Of a stretch of 50,353 bases of DNA, positions 1 through 50,353 are shown in pieces. The stretch comes from an uncultured Pseudomonadota bacterium. Lineage in GTDB: Bacteria > Myxococcota_A > UBA796 > GCA-2862545. The notes beneath the pieces were generated by a model. It ran no database searches. It was not told where the DNA came from and saw only the letters and a program-made list of their open reading frames with translations. Positions within the stretch are counted from its first letter, which is position 1. Each line of letters opens with the position of its first letter. Where the stretch lies: contig CAIOSP010000186.1 of the NCBI GenBank assembly GCA_903861005.1, forward strand, positions 1 through 50,353, in the 5' to 3' direction. Both the position numbers and the translations under genes were made by a program.

Positions 1-134
1 CCACCGTTGCGACGCGCCGCGAGGCGTGACGACGCTGATAGCCAGGCGGAGCGAGGTCAGGGTCTTCCAGCGGATCCGCCTCCGCCCACTCACGACGGTG
101 CGATGAACCCGCGATGAGCCGGAAACTGCTGTCC
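1..134. other. Left-edge segment beyond attI; possible start of first integron cassette
   Basis: This stretch lies on the cassette side of the attI-like site and runs off the left edge. On the minus strand two frames stay open to the edge, one of them with a GTG at 93-91, but no ATG and no convincing ribosome binding site precede them. I see no attC-type inverted repeat. It could be the first part of a gene cassette or simply flanking chromosome. I do not call a gene here. Confidence 0.3.
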
Positions 135-168
135 GTCCAACTTGTCTTAGGCACAACAATTAACAACC
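135..168 (-). other. attI: attI-like integron attachment site
   Basis: Read on the minus strand this is an AT-rich tract (153-168) followed by GCCTAAG, a 4-base ACAA spacer and GTTGGAC (core at 141-135). GTTGGAC fits the integron core consensus GTTRRRY, and GCCTAAG fits the inverted partner RYYYAAC at six of seven positions. The arrangement resembles the end of class 1 attI, CCCTAAAACAAAGTTAGGC. The site lies about 140 bp beyond the stop of the adjacent integrase gene. Recombination would be expected between the G and TT of the core. The match was made by eye and the site is untested. Confidence 0.6.
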
Positions 169-284
169 CCGAACGCCGCAAATCCGTCGACCTATCCCCA
201 CTCCTACGCCCGCCCCGCCAAGCCCGCGCCCACCGCGATCCTCCCGCCTCCCGCGCGCCGAAATGGGCCGCAAGTTCCGTCCGC

Positions 285-1286
285 CTATCTCCGGCCCGTC
301 GGAGGCCCGAATCGGTCGAGCGGGCTGCGGACGGCGCCGGGGCCGTGGCCGAGGACGTGGGTGTAGATCATCGTCGTGTTGAGGTCGGCGTGACCCAGCA
401 GCTCTTGGACCGTGCGGATGTCGTAGCCGTCCTCCAGGAGGTGGGTGGCGAACGAGTGGCGGAAGGTGTGGCAGGTGGCGTTCTTGTGGACGCCAGCGGC
501 GACGACGGCCTCGCGGACGTTGCGCTGCAGGAGAGACTCGTGGAGGTGGTGGCGCCGAACCTGGCCGGTCGCGGCGTCCGTGAACGTCCGGGGCGACGGG
601 AACAGCCACTGCCATCCGGGATCGCGGCCGGCGCGGGGGTACTTGCGCGCCAGGGCACCCGGAAGGGCGACCCAGCCACCGCCACGGTCCAAGTCTGCGG
701 TGTGCTGGGCGAGGGTCGCTCGGATGGCCTGCTGCAACGGCTCGATGAGCGCGGCGGGGATCATGGTGAGGCGGTCCTTGTTTCCTTTGCCGCCGCGCAC
801 GGTGATCTGCTTCGCGCTCAGGTCGACGTCCTTCACACGCAGGTTGCAGCACTCAAGCAGTCGCAGCCCAGCACCGTACAGAAGCGACGCTTGGAGCCGC
901 GCCGCGCCGTCCAGCTTGTCGAGGACGGCGTGGACCTCGTCGCGCGTGAGCACGACCGGCATGCGCCGGGTGGTCTTCGCGCGGACCACCCGGTCCAGGA
1001 ACGGGAGGTCTAGCTTCAGGACGTGGCGGTAGAGGAACAGGATCGCGCTGAGCGCTTGGTTCTGGGTGGGCGGCGCAACCTCCTCGTCGACCGCGAGCGA
1101 GGTCAGGAACTGCGTGACCTCGGGCACGCCCATGGTCGCCGGGTGCCGCTTGTGATGGAACAGGATGAAGCGTCGCACCCAGTAGACGTAGGCGTCGCGC
1201 GTGCGGTGGCTGTAGGCGCGGCTGTCTACGGCGCGGGCCAGTTGCTCAAGCAGCGGAACATCGGTCGGGGTTGGCGGCTCGGCCAT
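285..1286 (-). CDS. intI: Integron integrase (IntI-type tyrosine recombinase)
   Basis: A site-specific tyrosine recombinase that inserts and excises gene cassettes at attI and attC sites. The 333 aa length is normal for IntI. Catalytic residues are visible as R142, H273, R276, H299 and Y308, in the motifs [24 protein letters not shown] and MIYTH. The segment around residues 205-231 ([15 protein letters not shown] followed by LFPS) matches the extra helix region that separates IntI from XerC/D. The start is an ATG with GGAG upstream. The gene is transcribed towards the attI-like site beyond its stop codon, opposite to class 1 integrons and like the inverted integrons of Treponema denticola. 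No LexA box is visible in the 108 bp before the start. IntI identity is firm; activity is inferred from intact catalytic residues. Confidence 0.93.
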
Positions 1287-1394
1287 CGTGGCTCCACGAC
1301 CGCCCGGCTACCGCGCGCGCCGACCATCCCGATCGACACCGCCTCCGCATTTCCGCCTCGACGACGAGCCTCGCCGAACAGGCGCGCGCCCCCC

Positions 1395-2060
1395 TCAGCC
1401 CGCCGACCGACCCCAGTCCACCACCGGCCACCCGCGCGCCGCGCCCACCCGCGCAAGCCTGCGGTCCGGGTCGATCAGCACGGGCTTCCCGACCTTCTCC
1501 AGCAGGGCCAGGTCGCTGTAGCTGTCGGTGTAGAAGGTGCAGTCCGCCAGGGCGACGCCGTGGCGGGCGGCCCAGACCTCGCAGGCGACCAGCTTGTGGT
1601 GCCCGAACGCGCTGGTGGTCATGCCGCCTGTGAGCACGCCGTCGACCACCTCGACCACGGTGCTGACGGTGTCGTCCAGGCCCCACTCGGCCTGGGCGCA
1701 GGCGGCGGCGAACTGCGACGTGGAGCTGGCCAGGACGACGCGCTCGCCGTCGGCGCGGTGCTGGGCGATCGCCGCCAGGCCGCCGGGGCGCACGCGGGGG
1801 CGGACCTCGACCGCAAACCAGGCGGCGACGGCGTCGCGCATGGTGGGCTCGGGCATGCCCTTGTAGAGCGACGCGGCGTGGGCCAGCGCCAGGTCCAGGC
1901 TGTCGTCGCCCAGCGCGTAGCGGCCGAGCCACATGGCGGCGCGCACGGCGTCGAGCGTGCCCAGGCGGCCGACGCGCCACTCGTGGCGGGCCCACAGGGT
2001 GCCCGAGTTCACGTCGATGAGGGTGCTGTCCAGGTCGACGAACGCGACGCCGTGGCCCAT
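1395..2060 (-). CDS. HAD-IB family phosphatase (SerB-like)
   Basis: A 222 aa haloacid-dehalogenase-superfamily hydrolase. Motif I is FVDLDSTL, with the nucleophile D9 and general acid D11. Motif II is the LASST stretch, and motif III is YTDSYSDLALLE with paired aspartates. The overall layout, with a helical cap between motifs I and II, fits the HAD-IB subfamily that includes phosphoserine phosphatase and lipid-phosphate phosphatases. The substrate cannot be assigned from sequence. I chose the ATG at 2060, which begins directly before motif I and lies 2 bp beyond the stop of the upstream TerB-like gene. The two are therefore probably cotranscribed. Confidence 0.85.
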   Translation of the reverse strand: MGHGVAFVDLDSTLIDVNSGTLWARHEWRVGRLGTLDAVRAAMWLGRYALGDDSLDLALAHAASLYKGMPEPTMRDAVAAWFAVEVRPRVRPGGLAAIAQHRADGERVVLASSTSQFAAACAQAEWGLDDTVSTVVEVVDGVLTGGMTTSAFGHHKLVACEVWAARHGVALADCTFYTDSYSDLALLEKVGKPVLIDPDRRLARVGAARGWPVVDWGRSAG

Positions 2061-2062
2061 GC

Positions 2063-2929
2063 TCAGCCCTGACCCGAGTCGTCCCAGGTGGGATCCTTCG
2101 CGACGACGCGGCGGATGTCGGGGGCGGCGGACGTGGGGGCGTCGGCGTCGGTGCGGTGCAGGCGGTCGATCAGCATGGCGATGCCGGACATGCGCGCGTC
2201 CACCAGCGACCACGCGCGGCCGTCCTCGGTGTTCAGTCGGACCGACGACTCCAGCGTGGTGCCGCTGGTGCAGCCGACGATCTTGGCCCACGGCAGGAAG
2301 GCCACGCCCTCCAGGAAGCGCGCGACCAGGCCCTCCGCGTAGATGCCCATGACCTCGGCGTGGTCGACGCCCACGCGCACGACCGGGGTGGCGTCGTTGG
2401 GGACGACGGGCTTGAGGTCCTCGCTGGCGACGGGGCCCGGCAGGAACACGGCGGCGCCCCAGTTGAGCGACGCGACCAGGGCGGCCAGGCGGGTGGGGTC
2501 CAGGCGGTCGGCGGGCGGGCCGGCGACCTCGCGCAGGACGCGGTCCAGCGCGTTCGACATGTTCAGCACGTCGGCCAGGTCTTGGAGGAAGCTGCGCTCC
2601 TCGGGGTCGAACCGGCCGTCGCGGCAGGCCATGCGGGCGGCGAAGCGCAGCGCGGTCCAGCGGGCGTCGTCGGAGTCCCAGGCGGCGGCCATGCGCTGCA
2701 GGTCGATCGGCTCAGCGATGATGCGGCCGATCAGGGCGCGGAACTGGGTGGGGCTCCAGCCGGGCACCACGCCGTACAACAGGGCCATCTCTTCGTCGTC
2801 GAACACGCCGTCGGTAGAGGCCATGTGGACGAGCAGCTCGAGCAGCGCGTCGTCCGCAGGCCGTCCGGGCCGGATGGCGCTTCCGTCGTGGCTTCTCAGC
2901 GCCGACAGAGCCTGATGAATGCGCGACAT
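2063..2929 (-). CDS. TerB-like domain protein of unknown function
   Basis: A 288 aa soluble protein whose first half looks like a TerB-type helical domain. It carries two copies of an acidic motif, STDGVFDDEE (residues 38-47) and CRDGRFDPEE (102-111). These match the paired metal-binding-like motifs of the tellurite-resistance TerB fold. The second half (about 150-270) is a separate region with beta character that I do not recognise. There is no signal peptide or membrane segment. It sits 2 bp upstream of the HAD phosphatase and 54 bp downstream of the protease gene. A role in envelope stress or metal sensing is only a guess from the family. Confidence 0.7.
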   Translation of the reverse strand: MSRIHQALSALRSHDGSAIRPGRPADDALLELLVHMASTDGVFDDEEMALLYGVVPGWSPTQFRALIGRIIAEPIDLQRMAAAWDSDDARWTALRFAARMACRDGRFDPEERSFLQDLADVLNMSNALDRVLREVAGPPADRLDPTRLAALVASLNWGAAVFLPGPVASEDLKPVVPNDATPVVRVGVDHAEVMGIYAEGLVARFLEGVAFLPWAKIVGCTSGTTLESSVRLNTEDGRAWSLVDARMSGIAMLIDRLHRTDADAPTSAAPDIRRVVAKDPTWDDSGQG

Positions 2930-2983
2930 GCGTCCGTCTCCCCGGGCACCGATATCCTGTCGACGCGCGGGGCGGCGGGGCGT

Positions 2984-4054
2984 CTAGCGGCGGCGGCGCA
3001 GGGCCAGGCCGGCGAACGCGAGGCCGACGAGGCCGAGCGGCGCGGTGCCCGTCTGGTTGCAGCCGCCAGTCTGCGCGCGGACAAGCTCCTTGTCCGACAC
3101 CGAACCGTCGCCGTTCACGTCAGCCTTGTTGAACTCGCTGTCGTCCACTAGGCCGTCGCCGTTGGTGTCCAGGTCGCAGTCCGGGTCCGGGTCCGCGCAG
3201 TCGGTGTCGCAGACGCGGTCGTCGTAGTTGCCGTTGATCTCGCAGCGGTCGGTCGTGCCGTACTCGGCCTCGACCTGGTTGAGGATGAAGTCGGCGAACA
3301 CGTCGGTGCGCGTGCTCCCGGAGGCCACAAGGCAGGGGTCGGGCTGGGCCGCGCTCAGCGAGTAGACGAAGCTGTGCACCGCCCACTGCGTCCAGGTACC
3401 GTTGGCGTCCTTGTGGTACTGCGGACCGCCGGAGTCGCCGCTGCACACGTTGGCGTTGTTCTTGTTGCCCGCGGCCTCGGTGTACAGGAACTGGTCGTCC
3501 ATGTCCGACAGGACCAGCGTGGCCGAGCGCTTGATGCCCGACGAGTTCTGGTTGGCCGAGCTGGTGATGCCGTAGCCGACGGACACGACGTCCTGGCCGA
3601 TCGCCGTCTCGGGGGTGAGCGCCTCGGTCTGGAACCACACGGGGGTCTGGTCCACGTCCTCGTCGAGCACGATGACCTGGATGTCGTTGCGGATGACCTG
3701 GCCGTTGTTCGTGTACTTGGGGTGCACCTTCAGCGCCTTGAAGCCGACCACCGTGGGCGCGCTCTCGACCTCGGGGCCGACGAAGGCGGCGCCGGCGGCC
3801 ACCACCTGCGCGTCGGTCAGGCCGGACTGGGCCTCGATCTCGGCCGTGCAGTGGCCGGCGGTGAGCAGCATGTGCGGCGTGATGAGCGACGCCGAGCAGG
3901 ACTGGTACCGGTAGTCGCCCATCATGAAGCCGATGCCGACCGCGGCCTTGAAGCCCTTCTCGGTCTTGCCGTTGACGATGTGCGACCAGGCCGGATCGGC
4001 CTCGGGGGCCTCTTGGGCGAACGCGAAACCGACGAAGAGCAGGGACGTGAGCAT
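2984..4054 (-). CDS. Secreted trypsin-like serine protease with MYXO-CTERM-type tail
   Basis: A 356 aa S1-family protease. The N-terminus is a short signal peptide ending around AFA-QEA. The catalytic triad is visible: H68 in LLTAGHC, D124 in RNDIQV and S208 in CSGDSGGP. A cysteine-rich acidic linker (about 271-293) is followed by two EF-hand- or dockerin-like calcium loops, DTNGDGLVDDSEF and DVNGDGSVSDKEL. The protein ends with a Gly-Cys, a hydrophobic helix and RRRR. That is the layout of MYXO-CTERM sorting tails, which are processed at the cysteine and held at the surface of myxobacteria. It is transcribed divergently from the ceramidase-like gene. The substrate is unknown. Confidence 0.92.
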   Translation of the reverse strand: MLTSLLFVGFAFAQEAPEADPAWSHIVNGKTEKGFKAAVGIGFMMGDYRYQSCSASLITPHMLLTAGHCTAEIEAQSGLTDAQVVAAGAAFVGPEVESAPTVVGFKALKVHPKYTNNGQVIRNDIQVIVLDEDVDQTPVWFQTEALTPETAIGQDVVSVGYGITSSANQNSSGIKRSATLVLSDMDDQFLYTEAAGNKNNANVCSGDSGGPQYHKDANGTWTQWAVHSFVYSLSAAQPDPCLVASGSTRTDVFADFILNQVEAEYGTTDRCEINGNYDDRVCDTDCADPDPDCDLDTNGDGLVDDSEFNKADVNGDGSVSDKELVRAQTGGCNQTGTAPLGLVGLAFAGLALRRRR

Positions 4055-4158
4055 GTGTGGGACTCCGTTGGCGCCGTTCTACCCGCAGAAACGGACTGTG
4101 CGGCGCCGTTGACGAACGATTGCCAACGCCGTCGGCGCGCGCCTCACGCCAATTGAGG

Positions 4159-4187
4159 TTGACGACGGGGCCTGTCGGGGGGAGGAT
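4159..4187 (+). promoter_or_regulatory. Candidate sigma70-like promoter for the ceramidase-like gene
   Basis: TTGACG, a 17-base spacer and GAGGAT lie 21 bp before the ATG at 4209. The -35 element is good and the -10 element is weak. A strong GGAGG ribosome binding site follows at about 4199. The call rests on spacing and position only. Confidence 0.3.
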
Positions 4188-4208
4188 GCGCCGTTTCCCG
4201 GAGGATCC

Positions 4209-6218
4209 ATGCGCCTGCGCGCTCTGTTCGTCGCTTCGCTTCTGGTCTCTTGCAACACCGACAAGCCGGGTGGGGACGTCGACACGGACGGGCCGGGCTG
4301 CGCCTACCAAGGCCCGGACATCTCCACCCCGGGCGCGCTGCAGGTCGGCTTTGCCCGTCGCCGCGTGCCGGCCCCCGTGGGCGTGGGCACCGTCGGCTAC
4401 GGCCCCAGCGTCGGCATCAGCTCGCCGTCGCCCTTCTCCGACATCTACCCGGGCACCAAGAACATCCATGGCCACCCGGAGATCAAGGTCATGACGCTGT
4501 CGCGTGGCCCGGGCCACGAGGCGATCTTCGTGCGCCTCGACTCCGTGGGCGTGTTCAGCCAGCTGCGCACCGACATCGTCGAGAAGGCCTCGGAGCTGGT
4601 CGGTCGTGACCTCGACCACGCCATCCTGCTCGGCGCCACGCACACGCACTCCGGCCCCGGCGGCGTGCTGAACTCCGGCGCGGACGGCACCAGCCTGTTC
4701 GACATCATCGCCGACAAGTTCCACCCCGAGTTCTACAGCCGCTTCGTGGACGACGTGGCCGGCGCCATCGCGGACTCGGTGACCGACATGGGCCCTGGCC
4801 GCGTGGGCTTTGTCACCACCGACTGCCCCGACGGCCACAACGACCGCCGCTGCGAAGACGGCGACCACCAGAACGGCACCACGCCGATGATCGCCATCGA
4901 GAAGGACGGCGAGATCAAGTCGGTGCTGCTCGCCTACGCGGTGCACGGCACGGTGTTCGATCGCGACACCCTGTACCTGTCGCAGGACGTGAGCGGCGCC
5001 ATCGAAGAGGCGATCGAGGACCGCTTCGATCACCCCGTAGACGCCATCATGTTCAACGCCTGGGGCGCCGACATGTCGCCGGCCGACCCGGTCGCCGCGC
5101 CGCTGGACGCCGAGGCGGCGGAGTCGCCCAACGGCTTCTTGCAGCAGCGCCGCGCCGGCTGGGCCGTCGCGAACGCCGTGCAGGCCAAGCTCGCCGACAT
5201 CCAGTGGGAGACCGAGCCCGAGATCGACCTGCAGGTTCACCGCGTCGGCATCAACCGCCAGCTCATCGGCTACGCCGACAACGAGTTCCCGTTCGAGTAC
5301 GGCGGTGTCTACTGCGGCAACGGCAGCGGCACGTGTGACCCGGCCACCACCTACGACTGGTCGCTCGCCGACAGTTGCATCCCGTTCAACGAGCAGTTCC
5401 CCGCGCCCACCCAGACCGACATCACCGTCGGCAAGATCGGCCCCTTCGCCGTGATGACCTGGCCCGGCGAGTCCGGCACGCTGCTCGCCGAGAAGCTCAT
5501 GGCCGACATCCAGGCCGACAACCCCGACATCACCGACTTCCTCTACCTGGGCTACACGCAGGACTACCTGGGCTACGCCATCCTGGAAGAGGACTGGTTC
5601 CTGGGCGGCTACGAGGCGTCCGGCGCGCTGTGGGGCCCCAAGCAGGGCGTCTACCTGTCCGACCAGATCCGCCGCTTGTACGCGCAGTACCGCGCCGGCA
5701 CCTGCCCGACGGACGAGCCCGCGCGCCTGGAGCCGTTCCCCTACGCGGTGTCCGAGCCCTACCAGGTGGAGTCGTCGATCAACGGCAACACGGTCGTCAC
5801 CGACGTGTCTGAGTTCGTCCCGCACAACGGCGTGATCGAGTTCACCATCGACGGCCAGGACCCGTGGCTCGGCGCGCCCACCGCGCGTCTGGTGCACGAG
5901 GACGGCACGCCCGTGCTGCGCCCGAACGGCACGCCCGTCGACAGCGACGACTACAACTTCGACGTGAACATGGCCGAGTCGCCGACCTACGCCGACAACG
6001 ACGAGGACGGCAAGATCGACCACGAGGACCGCACGTTCACGTGGCGCTTCCGCATGCCGGCGCACCAGCCGGTGGTCGGCGGCGTCGCGCTTGAGGACGG
6101 CGTCTACCGCGTGGTCGTCAGCGTCCCGCAGGCCGACGGCAGCAGCGTCGACGTGCAGAGCGCGCTGTTCAACGTGGTCACCAGCGTCTGCGCCAACGGC
6201 GCGCGCTGCCTGCAGTAG
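4209..6218 (+). CDS. Secreted neutral/alkaline ceramidase-like lipoprotein
   Basis: A 669 aa protein with a lipoprotein signal (lipobox LVSC, C15) followed by an Asp/Gly-rich linker. The body resembles the neutral/alkaline ceramidase family. The hallmark GATHTHSGPGG (residues 143-153) supplies zinc-binding histidines. HGHPEIKV near 87 and DYLGYAILEEDW around 450 also match conserved blocks. The C-terminal 120 residues form a beta-rich domain, as in bacterial ceramidases. Members cleave N-acylated sphingoid lipids; ceramide as the substrate here is inferred. The start is an ATG with GGAGGATCC upstream. It is divergent from the protease gene and convergent with the IgGFc-type gene. An outer-membrane or surface location is expected from the lipobox. 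Confidence 0.85.
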   Translation: MRLRALFVASLLVSCNTDKPGGDVDTDGPGCAYQGPDISTPGALQVGFARRRVPAPVGVGTVGYGPSVGISSPSPFSDIYPGTKNIHGHPEIKVMTLSRGPGHEAIFVRLDSVGVFSQLRTDIVEKASELVGRDLDHAILLGATHTHSGPGGVLNSGADGTSLFDIIADKFHPEFYSRFVDDVAGAIADSVTDMGPGRVGFVTTDCPDGHNDRRCEDGDHQNGTTPMIAIEKDGEIKSVLLAYAVHGTVFDRDTLYLSQDVSGAIEEAIEDRFDHPVDAIMFNAWGADMSPADPVAAPLDAEAAESPNGFLQQRRAGWAVANAVQAKLADIQWETEPEIDLQVHRVGINRQLIGYADNEFPFEYGGVYCGNGSGTCDPATTYDWSLADSCIPFNEQFPAPTQTDITVGKIGPFAVMTWPGESGTLLAEKLMADIQADNPDITDFLYLGYTQDYLGYAILEEDWFLGGYEASGALWGPKQGVYLSDQIRRLYAQYRAGTCPTDEPARLEPFPYAVSEPYQVESSINGNTVVTDVSEFVPHNGVIEFTIDGQDPWLGAPTARLVHEDGTPVLRPNGTPVDSDDYNFDVNMAESPTYADNDEDGKIDHEDRTFTWRFRMPAHQPVVGGVALEDGVYRVVVSVPQADGSSVDVQSALFNVVTSVCANGARCLQ

Positions 6219-6247
6219 TCGCCGCGCGCGTGCGGTCCGCGTCGTGT

Positions 6248-6275
6248 GCGCGGGCCGCGCTGCGCTTGGCCGCGC
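6248..6275. terminator. Candidate bidirectional terminator hairpin
   Basis: A GC-rich hairpin of 8 bp with a one-base bulge (arms 6248-6256 and 6268-6275) lies between two convergent genes. There is no T-tract, so Rho-independent action is uncertain. Confidence 0.3.
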
Positions 6276-6279
6276 GCGC

Positions 6280-8043
6280 TCAGGGCCTGGCGAGGAAGCT
6301 CAGGTCCAGCCCGCCCGGGTAGCCGTAGCTGGTGTACTGGCCGTAGCCGTACACCGTGATCCCGAACGCGTCCGACCCCTTGATGGTGTGGTTGCCGTCG
6401 CCGGTGTTGTCGAGCCGGACGCGGATCGCGCCAAAGCCCGTCTGCCCGATCGGCGTGAACCCTGTGACGGGCACGCCGTCCAGCTTCACCGTCGCGCCGT
6501 CGAGCGCGGTGACGTTCACGTAGTTCTGCTCGTAGTTCACCGGCGCGTGGAACAGGTACTCGTCGCGGTACTGGTCCACCGGCACCGCGAGCGTCATCGC
6601 CGGGTCGCCGGTGTTGCCGCCCGCCTCCTGGCCCTCCATGTACTGCGCCACCAACACCTTGTGGTTGGCGGTGATCAGGAAGTCCGTGTTCACGCCCACC
6701 AGATCGACGTACTGGCCGGGCAGCGCGATCGTGGTCGCCGCGCCGGCCTGCGGTGGATCGTACGTGAGCGCGGTGTTGCGCTGCGTCGCGATGATCCGTA
6801 CCACCTGCGCCTTGCCGTTGGGCAGGCGCTGCACGGCGGGCGCGGTCACCAGGTAGCGGGTGGAGAGCGACTCCACCGAGAACATCGACTCCTCCAGGTG
6901 GTCGCAGTACCCGACGTTCCCGTTGGGCACGAACGCGCAGAACGCGCCGCCGATCACCTGCACCGGCTTGTCCGACGCCACCAGCGAGCCGCTGAGATCA
7001 TCCGACGTCTGCACCACCGCGGCGTTGCTCGACGCGAGCTCGAGCACGTCGCCCTGGTTCAGCGTCACCGTCTGCGGCACGCCCGGGATGAACTGCGGCG
7101 CGCCTCCCGCGGCGATGGTGTCCGCCGTGACGACGATCGTGACGTGGGTGTCGTCCTGCGACGCCGTGACCGCGAGCAGGCTGGGCCCGGTCATGGGCGG
7201 CGCAAACTCCGATCGACGCCACGCCGCCACCACGTAGGATCCGGTCCACGCGTTCACCGGCAGCAGCAGCGACGCGTCGTTGGTGAACGAGAACTCGCCG
7301 TTCACCGTGTATTCGAGCGGGTTGAACTGGTAGACCGTGACGGGCTGCGTGGCGCGCAGGTGGTAGCCGCCGTCCGGCACGAGCGCGCCGTAGGACTCCG
7401 GCCCGCCGCAGGTGGCGGTGGTGGCCGTGCTGCTGCACAGCTTGAGCGCGTCGATCCACGGCAGCGTCTGAACCTCGACGCTGTTGGCGCGCACGGTGAG
7501 CGTGACCGGCGTGGTCAGTCCGCCGCCGTCGATCGTCACGTTCGCCGCCGCGCGCGTGGTGTTGGCGATCGCCACCGCGAAGTGCATCGTCGAGCCGACC
7601 GGGTTGCCGGTGATGGTCGGGTAGTACTCGCAGCCGATGTAGCTGGTGGACAGGTTCTGCGGCGCGCACGCGCCCTCGCACAGGCCCGACGTCGCCTCAC
7701 ACCTGACGCCCTGCACGGGGTCGCACACGGTGTCGTCGTAGCCGCTGCCGTCGTCGCGGCAGACGCGCGAGTCGCCGCGGGTGGTGCACACCGCGCTGCC
7801 GGGCACACAGGTCACGCAGCCGAGCGTGGGGTCGCACGCGTCGCCGCACGCCTGGGTGGGGGTGTACACGCCCGCCGCGCAGGTCTCGAGCGTGTTGTCG
7901 GTGCAGCGCGTCACGCCGTCTGTGCACGCGGTGGTGCCGCCGGGGCCGCCCGGTCCGCCCGGTCCACCCGGGAGCGAGGTGCCACAAGCGCCGACCAGCG
8001 CCAGCGCGGCCAGCCCGGTTCGATGTGTCCACGAGGCGGTCAT
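6280..8043 (-). CDS. IgGFc-binding-type secreted lipoprotein
   Basis: A 587 aa protein. It begins with a lipoprotein signal (lipobox LVGAC, C20) and a short collagen-like GPGGPGGPGG run. A cysteine-rich stretch follows (about 37-130, repeated CxDGVxRC / TCAAGVY-type motifs), as found in many myxobacterial surface proteins. Residues from about 140 onward match the IgGFc-binding-protein N-terminal family seen in many myxobacterial lipoproteins, with blocks such as GCEYYPTI, VTVYQFNPLEY and HLEESMFSVESL. Function in bacteria is unknown; adhesion is a common guess. The start is the ATG at 8043 with GGGGGAG upstream. The gene is 44 bp downstream of the alkylquinone-type operon on the same strand but is probably functionally separate. 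Confidence 0.8.
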   Translation of the reverse strand: MTASWTHRTGLAALALVGACGTSLPGGPGGPGGPGGTTACTDGVTRCTDNTLETCAAGVYTPTQACGDACDPTLGCVTCVPGSAVCTTRGDSRVCRDDGSGYDDTVCDPVQGVRCEATSGLCEGACAPQNLSTSYIGCEYYPTITGNPVGSTMHFAVAIANTTRAAANVTIDGGGLTTPVTLTVRANSVEVQTLPWIDALKLCSSTATTATCGGPESYGALVPDGGYHLRATQPVTVYQFNPLEYTVNGEFSFTNDASLLLPVNAWTGSYVVAAWRRSEFAPPMTGPSLLAVTASQDDTHVTIVVTADTIAAGGAPQFIPGVPQTVTLNQGDVLELASSNAAVVQTSDDLSGSLVASDKPVQVIGGAFCAFVPNGNVGYCDHLEESMFSVESLSTRYLVTAPAVQRLPNGKAQVVRIIATQRNTALTYDPPQAGAATTIALPGQYVDLVGVNTDFLITANHKVLVAQYMEGQEAGGNTGDPAMTLAVPVDQYRDEYLFHAPVNYEQNYVNVTALDGATVKLDGVPVTGFTPIGQTGFGAIRVRLDNTGDGNHTIKGSDAFGITVYGYGQYTSYGYPGGLDLSFLARP

Positions 8044-8087
8044 CGGCGCTCCCCCGGTCCGGTCCATAACATGAGCGGCGGGGTGGA

Positions 8088-9134
8088 TCAGTCGGCGAGC
8101 ACGCTCAGCGCGGCGTCGAACACACGTGGGAAGGTGCGCAGGAAGCGCGGCAGGATGCGCCGCGTGGGGCCAAAGCCGGTCAGGTTGAGCAGGCCGGTGG
8201 TGGCCATGGCGTACGTGCGGAACAGCGCGTTCCACTGCGCCTCGTAGGCTTCTGGCTTGCCGTCGGCGATCGCGTTGGCGGCGGCGATGCCCGCCAGGAT
8301 CCCCACCTTGGTGCCCTCGCCGGTGATCGCGTCGATATAGCCGGCGGCGTCGCCCGCCAGCAGCACGTGGCCGTCGACGCGGCGCGTGCTGCGCGTCTGG
8401 AACGGGCCGACGCCGCGCACCAGCGTGGCCGGGTTGGACAGGTGCGCGCGCAGCTCGGGGAACGCGCTCAGGATGCGATCGAACGCGGGGCCCTTGCCGT
8501 CCGCGATGCGCGCGCGGGCCACGTCGCCGAACAGCAGCGCCACGCCCACCAGATCGTCCGCCACCGGCGTGACGTAGGCCTCGGCGTCCTCGCCCCAGTA
8601 GACGTCGACCGACTTGGACCACGGCGCGACCGCGAAGTGCTGGCGCAAGCCGTAGCGCTGCGCGCCGGGCGCGGGCGCGTCCAGGCCCAGGCTGCGGCGG
8701 ACCGACGAGTGCATGCCGTCCGCGGCGATCAGCCAACGCGCGTGTCGACCGTCGACGATCACGCCGTCCGCGTCCTGCTCCACCTTGGTGACGCGGCCGA
8801 CCTCACGCACCACGCCCACCTCGGCGGCGCGCGCGTCGATCGCGGCGTGCAGGGTGGTGCGTCGCACGCCCAGCCCGGGGCTCGGCAGCGTGCCGGTCGC
8901 GACCACGCCGTCGCGGATGTATCGGATCTGCGGGAAGGGGACGCCGTGCGGTCGCGCGACGCCGAGCGACGCGAGCGCGTCGAGCGTGGCGGGCATCAGG
9001 CCCTCGCCGCACGCCTTGTCGATCGTCCCTTCGTGCGGGTCGATCACCACCACCGAGAGTCCGCGCAGCCGAGCGGCGATCGCCGCCGACAGCCCCACCG
9101 GTCCTGCGCCTGCGACGATCAGGTCGAGCGTCAT
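8088..9134 (-). CDS. FAD-dependent oxidoreductase of the geranylgeranyl-reductase/aromatic-hydroxylase type
   Basis: A 348 aa flavoprotein. The N-terminal dinucleotide-binding motif is VAGAGPVGLSAA, with an acidic ribose-binding end at VVIDPHE. A second FAD block is LLAGDAAGYIDAITGEG (about 260-276). The CGEGLMP segment near 43 is typical of geranylgeranyl-reductase-like enzymes. In its operon it occupies the place that SrsC, a flavoprotein hydroxylase, holds in the Streptomyces griseus alkylquinone pathway. The inferred job is hydroxylation or oxidation of the resorcinol ring. It could instead reduce a lipid chain. Its ATG overlaps the stop of the acyl-AMP ligase by 4 bp (ATGA). Confidence 0.85.
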   Translation of the reverse strand: MTLDLIVAGAGPVGLSAAIAARLRGLSVVVIDPHEGTIDKACGEGLMPATLDALASLGVARPHGVPFPQIRYIRDGVVATGTLPSPGLGVRRTTLHAAIDARAAEVGVVREVGRVTKVEQDADGVIVDGRHARWLIAADGMHSSVRRSLGLDAPAPGAQRYGLRQHFAVAPWSKSVDVYWGEDAEAYVTPVADDLVGVALLFGDVARARIADGKGPAFDRILSAFPELRAHLSNPATLVRGVGPFQTRSTRRVDGHVLLAGDAAGYIDAITGEGTKVGILAGIAAANAIADGKPEAYEAQWNALFRTYAMATTGLLNLTGFGPTRRILPRFLRTFPRVFDAALSVLAD

Positions 9135-10867
9135 GGTCGCGTCCAGCGTGCCCTGAGGTGAGCGAGCCAGCTCGTCGCGAGCACACCGGCGAGCATGGTG
9201 GGGGTGACGGCGCGAGGCGGCGTGAGCGTGCCCTCGCGGAATCGGTGCAGCGTCTCGGCGCGGCGGATCTTGCCCGACGACGTGCGGGGCAGGGTGCCCG
9301 GCTCCAGCAGCACCACCAGGTCGGGCGTGAGGCCGGTCGCGGCGCGCACGGCCTGCGTGCAGGCGTCGGCCTGGCCTTCCCGCACCTCGCGCACCTCGAC
9401 GAAGATCAAGACACGCTCGCCGTCCTCGGTGAGGTCGGCGACGGCGGCGGCGCAGCCGGTGCGCACGCCCTCCACCACGTCCAGCGCGCGCTCCAGATCA
9501 TGCGGCGCGTGGTTGTGTCCGCGCTGGATGATCACGTCCTTGGCGCGGCCGGTGATCACCAGCTCGCCGTCGACGATCACGCCCAGGTCGCCGGTGTCGA
9601 GCCAGCCGTCGACGATCGGCTGCACGTCGCGGCCCAGGTAGCCCTGCATCACGCTCGGACCGCGCGCGAACAGACGACCGGTCTTGCGCTCGGGGAGCAC
9701 GGCGCCGTCGGGTCCGCGCAGCTCGATCGCGAAGCCGCGGAACGCGGAGCCCACCGTGACGTGCTCGGTGCCCGTGTGGCTGTCGACCGCGGTGCCCGTG
9801 GCGAGCGCGTCCGGATCCAAGCGCACCACGCGCGGCCCGCGCAGCGTGGGCGTGAAGGTCACGGCGAGCGACGCCTCCGACAGGCCGTAGACCGGCGTCA
9901 TCGCGCGCGGGTTGAAGCCCCACCGCGCGAAGCGCTCAGTGAACGCGCGCAGGGTGGCGGGTCGGATCGGCTCGGCGCCGTTGAGCGCCAGCGACCACGA
10001 CGACAGGTCGACGCCGTCCATCTCTTCGTCGGTGATGCGCTCCACGCACAGCGCGTACGCGAAGTCGGGCGCGGGCGACACCGTGCCGCGCCAGCGCGAG
10101 ATCGCGCGCAGCCACAGCGCGGGCTTGAGCAGGAAGCGCTCGGGCGGAATGAGCGTGAGCGGACCGGGCGCGAGCAGGGCCGGGAACACGCAGCCGATCA
10201 AGCCCATGTCGTGGTAGAGCGGCAGCCACGACACGCCGGCCGCGGGCGGATCACCGTCCACCGCGTTCCCCTCGAAGATGCGCTCGAGGATGACCTCAGC
10301 GTTCGCCAGCACCTGCGCGTGCGTCAGCGCCACGGGCTTGGGGTCGACGGTGGTGCCGGACGAGAACTGCACCATGCACAGCGCGTCTGGATCCTGCGCG
10401 GTGATGGGCGCGGGCGCGCCGTTCAGCGTGGACACGTCGAGGTACCCAAGCGGCGGTCGCGCGGCCTCGATCACGCGGCCGAGCACACGCCCCACGCGCG
10501 CGTCGCTCACCACCGCCACCGCGGACACGTTGCGCACCATGCTCGCGGTGCGCTCGACGTACTCGTCCATGCGCCCCAGCCGCACCGGCGGGTAGAGCGG
10601 CACCGGCACCGCGCCCATCCACATGGCGCCGAAGTACGCGTCGAAGAACACCACGTCGGTGGGCAGCACGATCACGACGCGATCACCGGGCTTCACGCCC
10701 GCGCGCAGCAGGGCGCCGGCGGCCGCGGTGGCGCGGTCGCGAACGACCGGCCACGCGTAGAAGGTGTCGCGCTCCTGGCCGTCCAGGAAGCGCAGACCCG
10801 TGCCCGCGCGGTCGATCTGGGCGGCCAGATCGAGCGCGCCGTGCACGGTCTTTGCGCTAGTCGACAT
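9131..10867 (-). CDS. Fatty acyl-AMP ligase (ANL superfamily)
   Basis: A 578 aa adenylate-forming enzyme. The A3 loop is MVQFSSGTTVDPK. The A5 block is YGLSEASLAVTF, and the A7/A8 region reads DTGDLGVIVDGELVITGRAK. The C-terminal catalytic lysine is in SSGKIRRAE. The segment RGHNHAPHDLE, with its HxxP-DLE pattern, is more like fatty acyl-AMP ligases that load carrier proteins than acyl-CoA ligases. It probably activates a long-chain fatty acid and passes it to the ACP encoded immediately upstream. The ATG at 10867 overlaps the end of the ACP gene by 11 bp. The longer upstream frame is low-complexity arginine-rich and not credible. Confidence 0.88.
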   Translation of the reverse strand: MSTSAKTVHGALDLAAQIDRAGTGLRFLDGQERDTFYAWPVVRDRATAAAGALLRAGVKPGDRVVIVLPTDVVFFDAYFGAMWMGAVPVPLYPPVRLGRMDEYVERTASMVRNVSAVAVVSDARVGRVLGRVIEAARPPLGYLDVSTLNGAPAPITAQDPDALCMVQFSSGTTVDPKPVALTHAQVLANAEVILERIFEGNAVDGDPPAAGVSWLPLYHDMGLIGCVFPALLAPGPLTLIPPERFLLKPALWLRAISRWRGTVSPAPDFAYALCVERITDEEMDGVDLSSWSLALNGAEPIRPATLRAFTERFARWGFNPRAMTPVYGLSEASLAVTFTPTLRGPRVVRLDPDALATGTAVDSHTGTEHVTVGSAFRGFAIELRGPDGAVLPERKTGRLFARGPSVMQGYLGRDVQPIVDGWLDTGDLGVIVDGELVITGRAKDVIIQRGHNHAPHDLERALDVVEGVRTGCAAAVADLTEDGERVLIFVEVREVREGQADACTQAVRAATGLTPDLVVLLEPGTLPRTSSGKIRRAETLHRFREGTLTPPRAVTPTMLAGVLATSWLAHLRARWTRP

Positions 10868-11099
10868 CCGGCCCGTTCTTGCTCTTGAGCACCCGCACCA
10901 GATCCTCGAGGGTCTTGAGCTCGGCCTCGTCGTTCTCGTCGAACGCGATCTGGAAGTGGTCCTCAATGGCGACCACGAGCGTCATGCGCTGCATGCTGTC
11001 GAGCTGCGACGCCAGGTCGCCGTCCGGGAGCGCGCCCTTCCAGCCGAGCGTACGCTGGGCGATGCCGGTGATCGTGGAGCGAAGATCCTGATCCGTCAT
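10857..11099 (-). CDS. Acyl carrier protein
   Basis: An 80 aa four-helix carrier protein. S35 in the motif LDSMQRM is the expected 4'-phosphopantetheine attachment site. The acidic C-terminal half (AFDENDEAELKTLEDLV) is typical of ACPs. It sits between the methyltransferase gene (ATGA overlap at its start) and the acyl-AMP ligase gene. It is therefore likely to be a dedicated carrier receiving the fatty acyl group and presenting it to the type III PKS or a tailoring enzyme. The ATG at 11099 was chosen because the ACP fold begins there and the coupling overlap is exact. Confidence 0.88.
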   Translation of the reverse strand: MTDQDLRSTITGIAQRTLGWKGALPDGDLASQLDSMQRMTLVVAIEDHFQIAFDENDEAELKTLEDLVRVLKSKNGPDVD

Positions 11100-11626
11100 G
11101 GAGCCTCCGGGAGCGTCGCCAGCGCCTGATCTTCCACCCGGATGCGCCACGCCAGCAACGCGGCGTTGGCGATCGTGAATGTAGCCGCCGTGATCCACGC
11201 CGTGTGGATCAGCGGTAGCGCCAGACCCTCTGTGACCACCGCCACGTAGTTCGGGTGGTTCATCCAACGGTAGGGCCCGTCAACCACACGCGGCAGGCCG
11301 GGGACGATGAACACGCGGGTGTTCCACCGGGGCCCGAGCGCGGTGATGCACCACCAGCGCAGCAGCTGGCAGCCAATCGCCACCGCGATCATCGGCAGGC
11401 CGAGCGCGGGGAGGAAGGGCCGGTCGGCCAGCAGCACCTCGGCCAAGCAGCCGAGCAGCAGGCCGGTGTGGATCACGACCATCACCGGGTAGTGGCCAAA
11501 CCCGAATTCGACGCCGCCGCGCTCCAGGCTCCACGCCGCGTTGCGCTTGGACACCACGAGCTCGACCAGACGCTCCGCCGTGGTCAGCGCGATGAGCCCC
11601 AGCCAGAGCGCGTGATCGGTCACCAT
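11096..11626 (-). CDS. Isoprenylcysteine carboxyl methyltransferase-like membrane enzyme
   Basis: A 176 aa protein with four or five hydrophobic segments. The C-terminal cofactor region contains GPYRWMNHPNYVAVVTEG and RIRVEDQAL, which match the SAM-binding motifs of the ICMT/PEMT superfamily. Small ICMT-like enzymes encoded next to bacterial type III PKS genes (BpsB and SrsB types) methylate alkylpyrones or alkylresorcinols rather than prenylated proteins. The same role is inferred here. It overlaps the PKS gene by 7 bp and the ACP gene by 4 bp, which implies translational coupling. Confidence 0.88.
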   Translation of the reverse strand: MVTDHALWLGLIALTTAERLVELVVSKRNAAWSLERGGVEFGFGHYPVMVVIHTGLLLGCLAEVLLADRPFLPALGLPMIAVAIGCQLLRWWCITALGPRWNTRVFIVPGLPRVVDGPYRWMNHPNYVAVVTEGLALPLIHTAWITAATFTIANAALLAWRIRVEDQALATLPEAP

Positions 11627-12681
11627 CGCAGCAGCACCAGCTCAGAGCAGAAGCCAGGGCCCATCGCGAGCATCATGCCCCAGGTGCCCGGCTCCGGGCG
11701 CGCCTGGGCCAGCGTGTCGCGCAGCACGAACAGCACGCTGGCGCTGGACATGTTGCCCTCGCGCTGCAGCGACCGCCACGTGAGGTCGAGCGCGGACTTG
11801 GGGATCTCCAGCGTGGACTCGAACGCGTCGAGCACCTTGGGGCCGCCCGGGTGGCACACCCAGCTCCCGATGTCCGCGCGGGTCAGGCCGTTCTCCGCGA
11901 GGAAGCCGTCGACGTCGTCGCGCATGTACGTGGTGACCACGTCCGGGACGCTCTTGTCCAGGATGACCTTGAAGCCGTCGTCGCCGATGTCCCAGCCCAT
12001 GACGCGCTCGCTGTCCGGGTACATCCGGCTGCGCGTGGCCACCACGGTGGGGCCGCCCAGGCCCATGCGCGCCGCGCGATCCTTGCCCACGCAGACCACA
12101 GCCGCGCCGCCGTCGCCGAACAGGCCCGACGCCACCAGGTTGGCGACGGAGAAGTCCTCGCGCTGGATGGTCAGCGAGCACAGCTCCACGCACAGCAGCA
12201 CCGCGACGCCGTCGGGGTGGCCGAGGAGCCAGTCGTTCAGGCGCGACAGGCCCGCGGCGCCGGCCACGCAGCCCAGGCCGAAGATCGGGGTGCGGACGAT
12301 GTCGGGGCGCAGGCCCATGCGGTGGAACAGGCGCGCGTCGATCGAGGGCGTGGCGATGCCCGTCACGCTGGCTGAGAAGATGGCGTCGACGTCGGTGACG
12401 GTCAGGCCGGCCTGGGTGAGCGCGTCGTTCACGGCCTCCTCGGCCACGTCCAGCGCCACGCGGATGAACGCGTCGTTGCGCGCGCCAAAGCCCGTCAGCG
12501 TCAGGTAGTCCTGGAGCGGGAGCGCCAGGTGCCGCCCGCCGACCAGCACCGCCTGATGCATGCGCCGCACCCGGGCGGTGTTGTGGTGGGTGGCTCCCCA
12601 GGCGACCTCGAAGGCGCGGATCAGCGTCTCCTGGTCGTAGAAGTGGGGCGGAAAGGCAGAGCCGACAGCGGCGACGTGCAT
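11620..12681 (-). CDS. Type III polyketide synthase (chalcone/stilbene-synthase family)
   Basis: A 353 aa thiolase-fold enzyme. The catalytic triad is C138 in FGLGCVAGAAGL, H277 in WVCHPGGPKVL and N310 in EGNMSSASVLF. The C-terminal GPG loop is MAMGPGF. Length and motifs match bacterial alkylresorcinol or alkylpyrone synthases, which extend a long-chain acyl starter with malonyl-CoA and cyclise it. It is the first enzyme gene of a five-gene overlapped operon that also encodes an ICMT-like methyltransferase, ACP, acyl-AMP ligase and flavoenzyme. The ring type (resorcinol or pyrone) cannot be read from sequence. Confidence 0.93.
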   Translation of the reverse strand: MHVAAVGSAFPPHFYDQETLIRAFEVAWGATHHNTARVRRMHQAVLVGGRHLALPLQDYLTLTGFGARNDAFIRVALDVAEEAVNDALTQAGLTVTDVDAIFSASVTGIATPSIDARLFHRMGLRPDIVRTPIFGLGCVAGAAGLSRLNDWLLGHPDGVAVLLCVELCSLTIQREDFSVANLVASGLFGDGGAAVVCVGKDRAARMGLGGPTVVATRSRMYPDSERVMGWDIGDDGFKVILDKSVPDVVTTYMRDDVDGFLAENGLTRADIGSWVCHPGGPKVLDAFESTLEIPKSALDLTWRSLQREGNMSSASVLFVLRDTLAQARPEPGTWGMMLAMGPGFCSELVLLRW

Positions 12682-12732
12682 CCTGTCTCCGGACGTAGGG
12701 CTATCGGTGCGGCAGGGGGGCGTCTATCGCGC

Positions 12733-14001
12733 TCACCGAGTTGTCATCGAACGATCCGGGTCATTCCTTACATCGGCCAGCCGGTCCACCTGCCGGAGCT
12801 GACGGGACAGGCCGGCCCCCACCAGCACGACGACGATCGAGGCCAGGCCCCCAAACAGCACGGAGGGAACCGCGCCCCACCACGCGGCGGTCATGCCGGA
12901 CTCCAGCGCGCCAAGCTCATTGGACGCGCCGATGAACACGAACTCGGCGGCGCTCACCCGACCGCGCACGTGGTTTGGGGTGGCGGCCTGCACCACGTTG
13001 AGCCGGACGAACACGCTGATCTCGTCCGCCGCGCCCGTCACCAGCAGCGCGAGCATCGACAGCCACAGGTTGGTCGACAGCGCGAAGGCGATGGTGGCGA
13101 CCCCGAAGAGGGCCACCGCGGTGTAGAGCCTGAAGCCCAGGTTTCGCTCCAGCGGCCGGTAGGCCAGGAACACCGCCATGCCCAGCGAGCCGACCGCGGG
13201 CGCCGCGCGCAGCATGCCCAGGCCTTCTGGGCCGGTGTGCAGCACGTCGCGCGCGAAGATGGGGAGCAGGGCGACCGCGCCGCCGAACAGCACCGCGAAC
13301 AGGTCGAGCGTGATGGCCGCGAGCAGGATCTTCTTGGCCCAGATGAAGCGCACGCCATCGAGCGCCTGACCCCAGCCGGGCGGCTCGCCCTCGTGCACGG
13401 CGCGCAGGTCCGGCAGCGTGCTGGCCGCCGCGATCGAGCCCGCGATGCAGGCCGCGGCGAGGGCGTAGGCCGCGAACGCGCCGTTGCCGCCCTGGCCTTC
13501 GACCAGCCCGTAGATCGCGCCGCCGATCGCCGGGCCGGTGATCACCGACGCGCCGAACGCGGAGCTCGACCACGACGCGGCGCGGGGGAACGCCTCGGCC
13601 GGGACCAGCTGCGGCAGGAGCGACTGCGAGGCCGGCGAGCCAAACGCCCGACCGAGCGCGATCACGGTGAGCGCGGCGAAGATGCCCTCGCGGCTGACGT
13701 GGTGCGTGGCGGACATCCCAGCCAACAGCACCGCGCCCACGAAGAACAGGCCGTAGCAGACCACGAGGATGCGGTTTCGACGCGCGCGGTCGGCCACCGT
13801 GCCCGCCACCGGGAACAGCACCAGCTGCGGCAGGAACTGGACTAGGCCGACGTAGCCCAAATCCTTGGGATCGTTCGTGAGGGCGTACATCTGCCAGCCC
13901 ACCGCGACCGACAGCATCTGGCTGCCCACCACGGAGAGCACGCGACCTGCGAAGTAGGAGCGAAAGCCAGGCTGCTGGAACGGGGCGTAGGTGTCGTTCA
14001 C
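12733..14001 (-). CDS. MFS transporter, probable exporter
   Basis: A 422 aa protein with about 12 membrane segments and the MFS loop signature VADRARRNRILV. The layout resembles the EntS-like MFS_3 group of small-molecule exporters. I chose the GTG at 14001 (VNDTYAPF), because upstream residues look like non-coding frame. The ribosome binding site is weak, so the start is uncertain. The gene ends 51 bp before the type III PKS gene on the same strand and may head that operon, which would make it a candidate exporter of the lipid product. It is divergent from the MATE gene. Confidence 0.85.
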   Translation of the reverse strand: MNDTYAPFQQPGFRSYFAGRVLSVVGSQMLSVAVGWQMYALTNDPKDLGYVGLVQFLPQLVLFPVAGTVADRARRNRILVVCYGLFFVGAVLLAGMSATHHVSREGIFAALTVIALGRAFGSPASQSLLPQLVPAEAFPRAASWSSSAFGASVITGPAIGGAIYGLVEGQGGNGAFAAYALAAACIAGSIAAASTLPDLRAVHEGEPPGWGQALDGVRFIWAKKILLAAITLDLFAVLFGGAVALLPIFARDVLHTGPEGLGMLRAAPAVGSLGMAVFLAYRPLERNLGFRLYTAVALFGVATIAFALSTNLWLSMLALLVTGAADEISVFVRLNVVQAATPNHVRGRVSAAEFVFIGASNELGALESGMTAAWWGAVPSVLFGGLASIVVVLVGAGLSRQLRQVDRLADVRNDPDRSMTTR

Positions 14002-14139
14002 GGGCGGCCTGCCAGATCGCCAGTGCGAGGGGTTCGCGGCGCGGTCGGCCTCTAACGCCGTCGTCGCGTGCCGGTGTGTCACGTCGTGCTCGCGCTCTCC
14101 GCGGGGGCGTGTGACCAGGGGGGCCCCCGAGAGGTCCGC

Positions 14140-15498
14140 TTGTCCCAAGCCCCCGCGCCGCTGCTCCGCCTCCCGCCGCGCGTGGCGGTCTGGCGTGTGG
14201 CGTGGCCGATGGTGCTGCTGGGCTGGGTCCGCGCGCTTTACCTGATCGCGGACACGTGGTGGGTGGGGCACCTGGGCACCGCCGAACTGACCGCCTTGGG
14301 CGTGGCGAGCTTTGGGTGGTGGATCCTCGACCAGCTGTCCGAGCTGGCGGGCACCGGCGTGCACTCGCTGTCGGCCCGACGTGAAGGCGAGGGCCGACGC
14401 GACGCGGTCGGTGAGGTGCTCGCGCACGGCGCGCTGGTGGCGCTGGTCCTCTGGGGCGTGGCGATCGCGGGCGGCCAGGTGCTGGTGCCGCACTACCTGG
14501 ACGCGATGGGCGTGATCGATCCGGTGGTCCGGCATCACACCACCAGCTTCCTGACCGCGGCGACCCTCGCGTGGGTCGGGCTGTTCGCGCAGGGCATCGT
14601 CAGCGCGGTGTTCCGCGGCTTGGGGCACTCGCGCGCGGCGCTCACCATCGCGGCGCTGGGCTTTGTGGTGAACGCGGCGCTGGACCCCGTGCTGATCTGG
14701 GGTCGGTTCGGCGTCCCGGGGATGGGCGTGGCGGGCGCCGCGTGGGCGACCGGGATCGCCGCGTTCCTGTCGGCCTGCGTGGGCCTCGTGGTGCTGGCCA
14801 AGGACGGGATCGTGCCGCGTATGCCGTCGGTCGACCGCGCGACGCTCGCCGACATCGTGAAGATCGGCGCCCCGATCTCCATGACGGGGATTGCATTCTC
14901 GGGCGTGTACGTCGTGCTCGGCAGCCTGATCGTGCGCTTTGGCGAGACCAACATGGGCGCGCTCGGCCTGGGACACCGCCTGGAGTCCTTCGTCTACCTG
15001 GCGTCCACCGGGTTCGCGGTCGCCGCCGCCACGTTGGTGGGCCAGAACCTGGGCGCCAAGGACGCCGAGGGCGCGCGCCGCTCGGTGGAGATCACCGCAC
15101 GCAACTGCACGGTGTTCATGGTGGTGGGCGGGCTGATCGCGTTTGTGTTCGCCGACACGCTGGTGGCGTCGTTCACGCCCGACCCCGTGGTGCGCGCGGC
15201 GGCCGCCGTCTACCTGCGAGTCCAGGCGACGATCTGGGTCGGCATGGGCTTCGAGATGGTCTACGAGGGCGCGTTCGCGGGCGCTGGCTACACCACGCCG
15301 CCCATGTGGATCATCGGCGTGCTCACGGCCGCGCGCGTGCCGCTCGCCTGGGCGCTGGCGGTCGGCCTGGACATGGGCGTGGTGGGCGTGTGGGTGGCGG
15401 TGGCGCTGAGCACCCTCGCCAAGGGCCTGCTGCTGCGGTTCTGGTGGGCGCGCGGGACCTGGGCCACCCGGGCGGGCTTGCCTGTGCCGACGGGCTGA
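14140..15498 (+). CDS. MATE-family efflux transporter
   Basis: A polytopic membrane protein of about 452 aa with two six-helix halves. The N-terminal half has WPMVLLGWVRALYLIADTWW and WVGHLGTAELTALGVA, and the second half has IGAPISMTGIAFSG. Both are typical of NorM-like multidrug and toxin extrusion pumps, which use an ion gradient to export small molecules. I prefer the TTG at 14140 because GAGAGG precedes it at good distance. An ATG at 14068 in the same frame has no ribosome binding site and adds an unlikely N-terminus. It is convergent with the small membrane protein gene. Confidence 0.85.
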   Translation: MSQAPAPLLRLPPRVAVWRVAWPMVLLGWVRALYLIADTWWVGHLGTAELTALGVASFGWWILDQLSELAGTGVHSLSARREGEGRRDAVGEVLAHGALVALVLWGVAIAGGQVLVPHYLDAMGVIDPVVRHHTTSFLTAATLAWVGLFAQGIVSAVFRGLGHSRAALTIAALGFVVNAALDPVLIWGRFGVPGMGVAGAAWATGIAAFLSACVGLVVLAKDGIVPRMPSVDRATLADIVKIGAPISMTGIAFSGVYVVLGSLIVRFGETNMGALGLGHRLESFVYLASTGFAVAAATLVGQNLGAKDAEGARRSVEITARNCTVFMVVGGLIAFVFADTLVASFTPDPVVRAAAAVYLRVQATIWVGMGFEMVYEGAFAGAGYTTPPMWIIGVLTAARVPLAWALAVGLDMGVVGVWVAVALSTLAKGLLLRFWWARGTWATRAGLPVPTG

Positions 15499-15505
15499 TC
15501 GCCGG

Positions 15506-15799
15506 TCAGCGCAGCCCGTTGAGCAGCAGCATGATCAGCGCGGCCGCCATCAGGGCGTACTGGACGCGGCCCAGGAGGAACCCTCGGTGCGCCGCGTCCA
15601 GGCCTTCGGGCAGGAAGAGCGCCTCGAGCGGCTGCGAGCGGAACGGACGCTTGATCGCCGTGGCGGCGACCGAGCGCGACACGCCGGGCCGGACGAAGGG
15701 CAGGGCCTTGGTCAGGTAGAACGTGCCGCCAAAGCCGAACAACATCGAGGCGATGGCCATCGCGAAGAGCGCGGCCAGGATGGGATCAGAGCCGTTCAT
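15506..15799 (-). CDS. Small two-helix membrane protein, unknown
   Basis: A 97 aa protein with a hydrophobic segment near the N-terminus (LAALFAMAIASMLFGFGG) and another at the C-terminus (YALMAAALIMLLLNG), separated by a basic loop of about 50 residues. I do not recognise a family. The ATG at 15799 is the natural start because upstream codons look random. It is convergent with the MATE gene (7 bp between stops) and divergent from the lipoprotein hydrolase gene. Confidence 0.6.
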   Translation of the reverse strand: MNGSDPILAALFAMAIASMLFGFGGTFYLTKALPFVRPGVSRSVAATAIKRPFRSQPLEALFLPEGLDAAHRGFLLGRVQYALMAAALIMLLLNGLR

Positions 15800-15986
15800 C
15801 GGGCGGTCCGGGGCAAGCGCTCGGGGGCTATCGCGTTCGCAGGGGCCGGGCGGTCGGCGGGCGCCGCGACCTGGCAGGAATGCAGTGGAAAACCGGCAAG
15901 TTCGTGTCGCTGTCGGAAACCTGACCGACGGCGGTGGAAGGGTGGGGTCGGAATGGTGTACACAGGCGTGACGATCTGGAGACCTC

Positions 15987-18020
15987 ATGCGCTTTCTGCG
16001 CGTCCTCATGCCCCTGCTGCTGACTCTCTCGGGCTGCCAAAAGAACACCGACGGACCCCAAGGCGAGCTGTCCGACTGTGATCCGCTCGACCCGAGCATC
16101 TGCGCGCTGCCGTTCCCGTCGCAGCACTTCCTGAAGGAAGACCCCACCACGGTCACTGGCTACCGGGTCAACTTCGGCGAGACGTCCCTGCCGGTCAACT
16201 ACGACGGCACGCCCACGCGGCCGACGTACTTCAACGAGCACGACGGCTTCTCGATCAACACGCCGGCCTTGTTCTACTTTGAGGGCCTCACGCTCGACGG
16301 CGTCAACGACGTGAACCACATCGAGGACTACGCCCTCGACACGGCCAAGACGGTGATCGTCAACACCACGACCCGCGAGCGGCTGCCGCACTGGATCGAG
16401 ATGGACGGCACCGCGCCCGCGGACATCGTCCGTCTGACGCTGCTGCGCCCGGCCAAGCCCATGGAGTGGAACACCCAGTACGTGGTCGGCATCCGCGGCC
16501 TCAAGACGGTCAGCGGCGACGACGTGAAGATCTCGCCCGCCTTCAAGGCGCTCCGCGACGGCACGCCGACGGACAACCCCGACATCGAGCTGATGCGTCA
16601 GCACTATGAGGACGTGGTGTTCCCCGCGCTGGAGGCCCAGGGCTTCGTGCGCAGCGAGCTGCAGCTCGCGTGGGACTTCCACACCATCTCGCGCGAGTCG
16701 ATGCTCGGCCGCATGGACCTGATCCTGACGGACGCGCTCGGCTGGGTCGACAGCAACGGCTTCACCTACGCGTTCGACACCGTCACCGACCGCGACTGCT
16801 CGGTCGAAGGCGAGCACATCGCGCGCGACATCGAAGGCCACTTCACCGCGCCGCTGTACACGCTGGCCGACTCGCCTGAGGACCCCAACAACGGCGACGA
16901 CGTGAAGGAGGCGCTGCTGACGCGCGACGCGGACGGCAACCCGTTCCAGAACGGCACCACCAGCGTCGAGTTCACCGCGCGCATCCCGTGCTCGGTGGCG
17001 CACGGCATGGACGGCAACGGCGCCGTCGCCACGTCGGCCCCCATCGTGCAGTACGGCCACGGCCTGCTCGGCAGCCGCGGCGAGGTCAACTCCGGCTATC
17101 TGGCCGACATGGCCGACCGCGACGGCTTCATCCTGTACGCGCAGGACTGGACCGGCTTCATGGAGGACGACGTCAACGGCGTCACCTTCATGATCGTTCA
17201 GGACCCGACCTACTTCAACATCATCCCCGAGCGCTCCATGCAGGGCATGATGGAGCAGGTGCTCGGCATGCGCATGATGATCACCAGCATGGTCGAGGAC
17301 GAGAAGTTCACGTTCGACGGCGCCAAGGTGATCGACCCGTCGCAGCCGTACTACGACGGCAACAGCCAGGGCGCGATCATGGGCTCAGCGCTCGTCGCCA
17401 TGTCGCCCGACATCAAGCGTGGCGTGTACGGCGTGGGCGGAGGTCCGTACTCGCTGCTCCTCCCACGCAGCCATGACTTCGAGCCCTTCTTCCTGCTCTT
17501 CAAGCAGCGCTACGAGGATCACCGCGACATCATGCTGTTCGTGGCGGGCCTGACGCAGCAGCTGTGGGATCCGGCGGAGGGCGCGGGCTGGGTGTGGGAC
17601 ATGTCGCGAGACGCGGACCAGCCCAAGCAGACGCTTCAGCAGGTCGCCATCTACGACAACCAGGTCACCACCCGCGGCGCCCAGTACGTGGCGCGCGCCT
17701 ACGGCGCGGTCACGCTGGCTCCGGCCAACCGCCCGATCTTTGGCGTGGAAGAGGTGGAGGCCGGCGCCGAGGGCACCAACGCCAACGTGCTCGTCGAGTG
17801 GAAGTACACCGACCTGCCGGACGAACCCGACCACGTCGAGGCGCCCGGCGCCAACCCGCCCCCGCCGTTTGATGATGGGCGGCACCTGGATCCGCACGAG
17901 TGCCCGCGTCGTCAGCCGCAGGCTCAGGCGCAGCTCTGGCACTTCCTGACCACGGGCAAGGTCATCCAGACCTGCGAAGGCGGCCCGTGCACCGACACGG
18001 TCGCGAACGTCTGCAACTGA
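15987..18020 (+). CDS. Secreted lipoprotein with alpha/beta-hydrolase-like nucleophile elbow
   Basis: A 677 aa lipoprotein with lipobox LSGC (C17) and an early LPFPSQHFL segment typical of large myxobacterial secreted proteins. A nucleophile-elbow-like GNSQG (residues 458-462, S460) sits in a hydrophobic context, YDGNSQGAIMGSALVAM. The upstream YGHGLLGSRGE could form an oxyanion-hole region. These suggest a secreted lipase- or esterase-like enzyme, but I cannot place all members of a catalytic triad. The C-terminus (WHFLTTGKVIQTCEGGPC) is cysteine-containing. The ATG is preceded by CTGGAG. Confidence 0.7.
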   Translation: MRFLRVLMPLLLTLSGCQKNTDGPQGELSDCDPLDPSICALPFPSQHFLKEDPTTVTGYRVNFGETSLPVNYDGTPTRPTYFNEHDGFSINTPALFYFEGLTLDGVNDVNHIEDYALDTAKTVIVNTTTRERLPHWIEMDGTAPADIVRLTLLRPAKPMEWNTQYVVGIRGLKTVSGDDVKISPAFKALRDGTPTDNPDIELMRQHYEDVVFPALEAQGFVRSELQLAWDFHTISRESMLGRMDLILTDALGWVDSNGFTYAFDTVTDRDCSVEGEHIARDIEGHFTAPLYTLADSPEDPNNGDDVKEALLTRDADGNPFQNGTTSVEFTARIPCSVAHGMDGNGAVATSAPIVQYGHGLLGSRGEVNSGYLADMADRDGFILYAQDWTGFMEDDVNGVTFMIVQDPTYFNIIPERSMQGMMEQVLGMRMMITSMVEDEKFTFDGAKVIDPSQPYYDGNSQGAIMGSALVAMSPDIKRGVYGVGGGPYSLLLPRSHDFEPFFLLFKQRYEDHRDIMLFVAGLTQQLWDPAEGAGWVWDMSRDADQPKQTLQQVAIYDNQVTTRGAQYVARAYGAVTLAPANRPIFGVEEVEAGAEGTNANVLVEWKYTDLPDEPDHVEAPGANPPPPFDDGRHLDPHECPRRQPQAQAQLWHFLTTGKVIQTCEGGPCTDTVANVCN

Positions 18021-18028
18021 GCGACGCT

Positions 18029-19378
18029 TTGGACGCCCGGGCGGATGCGCCTGGGCGTCCCGCGTCGTCCGACGCGCGCGAGGTGTGGGCGCTCTGGCTT
18101 CTGTGGGGGGTGTCGACGCTGGCCTATGCCGTGGCGACCGCGTGGAAGTGGGGCGACCCGGACTGGAAGCGTGGGCCGTTCGGCTTGGCGCAGCTCGCGC
18201 GCCTGGGCACGCCGGGGGTGTTGGCCGCGGTCGTCGTGGTCGTGACGTGTGTGCTGGCGCGGGGGCCGATCGCGGTGGGCCTGCGCGCGCTCGGCGCGTG
18301 GGTCGCGGTCGCGCGGACGCGACGGCTCGCGCTGGGGGTGGTGCTGGCGCTGGGCGCGCTCACCCTCCCGACGAACAACCCCGGCGGCGACTCCGGTCAG
18401 ATCCTGCGCGAGTGGCGGGAGTTCGGGCCCGGCAACTGCGGGTCCACCTCGCACGACGAGGTGCTCGAGAAGCTGGTCCACCAGTGGGTCTACTGCGGCA
18501 CGCACGCGTCGCTCGGCTGGTCGCTGGAGCGCAGCTTCCAGGTGTCGGACGCGGTCGCGTGCGCGTGGGCTGTCGCGCTGCTCGTGGGGCTGCTGCTGCG
18601 GATCGCGCCGCGGGCGCCGATGCTCGCGCTCGCTGTGATTCTGACCGGCGGATGGTCGCAGATCTACCTGGGTGACATCGAGGTCTACACGCTGACCTCG
18701 GTGGTGATCCTCGCGTTCCTGGATGCGTCGTCGCGCTACCTCGCGCGGGAGGTCGGGCTGTGGGTGCCGACGCTGACGCTGACGCTCGCCATGGGCTTCC
18801 ACCTGCAGGCCGGCTTCCTCCTGCCGGTGCTGGTGGCGCTGGTGGCGGTGGAGGTCGTGCGGGGCCACGCGTGGCGTGCGGTCGGATCCGCGCTGACGCT
18901 GATCGGTGCGTTGGCGGGCGCGCTGCTGGCGCTGCACCTGCACAACCTGCCGGTGTCCGAGCTGTTCAAGGCGCACGCGTTCGGCGCGGGGCGTCCGTTC
19001 GTCGAGAGCCTCAACCCGCTGGACCTAGCCTACGTCCTCGGCATGTCGTGGCTGCTGGTGCTGCTCTTCCCGGGCGCGCCGTTGCTGGCGCTGCTGGCGT
19101 GGCGCCGTCGGCTGACGCTCGACGCGGACGGCTGGCTGCTGGTCGGCGCGACCGCCTGCATGGCCTTCTTCTTCTGGGTGTGGCGCGCGGGCTTTGGGCC
19201 TATCGACGACTGGGACCTGTTCGCGAACGCGATGATCCCGTCGTCGCTGCTGCTGGCGCGCACGGTGTCGGAGACGGACTGGTCACCCGCCGCGCGCCGC
19301 CCGCTCGCGGCGCTGCTCGCGCTCTACGCCGTGCACACCGCCGCGTGGTGGATCGCCAACGCGCAGCCGCTGCCCTAG
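18029..19378 (+). CDS. Polytopic membrane protein, possible GT-C-type glycosyltransferase
   Basis: About 449 aa with ten or more hydrophobic segments. A periplasmic-type loop after the second or third helix contains NPGGDSGQILREW, where an acidic residue sits near a membrane boundary as in GT-C enzymes. A clear catalytic DE or DD motif is not obvious, so the function stays open. The start is unclear: TTG at 18029, 8 bp after the previous stop, or GTG at 18083. Its stop shares the palindrome CTAG with the stop of the convergent kinase-like gene. Confidence 0.65.
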   Translation: MDARADAPGRPASSDAREVWALWLLWGVSTLAYAVATAWKWGDPDWKRGPFGLAQLARLGTPGVLAAVVVVVTCVLARGPIAVGLRALGAWVAVARTRRLALGVVLALGALTLPTNNPGGDSGQILREWREFGPGNCGSTSHDEVLEKLVHQWVYCGTHASLGWSLERSFQVSDAVACAWAVALLVGLLLRIAPRAPMLALAVILTGGWSQIYLGDIEVYTLTSVVILAFLDASSRYLAREVGLWVPTLTLTLAMGFHLQAGFLLPVLVALVAVEVVRGHAWRAVGSALTLIGALAGALLALHLHNLPVSELFKAHAFGAGRPFVESLNPLDLAYVLGMSWLLVLLFPGAPLLALLAWRRRLTLDADGWLLVGATACMAFFFWVWRAGFGPIDDWDLFANAMIPSSLLLARTVSETDWSPAARRPLAALLALYAVHTAAWWIANAQPLP

Positions 19379-20559
19379 GCGCCGTGCGACAAGAGCAGGC
19401 GCGTGGTCCGAAGCTCGAGCGCGGCCGCCACCCAACGGGCGATCCGCTCGGCGAACACGGGGTCGCCGCCGATCTCCGCGTTGAGGCGCTCGCTGATCGG
19501 CGCGGTGCCGCGGGTGCGCACCAGCTTGCGGGCGACGGGCACGTCAAACCCGTCCTCGTCGTAGACCAAGTCCGGCGCCTCAGCCACGCCCCAGGTCACG
19601 ACCTCGCCGTCGCTCGTCACGACCAGCGTGTGGCCATCCAGATCGACGCCGAGCGCGGCGGCGCCCTGCGGCGGTGGCGAGGCGACGTCCAGGCGCTCAA
19701 CCCACTCCAGCAGCGCCTCCTTGCGGAGCCCCAGCGACGCGACCTCGGCCGCGCGCACGATCGCGTGGCGCTCCCCCGCGAGCGCGGTGGCCAGCGCGGA
19801 GACGGTGCGTCGGGCGGCGTCGCCCAGGGTGTCCGGGGCGGTTTCGCACAGGGCATGGACCAGCTCGGCGAGCGGGTGAGCCGACTCGTCCCGCCACCAC
19901 GCGCCGAGCGCGTCGGCGACGGTGGCGAGCACGTGCCGGGAGTCGGTGTCGCTGAACGGGGTGAGGACAATGACGACGAGGCGATCGCCCGCGTCACGCA
20001 GCTCAGTGTCGTCCAGCCGAGGCAGGCCGAGCCCGCGCTCCTCCCAGGCGACCAGCCCGGCGATGGTGTGCGTGACCATGCGCGCGAGCGCCGGCACGCC
20101 CGCCGTCCCGCCCGCGGCCGCGACTTGGAACGCAGGGCCGGGCAGAGGCGCGACCAGGCAGGGGATCTCGTCGTCGACCACGCGCAGGCCGGGGACCAGG
20201 GGGCCGAGGGCGCGCGCGTCACGGACCAGCTGGCGTCGCAGGAGCGGATCGCGGGCGACCGAGGCGAGGGCAACGCGGACCATCGCCGCCTCGCCGGTGC
20301 GGACGTCGTGCCCCACCCAGGTGGAGGTCGTGGCGTCCCAACGGACCAACTGCTCGCGTTGAACACCGCCGACCACCGGGCGCAGGCCCGCTTCGGCCAT
20401 CACCCGCCCGTGGGCCGCCAGGAGCGCGTCTCGGACGGCACCGTCCGAAGGATCCGCGTCTGCCCTGGCTTCCAGCGAATGCAGCAGGGCATCCGCCGGG
20501 TGGACCGAGGGCGGTCGCTCCAGCGTCTCCAGCAGTTCAGCGAGCTCGTCGAGGATCAT
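19375..20559 (-). CDS. Degenerate protein-kinase-like protein (probable pseudokinase)
   Basis: A 394 aa soluble protein. Residues 80-200 follow the order of a Ser/Thr kinase domain. WVGHDVRTGEAAMVRV looks like strands beta2-beta3 but has R95 where the ATP-binding lysine should be. RRQLVRDARAL looks like helix C. The stretch AWEERGLGLPRLDD (171-184) lies where HRDLKPEN would be, but the catalytic HRD is absent. LTPF replaces DFG. If this reading is right the protein is catalytically dead and may act as a binding or scaffold module. A completely different fold is possible. It is convergent with the upstream membrane protein gene, with a shared CTAG stop. Confidence 0.6.
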   Translation of the reverse strand: MILDELAELLETLERPPSVHPADALLHSLEARADADPSDGAVRDALLAAHGRVMAEAGLRPVVGGVQREQLVRWDATTSTWVGHDVRTGEAAMVRVALASVARDPLLRRQLVRDARALGPLVPGLRVVDDEIPCLVAPLPGPAFQVAAAGGTAGVPALARMVTHTIAGLVAWEERGLGLPRLDDTELRDAGDRLVVIVLTPFSDTDSRHVLATVADALGAWWRDESAHPLAELVHALCETAPDTLGDAARRTVSALATALAGERHAIVRAAEVASLGLRKEALLEWVERLDVASPPPQGAAALGVDLDGHTLVVTSDGEVVTWGVAEAPDLVYDEDGFDVPVARKLVRTRGTAPISERLNAEIGGDPVFAERIARWVAAALELRTTRLLLSHGA

Positions 20560-20648
20560 GCGCCTCCGAGGGCGGGACGTGACGCCGCCCGTTAGCCCGT
20601 CCGCGGCCGCGATGTGAGCACGGGTTCATACGCGCACGGAGGAGCGGG

Positions 20649-21437
20649 ATGTCTGAGGACGGAGCGAGCGGGCCCTGGCGGCGGGCGATGTTCAACGGCC
20701 AGAAGGTCTGGGTGGCGGTGGACGGCGACGGCAAGCCCGCCGCGAGCGGGGGCCGTGTACCCATGCGCTACTCGGACGCCGCCGGGACCAAGATCTACAG
20801 CGCGGGTGCGTCCCGCGTGGAGCGGGTCGACGGGCCGGTGAGCATGCTCGCCGCGGGCACAGCGGCCGAAGCCCCCAAGGCCGCGGGCGCCTCGTCGGCG
20901 CCGAAGTCGGGTCGCGGGTCGGGCTTTGGCAGCGCCGGCACGCGCACCGCGGCCCAGGCTGTCGCCGCCGCGACCGAGGCACGACGCCTGCTGACCACCC
21001 TCCCCGAGGGCACCCATGTCGCCTACACCGACGGCTCCTGCCGAGGGAACCCAGGTCCCGCGGGCGCGGGCGTGTCGCTGCGCCTGGCGGACGGTCGCCG
21101 CGCGGATGCGTCGCGCTCGCTCGGGACGGGGACCAACAACATCGGGGAGCTGACCGCGATCGGCATCGCGCTGGAGCTGCTCGACGAGGCCGGCGTGCCG
21201 TCGGACGCCCGCGTCGCCATCCTGTCCGACTCCTCCTACGCCAACGGCGTGCTCTGCCAGGGCTGGAAGGCCAAGGCGAACGTCGAGCTGATCACCGGCC
21301 TGCGCGCCGCGCTGAAGCGCCGCCCCGGCGCGGTCGTCCACTGGGTCGCGGGCCACACGGGGCTGGAGGGCAACGAGGCCGCCGACACGCTGGCGAACGC
21401 GGGCGTGGCCGGCAAGACCACGGTGAAGTGGAGCTGA
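20649..21437 (+). CDS. rnhA: Ribonuclease HI with an extra N-terminal domain
   Basis: A 262 aa enzyme that degrades RNA in RNA-DNA hybrids. The C-terminal 145 residues carry the full active site: D128 in AYTDGSCRGNPGPAG, E167 in NNIGELTA, D194 in LSDSSYAN, H236 in AGHTGLEG and D246 in GNEAADTLA. The N-terminal 60 residues (MFNGQKVWVAVDGDG region) form an unrecognised, probably beta-rich module. An Ala/Ser/Lys-rich linker (about 66-100) joins the two. It does not look like the usual hybrid-binding domain of other RNase HI proteins. The ATG is preceded by GGAGGAGCGGG. Its TGA stop directly abuts the stop of RNase HII on the other strand. Confidence 0.93.
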   Translation: MSEDGASGPWRRAMFNGQKVWVAVDGDGKPAASGGRVPMRYSDAAGTKIYSAGASRVERVDGPVSMLAAGTAAEAPKAAGASSAPKSGRGSGFGSAGTRTAAQAVAAATEARRLLTTLPEGTHVAYTDGSCRGNPGPAGAGVSLRLADGRRADASRSLGTGTNNIGELTAIGIALELLDEAGVPSDARVAILSDSSYANGVLCQGWKAKANVELITGLRAALKRRPGAVVHWVAGHTGLEGNEAADTLANAGVAGKTTVKWS

Positions 21438-22079
21438 TCAGGCGGACGTGCTGCGCGCCAACGCCTCGATGTCCGGGATCGTGCTCCACTTGGTCCGGAC
21501 GAACGGCGGCCACGGCGCGCCGGTGCGCGCGTGGGCGAGCAGCCAGCTGCGGGTAACCTCGTCGCCCGGGTAGCCGGAGCCCAGCGTCCCCCAGGTGATC
21601 TTGAGCTCCTCCAGCGCCGCGTCGCGGGTGGTCTTGGCGATGATCGAGGCGGCGCCGCAGACCGGGAAGTCCAAGTCGGCCTTGGGCGCGATCGTCCAGA
21701 TAGGGCGCAGGCCGTCCGGCTCCAGCGCGCGCTGGAAGCGGGCGATGAGGGCAGGCAGGGTGCGGGGCGGACCGAGCGCGTCCATGACGACGTGATCCGG
21801 GCGCCAGCGGCGGACCAGGTCCAGGACCACATCCTCCTCCAGGGCGTTGAGGCTGTGCGCGTCCAGCATCACGGGCTCGACGCAACGCGCGTCGCCGGTG
21901 CCCAGCGCCTCCAGCTTGGCGCGGATCGCGACGCGACGCTTGGCGGACAGCTTCTTGCTGTCGGTCGCGCCGACCTCGGCCAGGACGTGATCGTCGTCGG
22001 CGTCGAGCACAAAACCAGCCACCACCATGGCACCCAGGACACAGCCGCGGCCTGCCTCGTCGATTCCCAGCCAGCGCAT
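21438..22079 (-). CDS. rnhB: Ribonuclease HII
   Basis: A 213 aa type 2 RNase H that nicks 5' of ribonucleotides embedded in DNA. The signature GIDEAGRGCVLG supplies D7 and E8. DSKKLS (residues 40-45) follows, then D100 in VVMDALGPP and D135 in the KADLDFPVCGAASIIAK block. GSGYPGDEVT near the C-terminus is the conserved GYP motif of the family. All catalytic acids appear present. It faces RNase HI with no base between the two stops (TGATCA at 21435-21440). Confidence 0.93.
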   Translation of the reverse strand: MRWLGIDEAGRGCVLGAMVVAGFVLDADDDHVLAEVGATDSKKLSAKRRVAIRAKLEALGTGDARCVEPVMLDAHSLNALEEDVVLDLVRRWRPDHVVMDALGPPRTLPALIARFQRALEPDGLRPIWTIAPKADLDFPVCGAASIIAKTTRDAALEELKITWGTLGSGYPGDEVTRSWLLAHARTGAPWPPFVRTKWSTIPDIEALARSTSA

Positions 22080-22198
22080 CCGGCGTCTCCTGTGTGTGAA
22101 CGATCAGTGTGGACGCCGCAAAAGGTAGGTCAGCAGGTGCCGTGGTCGCTACCCGCGACGGGATGGCGGCGGTACTACGGCGGCCTTGAGGTACTGCC

Positions 22199-23212
22199 AT
22201 GGCGCGTTGGCTCGTCAGTCGCAATGACACGCACTTCGAAGTGAACGGTCTTGCCGATCTCAAGGAGATGGCCAAGTCTGGGCGCTTGGGGCCGGGGGAC
22301 ATGGTCCAGCCGCCCGGGACCACCGAGTGGCTCTACGCCATCGAGATCCCAGAGCTCAAGCCCATGCTCCAGACCATCGCGGCGGTCGACGGCGACGATG
22401 ACGCGCCTCCGCCCAGCAGCAAGGTCGGGCAGATCGTCTTCGCGTTGGTGCTCTTGGGCATCACCGTCGTCGGCGGGATGAAGGCCTACGAGTTCTGGCA
22501 GGCGCGCCCGCAGGCCGCGGAGCGCAAGGTCGACAACCTCGCCGTCACCGACATGGTCGTGACCGGCAAGGAGGCCCAGCTGGTGGCCGAGCCCGAGTCC
22601 CACGCCGCCGTGGTCGGCGCGGCCGCTGAGGGCGCCGTGTATGAGCTGATCGCCAAGCGCGGCGGCTACTACCGGGCCAAGGACAAGACCGCCGGAACGG
22701 AAGGCTGGATCCGCATCGAGCAAGTCATGCCCATGTACATGCTTGGCGGCGGCAAGGTGATGGCCGAGTACGACCCGATCTACAACCCGGATCGGTACGT
22801 CAACGTCGGCAACGCGTCCTGGGATCTGGTGCCGCAGAAGGGCCAGAAGGAACAGAACGTCACCATCTTCCAGTTCATGCTGGTCAACGAGTCCATGTAC
22901 GACATGACCGACCTGGTCATGCTCACCAAGATCAAGGACGCGAAGGGCCACGAGCTGGAGCAGAAGGAGATCAAGGTCGAGGGCGTGGTGCCTGCGAACG
23001 GCAGCACCATGGTCGGCACCCTGGTCGACCCCAAGACCAAGGAGACCCGCGTCATCACGCAGGCTTCCTTCTCGCTGATGGCGACCGCCACGCCAGATCT
23101 GGCGCTCGAGTACTCGGACGGCGTCGAGGTCCACATGGAGACCGCCGACTTCACCGAGGCCACCATGGACGTGGTCGAGCTCCGCGCCGTGCCCAAGGCC
23201 GACAAGGGCTAG
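22199..23212 (+). CDS. GYF_2-domain membrane protein with SH3-like periplasmic region
   Basis: A 337 aa protein. Residues 1-50 (MARWLVSRNDTHFEVNGLADLKEMAKSG, here given in part as a pattern) resemble the GYF_2 (DUF4339) domain, with its W-x-V and G-x-L features. A proline-rich linker leads to one membrane helix (about 78-98, IVFALVLLGITVVGG). An SH3-like beta region follows (about 118-175: LVAEPESHAAVVGAAAEGAVYEL... GWIRIEQV). The C-terminal 150 residues are beta-rich and unassigned. The topology suggests a cytoplasmic protein-binding domain coupled to an envelope domain. No ribosome binding site decides the ATG start strongly. Confidence 0.7.
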   Translation: MARWLVSRNDTHFEVNGLADLKEMAKSGRLGPGDMVQPPGTTEWLYAIEIPELKPMLQTIAAVDGDDDAPPPSSKVGQIVFALVLLGITVVGGMKAYEFWQARPQAAERKVDNLAVTDMVVTGKEAQLVAEPESHAAVVGAAAEGAVYELIAKRGGYYRAKDKTAGTEGWIRIEQVMPMYMLGGGKVMAEYDPIYNPDRYVNVGNASWDLVPQKGQKEQNVTIFQFMLVNESMYDMTDLVMLTKIKDAKGHELEQKEIKVEGVVPANGSTMVGTLVDPKTKETRVITQASFSLMATATPDLALEYSDGVEVHMETADFTEATMDVVELRAVPKADKG

Positions 23213-23248
23213 GACGTTCGGCGCCGCCCCCGCGCAGGCGAGCGTCGC

Positions 23249-23275
23249 CGCGCGGCGGGTCGACGCCGCCGCGCG
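23249..23275. terminator. Candidate bidirectional terminator hairpin
   Basis: A perfect 10-bp inverted repeat (arms 23249-23258 and 23266-23275, 7-base loop) lies between two convergent genes. There is no T-tract, so termination is inferred from position and stem strength. Confidence 0.4.
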
Positions 23276-23298
23276 TGCGCCTCAGACCGGACCGCGCC

Positions 23299-23973
23299 CT
23301 AGGGCGTGGCCAGTCCCTTCTTGGCCTCTTCCTGCAGACCGGCGACCACGCCGGCGGCGTCGCCTTCGACGGCGAGCGCGTCAGTCCATGCCTTGCGCGC
23401 GGCCTCGGTGTCACCCTTGGCCACGGCAGCGCGCGCCTGGGCGAGCAGGTGGATCACCTGATCCTGGCGGTCCAAGCCGAGCCACACGCGCCACTCGCCG
23501 TCCTCCTGTCGGGCGCCGAAGGTCAGCGTCTCCTCGACCGTGGGGAACCGGCTGGCCTCAAGCGTGTTCTCGACCGACGCGGTGACGCGCGCGACCGGGT
23601 CCGGCGAGGTGCTCAGGACGTCCGCAGGGATGCCCGGGACGGCGGCTTCGACCGCCTTGGGGTCCGGGTGATGCGCCTTCACGGACACGAACATCGAGTC
23701 GCCGTCCTGGCGAAGGGAGCCGACGGTGAACTGAGTGCGCTTGGCGACGGCCAGCCAGATCGGGCCCGCGTTGACGTGCTCGGCGACGTAGGCGTCCAAC
23801 GGACGCGCTGCGCGGTCCGTGGAGCTCAGCAGCGCGTGGGCGTCGGCGTACCGGCCTTGCTGCTCAGCCGTCAGGTAATCGCCGACGGCGGAGCGGGGGG
23901 TGCTGTGGCTGGCGCACGACGCGACCAGGAGGACGGCGAGCGAGACGGCCCGCGATCGAACGGCAGCGATCAA
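23299..23973 (-). CDS. Lipoprotein, unknown function
   Basis: A 224 aa lipoprotein with lipobox LVASC (about residue 20). The mature part contains an NTF2- or DUF4878-like layout: a helical start (VGDYLTAEQQGRYADAHALLS) followed by beta-rich sequence. It ends in a TPR-like helical hairpin (ARAAVAKGDTEAARKAWTDALAVEGD). No catalytic motif is visible. The start is a TTG that overlaps the stop of the upstream lipoprotein gene by 4 bp (TTGA), so the two are probably translationally coupled. Confidence 0.65.
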   Translation of the reverse strand: MIAAVRSRAVSLAVLLVASCASHSTPRSAVGDYLTAEQQGRYADAHALLSSTDRAARPLDAYVAEHVNAGPIWLAVAKRTQFTVGSLRQDGDSMFVSVKAHHPDPKAVEAAVPGIPADVLSTSPDPVARVTASVENTLEASRFPTVEETLTFGARQEDGEWRVWLGLDRQDQVIHLLAQARAAVAKGDTEAARKAWTDALAVEGDAAGVVAGLQEEAKKGLATP

Positions 23974-24815
23974 GGCATCACGTAGTCGCTGACGCGATGG
24001 GCATCGATCTGGCCGTCGATCAGGAACAGGCTGAGGTCAGCCTGGAAGCTGCCACGAACGCGGTCGGCCGATGGGAAGCCGCCCGTCCAGTCCACCGGCA
24101 GCTGCAGGAAGGGCACGTTGATCAGCACCTGACCGGTGATGTCCGGGTCGACGATGTTGCCCGTGATGTCAAACGTCAGCGGGATGGTGCCCAGCAGGGG
24201 GATGGCGAGCGAGCAGCCGCCGCTCCCGCTGAGGATCTGGCCGGCCATGTCGACCTCAAAGTCGATGGCGCCGATGCAGTTGGTCTGGATGGTCGTGCCC
24301 TGCACGTCGGTGGACGCGGTGATGTTGATGTCACCCGCGAACACGCCGGCGGAGTAGGCCTGGACGCGCACGCCGCCGATGGTGGCGCGCAGGTTGTCGC
24401 CGTTGGGGACCGCGGCGACCACGTCGACCGTGTAGATGCCCGGGTCGACGAGGGTGGCGCCATTCTGGCCGGTGAAGGTGGCGGAGCTGTCCTCGCGCGG
24501 GGTCCAGACCATGCGGGTGAAGGGCATGCGCTTGCCGGCGCTGTCCACCACGTAGCCGTCGAGCGGGATGCCATTGACGATGCGGTAGATGGCGGCCGAC
24601 TGGGGCTCGTTCACCACCAGCGAGGCGCCGTCGTACTCATGGTGCTCGTTCACGGGCGGGTCGGTGTCCTCGACCACGACGTCCGTGTCCTCGACCACCA
24701 CGTCGGTGTCGTCCAGGTTGGCGAGGTCGGTGTCGTTCTCTTCGCCGACGGAGATGTCCCCGGGCTGGCAGGCAGCGGTGAGGAGAAACAGGCTGATCCA
24801 AGGGGACGCGCGCAT
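23970..24815 (-). CDS. Asp/Thr-rich lipoprotein, unknown function
   Basis: A 281 aa lipoprotein with lipobox LTAAC (C16). The mature N-terminus is a low-complexity acidic linker with two perfect-length copies of DTDVVVE encoded by a 21-bp tandem repeat (24664-24705). The rest is beta-rich, with a region (ITASTDVQGTTIQTNCIGAID) that could be a lipid-binding or Ig-like fold. I recognise no family. The ATG at 24815 has GGAGG five bases upstream. It is cotranscribed with the next lipoprotein gene and divergent from the DUF3604 gene. Confidence 0.6.
   Translation of the reverse strand: MRASPWISLFLLTAACQPGDISVGEENDTDLANLDDTDVVVEDTDVVVEDTDPPVNEHHEYDGASLVVNEPQSAAIYRIVNGIPLDGYVVDSAGKRMPFTRMVWTPREDSSATFTGQNGATLVDPGIYTVDVVAAVPNGDNLRATIGGVRVQAYSAGVFAGDINITASTDVQGTTIQTNCIGAIDFEVDMAGQILSGSGGCSLAIPLLGTIPLTFDITGNIVDPDITGQVLINVPFLQLPVDWTGGFPSADRVRGSFQADLSLFLIDGQIDAHRVSDYVMP
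24664..24705 (-). repeat. 21-bp tandem repeat (2 copies) encoding DTDVVVE
   Basis: Two adjacent 21-base units differ at two positions and lie inside the linker of the lipoprotein. The unit is in frame, so copy-number change would only lengthen or shorten the linker. Confidence 0.8.
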
Positions 24816-24904
24816 CAAGACCTCCGGTCGACCGAACGATTACCACGTCCAAGTGCGGTTCGTCGCGTGGATCTGGCGACGGTGGCGTGATCTGACAGGC
24901 CTTC

Positions 24905-24934
24905 TTCACCGCGACCCGCCCCTTGGGGTAGGGT
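24905..24934 (+). promoter_or_regulatory. Candidate sigma70-like promoter for the DUF3604 operon
   Basis: TTCACC, an 18-base spacer and TAGGGT lie 21 bp before the ATG at 24956, with GGGAGG between them. TAGGGT is a common -10 form in GC-rich bacteria. The assignment is by pattern only. Confidence 0.35.
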
Positions 24935-24955
24935 CTCGCCGGTGGGAGGTCATGG

Positions 24956-26869
24956 ATGCGGCTGTGGAGCCTGGCGGGGTTGCTGTGTGCGTGCGCGGGT
25001 TCGGGCGCCGACACGGGGGTGACGGACGACACCGACCGTTCGACGGAGGTGTTCCCACGGTGTGCGGAATACGACGATCTCCGGCGCCCCTACTTCGGAG
25101 ATATGCACGTCCACACGGCGCTCTCGCTGGACGCCAACACCCAGGGCACGCGCCTGCGGCCAAGCGACGCCTACCGGTTCGCCCGGGGCGAGGCGGTGGG
25201 GATCCAGCCCTACACCAGCGCCGACGTGGCGCTGCGCACCGTGCAGCTGGAGCGACCGCTCGACTTCACCGCCGTCACCGACCACGCCGAGTTCCTGGGC
25301 ACGGTCGCCCTGTGCACCACGCCCGGCTCGCCCGCCTACGACGAGGCCGCGTGTGTGCAGCTGCGCCAAGACCCCCAGGCCGCCTACATCGGGCTCAACG
25401 CGGCGACCGCGGCCGAGCAGGGACGCGCGGCCTACCCCGAGCTGTGCGGAGACGGCGGCGCGGACTGCCTCGCCGCCGGGATGGACGTGTGGGGCGAGGT
25501 CCGCGACGCCGCCGAGGCGGCCTACGACCGCACCGACGCCTGCGGGTTCACCAGCTTCGTCGGCTACGAGTGGTCCGGCGGGCCCGGCACCAAAAACCTG
25601 CATCGCAACGTGATCTTCCGCACTGAGGTCGTGCCCGACACGCCCACCTCCTACTTTGACGAGAGCTACCCCGAGGGGCTGTGGGACCGGCTGGACGCGG
25701 GCTGCCTGGATCAGGCCACCTGCGACGTGATCACCATCCCGCACAACGCGAACCTGTCGAGCGGGCTGATGTTCCGCGACGTCAACGACACCACCTACCC
25801 GGCGCCCGACGCCGCCAGCGCCCGTCGTCGCGCCCGCATGGAGCCGCTGGTCGAGATCTTCCAGCACAAGGGAGACGGCGAGTGCTGGCCCGGATCGTCC
25901 TCCGCCGACGAGCTCTGCGGGTTTGAGAAGGTGCCGTACAACACGCTCGCCGGGGCCAACCTGGACCTGCGCGCCGACCCGACCCCGCTCGACTTTGTGC
26001 GCGACGTGCTCGGCGAGGGCTTGCGCTGGCAGTCCAAGTTCGGCGTCGACCCGTACCGTTACGGGATCATCGCCAGCACCGACACCCACCTGGGCACCCC
26101 GGGCCTGACGTCGGAGTCTGGCTTCCCCGGCCACGGCGGCGCGGGCCCCGGCGCGCGCGACGTCCTGCCGGCAGGCCTGACCGACAACCCCTTCTTCAAC
26201 CCCGGCGGCCTGGCCGTGCTGTGGTCGGAGGAGAACAGCCGCGAGGGCCTGTTCCGCGCCATGCGCCGCAAGGAGGCCTACGGCACGAGCGGGCCGCGCC
26301 TGGTGCTCCGCGCGTTTGCCGGCTGGGGCTACGACGCCGCGATGTGCGACGCGTCGGACTTTGCCCGCCAGGGCTACGACGGCGGCGTGCCGATGGGCAC
26401 CGATCTGCCGGCGGCGCCAGACGGGGCGACCGCGCCGACCTTCGCGATCTCCGCGCTGGCCGACGCGGGCACGGCCGCCCACCCGGGCGCGCCGCTGCAG
26501 CGCCTTCAGGTCGTGAAGGGCTGGCTCGACGGCGACACGCCGCGCTTCAAGGTGTTCGACGTCGGCGGCGATCCGACCGCCGGGGCCGACCTGGACACGG
26601 CGACCTGCGCGGTCGACGGGGTGGGGGAGACCTCGCTGTGCTCCGTGTGGACCGACCCCGAGTTCGACCCGACCGCGCCTGCCTTCTGGTACGTGCGCGC
26701 CGTCGAGGTGCCGACCTGCCGATGGACGCAGCTGCAGTGCAACGCGGCGAACATCACCTGCCCCACGGAGGACTCGTCCTACGCCGCCTGCTGCGACGCC
26801 GACGTCCCCAAGGTCACGCAGGAGCGCGCGTGGAGCAGCCCGTTCTGGTTCCTCCCGTCGGGCGGGTGA
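24956..26869 (+). CDS. DUF3604 (PHP-like) secreted lipoprotein
   Basis: A 637 aa protein with a lipoprotein signal (lipobox LCAC, about C14). The core matches DUF3604, a PHP-superfamily-like metal-dependent hydrolase family of unknown substrate. FGDMHVHTALSLD (about 48-60) gives the HxH metal motif. FTAVTDHAEFLG gives the DHxE motif, and IIASTDTHLGTPG (about 364-376) gives the late DxH motif. Cysteine pairs are spread through the protein, as expected for an exported enzyme. It starts an operon with a prolyl isomerase and a HupE/UreJ_2-type protein. From memory, those families are frequent neighbours of DUF3604 genes. Confidence 0.88.
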   Translation: MRLWSLAGLLCACAGSGADTGVTDDTDRSTEVFPRCAEYDDLRRPYFGDMHVHTALSLDANTQGTRLRPSDAYRFARGEAVGIQPYTSADVALRTVQLERPLDFTAVTDHAEFLGTVALCTTPGSPAYDEAACVQLRQDPQAAYIGLNAATAAEQGRAAYPELCGDGGADCLAAGMDVWGEVRDAAEAAYDRTDACGFTSFVGYEWSGGPGTKNLHRNVIFRTEVVPDTPTSYFDESYPEGLWDRLDAGCLDQATCDVITIPHNANLSSGLMFRDVNDTTYPAPDAASARRRARMEPLVEIFQHKGDGECWPGSSSADELCGFEKVPYNTLAGANLDLRADPTPLDFVRDVLGEGLRWQSKFGVDPYRYGIIASTDTHLGTPGLTSESGFPGHGGAGPGARDVLPAGLTDNPFFNPGGLAVLWSEENSREGLFRAMRRKEAYGTSGPRLVLRAFAGWGYDAAMCDASDFARQGYDGGVPMGTDLPAAPDGATAPTFAISALADAGTAAHPGAPLQRLQVVKGWLDGDTPRFKVFDVGGDPTAGADLDTATCAVDGVGETSLCSVWTDPEFDPTAPAFWYVRAVEVPTCRWTQLQCNAANITCPTEDSSYAACCDADVPKVTQERAWSSPFWFLPSGG

Positions 26870-26872
26870 GTC

Positions 26873-27736
26873 ATGTGGGCGCGCGTGAAGATCCTTGGGC
26901 GGATGGTGGCGGTCGCGGCGGTGGTCTCGTGGGTGCTCACCCGCTGGCCCTCCTCTGAGGACCGCGCGCACGCCCCGCTGAAGGTGTCGGTGCCGGTCGG
27001 CGCGTCGGCGGCGGCGTGGGATCAGGCGATCGAGCGCACCGTGCTGCTGGCCGAGGCGCGCCACCGCGGGTGGGTCGACGCGGACCCGGTGATCGGCCGA
27101 CGGCTGGTCGCGAACCTGCGCTTCCTCGGGCGGACGGGCGCCGAGGCCGCGCTGCTCGACGAGGCCAAGGGGCTGGGCATGGATCTGACCGACGTGGTCG
27201 TCACCAGCCGCCTGCTCGACCGCATGGAGCGCTGGCTGACCACGCCGCCCGCGGCCCCGGATGACGCGGCCCTGCAGGCCACGCTCGACGCGCACGCCGC
27301 GGCGTTCCGCGCGCCGGATCGGGTGCACCTGCAGTCGGTGTTCCTGTCGAACCATCGCGACGACGCGCTGGAATCGGACGCGGCGCGTCTGAAGGCGAGC
27401 CTGGTCGCGGGTGGCACGGAGCCCGGGGACGCGCTGCTCGATCTGAAGCCCGAGGAGGACACGACGCCCGCGCGCCTGTCCGCTCGCTACGGCGACGCGG
27501 TCGGGGACGCGGTGCGCGACGCGCCGATCGGGGCGTGGGTGGGGCCGGTCCGCTCACCGTTCGGGCTGCACCTGATGCGGGTGACGACGCGCACGCCGGG
27601 CGCGCTCCCGCCGCTGTCGACGGTGCGCCCGGCGGTGGAGGCGGCGTGGGCGCGGGATCACGCGCCCGCGTGGCGCGCCGAGCGGGTGGCCCTGCTCCGG
27701 GCGCGCTGGCCGGTCGTGGTCGAGGGGGCGCCATGA
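26873..27736 (+). CDS. Parvulin-type peptidyl-prolyl cis-trans isomerase, membrane-anchored
   Basis: A 287 aa protein with an N-terminal membrane anchor (about 8-23), a SurA/PrsA-like helical region and a PpiC-type rotamase domain. The domain starts near VHLQSVFLSNHRD (about 143-155) and ends at GAWVGPVRSPFGLHLMRVTTR. The final segment (LPPLSTVRPAVEAAWARDH) is the usual C-terminal helix. It probably folds exported proteins. It lies 3 bp after the DUF3604 gene and overlaps the next gene by 4 bp (ATGA), so it may serve the DUF3604 lipoprotein specifically. Confidence 0.85.
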   Translation: MWARVKILGRMVAVAAVVSWVLTRWPSSEDRAHAPLKVSVPVGASAAAWDQAIERTVLLAEARHRGWVDADPVIGRRLVANLRFLGRTGAEAALLDEAKGLGMDLTDVVVTSRLLDRMERWLTTPPAAPDDAALQATLDAHAAAFRAPDRVHLQSVFLSNHRDDALESDAARLKASLVAGGTEPGDALLDLKPEEDTTPARLSARYGDAVGDAVRDAPIGAWVGPVRSPFGLHLMRVTTRTPGALPPLSTVRPAVEAAWARDHAPAWRAERVALLRARWPVVVEGAP

Positions 27737-28311
27737 TCGCGCTGACCCTCTGGACGGCGCTGGCGTCAGCCCACGCGCTGGCGCCCGCCGGGCTGGACCT
27801 GACGCTGATCGACCCGACGCACGCCTCGGTCGACTGGCGCACCCCCGTGCGCGAGCCGACGGGTGAGTCGCTTCGCCCCGTGTGGCCGGAAGGCTGCACG
27901 CTGGCCGCCGGTGACCCCAAGCCAGACGAGGCGGGGGCGCTGGTGGTGCGCGGGACCCTGTCCTGCGCGGCCCCGCTGTTCGGTCAGGAGATCGGCGTGG
28001 ACGGGCTGGTCGGTGCGACCATGGACGTGGTGATCACCGTCCGAGGAGAAGGTGGCCGCGTGCGTCGCGCGCTGCTCCACGACCCCGTGTCGCGCTGGAC
28101 CGTGGCCGCGCCGGAGGAGGCGCCGACCGCGTCGTGGACCTCGACGGCGCCCGCTTGGCTGGGCAGGGCGCTGCGTGGCCTCGCGGCGATCCTGGTGGTC
28201 GGCGCCTGCGTGGAAGGGGTGCATCGCGGGCGGGAGGCGCGCGTGATCTGGGCTCAGGCGCTGGGCTGGACCGTGGGCGTCGCGGCGCTGGTCGCGTGGT
28301 GGTGCGCCTGA
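27733..28311 (+). CDS. Shortened HupE/UreJ_2-type protein
   Basis: A 192 aa protein with a signal peptide (to about HA, residue 14). Its N-terminal extracytoplasmic domain, PAGLDLTLIDPTHASVDW through VDGLVGATMDVVITV, matches the front half of HupE/UreJ_2 proteins. In typical members a domain of six or seven membrane helices with conserved histidines follows. Here only two hydrophobic segments remain (about 144-158 and 172-190) and no HxxxD metal motif is visible. It therefore looks internally deleted or reduced. The stop lies within the first copy of a 42-bp tandem duplication. It is the third gene of the DUF3604-isomerase operon, with an ATGA overlap at its start. Confidence 0.7.
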   Translation: MIALTLWTALASAHALAPAGLDLTLIDPTHASVDWRTPVREPTGESLRPVWPEGCTLAAGDPKPDEAGALVVRGTLSCAAPLFGQEIGVDGLVGATMDVVITVRGEGGRVRRALLHDPVSRWTVAAPEEAPTASWTSTAPAWLGRALRGLAAILVVGACVEGVHRGREARVIWAQALGWTVGVAALVAWWCA

Positions 28312-28374
28312 GGGGTGGACGCCGAGGCGCGGGTCGCGTGGTGGTGTGCCTGAGGGGTGGACGCCGAGGCGCTG
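28291..28374 (+). repeat. 42-bp tandem duplication across a stop codon
   Basis: Two adjacent 42-base copies (28291-28332 and 28333-28374) are nearly identical. Each contains the last codons and TGA stop of the HupE/UreJ_2-type gene. Because 42 is a multiple of three, the second copy repeats the terminal VAWWCA-stop in the same frame. Confidence 0.9.
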
Positions 28375-28402
28375 CCGCGCAAGTCCTGGTCGGGAGGACA
28401 CC

Positions 28403-28996
28403 GTGGACACCAGCTCGAGCGTCGTGAAGTTCGGGGGCGCGTTCGTCCTGGCCTGCGTGCTCGGGGTGGGCGCGTGGCGCCTGATGGCCGTGTCGACCGG
28501 GGACCTGCCCGTCGCGCCGCCACGTCCGGTGGTCGAGGTGGCGCCGGTGGAGACGCTGCCGCCGATCGACGCGACCCCGCGGGCCACGCCGCCCGCGCCG
28601 GCCACCGACCGTCCGGACCCCGCCGATTACGTGCCGCCGGTGCTCAACGCAGACGATCCGCCGCTGGAGGCGGGCGGAGCGACCCGCGACCATCCGGGCG
28701 GGGCCTCCGAGGTGCGCTCCGCCGTCGAGTTCGCCGACGCCGACTACGACGCCGCGCTCGCCGTGGTGCCGCGCGACGCCAAGGCCCTCGCGCAGCAGGT
28801 GATGGACACGTCCCGGGCCACGCTCGACAAGCTGAACTACTCGGCGTCGACCGGTCAGCTCCCCGTGAGCGCCGCGCTCTCCGCGGTCGAGCACCAGCGC
28901 AAGGTGGTGGCGCGTCGGATCGCCACGCTGGTCACGCCGGAGGAGGCCGACCGCATCAACCGGGTGCTCCGCGTCGGCCCCGACGACGCGCCGTAG
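28403..28996 (+). CDS. Single-span membrane protein, unknown
   Basis: A 197 aa protein with an N-terminal membrane helix (about 8-27, VKFGGAFVLACVLGVGAW). A long proline- and alanine-rich linker (about 35-95) follows, then a helical C-terminal domain (DYDAALAVVPRDAKALAQQV onward). I recognise no family. The GTG at 28403 is chosen because GGGAGGA lies five bases before it. It follows the DUF3604 operon by about 90 bp and precedes the OPT transporter gene. Confidence 0.6.
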   Translation: MDTSSSVVKFGGAFVLACVLGVGAWRLMAVSTGDLPVAPPRPVVEVAPVETLPPIDATPRATPPAPATDRPDPADYVPPVLNADDPPLEAGGATRDHPGGASEVRSAVEFADADYDAALAVVPRDAKALAQQVMDTSRATLDKLNYSASTGQLPVSAALSAVEHQRKVVARRIATLVTPEEADRINRVLRVGPDDAP

Positions 28997-29106
28997 GTCG
29001 GGCCACAATCCGCGCGGTTGCGGTGTGCCACGCGGGAGCGGGCGGGCTACGGGCGCCGAGCGTTGGAGTCCAGGGGGGCTCGCGCCAAATCGCCCTTGGA
29101 GCACTC

Positions 29107-31011
29107 TTGTCCGAGATCCCTCCCACGCCCTTGACCCTCGCGCTGCCCGATCTCACCAAGGTCGCGCCGGAAGACCGGGACCGCGTCTGGTTCGAGACCT
29201 ACTACCAGGGCGACAAGGTCCCCCAGCTGACGTTCCGCGCCGTCATGATGGGCGGCCTGCTCGGCATGATGATGTCGGTGTCCAACCTGTACACCACGCT
29301 CAAGCTGGGCTGGGCGTTCGGCGTCGCGATCACCGCATGTGTCATGTCCTTCGCGATCTGGGACGGCATGGTGGCGCTCGGTCTGGCCAAGTCGCGCATG
29401 TCGATCCTCGAGAACAACTGCATGCAGTCGACCGCGTCGGCCGCGGGCTACTCGACCGGCGGCACCATCGCGACCGCCGCGGGCGCGCTGCTGCTGATCA
29501 ACGGCGACGCGGAGCGCATGGGCTGGCTCCCGCTCGGCGTGTGGGTCTTCTTCGTCGCCATCCTCGGCGTGTTCCTGGCCATCCCCATGAAGCGCCAGAT
29601 GATCAACAGCGAGCAGCTCGCGTTCCCGTCGGGCATCGCCGCGGCTGAGACGCTGCGCAGCCTGTACGCGGAGGGTGCGGCCAGCGTGAAGAAGGCGCGT
29701 GACCTGATCGACGCGCTCATCGCGGGCGCGGTCATCGGCGGCGCGCGCAGCTTTGGCATCATCCCCGAGGCCATCAACTTCGGCGGCTCGCTCGCGACCA
29801 CGCGCGGCCCCATCGGCCTGGGCGCCATGGGCATGTCGTTTGAGCCCAGCCTGCTGCTCATCGCCGCGGGCGCCATCACCGGCATGCGCGTGTGCGCGTC
29901 CATGATGCTCGGCGCGATCGTGAACTGGTTCGTGATCGCCCCCTACGTGATCAGCCTGCCGGACTGGGTCGCCCAAGACAAGACGTTTGTCGGCCACTTC
30001 GAGGCGGTGCTCGGCGACGGCGGCGCGATCGAGGCGATCAAGGTGGGCCGGTGGAGCCTGTGGCTGGGCACGGCGCTTCTGGTGTCGTCTGGCCTGACGG
30101 CGTTCGCGCTCAACTGGCGCACCATCGTCCGCGCGTTCACCGGCGCCCGCAGCGGCGCGGTGTCGGCGCACGACTCCAAGATGGCGGAGATCGAGGTCCC
30201 CGCGTCCTGGATGGTCATGGGCATGATCCCCACCACCCTCGGCATCTGCGCGGTCTGCTACCTGGCGATGGGCATCAGCCCTTGGCTCGGCGTCCTGTCG
30301 GTCGTGCTCTCCGGCGTGCTCTCGCTCGTCGCCTGCCGCGCCACCGGCGAGACGGACACCACGCCGATCGGCGCCATGGGCAAGGTCACGCAGTTCATCT
30401 TCGCGGTGGTCGCTCCCGCCGACAAGACCGTGAACCTGATGACCGCGGGCGTCACCGCCGGCGCGGCCAGCTCCAGCGCCGACCTGCTGACCGACCTCAA
30501 GTCCGGCTACCTGCTCGGCGCCAACCCGCGTCAGCAGTTCCTGGCCCAGCTCTACGGCGTGTTCTTCGGCGTCGTGGCGATCATCCCGGCCTGGTACCTG
30601 ATGGTGCCGAACAAGGCCGCGCTCGAGAAGTTCAACCCGCCCGCGACCAACATGTGGCGCGCGGTGGCCGACGCGCTGTCCGGCGGCATCGAGACCATCC
30701 CGCTGTCGGCCCGATACGCCATCGTCATCGGCGCGCTGATCGGCATCGCGCTCCCGCTGGCCGAGTCGATGTTCCCGAAGGCGCGTCGCTTCCTGCCGTC
30801 GAGCATGGGTCTGGGCCTCGCGTTCGTCATCTCGTTCTCCAACTCGCTCGGCTTCTTCATCGGCGCGGCCATCGCGCAGCGCTGGGTGGGCCGGGACGAG
30901 AAGGCCTACGAGGACAAGATCATCCCGCTCGCGTCGGGCGCCATCGCCGGTGAGTCGCTGGTGTCGGCGGGCTACGCGATGCTGAACTCGCTGCACATCC
31001 TCGCCGCCTGA
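29107..31011 (+). CDS. OPT-family oligopeptide/metal-complex transporter
   Basis: A 634 aa polytopic membrane protein with about 14 helices. Conserved blocks of the oligopeptide transporter (OPT) superfamily are visible. They include LTFRAVMMGGLLGMMMSVSN near the start, NNCMQSTASAAGYSTGG (about 101-117), QLAFPSG (about 170-176) and TAGVTAGAASSSADLLTDLK near 450. Members import peptides or iron-siderophore-like complexes; the substrate is unknown here. The start is a TTG at 29107 with TTGGAG upstream. Earlier in-frame sequence overlaps the preceding gene and is not credible. Confidence 0.9.
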   Translation: MSEIPPTPLTLALPDLTKVAPEDRDRVWFETYYQGDKVPQLTFRAVMMGGLLGMMMSVSNLYTTLKLGWAFGVAITACVMSFAIWDGMVALGLAKSRMSILENNCMQSTASAAGYSTGGTIATAAGALLLINGDAERMGWLPLGVWVFFVAILGVFLAIPMKRQMINSEQLAFPSGIAAAETLRSLYAEGAASVKKARDLIDALIAGAVIGGARSFGIIPEAINFGGSLATTRGPIGLGAMGMSFEPSLLLIAAGAITGMRVCASMMLGAIVNWFVIAPYVISLPDWVAQDKTFVGHFEAVLGDGGAIEAIKVGRWSLWLGTALLVSSGLTAFALNWRTIVRAFTGARSGAVSAHDSKMAEIEVPASWMVMGMIPTTLGICAVCYLAMGISPWLGVLSVVLSGVLSLVACRATGETDTTPIGAMGKVTQFIFAVVAPADKTVNLMTAGVTAGAASSSADLLTDLKSGYLLGANPRQQFLAQLYGVFFGVVAIIPAWYLMVPNKAALEKFNPPATNMWRAVADALSGGIETIPLSARYAIVIGALIGIALPLAESMFPKARRFLPSSMGLGLAFVISFSNSLGFFIGAAIAQRWVGRDEKAYEDKIIPLASGAIAGESLVSAGYAMLNSLHILAA

Positions 31012-31013
31012 CT

Positions 31014-31538
31014 TTGGCGGTGGCGTCCCCGCTGCGCGTGGCCGTCGTGGGGCCCGAGTCGTGCGGCAAGACCACGCTCACCCGGGCGCTCGCCAGCGCC
31101 TGGGGCGAGCCGTGGGTGGAGGAGGTGGCCCGTGACTGGCTGGAGGCGCGCGGCGGCGTGTACGGCCCTGACGACCTCCCCATCCTCGCCGAGTTGCAGC
31201 GCGCCCGGGAGGACGCGGTCGCCGCAGACGCGCGTCGCTTCCTGTTCTGCGACACCAACGCCCTGGTCGTGCGGGTGTGGAGCGAGGTGAAGTACGGCGC
31301 CGTGCACCCTCGGGTGACGGCCGTGGAGCGCTTGGACAGCTACGCGCTCCACCTTCTGACCGCGCCGGACCTCCCGTGGGAGGTCGACCCGCTACGGGAG
31401 AGCCCGAATGGGCGCGACGCGCTGTTCGGGCGCTACGAGGCCGCGCTGCGCGCTGCGGGCGTGCCGTACGCCGTGATCTCGGGCCAGGGCGAAGCGCGCC
31501 TGCAAGGGGCGCAACAAGCGCTGGCAGGCCTGGGCTGA
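31014..31538 (+). CDS. NadR-like ATPase/kinase (ribosylnicotinamide kinase type)
   Basis: A 174 aa P-loop protein. The Walker A is VGPESCGKTTL (about residues 12-22). The ER/ARDW segment and FCDTNALVVRVWSEVKYG match the kinase domain of NadR, which phosphorylates nicotinamide riboside for NAD salvage. DLPWEVDPLRESPNGRDALF, with its WxxDPLR lid pattern, also fits. The NadR adenylyltransferase and repressor domains are absent, so this is a stand-alone kinase. It begins 2 bp after the OPT gene (TTG at 31014 or GTG at 31020), suggesting coupled expression. Confidence 0.82.
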   Translation: MAVASPLRVAVVGPESCGKTTLTRALASAWGEPWVEEVARDWLEARGGVYGPDDLPILAELQRAREDAVAADARRFLFCDTNALVVRVWSEVKYGAVHPRVTAVERLDSYALHLLTAPDLPWEVDPLRESPNGRDALFGRYEAALRAAGVPYAVISGQGEARLQGAQQALAGLG

Positions 31539-31614
31539 CACCAAGCGGCGCGCCCCCACCCTACCCGGGTATACTGGCGGCGCGCGGCCCAAATGGCGCG
31601 CGGGAGGGGAGCCG

Positions 31615-33405
31615 GTGGAGAACGAGTCGGGCGCAGGTACAGGTCGGCACCGGTTCGCGATCGGCGCGCTGCTCGGCTCGGGCACGTTCGGCGACGTGTA
31701 CCTGGCGCGCGTGACCACCGCTCATGGCATCGAGCAGGAAGTCGCGGTCAAGCTGCTCAACCCGGGCATCAGCCCCAAGAGCCAGCCCGTCGCCCGCATG
31801 CGTGACGAAGGGCGCATGCTCGCCGCGCTCAACCACCCGGCCATCCTGTCGGTAATGGACTTCTGCGTGCTGGAAGGCCGAATCGGCCTGGTGACCGAGT
31901 ACGTGCAGGGCGCCGACCTGCATGACTGCATCTACGGGGACGAGGTGATCTCCCCGCGCGCCGCCACCCACGTGATCGGCGTGACCGCGGACGCGCTCCA
32001 CGCCGCCTGGCACACGCCCAACGCGGTCGGTCGGCCCATGCAGCTGGTCCACCGCGACATCAAGCCTGCCAACATGCGGCTCACCCCGCACGGCACGGTG
32101 AAGCTGCTCGACTTTGGCATCGCCAAGTCCGACGACGAGCACCGTGAGACTGCCACCCAGCAGCGCATGGCGATCGGCACGCCGTCGTACATGGCGCCGG
32201 AGGCGCTCACCTATGAGGTGCTCGAGGCGCTCCCGTCCCGCGACGTCTTCGCGCTCGGCTGCACGCTCTACGAGTCGATCGTCCGCGAGCTCTACTACGA
32301 GGGCCTGGACCACCAGGAGATCACGCGCCTCTCCAACAAGACCGAGCGCTTCATGGAGTGGCGCAGCAACCGCATGCCGCGCCTGGTCGGTCAGGACCCC
32401 CGCGTCATCGAGCTGATCTCCCGCATGCTGCGCTACAACCACGCTGAGCGCCCCACGGCGCGTCAGGTGGCCGACACCTGCCTGGCAGTGGCGGAGGGCG
32501 GCACAGGCCCGTCGCTGTGGGCGTGGTGCCGTGCGCACACTTGGCCCGAGCCGCGCCTGAACAACGGCCCGTGGACCGGCCGCGTGATCGAAGACGACGC
32601 CGCGTCCGACAGCAAGGGGGCATCGGCGACCAAGGCGCCTGTGGAGCCCGGGCGCGAGCGCGGCGGTGTGTCCCCGACGCTGGTCGTCCCTGAGGCGGTC
32701 AAGCCCTCGTCGGCCAACCCGACGATCGTGGCGTCGGAGGACATGCGCAAGGGCACGTCGGTGACGGTGGTCCGCACCGGCGTCGACGGCCAGCCCACCG
32801 AGATCGTGATCGTCCACGAGCCCAAGCCCCGCTCGATCACCTCGCGCTTGCGCGACGCGCTCACCGTGTCCGTGTTCCTCGGCGCCGTGCTCGCGGGCCT
32901 GTCGTGGTGGATCAACCCGGAGATCGTGACCGGCGCGCTGCACGGCGACTTCAGCGCGCTCGCGTCCGCGGGGCCCGGCAAGGTCATGCGCAAGATGAAG
33001 CATCAGCTGGGTCAGGGCAAGGACACCGCGGGCGACACCGACGGCAAGTCCGGCCACAAGAAGAAGAAGGCGCGCTCGGGCGCCGCGGCGGCGGACGCAG
33101 GCAGTGATCCCGCCCCGGCGCGTCGTGGCGCGGGCACCGTGGTGCGGGCCGACGGCGCGGGCGACGACGCGGCCGAGGTCCACCTGGACGGCGCCTGGTC
33201 CGTCCGTGTGGTGCCCGAGGACGGCTCCGCGATCCCGATCCCCCCGCGCGGGTCGGTGCTGGTGCCCCCAGGTGAGGTGCAGATCCTCGCCCGGTTTGGG
33301 TCGCTGGTGTCGCGCTTTGAGCCGCAGTTCTCCACGACGCTGCGTGCGGGCGGGTCGCTGCACATCGTCTGTGACGCCGAGCAGCAAACCTGCGATCGCC
33401 GCTGA
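31615..33405 (+). CDS. Membrane-anchored Ser/Thr protein kinase
   Basis: A 596 aa kinase. The glycine loop is GSGTFGDVYLAR, the ATP lysine is K46 in EVAVKLL, the catalytic loop is VHRDIKPANM (D148), the metal motif is DFG (166-168) and APE is at 194-196. All catalytic residues are intact. A low-complexity juxtamembrane region (about 320-410) leads to one membrane helix (about 415-434), then a Lys- and Asp-rich linker. The C-terminal domain (about 520-596, beta-rich, AEVHLDGAWSVRVVPEDGS) looks like a PEGA-type extracellular sensor. The start is a GTG with GGGAGGGGAG upstream. The target is unknown. Confidence 0.9.
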   Translation: MENESGAGTGRHRFAIGALLGSGTFGDVYLARVTTAHGIEQEVAVKLLNPGISPKSQPVARMRDEGRMLAALNHPAILSVMDFCVLEGRIGLVTEYVQGADLHDCIYGDEVISPRAATHVIGVTADALHAAWHTPNAVGRPMQLVHRDIKPANMRLTPHGTVKLLDFGIAKSDDEHRETATQQRMAIGTPSYMAPEALTYEVLEALPSRDVFALGCTLYESIVRELYYEGLDHQEITRLSNKTERFMEWRSNRMPRLVGQDPRVIELISRMLRYNHAERPTARQVADTCLAVAEGGTGPSLWAWCRAHTWPEPRLNNGPWTGRVIEDDAASDSKGASATKAPVEPGRERGGVSPTLVVPEAVKPSSANPTIVASEDMRKGTSVTVVRTGVDGQPTEIVIVHEPKPRSITSRLRDALTVSVFLGAVLAGLSWWINPEIVTGALHGDFSALASAGPGKVMRKMKHQLGQGKDTAGDTDGKSGHKKKKARSGAAAADAGSDPAPARRGAGTVVRADGAGDDAAEVHLDGAWSVRVVPEDGSAIPIPPRGSVLVPPGEVQILARFGSLVSRFEPQFSTTLRAGGSLHIVCDAEQQTCDRR

Positions 33406-33577
33406 GCGTTTTGCGACGCGCCGGGGCGCGACCGCCCTCGCGCGCGTCTCGGGCCTGACAGCGTCCTAGCAACGCGGGAAACACCGAAGCCCTTCAACGG
33501 AACTTCCGCAGGCCGATAGGAGCATGGTACCGTCTGCTAAACCGGACCGCCCTCAAGCCCGCTTGGAAAGAACCTGA

Positions 33578-34189
33578 ATGTTGAAAGTCGTGCTCGGCAT
33601 CCTGATCGTCATCATCGTGGTCCTTTTCGCAGCCAAGATCTACACCGACAGGCAGCCGAACCGCGGCGCCGCGCTGCACGCTTCACCCAAGCGTCGGGCG
33701 AAGCTCTCCAAGGAGCTGGCGGGCGCCACGGGCGACTCGCACGTTCGTGAGCGCGTGGTCGACACCGAGGGCCGCGTTGGCCTCGCGCTGACCGACGACG
33801 ATCGGCTCGTGATCCTGACGGCGACTTGGTCGACCAAGAAGAGCGGCGAGGAGTCGGCCACCTTCGAGCAGCGGGTCGCGGACGCGTCGCAGCTCGTGCA
33901 CGCAGACGTGCGCGAGCCGTTCTACTCGGAGCGCCTCAAGAACGGCGTCGGCCCCATCTACATGGAGGCCGTGGAGCTCACGCTGTTTGTCGATGATCTC
34001 GAGTCGCCCGTGTACACGGTGAACTTCCTCGAAGACGACGAGCTGGCCGGGTCGCCCGAGCACATGGCCGCGCGTACCGCCGCCATGCGGTGGGAGGGTC
34101 TGGTGCGCGCGCTGCAGTTTCGCGCGTCGAACGATCGGCTGGCCAAGGGTCAGCTCGCGGCGCTCCAATCGCGGGCCCGCGGCGCCTAG
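33578..34189 (+). CDS. N-terminally anchored protein, unknown
   Basis: A 203 aa protein with one N-terminal membrane helix (about 3-20, KVVLGILIVIIVVLFAAK). It is followed by a basic linker and a mixed alpha/beta domain that contains no motif I recognise. It lies 172 bp downstream of the kinase gene and has AAAG-type purine-rich sequence before the ATG. Its TAG stop shares CTAG with the stop of the convergent CsgG-like gene. Confidence 0.6.
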   Translation: MLKVVLGILIVIIVVLFAAKIYTDRQPNRGAALHASPKRRAKLSKELAGATGDSHVRERVVDTEGRVGLALTDDDRLVILTATWSTKKSGEESATFEQRVADASQLVHADVREPFYSERLKNGVGPIYMEAVELTLFVDDLESPVYTVNFLEDDELAGSPEHMAARTAAMRWEGLVRALQFRASNDRLAKGQLAALQSRARGA

Positions 34190-34920
34190 GGCGCCATCTT
34201 CGACAGCTCGATCTTGGCGGTGTCCAGGTCCGGGTCTGCGGCGAGCGCGGCTTCAAACTCGGCGCGCGCGACGGTCTGATCCTTGGCGTCCAAGGCCACC
34301 AGCCCGCGAGACAGCGCCATGGTCGCGGCGACCGGATCGGCCTTGCGGGCGATCGTGCCCCCTGCGTGCGGCTGGACCGTGCGACCGCCCCGCGTCGGCT
34401 CGCCGGCCTTGCGCGTGGGCGCGGGGCTCGGGGTTGGCACTTCCATGATGGTGCCGGCGATCGTGGCGTCCAGCCCCGCTGCGAGGATGCCGGCGATGGA
34501 CTTCTCGATGCTGAACAGCTCGTCGACCGCCCCAGAGCGCCCCGCGCCCACGACCACCTCGCCGGTCTCCACCCGCACCACGCGGGCGTCGATCCGCAGC
34601 GTGCCGCCCAGCTCAAAGTAGGTGCCCAACACCAGATACTCGGCGCCGACGAGGCGCCCGATCTTCGCGCTGGTGGCGGGGTCGACGCGGCCTGAGTGCC
34701 CGAGCTTGAGCTCGTCGAGGATCTCCTGGATGCGCGTGCGCTCCACGATCGTCAGCTTGGGGTCCGCCGCCAGATCCGTGACGACCATCTGCGTCAGGCC
34801 CACGCGCAGCGGCTCCAGGTCCGGGTTCCCCTGGTTGTCGAAGTACAGCACGGCGATGCCGCCCGCCCACGCGGGGTTGGGCACCGTCCAGCACAGCAGC
34901 GCGAACAGCAGCGACCTCAT
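34186..34920 (-). CDS. CsgG/TolB-like secreted protein (short paralogue)
   Basis: A 244 aa protein with a signal peptide (cleavage near AWA-GG). Residues 20-150 match the CsgG/TolB-N type domain, with GIAVLYFDNQG, TIVERTRIQEILDELKLG (59-74) and GAEYLVLGTYFELGG. Such proteins assemble envelope secretion or sensing complexes. The C-terminal part is a Pro/Arg-rich linker and a TPR-like helix pair. It shares the block ILDELxLGxSGxVDP with the gene immediately upstream, which indicates a tandem duplication. The ATG overlaps that gene's stop by 4 bp (ATGA). Confidence 0.78.
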   Translation of the reverse strand: MRSLLFALLCWTVPNPAWAGGIAVLYFDNQGNPDLEPLRVGLTQMVVTDLAADPKLTIVERTRIQEILDELKLGHSGRVDPATSAKIGRLVGAEYLVLGTYFELGGTLRIDARVVRVETGEVVVGAGRSGAVDELFSIEKSIAGILAAGLDATIAGTIMEVPTPSPAPTRKAGEPTRGGRTVQPHAGGTIARKADPVAATMALSRGLVALDAKDQTVARAEFEAALAADPDLDTAKIELSKMAP

Positions 34921-36830
34921 GGCGTCTCCACGCAGCGGTTCCACACCACGGTGGTGTGCCAGATCAACATCTGCCCATACACCGACCACATCGCCGACTC
35001 CGGCGTCGTGTGCGCGCCCGCCTCGGCCTGCGGGGTGGTCATGGTCTCCAGGCTGTGCAGGCCCGACCGGCACACGGACGCTTGCTCGGTCGCCACGATC
35101 GGCCGCTGCGACGCCGCGCGAGAGAACGCGAACACGTCGTCGATGGTGTGGAACGCGGGCGCGCGTCCGACCAGACATCCGAAGTCCCGCAAGATCGCGA
35201 AGGTCCGCCCCGCGCCGTCGAACGCGAACTGCCGGGAGCGTGGGTCGGTCGCGGTGGCGAGGCGCTCCACCCAGTCGGTCGCGCCGTTGCGCTCCTGGTC
35301 GAGAAGGAAGCCGCAGCCGAGCCCGCCGTCCCGACGCACCTCGGCGCCGGTCCCGGCGGCCACCGCGCGCATCACGCCCTCCAACGTCGCCTCGTCCTGC
35401 CCGTAGCGGCGCGTGCGGCTCGCGGCCCAGTCGTCGGCGCGCGCCATCACCGTCTCGAGCGCCTGCCGGAGCTGAGCGCGCGCCGGGTCCTCCTCTGTTC
35501 GGGCGGCGAGCAAGGCGGCCGCGCGCCGCTGGAGCTCGGCGGTCGCGCCCCTCTCGCCAGCGCTCGCCCAGGCCCACCACAGCGTGAGGGCCTCGTCGAT
35601 CGTCAGGCCCGCCGCGGTGCGCTCGTCGCGGTGCAGCGTCGCCAGCGCGGACAGACGCTTGCGGAGGCGGTCGATCTCGGCGGCCTGCTCGGGCGCTGGG
35701 GTGCACGACCGCAGCGCGCCGATCAGATCCGGACCCGGAGGCGCCCACAGGTTCAGTCCGCCGCTCAACACGAAGTCCCACGTGCTGCGCAGCAGACCCG
35801 CGCGTTCGCCCGGCGCGCGATGCGAGGCGTCTGGCGCGGGCACGTCGGACGCGAGCGCCGTGTACCCGAGCTCGTCCGCCTTGCGCTGCAAGCGGGTTCG
35901 GAACGACGCGCCGTCGACCGACGCGGGCTCGGTGATGGGGCCCGCCTGCATCCCCGCCCAGCGCGTCATCTGCGCGTAGCGTTCGCAGGACCGACCCTGG
36001 TCCTCCAGCACCATGGCCCGCAGCGCGAACGCGACGGCGGCGTCCATCTTGGCGGCGGGGTCGGCGGGCAACGCGGCGGGCAGGGGAGGGAGCGCGTCGA
36101 GCACGCGCTGCTCGGCGGCGGCGTGGGCGGTGTCTTGGCGCACGATCTGACGGGCCAGCTCGCCCTGGAGCAGCGCGCGCAGGTCTTGGAGCGCGGAGCG
36201 CGCCAGCGCGAACGCCGGGTCCCGCTGCAGCGCGACCTCGAATGCGGCGCGGGCGTCGTCGACGCGTCCGGCCGCTTGGGCGTCCACGCCGTCGCCGTAG
36301 GCGTGGAAGGCCTCCCAGGCCTCGGTCGGCGCGCGCACCATCAGCTTGCGGGTGGTGACGCCGTCCAGGTGGACGTCGAGCCCGTCGAGCAGGTCCGTGA
36401 CGAGCTCCTTCTCGACCGCGACGAAGTCGATGAGCGCGCCGTGTGCGTCCGCCGCCGCCAGGACCCGGGCGGAGCGCACCTCCACCATCCGCGCGTCGAG
36501 CAGCAGCTGGTCGCCGACGATCGAGTAGCTCCCGGTGAGCAGGGTGTCCGCGCCGAGCCCCTGACCCAGCCGCTGCGCCGTACGTGGATCGACGAACCCG
36601 CTCCGCCCCAGCGCCAGCTCGTCGAGCACGGCGTCCAGACGCTCGCGCTCCACCAGGTGGTAGGTCGGCAGATCGGCCAGGTCGCTGGTCAGCATGCCGG
36701 CCAGCGCGCCGCCCAGACCGTCCCACGATTGGTCGCCGGTGCCCTTAGCGAGGGGCAGCACGGCGATCGTTGTGGACGACAGGTCGCCCGCGAGCGCGAG
36801 GGAGAGCAGGGCCGGGATCAGGGCGAGCAT
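34917..36830 (-). CDS. CsgG/TolB-like secreted protein with long helical C-terminal region
   Basis: A 637 aa protein with a signal peptide (LLSLALAG). Residues 18-150 are the same CsgG/TolB-N-like domain as in the downstream paralogue, including VLDELALGRSGFVDP (68-82) and LLTGSYSIVGDQLLLDARMVEV. A TPR-like segment follows (about 185-240). The remaining 380 residues are mostly helical, with a few Cys-containing segments, and are unassigned. It heads a two-gene operon with the short paralogue. It is divergent from the MFS gene, 100 bp away. Confidence 0.75.
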   Translation of the reverse strand: MLALIPALLSLALAGDLSSTTIAVLPLAKGTGDQSWDGLGGALAGMLTSDLADLPTYHLVERERLDAVLDELALGRSGFVDPRTAQRLGQGLGADTLLTGSYSIVGDQLLLDARMVEVRSARVLAAADAHGALIDFVAVEKELVTDLLDGLDVHLDGVTTRKLMVRAPTEAWEAFHAYGDGVDAQAAGRVDDARAAFEVALQRDPAFALARSALQDLRALLQGELARQIVRQDTAHAAAEQRVLDALPPLPAALPADPAAKMDAAVAFALRAMVLEDQGRSCERYAQMTRWAGMQAGPITEPASVDGASFRTRLQRKADELGYTALASDVPAPDASHRAPGERAGLLRSTWDFVLSGGLNLWAPPGPDLIGALRSCTPAPEQAAEIDRLRKRLSALATLHRDERTAAGLTIDEALTLWWAWASAGERGATAELQRRAAALLAARTEEDPARAQLRQALETVMARADDWAASRTRRYGQDEATLEGVMRAVAAGTGAEVRRDGGLGCGFLLDQERNGATDWVERLATATDPRSRQFAFDGAGRTFAILRDFGCLVGRAPAFHTIDDVFAFSRAASQRPIVATEQASVCRSGLHSLETMTTPQAEAGAHTTPESAMWSVYGQMLIWHTTVVWNRCVETP

Positions 36831-36883
36831 CGGTCGCCCGTACTTCGACGCGGCGCGTCCGGCCCGCGGTTCGCGCTCCGCGG

Positions 36884-36911
36884 TTGAACCCGGGCCGTCC
36901 TCGTGTAGGAT
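36884..36911 (+). promoter_or_regulatory. Candidate sigma70-like promoter for the MFS symporter gene
   Basis: TTGAAC, a 16-base spacer and TAGGAT lie 19 bp before the TTG start at 36931, with GGGAGGA in between. This is the best promoter-like match in the window. It is untested. Confidence 0.45.
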
Positions 36912-36930
36912 GCCGCCCGTGGGAGGAACG

Positions 36931-38265
36931 TTGAACAGCACTTCTGGTGGTCGTACCGTCCTGGACATGAACGCGTACCAATGGACGGTCCTGTTTGCGG
37001 CCTGGCTGGGCTGGGGCTTCGACGTCTTCGACGGGCTGCTCTTCAACTACGTGGCGCCCACCTGCGTCCCGACGCTCCTCCACATCCCGCTCGGCACGCC
37101 GGAGGCCAAGGCGGCGGCGCTGCAGTGGACGGGCATCCTCACCAGCGTGCTGCTGATCGGCTGGGCGGTCGGCGGCGTCGTGTTCGGCGCGGTCGCGGAC
37201 CGGCTGGGTCGGACCCGCACGCTGCTGCTGACCATGCTGCTCTACGCGCTCGGCACGGCGGCCTGCGCGTTCGCCCCGAACATCTGGGTGCTGCTGGCCT
37301 GCCGCATCGTCGCCAGCCTGGGCATCGGCGGCGAGTGGGCGGCGGGCGCGTCCATGGTGGCTGAGGTGGTGCCCGAGCACCGGCGCGTGGAGGCGGGCGC
37401 GCTGCTCTACACGTCGGCGCCGGTGGGCCTGTTCCTCGCGACCTACGTGACCTGGTTCATCCAAGGCGTGGCCTTCTCCGGATCGCCGGAGGTGTCCTGG
37501 CGCTACGTGTTCCTGTGCGGGCTGATACCTGCGGGTGTGGCGTTCCTGGTGCGGCTGTTCGTGAAGGAGCCGGAGCGCTGGAAGGCCGTCGCCACGGACC
37601 TGCCCCCGCGCCTGTCGGAGCTGTTCTCGCCTGCGCTCCGCTCGCGCACGCTGTCGGGCCTGGGCATGGCGGTGACCGCGCTGCTGATGTGGTGGAGCTG
37701 CAACGCGTTCCTGCCGCTCGTCGCGTCGGGCCTGGCCGCGGCTGAGGCCAAGACGCTGGCGCTCGAGCCCCAGGCGACCACCAAGCTGGTGGAGAGCTGG
37801 AAGGCGATCGCGACCAACTCGTTCAACCTGGGCGGCCTGATCGGCACGCTGCTGACCGTGCCGGTGAGCAAGATCTTTGGGCGGCGTGTGATGTTCGGCG
37901 CCTACTTCCTGGCGAGCGCCGCGGCGATCCTGGCCACCTTCGGCCTGGACATGCCGGGCGAGACGCGCCTGTACATGTACTTCTTGATCGGCCTGACCGT
38001 GTTCGGCGTGTTCGGCAGCTTCACCTACTACCTGCCGGAGCTGTACCCGACGCGACTGCGCGGCACCGGCGCGGGCTTCTGCTACAACGCAGGCCGCGTG
38101 ATCGCCGCGGGCGGACCGTTCTTGGTGGGACACATCGCGTCGCAGGGGGCGGACAGCCTGAAGGCGGCGCTCGGCGTGCTGTTCTGGGTGGGCGTGGTGC
38201 CGCTGCTGGGCATGCTCCTGCTGCCTTGGGTCCACGAGACGCGCGACGCGGTGCTCGAAGACTGA
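36931..38265 (+). CDS. MFS metabolite:proton symporter
   Basis: A 444 aa protein with 12 predicted membrane helices. The motif VADRLGRTRTLLLT lies between helices 2 and 3. The RIVASLGIGGEWAAGASMVAEVVPEHRR block is typical of the sugar/aromatic-acid/sialate branch of the superfamily, as is WGFDVFDGLLF near the start. The substrate is not readable. The start is a TTG with GGGAGGAAC directly upstream; ATG 36967 is an alternative. It is followed 67 bp later by the radical SAM gene and may be cotranscribed with it. Confidence 0.82.
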   Translation: MNSTSGGRTVLDMNAYQWTVLFAAWLGWGFDVFDGLLFNYVAPTCVPTLLHIPLGTPEAKAAALQWTGILTSVLLIGWAVGGVVFGAVADRLGRTRTLLLTMLLYALGTAACAFAPNIWVLLACRIVASLGIGGEWAAGASMVAEVVPEHRRVEAGALLYTSAPVGLFLATYVTWFIQGVAFSGSPEVSWRYVFLCGLIPAGVAFLVRLFVKEPERWKAVATDLPPRLSELFSPALRSRTLSGLGMAVTALLMWWSCNAFLPLVASGLAAAEAKTLALEPQATTKLVESWKAIATNSFNLGGLIGTLLTVPVSKIFGRRVMFGAYFLASAAAILATFGLDMPGETRLYMYFLIGLTVFGVFGSFTYYLPELYPTRLRGTGAGFCYNAGRVIAAGGPFLVGHIASQGADSLKAALGVLFWVGVVPLLGMLLLPWVHETRDAVLED

Positions 38266-38332
38266 CCGGGACGACCCGCGCGGCGACACCGCCGCACCCT
38301 CGTGCTACCCCGATGACGGATGGTGGTGTCGG

Positions 38333-39508
38333 ATGTCCAACCTCACGGACCTGAGCCCGGTGATCCCCCGGCCAGAGCACGTCGATCGGCGCCTCGCGCA
38401 GCTCATGCGTCGAGGCAGCGCGAACGTGGGCCAGTCCGCGCAGATGGACCGCCTGATGATGATGTTGACGCGCTCGTGCGACCTGCGCTGCGCGTACTGC
38501 TTCGTCGGCCTGTCCGAGGACGGCTACGGCGAGGCGCACGATGGCCACGCCGACCCCACCGTGTTCGCCCAGGCCACGCCGGGCATGCCCCGCGGCGACA
38601 TGTCGTCGGAGACGCTGCGCCGCGCGATCGACCTGCTGATGCGCTCCGAGCGCCCTGAGCTTGGCCTCCAGATGTTCGGTGGCGAGCCGACCCGGCGCTG
38701 GGAGCAGGTGGTCGAGCTGATCGAGTACGCCTGGAACCACCCGGACCGCCGCGCGCGCCCGATCGAGCTGCTGTTCACGACCAACGGCGTGAACCTCACC
38801 GCCGAGCGCATCGAGCGCCTCAAGCCCTACTCGGTGCTCTGGCAGTTCAGCCTGGACGGCGACGAGCGCGGCAGCCGCTTCCGGCGCGGGCACCTGCTGC
38901 CGCACGACACCGCCGTCGACCGCATGCAGAACAGCATCCGCGTGCTCAACGAGTCCGGCGTGCGCTGGTTCATGAACTCCACGCTTCCGCCGGCCGCCGG
39001 GGGCGAGGTGATGACCCGCTACCGCTGGGCGCGCGAGGCGGGCGTGCCCGCGATGCAGATGAACTACGCGACCGGCATGACCTGGTCCGACGCGCAGTCC
39101 GACGCCTACTTGATCGGCCTGCAGGAGATGCTGCTCGACCACGCCAAGCGACCGGACGGCTTCGACCTGTTCAACTGGCGCAACAACGCAGACCCCGCGC
39201 CGCTCTGCGCGGACGTGATCTGCGACGTGGACGGCACCCTCTACCAGTGCGGCGCGATCTTCCACGAGCGCCGCTTCCCGGAGCTCAAGAAGGTCTACCG
39301 GCGCGGGCACCTCGACGACACGCCGGCGTTCGGCGGCCTGCGCCTGACGCTCGATGAGCTCTGGGCCGCCACCGAGGCGGGCCTCGCCTACGACGCCGAC
39401 GAGCTGCGCGTGTTCGAGGAGGGCATGCGCTTGGGCGCCGCGGTCGACTTGGTGGTGCAGGTGACCAAGCGCCGCCTGGGCATCCAGGGCGGCGGGCCGG
39501 GCATGTAG
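38333..39508 (+). CDS. Radical SAM protein with C-terminal cysteine cluster (SPASM/twitch-like)
   Basis: A 391 aa protein. The [4Fe-4S]-binding motif CDLRCAYC (C49, C53, C56) and the GGEP motif (MFGGEPTRRW) are clear. The C-terminal part holds C292, C297 and C306 (CADVICDVDGTLYQC), which could bind an auxiliary cluster as in SPASM or twitch domains. This type often modifies peptides or acts as an anaerobic sulfatase-maturing enzyme relative. No precursor peptide is visible in the 67 bp before it. The substrate is unknown. It ends 1 bp before the stop of the convergent DUF1801 gene. Confidence 0.85.
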   Translation: MSNLTDLSPVIPRPEHVDRRLAQLMRRGSANVGQSAQMDRLMMMLTRSCDLRCAYCFVGLSEDGYGEAHDGHADPTVFAQATPGMPRGDMSSETLRRAIDLLMRSERPELGLQMFGGEPTRRWEQVVELIEYAWNHPDRRARPIELLFTTNGVNLTAERIERLKPYSVLWQFSLDGDERGSRFRRGHLLPHDTAVDRMQNSIRVLNESGVRWFMNSTLPPAAGGEVMTRYRWAREAGVPAMQMNYATGMTWSDAQSDAYLIGLQEMLLDHAKRPDGFDLFNWRNNADPAPLCADVICDVDGTLYQCGAIFHERRFPELKKVYRRGHLDDTPAFGGLRLTLDELWAATEAGLAYDADELRVFEEGMRLGAAVDLVVQVTKRRLGIQGGGPGM

Positions 39509-39509
39509 C

Positions 39510-39962
39510 TCAGGTCGAGCGGCGTGGGCGCTGCTTGGCGGCCACCGACTTGATCACCACGCCGCCTGGGCGCGTCGGATCGATCGGCGCGCGCGCACGC
39601 TCCAGCGCCGCCGCGATCAGCGCTTGGATGGCGGGCTTGTGCAGATCGTCCGCGGTGTGAAGCACGACGTGTCGCACCTTGTTCCCCGCGCCCAGCAAGA
39701 GCTCGTCAGGGTCGGGCAGGCGAGGGCCGTCCTGCAGGAAGAACAGGCTGACCCAGCGCGGGTAGAGCGCGACTGAGAAGATCGCGTCGCCGATCGTGTC
39801 GTTCGGGCCCAGGCCGATCGCGAGCGCGTTGTAGTCGTCGTAGACCAGCGCGACGGCCCCGGGGAGCCACGCGCGCATGCGACCGAGCACGTCACGCGCG
39901 ACGTCCGCCACGTCCGCGTCGTAGCGATCGATGAAGGCTTCGAGATCGGACTCGGCGGTCAC
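39510..39962 (-). CDS. DUF1801-family protein
   Basis: A 150 aa small alpha/beta protein. MRAWLPGAVALVYDDYNALAIG and SLFFLQDGPRLPDPDELLLGAG resemble the DUF1801 (YdhG-like) fold, where a hydrophobic cavity is formed with a phe- and tyr-rich motif. No catalytic residues are known for the family. The C-terminus ends in a basic tail (KQRPRRST). It is 27 bp downstream of the VOC gene on the same strand. Confidence 0.65.
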   Translation of the reverse strand: MTAESDLEAFIDRYDADVADVARDVLGRMRAWLPGAVALVYDDYNALAIGLGPNDTIGDAIFSVALYPRWVSLFFLQDGPRLPDPDELLLGAGNKVRHVVLHTADDLHKPAIQALIAAALERARAPIDPTRPGGVVIKSVAAKQRPRRST

Positions 39963-39989
39963 GCGTCGACGCTCCGGGCAGGGAGACGA

Positions 39990-40379
39990 CTAGCTTGGCG
40001 GCGTGGCCTGCGGGGGCTGCCAGAGCTCGATGCGGTTGCCTTCGGGGTCCATGACCCAGCCGAAGCTGCCGTATTCGGACACGTCGGTGTCGTCGTCGAC
40101 CGCGCAGCCGGCGGCGCGCAGGGCGGCGAGCAGCGCGGTGAGATCGTCGACCACGTAGTTGATCATGAACGGGGCTGCGCTCGGGTGGAACTTCGTCGAC
40201 GAGGCGTCGAACACGCTCCACACGGTCTGGCCGTCCGGCGCCTCGGGCTGGGCCCACGGGAACGTGGTGCCGCCCCAGGACTGCACGTCGATGCCAAGGT
40301 GCTCCTTGTACCAGGCGCGCAGCGCGACCGGATCCCGAGCCTTGAAGAAGATCCCGCCCACACCGGTCACACGCGCCAT
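39990..40379 (-). CDS. VOC (glyoxalase/bleomycin-resistance) superfamily protein
   Basis: A 129 aa protein with the paired beta-alpha-beta-beta-beta layout of the VOC superfamily. FFKARDPVALRAWYKEHLGI begins the first half, and MDPEGNRIELWQPP ends the second, with the metal-ligand glutamate in IEL. The substrate is unknown; members include glyoxalases, dioxygenases and resistance proteins. The ATG at 40379 was chosen because upstream residues are random-looking. Confidence 0.8.
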   Translation of the reverse strand: MARVTGVGGIFFKARDPVALRAWYKEHLGIDVQSWGGTTFPWAQPEAPDGQTVWSVFDASSTKFHPSAAPFMINYVVDDLTALLAALRAAGCAVDDDTDVSEYGSFGWVMDPEGNRIELWQPPQATPPS

Positions 40380-40497
40380 GCGTCCTCCATCTGGGCGACC
40401 TACCCCGGGTGGCGGACGCCGACGATCCAGGGGGTTACGAACACGTCCCCGCGAAGGTACCACGCCGACGCCGACTTCCCGCCCCGGAGCCCCCCGG

Positions 40498-42711
40498 ATG
40501 CTTGCCCTGATCTCTCGTTTGGTGACGCGGTTCCCCCGTCAGGTGGCCATCGCGTTCCTCGTGATCGGGATCGTCGGCGCGTTCTTCGGCGCGTCGGTCC
40601 AGCGCGACCTGGCCGCCGCCGGCCTTGAAGACCCCGGCAGCGAGGCCATCGCCGCGAGCAAGGCGCTGATGGACACCATCGGCGTGGGGGATCCGGACCT
40701 GATGCTCATCGTCGGCAGCAAGGACAAGCCGATCGACAAGGTCGATCCGAACGCGTCCGTGACCGACCTGGTCGCCATGCTGAAGGCCGACGCGGCCGTG
40801 CAGCGCGTGACGTCGCCGCTCGACAAGTACGAGCAGGGTCTGATCTCCGCGGACGGCACCCGCGCGCTGGTGCTGGTCGAGCTCAAGGGCACCGGCCGCG
40901 AGAAGTCCGACGCGCTCAACCGCCTCTACCCGGAGATCCAGAAGGGCCCGGTGCCCGTGATGATCGGCGGCCCCACCGCCGCCGAGCGCATCGCCCAGGA
41001 GCTCGCGATGCACGACCTGGAGCGCGCTGAGCTGCTGGCGCTCCCCGTCGTCGCCATCCTGCTCCTGCTGTTCTTCCGGGGTCCGTACGCCGCCGCGCTC
41101 CCGCTCGCCGTGGGCGTGGTCGCCATCCCGGTGTCGTTCGCCGTGCTGCGCATCCTGACGCACTTCACCGAGGTGTCGGTCTTCGCGCTCAACGTCGGCA
41201 CCTTCATTGGGACCGGGCTGTCGATCGACTACGCCATGGTCCTGGTCCAACGATTCCGAGACGAGGTCGCGCTCGGCAACGAGTACCACCACGCCGTGGA
41301 CAAGATGCTCCGCACGTCCGGCCGCGCCATCGTGGTGTCGGGCGTGACGGTCGCGGCCAGCATGCTCGCGCTGCTGGTGTTCCCCCTGGGTCTGCTCCGC
41401 AGCATCGGCATCGCCGGCGCGCTCGTCGTCGTGTGCGCCATGGCGGCGGCGCTCATCCTGCTGCCTGCGCTGCTGATGATCCTGGGCCCCAAGATCGGCA
41501 AGACCGCGCACCTGCCCGAGAGCGGCGGGTGGTGGGCGCGGGTCGCCGACGCGGTGATGGCCCGCCCCATCCTGGTGACGGTGGCGGTGCTCGCGCTGCT
41601 CGGCATGCTCGCCGCGCCCGCGCTGCGCCTCAAGACCATCATGCCGGACGTGAACACGTTCCCGGCCGAGACCGACGTGCGCATTGTGGACGGCATGCTG
41701 GACGAGGTGACCGGTTTCGGCGCCGAGAACCACACGCCGATCGTCGCGCTCGTGCACACCCAGGGCGACGTGATCAAGCCTGAGAACACCGCGGCCGTCG
41801 TCGCGTGGATCAAGGCGGTCAAGGCGCTGCCGGGCGTGTCCAAGGTGGAGAGCCCGTTCGCCACCGGGTCGTTCACCGACCCCAAGATCGCCAAGACCTA
41901 CCTGACCAACCCGTTCCTCATGCCGAGCGAGCTGCGCTGGGCGGTGCAGGCCACCACCAAGGGTGACTTCACCGTGGTGAAGATCGTCCCGGTCGCCCGG
42001 TGGCGCACGAACGAGGCCGCCGCCATGGTGCAGGCGGTTCGCGATGTCCACACCGCCGACGACGTCCGCGTCCTCGTCGGTGGCCCCACCGCGGTGATCA
42101 GCGACGCCCGCACCGCCATGAGCGACAAGCTCCCTCTCGCGCTGGGCATCATCGTCCTCGTGAACCTGATCCTGCTGTTCGTTGCGTTCGGGTCGGTCGT
42201 CGTGCCAATCAAGGCCGTGCTGATGAACATCGCGTCGATCGGCGCCAGCTTCGGCGCGCTGGTCTGGATCTTCCAGGACGGGCACTTGGTCGGCCTGCTC
42301 GGGTTTGAACCGCCCGGCGGCATCGACCTGACCGTCCCCGTCATCATGTTCGCCGTCGTGTTCGGCCTGTCCATGGACTACGAGGTCTTCCTCCTCTCCC
42401 GCATCAAGGAGGAGATGGATCGCACTGGCGACAACAAGGCCAGCGTGCGCGAAGGCCTCGAGAAGACCGGCAGCATCATCACGCGGGCCGCGGCGCTGCT
42501 CATCGTGGTCGTGATCGGCTTCGCCGCCGGTCGCTTCCTGTTCGTGCAGGAGCTCGGCGCGGGCATGGTCGTCGCCATCACGATCGACGCCACCATCGTG
42601 CGCGCGCTGCTGGTGCCCGCCACCATGGTGCTGCTGGGTGACGCCAACTGGTGGGCCCCTGCGCCCCTCAAGCGTTTGTGGACGTGGCTCGACATGGAGG
42701 TCAAGGAGTGA
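40498..42711 (+). CDS. MmpL-type RND transporter
   Basis: A 737 aa protein with two repeats, each an N-terminal helix, an extracytoplasmic porter domain and a five- or six-helix membrane bundle. Repeat one has GTGLSIDYAMVLVQRFRDE (about 240-258) and repeat two has VVFGLSMDYEVFLLSRIKEE. These GxSxDY motifs carry the proton-relay aspartates of the MMPL family. Members export lipids or glycolipids, and export of a lipid is inferred. The GTGA overlap or close following of the next lipoprotein gene suggests a coupled accessory protein. Confidence 0.9.
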   Translation: MLALISRLVTRFPRQVAIAFLVIGIVGAFFGASVQRDLAAAGLEDPGSEAIAASKALMDTIGVGDPDLMLIVGSKDKPIDKVDPNASVTDLVAMLKADAAVQRVTSPLDKYEQGLISADGTRALVLVELKGTGREKSDALNRLYPEIQKGPVPVMIGGPTAAERIAQELAMHDLERAELLALPVVAILLLLFFRGPYAAALPLAVGVVAIPVSFAVLRILTHFTEVSVFALNVGTFIGTGLSIDYAMVLVQRFRDEVALGNEYHHAVDKMLRTSGRAIVVSGVTVAASMLALLVFPLGLLRSIGIAGALVVVCAMAAALILLPALLMILGPKIGKTAHLPESGGWWARVADAVMARPILVTVAVLALLGMLAAPALRLKTIMPDVNTFPAETDVRIVDGMLDEVTGFGAENHTPIVALVHTQGDVIKPENTAAVVAWIKAVKALPGVSKVESPFATGSFTDPKIAKTYLTNPFLMPSELRWAVQATTKGDFTVVKIVPVARWRTNEAAAMVQAVRDVHTADDVRVLVGGPTAVISDARTAMSDKLPLALGIIVLVNLILLFVAFGSVVVPIKAVLMNIASIGASFGALVWIFQDGHLVGLLGFEPPGGIDLTVPVIMFAVVFGLSMDYEVFLLSRIKEEMDRTGDNKASVREGLEKTGSIITRAAALLIVVVIGFAAGRFLFVQELGAGMVVAITIDATIVRALLVPATMVLLGDANWWAPAPLKRLWTWLDMEVKE

Positions 42712-42746
42712 GCATCGGCCCTGTTCGCGGGGGCTTGGGAGGCGCC

Positions 42747-43490
42747 GTGCTGTCACGACATGGGCTTCTGGTGGGCGCGATGCTCGCCGCCGGGTGTCCG
42801 GGCGCAGACCCCGACGTCACGATCCCCCGTCCCGACCGGTGCGGCGCGGACGGCGTCTCCACCTGCCTCAAGCCCACCCAGACCGACGCCTTCTACGTCG
42901 ACCAGGGCATGCGCTACTTCGACAGCCTGGACGCCAGCGCCGACCCCCAAAGCGTACCGACCTACTCGGAGCGCGTCGCGCGCTGGGAGTGGCCTCCCTG
43001 GCTGCTGCTCACCGGCTACGGCCGCGACATGATCCCCGCCGTCGACCGCCTGGTCCTCGCCGCGCAGTCCGACACCACCGTGCCCGTGCGCGACTGCCGC
43101 GCCTTTGCCGTGCAGCCCTTCGCGCGCTGCCGCGTCACCATGTCGATCGACGCCAAGGACTGCGGCATCTTCGAGGAGTTCACCTTCAACGACCAGGGTG
43201 AGATCACCTTCGTCGAGGCCTGGTCCAGCCTGCCCGGTCTGGGCCCGACCGACGACCCCACCGACCTGTGGGCCGAGGGGCCGAACGTGCACCGGCTGTC
43301 GACCCGCATCCCCGGCCTGGGCAACCCGGACGGCCTGATCGACCCCACCGGCCGCGCCATGACCGCGGCCGCCGCGGACGACCCCGAGGTCGCGGACTTC
43401 GTTGCGCGCACCCAGGACTTCTGGCCGATGTGGTCCGCCACGTTGGACGCCGCAGGCGACGACCTCTACGCGCGTGGGTGCGGCTGGTAG
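42747..43490 (+). CDS. Lipoprotein coupled to the MmpL transporter, unknown
   Basis: A 247 aa lipoprotein with lipobox LAAGC (about C16). The start is GTG at 42747, preceded by GGGAGG; an earlier GTG at 42708 overlaps the transporter stop (GTGA) and would lengthen the signal. The mature part has a cysteine-containing beta region resembling an NTF2-like fold (TMSIDAKDCGIFEEFTFNDQGEITFVEAW). I cannot assign a function. Its position right after an MmpL gene suggests an envelope accessory role. Confidence 0.6.
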   Translation: MLSRHGLLVGAMLAAGCPGADPDVTIPRPDRCGADGVSTCLKPTQTDAFYVDQGMRYFDSLDASADPQSVPTYSERVARWEWPPWLLLTGYGRDMIPAVDRLVLAAQSDTTVPVRDCRAFAVQPFARCRVTMSIDAKDCGIFEEFTFNDQGEITFVEAWSSLPGLGPTDDPTDLWAEGPNVHRLSTRIPGLGNPDGLIDPTGRAMTAAAADDPEVADFVARTQDFWPMWSATLDAAGDDLYARGCGW

Positions 43491-43525
43491 CGGGCGCGGG
43501 GAGCGCTCGGGCCCCCCGCGTCCGC
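43490..43525. terminator. Strong bidirectional hairpin between convergent genes
   Basis: Arms 43490-43501 and 43514-43525 pair over 12 bp with a single G-T wobble and a 12-base loop. The hairpin lies between the stop of the lipoprotein gene and the stop of the convergent Beta_propel gene. There is no T-tract. Confidence 0.5.
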
Positions 43526-43532
43526 GCCGCGG

Positions 43533-45707
43533 TCAGAGGTCGGACACCGGGTAGAACGGCACCGCGGCGATCTGCACGCTCGGGTCGTTCAGCTCGTTGA
43601 CGAGCACGCCGTAGTTCGACAGCGTGTAGAGCTTGTCCTCGACGTACACGGACCGGCGGACCTGGGCGTACCAGTAGCCGTAGTCCCAATCGCAGTACGA
43701 GCCGACGTCGCTGGCGCCGACGTCGCGGCCCCACCACCAGTCGTACAGGCAGATGCTGTCATCCACCAGGACCTGATGGTCGACGCGGCCGTTCTCCGTG
43801 ATGCCGTCGGTGAGGCTGACGTGGAACGCGATCGCGCCCGAGAAGCCCGACCAGGTCTGCGTCCCCTCATCCCAGCTCTGCGTGAAGGCCGGGATGGTCA
43901 GCGTGTCGCGACCGTAGGTGAACGCGTGGTGATCCCACAGCGCCTCGGAGTACGACCAAGTCGATCCGCCGCTGCCGGGCGAGATCTCATGCTGGTCGAG
44001 CAGCACGGGGTGCGCGAGGTCGCTGACGTCGAACAGGTTGATCGCGAGGCCGGTCAGCTCTCCGCTCTCCAAGCCCGACATGCCGACGGCCAGCAGGTGG
44101 TCCTCGTCGATCGGGTGCAGGTACGCGGAGTACCCGGGCATCAGCAGCGCACCGACGACGGCGGGCTGGGTGGGGTCGGAGAGGTCGAGCGTGAACAGCG
44201 GGTCCGTCTGCCGGAACGTCACGACGTAGCCCTTGTCCCCGAGCATACGCACCGCGTACACCCGCTCGTTCGGCGCGATGCCGCCGACGTGGCCGATCAC
44301 GTCGAGGCTGCCCTTGGTGTCGTCGCGCAGCACGAACACGTTGTTCGCGGGCGGGGGCGGTACGTCGGTGTCCTCCGCCGCGTCCGCCGCGTCCACGCGG
44401 GACGCGATCGTCGGATCGACCGCGGGCGCGACGCCGCCGTCGGTGGTGGAGCCGCCGCCGTCGGCCATCACCGGGCCCCACGAGATCAGGTCGGTGGTGA
44501 CCACGCGCAGGTCGCCGTTGTACTCGCTCATCGCGAACTGGTCGTAGAGCCAGCCGTCCACCTCGCCGGATGCCAGGTAGGTCGGTGCGTCACCGCCGAG
44601 CGCGAACTTGTGGATGTGGCTCTTGTCGTAGCCACCCCAGCCCCACCACCACTGCGACGTCTGCGCGACGTACAGGTTGCGGGTGGAGGCGTAGACGGTC
44701 CAGCCCTGGGACATTACGCCCGTCGAGCCCAAGTCGCCCGTCGCCGGGTCCAGCTGGCCCACCGCCAGCATCGCGAGCGGGGTCTCCTGCGCGGGCACGT
44801 AGATGTCGCTGCAAGCGTACATCGACGTGAACGGCTGGTCGGCGTCCGTCCGCCACTGCGGCAGGTAGGCGCCCAGGTCCAGGCTCGCGAGGCTCTCGTG
44901 GACGTAGGGCCGCAGGACGGTCCGAGCGGTCGCGAGCGCGGCATTCCAGTCGGCCTCCGGCGCGTCCCACGCGGGGTAGTCGGGCAGCCCGATGTCGGTG
45001 CGCGACGCCAGCTCCCAGGTGCCGGACGGGACGTCCATCCACTGGTTCGCGACGAAGTAGACCTTGCCGTCGACCAGCCGCGCGTCGGCGACGTAGCCAG
45101 CGACGTCGATGCTCCGCTCGATCGTCGGGTGCGCGCGATCCGACACGTCCACGATCGACATACGGGTGCCGTAGAACCACTTGTCAGGCAGGCCGTCCAC
45201 ATCGGTCAGCGCGTCGTTCACGTTGGAGAAGACGACGAGCTTGTCGCCGACCAGGAACAAGCCCTGCGCCCAGCCTTCGAGGTCGAGCTGCGCCACCAGC
45301 TCCGTGTCGGCGGCGGGCCACGACTTCACGATCTGCAGCCCGCGGTCCTGCGCGACGTAGAGGTAGTCGCCGTCGGTCTTGACCAGATCCAGCTCGTCGA
45401 CGCCGGTCTCCTGGACGTTGGTGGTGGTGTAGTCGGTGGGTGAGCCGGGCGTGGCGCCGCCGTCGGTCGCCCCGTCGTTCTCCCAGTAGACGCGGCCGCC
45501 GTAGTAGCCGTAGCGGCTCTGGGCGATCAGCTCGACGACCGAGTCCTCGATCGTCATCGACAGGTCGTCGCAGTCGGCCATGCGCCGCAGCGACATCTCC
45601 GCGACCGGCGCGTCCGGATCAGGCTGATCGGGGTCGGTCTTGCATCCCAGGAGCGCCAACGACGCCAAGCCCAGCGTGCTCCAGCGATGTCCTGTGCGTG
45701 ATCTCAT
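43533..45707 (-). CDS. Secreted Beta_propel-domain lipoprotein
   Basis: A 724 aa lipoprotein with lipobox LLGC (C22). From about residue 90 it matches the Beta_propel family, with the diagnostic TNVQETGVDELDLVKTDGD (about 95-113) and repeated WD-like blades. A proline- and acid-rich insert (about 420-455, DGGVAPAVDPTIASRVDAAD) interrupts the blades, and a compact cysteine-pair region (CLYDWWWGRD...YCDWDYG) lies near the end. Members are secreted proteins of unknown binding target. An AT-rich promoter-like region precedes the start. Confidence 0.85.
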   Translation of the reverse strand: MRSRTGHRWSTLGLASLALLGCKTDPDQPDPDAPVAEMSLRRMADCDDLSMTIEDSVVELIAQSRYGYYGGRVYWENDGATDGGATPGSPTDYTTTNVQETGVDELDLVKTDGDYLYVAQDRGLQIVKSWPAADTELVAQLDLEGWAQGLFLVGDKLVVFSNVNDALTDVDGLPDKWFYGTRMSIVDVSDRAHPTIERSIDVAGYVADARLVDGKVYFVANQWMDVPSGTWELASRTDIGLPDYPAWDAPEADWNAALATARTVLRPYVHESLASLDLGAYLPQWRTDADQPFTSMYACSDIYVPAQETPLAMLAVGQLDPATGDLGSTGVMSQGWTVYASTRNLYVAQTSQWWWGWGGYDKSHIHKFALGGDAPTYLASGEVDGWLYDQFAMSEYNGDLRVVTTDLISWGPVMADGGGSTTDGGVAPAVDPTIASRVDAADAAEDTDVPPPPANNVFVLRDDTKGSLDVIGHVGGIAPNERVYAVRMLGDKGYVVTFRQTDPLFTLDLSDPTQPAVVGALLMPGYSAYLHPIDEDHLLAVGMSGLESGELTGLAINLFDVSDLAHPVLLDQHEISPGSGGSTWSYSEALWDHHAFTYGRDTLTIPAFTQSWDEGTQTWSGFSGAIAFHVSLTDGITENGRVDHQVLVDDSICLYDWWWGRDVGASDVGSYCDWDYGYWYAQVRRSVYVEDKLYTLSNYGVLVNELNDPSVQIAAVPFYPVSDL

Positions 45708-45774
45708 GGTGCCCTCCCTTGGACGGGGACCCCGTGGATCGAAGCCTCCGTCGACGGTTTGGGATGCATGGATC

Positions 45775-45835
45775 GAGCCAAACTAGATGTGCAACGTCTT
45801 GAATCATGCATTTTAATTTGGATCTGGGGGGCCGG
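45775..45835 (-). promoter_or_regulatory. AT-rich promoter-like region upstream of the Beta_propel gene
   Basis: This is one of the few AT-rich islands in the window and lies in the 147 bp between the LysR stop and the Beta_propel start. On the minus strand it holds AATTAAAATGC and a TTGCAC-type hexamer, but no correctly spaced -35/-10 pair stands out. A promoter is inferred from base composition and position. Confidence 0.35.
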
Positions 45836-45854
45836 TGATTACTCGCGCCGCGGC

Positions 45855-46724
45855 TCACCCCGTCCGCGACCCCGGCTCCCCTGACCAGCCCACGATCGCC
45901 TGCCAGACCGCGTCCACGCGCGGCAGCGTGCGCGTGGCCCGGTGCGTGACCAGCCAGAGCGGCAGCGGCGGGGGAAGCGGCGCGGGCGCGTCGATCACGA
46001 TCAGACCGGGGTCGTCGTCCGCCAGGCGCCGCGTGCTGATGGTGACGCCAAGGCCAGCGCGCACGGCGGCGTGTACGGCCTCCCAGTCGGTGCTGCGGAG
46101 GACGGGCGGCCGTGCGCCGTGGCGCGCCGCCCACGAGCCCTCGTCGCTGGCGATGCCGGGCATGTCGACCCCCACCCAGTCCAGCGCCTCCCAGGGCGTC
46201 CCGGCCCACTTGGGGTGCGCGATCACGCCATGCTCCAGCGCGCCTAGGCGCCGCGCGATCAGGTCCTCGCCGGTGGGCTGGACGAAGCGCAGGGCCAGGT
46301 CGGCCTCGCGGCGGGTCAGGTCGGCGATCGACATGCTGACCACGATGTCGAAGCGCAGGTCGGGGTGACGGGTGCGCAGCTGCGGGAGCAGCGGGATCAG
46401 CCAGTGGTGGGCGAGCCCCGGCGCGACCGCGATGCGCACCACCCCCGCCACGCTGCCCTCCAGGTCCTCCACGCGCGCCTGCACGCGACGGATCGCGGCC
46501 TCGGCCAGCTCCGCCTCGTCGATCACGGCGGCGGCGAGCGCGGTGGGGACGAGCCCGCCGCGCGACCGGTGGAAGAGCGCCCCGCCCAGCGCGTGCTCCA
46601 GCGCGGCGATCCGTCGGCTGACGGTCGACTGCTGCGTGCCCAGCAGCACCGCCGCGCGCGAGAAGCTGCCTGCGCGGTGCGCGGCCAGGAAGGTCCGGAG
46701 GTCGTCCCACTGGAGGTCATGCAT
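45855..46724 (-). CDS. LysR-family transcriptional regulator
   Basis: A 289 aa regulator. The N-terminal winged helix-turn-helix is clear: LRTFLAAHRAGSFSRAA, then GTQQSTVSRRIAALE (about 28-42). The C-terminal part is a substrate-binding domain of the LysR type (VRIAVAPGLAHHWLIP onward). It is transcribed divergently from a flavodoxin-fold quinone reductase, 78 bp away, which it probably controls in response to an oxidant or aromatic effector. The ATG at 46724 starts directly before the DNA-binding domain. Confidence 0.9.
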   Translation of the reverse strand: MHDLQWDDLRTFLAAHRAGSFSRAAVLLGTQQSTVSRRIAALEHALGGALFHRSRGGLVPTALAAAVIDEAELAEAAIRRVQARVEDLEGSVAGVVRIAVAPGLAHHWLIPLLPQLRTRHPDLRFDIVVSMSIADLTRREADLALRFVQPTGEDLIARRLGALEHGVIAHPKWAGTPWEALDWVGVDMPGIASDEGSWAARHGARPPVLRSTDWEAVHAAVRAGLGVTISTRRLADDDPGLIVIDAPAPLPPPLPLWLVTHRATRTLPRVDAVWQAIVGWSGEPGSRTG

Positions 46725-46728
46725 AGAC

Positions 46729-46743
46729 GCATGGATAACATGC
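46729..46743. promoter_or_regulatory. Candidate LysR operator palindrome
   Basis: GCATG-GATAA-CATGC is a perfect 5+5 bp inverted repeat 5 bp from the LysR start, in the divergent promoter region. Its size fits a LysR-type dyad. Binding is not shown. Confidence 0.4.
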
Positions 46744-46802
46744 CGACTTCGTCGTTTCTCGCAGGACCGAGGCCCGGTACAAACAGGGCGGAGGTTGAAC
46801 CC

Positions 46803-47384
46803 ATGACCCACATCCTCGTGATCGAAGCCCACCCCGATGCCGGCCGCTTCTCCAGCGCGCTCGCCGACGCCTACGCCGACGGCGCCGCCCGCGCGGGCGC
46901 TCAGGTGACCCGCCTCGCCCTGCGCGACCTGCGCTTCGACCCGATCCTGCGCGGCGGCTTCCGCGGCGGCCAGACCCTCGAGCCCGACCTGCTCTCCGCC
47001 CGCGCCGCCATCGAGGCGGCCGACCACGTGGTGTGGGTGACGCCGGTATGGTGGGGATCTCTGCCCGCGCTGCTCAAGGGCTTCATCGACCGCGCCTTCC
47101 TGCCCGGATGGGCGTTCGAGAACAACGGCGCGGCGCTGCCCAAGGGCCTGCTCGCGGGCCGGACGGCGCGGGTGATCAGCTCCATGGACAGCCCCTGGTG
47201 GTGGTACTGGCTGAAGCACGGCCGCGCGGCGCACCGGTCGTTGATCGGGTCGACGCTGAACTACGTGGGCATCGGCAAGGTGTCGGAGACCACGGTGTAC
47301 GTGCTGCGCAAGCTGGACGAGGGGGCGCGGAGCGCGTGGATCGCTCGGGCGGCGGCGGACGGGGCGAGGGACGCGGCGGGGTGA
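46803..47384 (+). CDS. Flavodoxin-fold NAD(P)H:quinone oxidoreductase
   Basis: A 193 aa protein of the Flavodoxin_2 family (MdaB/KefF/NQO-like). ILVIEAHPDAGRFSSALADAY holds the FMN phosphate-binding loop. VVWVTPVWWGSLPALLKGFIDRAF (about 75-98) is the second FMN block with the conserved P-W pair, and the third block follows. Members reduce quinones with two electrons and protect against oxidative stress. It is divergent from the LysR gene. The ATG has GGCGGAGG upstream. Confidence 0.9.
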   Translation: MTHILVIEAHPDAGRFSSALADAYADGAARAGAQVTRLALRDLRFDPILRGGFRGGQTLEPDLLSARAAIEAADHVVWVTPVWWGSLPALLKGFIDRAFLPGWAFENNGAALPKGLLAGRTARVISSMDSPWWWYWLKHGRAAHRSLIGSTLNYVGIGKVSETTVYVLRKLDEGARSAWIARAAADGARDAAG

Positions 47385-47393
47385 GATTGTCCG

Positions 47394-47516
47394 TTGAACC
47401 GACGATTTCCGACCCATGCGCGCACCACCTTGGCGGACGCCTACATCGGGGGCAACTGCATCAGCCCGTACGACACGCCGATCCACGAGAAGCAGACGGC
47501 CTGCTACGAGATGTAG
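47394..47516 (+). pseudogene. Short C-terminal coding remnant or small Cys-containing peptide
   Basis: A 40-codon frame ending at TAG 47514-47516. Its latter part, GGNCISPYDTPIHEKQTACY, has natural protein composition, unlike surrounding non-coding frames, and two cysteines. The only start is a TTG at 47394 without a good ribosome binding site. I read it as the tail of a decayed or truncated gene. A genuine small protein is possible. Confidence 0.35.
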
Positions 47517-47571
47517 GAGCGGGTCACCGGCTCCGGATGGTAAGTCTCCATCGTCGGTGGGGGAGGCAGGG

Positions 47572-48567
47572 ATGACGGGGCGGTTGGCGACACAACGGCC
47601 TGGTCCAGGCCTCAGCACGCGTCGAACCCTGGCGCTCCTCCTGCTCCCGCTCGCCGCCTGTGACGACTTCCGCTGGTCGCTGGAGCGCAGCGCCGACATC
47701 GACGGCCCCTTCGCCGTGGGCTCTTCGTGGTCGTGGGTCTACGACGTCCCGGCGCTCGGCGAGGGCTGGTCGGCCGTCGTGGAGCCTGCGGACGGCACCA
47801 CCCTCGACGCCCACATGGTCGACGGTGCGCTGCAGATCGACGCCACCTTTGAGGCCCCCGGCCGCCGAAGGCTCGACGTGCTCAACGGCCACGGCGAAGA
47901 GGTCGACCACATCGTCTTCCACGCCTGGGCGATCGCGGACGCTCAGGTGTCGTGGCCGGGGAGCGCGCTGGGGGCGCACGCGTTGGCGAGCGGTCCGCTT
48001 CACCTCGTGGCGCGGCGGAACGTGGGGCTGGTGGCGGGCTGGCTCAGCGCGGACGGGCAAGACCTCGCAGGCGACTTGCTCCTTGGGCTCGACGCGGGCG
48101 ACGCCGCCGTCGTCGTGGGCACGACGTGCGACGCCCTCGGCGCACACGCCGCCCCCGCGTCGCACGCATTCTGCGTGCGCGGGGACACCCCCACCGCCAC
48201 GGCCTCGACCTCGCTGCGGGTGAGCGCGAACGGGCGCGCCGTCGTCGACGGGACGCTGATCCTGCACGGCAGCGAGGCGATCGACGAGGTTCGGGTCGAG
48301 CTGCCGTTCCGGGACGCAGGGTTTGGCCCGTCCACGTTGCCCATGAAGGCGACCGCGCTCAAAGACGGCACGCCTGTGGTCGGCGTCGAGGTGTCGTGGT
48401 CGGTGGACGGTGAGGCGCTCGACGGGGTGCCGACCGTTGCGGACGGCGAGCGGGAGCACACCGTGCGGGCGTGTGTGGTGCTCACCGCCGATGACCCTGG
48501 AGGTCCGGGCCAGGGCGCGTGCGGGTCGACCACGGTTTCCGGGGACCTCGCGCCCGCTTCGCCGTGA
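47572..48567 (+). CDS. Lipoprotein, unknown function
   Basis: A 331 aa lipoprotein with a long N-region and lipobox LAAC (about C28). The mature protein is beta-rich. The middle (FRVSANGRAV-like region and TSLRVSANGRAVVDG) and end (KDGTPVVGVEVSWSVDGEALDG) suggest Ig-like repeats. No catalytic motif is visible. The ATG has GGGGGAGGCAGGG upstream. It follows the coding remnant and precedes the GT-C gene. Confidence 0.6.
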   Translation: MTGRLATQRPGPGLSTRRTLALLLLPLAACDDFRWSLERSADIDGPFAVGSSWSWVYDVPALGEGWSAVVEPADGTTLDAHMVDGALQIDATFEAPGRRRLDVLNGHGEEVDHIVFHAWAIADAQVSWPGSALGAHALASGPLHLVARRNVGLVAGWLSADGQDLAGDLLLGLDAGDAAVVVGTTCDALGAHAAPASHAFCVRGDTPTATASTSLRVSANGRAVVDGTLILHGSEAIDEVRVELPFRDAGFGPSTLPMKATALKDGTPVVGVEVSWSVDGEALDGVPTVADGEREHTVRACVVLTADDPGGPGQGACGSTTVSGDLAPASP

Positions 48568-48658
48568 GCGGGTCGGCCTGCGGCGCTGGGCCCACCCGAG
48601 TTCGCCCGTGCGCGCTGGGCCCTGCCGCGGCTAGGTGCGCTCCCACGGAGGGCAGGAC

Positions 48659-50296
48659 ATGGGCGATCCCGAGCGCGTACAACACCCACGCCTCACCGCC
48701 GTCGCCGTCGCGCTCGTCCTCCTGGCAGGCCTCGCGCTGCGCGCCGACCACCTCGCCGACAAGCTCGTCTGGCACGACGAGATCGCCACCCGCATCTTCG
48801 CCGCCGGCTACACCACCGACGACTGGAAGGAGGCGATCTACACGGGCCGCGTCGTCCCCGTCGCCGAGGTCCGTGCCTACCAGAGCCCCAACCCGGACCG
48901 AACCACCTGGCAGGTGATCGACGGGCTGGCGCGCTTGGATCCGCAGCACCCACCGCTCTACTACGTGCTCGCGCGGCTGTGGGTCGGCCTGTTTGGGATG
49001 GGCACCGGCGCGCTGCGATCGCTGTCGGTGCTGGCGAGTCTGCTCGGGCTCCCCGCCGCGTGGTGGCTCGGTCGTGAGCTCGCCTCCCGACGCGCGGGCT
49101 GGATCGCCGCCTTGCTCTGGTCGGTGTCGCCGTTCTTCGTGCTCTACGCGCAGGAGGCGCGCGAGTACGCGCTGTGGGGGACGGAGATCCTGGTGATGTG
49201 CGCGGCGCTGCTGCGCGCGATGCGGGTGACCGAGGCGGGCGTGAGGGGAGCGTCCGTTGCGGGGGGCGCGACCGACGCCACAGCAGCGACCACCGCGGGG
49301 GGAGCGACTGGGGCGTGGGCGCTCTACGCGCTGTCTGTGATCGTGAGCCTCTACACGTCGTTCTCCACCGTGTCGGTGATGCTCGCGCACACGCTGTTCG
49401 TGATCGCGCGTGAGCGTGCGCGCCCGAACCGGGTGTCGCTGTCGGCGGCGGCGTCGCTGGCCGTGGCGGTGCTCGCGTTTGTGCCGTGGGGCCTGAACCT
49501 CGCGCGCAGCTTCGAGGCCTTCCAGGCGTCCATGCGCTGGTCGAAGGAGATCGTGATCCCGACCTTCGACCTGCTGCGGATCTTCACGCTCAACACCAGC
49601 CGCACGGTCGTCGACCTGTGGCCCGATCTGGACTCCACGACCGCCTGGGTGGTGGACGGCGGCGCGTGCGCGGTGATGAACGTGATGCTCTTCCTCGCCG
49701 CGCGTCGCGTCCCGCGCGCGTCGGTCTGGATGCTGCTCACTCTGGTGGTCGCGCCCCTGCTGATGCTGCTGCTGCCGGACCTGCTGTGGGGCGGCATCCG
49801 CTCGGTGTCGGGGCGCTACCTCACCGTGACCTGGGTCGGCCTGCTGATGGCGTCGGCGGTCGGGCTCGACTCGCTGACGCGCTCAGCGCGCGCCTGGGCG
49901 GTCGGGCTGTTTGTCGCGGCCGGGCTGGTCAGCGGCGTCTCGAACGCGCGCCAGGAGGTGGTGTGGACCAAGGGCGTGAGCATGGGCCTGCCGGAGATCG
50001 CGCGGCTCATCAACACGTCGACCGCGCCGCTCGTCGTCGCGAACATCGAGGTGCACCACCCGGGCAATATGCTCGCGCTCGCCAACCTGCTGCGCGACGA
50101 CGCGACGCTCCAGCTGCTGCCCGTCGCCGTCGAGAACACGTACGCACTCCCGGAGTCGCACGGCGACATCTACTTGATCAGCCCGAACCCGCAGTTCCGC
50201 GCGCGCATCGAGGCGCGGGCGCCGGTGCAGACCCGGCTGCTCTACCACGACCTGTTCCTGGAGCTGTGGAAGGTCGAGGCGAGGGAAGCGCGTTGA
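48659..50296 (+). CDS. GT-C-type membrane glycosyltransferase
   Basis: A 545 aa protein with about 11-12 membrane helices. After the first helix, VWHDEIATRIF (D40, E41) provides the acidic pair expected in PMT/ArnT-like GT-C enzymes, which transfer sugars from polyprenyl-phosphate carriers on the outer side of the membrane. The stretch DPQHPPLYYVLARLW, with its HPPLYY motif, is also typical of the family. The last 100 residues form a soluble C-terminal domain. The ATG has GGAGGGCAGGAC directly upstream. The acceptor is unknown. Confidence 0.82.
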   Translation: MGDPERVQHPRLTAVAVALVLLAGLALRADHLADKLVWHDEIATRIFAAGYTTDDWKEAIYTGRVVPVAEVRAYQSPNPDRTTWQVIDGLARLDPQHPPLYYVLARLWVGLFGMGTGALRSLSVLASLLGLPAAWWLGRELASRRAGWIAALLWSVSPFFVLYAQEAREYALWGTEILVMCAALLRAMRVTEAGVRGASVAGGATDATAATTAGGATGAWALYALSVIVSLYTSFSTVSVMLAHTLFVIARERARPNRVSLSAAASLAVAVLAFVPWGLNLARSFEAFQASMRWSKEIVIPTFDLLRIFTLNTSRTVVDLWPDLDSTTAWVVDGGACAVMNVMLFLAARRVPRASVWMLLTLVVAPLLMLLLPDLLWGGIRSVSGRYLTVTWVGLLMASAVGLDSLTRSARAWAVGLFVAAGLVSGVSNARQEVVWTKGVSMGLPEIARLINTSTAPLVVANIEVHHPGNMLALANLLRDDATLQLLPVAVENTYALPESHGDIYLISPNPQFRARIEARAPVQTRLLYHDLFLELWKVEAREAR

Positions 50297-50305
50297 GCCG
50301 CGGCG

Positions 50306-50353
50306 CCGCGGACCGTTCACCGCGGACCGTTCACCGCGGACCGTTCACCGCGG
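50306..50353 (+). repeat. 14-bp tandem repeat at the right edge
   Basis: Three full copies of CCGCGGACCGTTCA and six bases of a fourth run to the window end, starting 10 bp after the GT-C stop. Copies are identical. Each holds the palindrome CCGCGG. The array may continue beyond the window. Confidence 0.9.

Follow-up and report, generated by a model that had tools for sequence, protein, structure and literature searches.

A coupled three-gene cluster

Do three closely packed genes, encoding a DUF3604 protein, a parvulin-type isomerase and a relative of the HupE/UreJ_2 permeases, make up a conserved envelope system, and what would each of them contribute to it? The question arises from a locus in an uncultured Pseudomonadota bacterium (assembly GCA_903861005.1, contig CAIOSP010000186.1; GTDB lineage Myxococcota_A), where we analysed a stretch of 50,353 nucleotides, hereafter the window. 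The DUF3604 gene (24956..26869, forward strand, 637 amino acids, Pfam PF12228) is separated by a 3-bp gap (26870..26872, between stop and start) from a gene for a PPIC/parvulin-type isomerase or chaperone (26873..27736, forward strand, 287 amino acids, PF13145), whose stop overlaps the ATG of the third gene in a 4-bp ATGA (27733..27736). This third gene, a permease-less HupE/UreJ_2 relative of 192 amino acids, runs on the same strand from the ATG at 27733 to the stop at 28311. In the sequence, both junctions are exactly as claimed in a preliminary description of the locus. A 42-bp tandem repeat of 2.4 copies (28273..28372, forward strand) covers the 3′ end of the third gene and its stop; its unit is single and unduplicated in the sibling genome. 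Promoter and terminator scans of the locus found nothing, a result that carries no information for this GC-rich genome.

The genes flanking the triad are common only to the window and the sibling genome, which marks the triad itself as the conserved unit. About 0.75 kb downstream lies an OPT-family transporter gene (29065-31008; PF03169, E 8.5e-79), whose position beside the triad is conserved only in the sibling genome and was not found outside the genus. Upstream in the window, an RNase H gene (20649-21437, +) and an RNase HII gene (21438-22079, −) adjoin convergently.

The DUF3604 protein as a modelled PHP metallohydrolase

The first protein matches PF12228 with 532 bits (cut-off 20.4; E 1.9e-159) over profile positions 4-591 of 591, confirming its assignment to DUF3604. 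A PHP-type metallohydrolase domain is followed by a C-terminal beta-sandwich, and an N-terminal signal, read by eye, marks the protein for export, probably as a lipoprotein with its junction between LCA and C. The AF2 model (pLDDT 90) resembles PHP-superfamily structures, with VIA Z-scores of 17.8 for 3e38 and 17.3 for TM0559 (2anu) over 205-234 aligned residues. Nine residues, H51, H53, D59, H110, E205, H216, H263, D376 and H378, are invariant in an alignment of 64 sequences and fit the PHP motifs HxH, DH, E, H, H and DxH, the ligands being assigned by motif rather than by superposition. On this model the protein is a PHP-superfamily metallohydrolase whose conserved metal site is complete; the fold and the full metal-ligand set are those of known PHP metallohydrolases, from which it differs in its own long insertions and in the C-terminal beta-sandwich. 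The CehA/McbA carbamate hydrolases are functional analogues, and the corresponding model, NF038032, scores 15.9 bits, below its cut-off of 80. Searching the PDB by sequence gave no usable match for this protein.

Within the phylum sample, genomes such as G215, G220, G186 and G247 each hold ~45-49 first-look DUF3604 candidates, not all of them scored. These numbers suggest large expansions of DUF3604 paralogues in some families of the phylum.

The parvulin-type protein

The second protein belongs to a prolyl isomerase family, as proposed, with a match to the PPIC-type Rotamase_2 profile PF13145 of 53.6 bits (cut-off 27; E 4.9e-14), and an N-terminal membrane anchor is predicted by eye. In the family alignment, the C-terminal parvulin G-x-H is retained (H233, conserved in 58 of 59), and the position of the N-terminal parvulin histidine is taken by Ser155; relatives have His there in 33 of 58 cases and Gln in 24 of 58. 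Variation between His and Gln at this site would point to chaperoning more than to catalysis. The earlier picture of an enzyme with its own foldase is plausible, but with one parvulin histidine replaced by serine, isomerase activity is only putative.

A HupE/UreJ_2 relative without its permease

The third gene matches nothing in Pfam or NCBIfam, PF13795 included. The HupE/UreJ_2 label it had been given fails for the window protein because the permease domain is absent; its homology to HupE/UreJ_2 proteins is confined to their N-terminal ectodomain. Full-length relatives at neighbouring loci measure ~335 amino acids and combine a periplasmic ectodomain of ~150 amino acids with a HupE/UreJ_2 permease, PF13795 spanning residues ~150-304. 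The window protein has a signal peptide, a predicted mature N-terminal His14 and a beta-sandwich ectodomain at ~14-125, after which the AF2 model predicts a helical hairpin (135-163 and 167-191). Aligned with 64 relatives, it keeps the ectodomain consensus residues A13, H14, P18, L21, V33, W35, P38, P52, L82, G84, G91, L92, D98 and G108. The permease motifs H-x5-DH, FT-x2-HS, GLLHG-x-GFA and GVE-x-GQ are absent, and the residues lost with them, all invariant among 64 aligned homologues, include G156, H159, D165, H166, F190, T191, H194, G251, H254, G255, E284 and Q287 (L106 numbering). By these alignments, the third gene is a HupE/UreJ_2 relative with its ectodomain kept and its permease core deleted.

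The sibling genome (G001) carries the same permease-less form, identical in length and frame. Between the two genomes, dN/dS for the third gene is 0.124 overall (Fisher p 3e-12), 0.111 in the ectodomain and 0.162 in the helices; the values for the DUF3604 and isomerase genes are 0.10 and 0.27. A ratio of 0.12 against the sibling shows that the third gene is no pseudogene: it encodes a functional, shortened protein under purifying selection. Assembly error as the cause of the short gene is rejected by the same frame and length in the sibling MAG.

The same-family genome G002 has the triad with a full-length permease. On the DUF3604 tree its protein is one of those closest to the window's, and the simplest account is therefore a deletion that arose within the window's genus. 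In a sample of 229 genomes from the phylum, the ectodomain is present in 75, and unambiguous short forms at a distance from contig ends occur only in the two genomes of the window's genus; one weak, stop-containing match in G102 was set aside from this count. Short copies in G180, G162, G084 and G206 were rejected as further permease-less forms, lying as they do at contig ends. Displacement of the permease to another place in the genome was rejected too, the sole other PF13795 match carrying a different ectodomain, and the window genome holds no orphan permease of the third-gene type. That other copy (L129, on contig C11) is a full-length HupE/UreJ_2 protein with its own signal-peptide junction, between ALA and H, and has neither isomerase nor DUF3604 nearby.

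Recurrence of the triad

All three genes stand together at 34 of 80 named loci sampled around DUF3604, and DUF3604 is accompanied by the isomerase alone at three more, so the objection that there is no co-occurrence elsewhere fails across several phyla. Triads come from Alpha-, Beta- and Gammaproteobacteria, Myxococcales, Acidobacteriota and Bacteroidota records, and are complete at 7 of the 16 DUF3604 loci within the window's phylum. Two gene orders are found, DUF3604-isomerase-HupE and isomerase-HupE-DUF3604. The isomerase gene directly adjoins the HupE gene in 53 of 59 cases, a −4/−1 overlapping start being possible in 41 of the 53; in R. leguminosarum a hypothetical gene sits between DUF3604 and isomerase. 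Sinorhizobium meliloti replicons have annotated DUF3604, peptidylprolyl isomerase and HupE/UreJ genes in the same order as the window with 4-bp overlaps, differing in a full-length HupE/UreJ; this operon is functionally uncharacterised in the literature searched. A phytochelatin synthase gene lies ~2.7 kb downstream of one such triad (L190, S. meliloti p_1).

A second sample was anchored on HupE and covered 60 places, namely the other copy in the window genome and 59 from the upper part of a longer list. An isomerase stands beside 18 of 26 HupE genes with the window-type ectodomain and 0 of 34 with other ectodomains (Fisher p 1.7e-9), where the classes are not blind, the classifying profile having been built from the DUF3604-anchored loci, and the split is whether the ectodomain aligns at all. 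DUF3604 is operonic at 9 of the 26 window-type loci and 0 of the 34 others (p 2e-4). Chance proximity is rejected by the same-strand, near-overlapping layout and by the absence of PPIase from all 34 members of the control class. On a quick DUF3604 tree the association changes ~22 times. Though common, it is no fixed rule: DUF3604 is often found on its own, and isomerase-HupE pairs lacking DUF3604 exist too. With two gene orders recurring across phyla, and a modelled PHP fold and metal site, the evidence supports the proposal that the genes form an envelope system that is conserved and so far uncharacterised.

A literature search found no paper linking HupE/UreJ with peptidylprolyl or cis-trans isomerase, and one for DUF3604 returned a Chlamydia transposon-mutant platform unrelated to the present system. 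The families are each known already; the operon link is absent from the literature searched, and the ectodomain lacking its permease counts as a new form.

The ectodomain as a candidate metal binder

The best folds for the ectodomain model are ZrgA, PA4063 and Ang-1 (PDB 9GCE), at Z 8.3-9.2, with the next match at 7.2. Closest are ZrgA of V. cholerae and PA4063 of P. aeruginosa (Z 8.7-9.2), and 9gce reaches Z 8.3 over 107 residues, barely above a noise level that extends to 7-8. ZrgA and PA4063 are periplasmic zinc-trafficking proteins with His-rich loops, whereas the third protein is without such loops and carries a membrane hairpin. Ang-1 binds Cu2+ at 74 nM and Ni2+ at 220 nM, the copper through His1, and has been proposed to supply metal to a permease (PMC12537917). 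The window protein shares with it a signal peptide, an N-terminal His and a beta-sandwich ectodomain, and its relatives share the same C-terminal permease family. In the fold alignment, model residue 14 is the first to pair, with 9gce residue 1, so that the predicted N-terminal histidine coincides with the copper-binding His1 of Ang-1; cleavage between ASA and H14 was predicted by eye, and His occupies that position in 88% of 64 relatives. The window protein departs from Ang-1 in lacking the permease and in its PPIase and DUF3604 neighbours, and no sequence profile links the two: the third-gene family profile had no usable match in the PDB, where 9gce was not found by sequence. The modelled fold suggests an ectodomain related to periplasmic metal binders and tied to the membrane by the predicted hairpin, which would make metal binding by the third protein probable.

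A possible envelope hydrolase module

The reading we tentatively prefer, at somewhat less than an even chance, is an envelope hydrolase module in which an exported PHP hydrolase works with a folding helper and an ‘anglerase’-like metal-binding partner, here without import. In the periplasm, the ectodomain would use its N-terminal histidine to bind a transition metal of the Cu, Ni or Zn class and hold it for, or hand it to, the DUF3604 enzyme, and the membrane-anchored parvulin-type protein would assist the folding of exported partners. In most relatives the ectodomain may also feed the HupE/UreJ_2 permease; the window's genus would have given up import while retaining the periplasmic component.

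Metal scavenging is an unlikely alternative, in which DUF3604 would cleave a periplasmic metal-bearing organic ligand or ester, the ectodomain would catch the metal and HupE would import it, with another importer taking over here. It draws on the fusion of typical ectodomain members to a HupE/UreJ_2 permease with invariant H-x5-DH residues, on the proposed feeding of a permease by Ang-1, and on the one other HupE_UreJ_2 that the genome keeps and the OPT transporter just downstream. However, the permease is deleted in the window while the remainder stays under selection, the OPT gene is confined to the genus at this position, and the second HupE comes with an ectodomain of another kind. Doubtful, and ranked lower, is the stronger claim that the ectodomain is a dedicated metallochaperone for DUF3604 and represents a third anglerase class, defined by the isomerase/DUF3604 operon and working without a permease. 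Ranked lower again, and improbable in our judgement, is a scaffold, in which ectodomain and parvulin-like protein would dock or assemble DUF3604 and other exports, metal binding being incidental and the permease-like bundle mainly an anchor; that a two-helix hairpin can stand in for the whole bundle and that the parvulin histidine varies would fit, but the permease H, D and H are invariant in all other aligned members and the N-terminal His is highly conserved. That the operon is in the course of losing a third gene already in decay, as the missing transport core and the 42-bp duplication over that gene's 3′ end might suggest, is highly improbable, being largely refuted by the substitution pattern of the whole gene and by the identical frame and length in the sibling.

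Several points weigh against the metal-partner reading itself. A PHP enzyme could acquire its metal unaided, and DUF3604 is often found without an isomerase and a HupE-type gene. The ectodomain Z-scores are modest, with no profile link to 9gce, and one parvulin His is Ser. The neighbours given for Ang-1 in its study are DUF4198, indigoidine-like and PfkB genes; DUF3604 is not among them (PMC12537917).

DUF3604 is widespread and uncharacterised, and its link to a PHP metal site, a dedicated folding helper and a Cu/Ni/Zn-type binding domain offers a way to approach its metal and substrate by experiment. Having lost the permease naturally, the window's genus would separate periplasmic metal binding from import, the question posed by the newly described anglerases.
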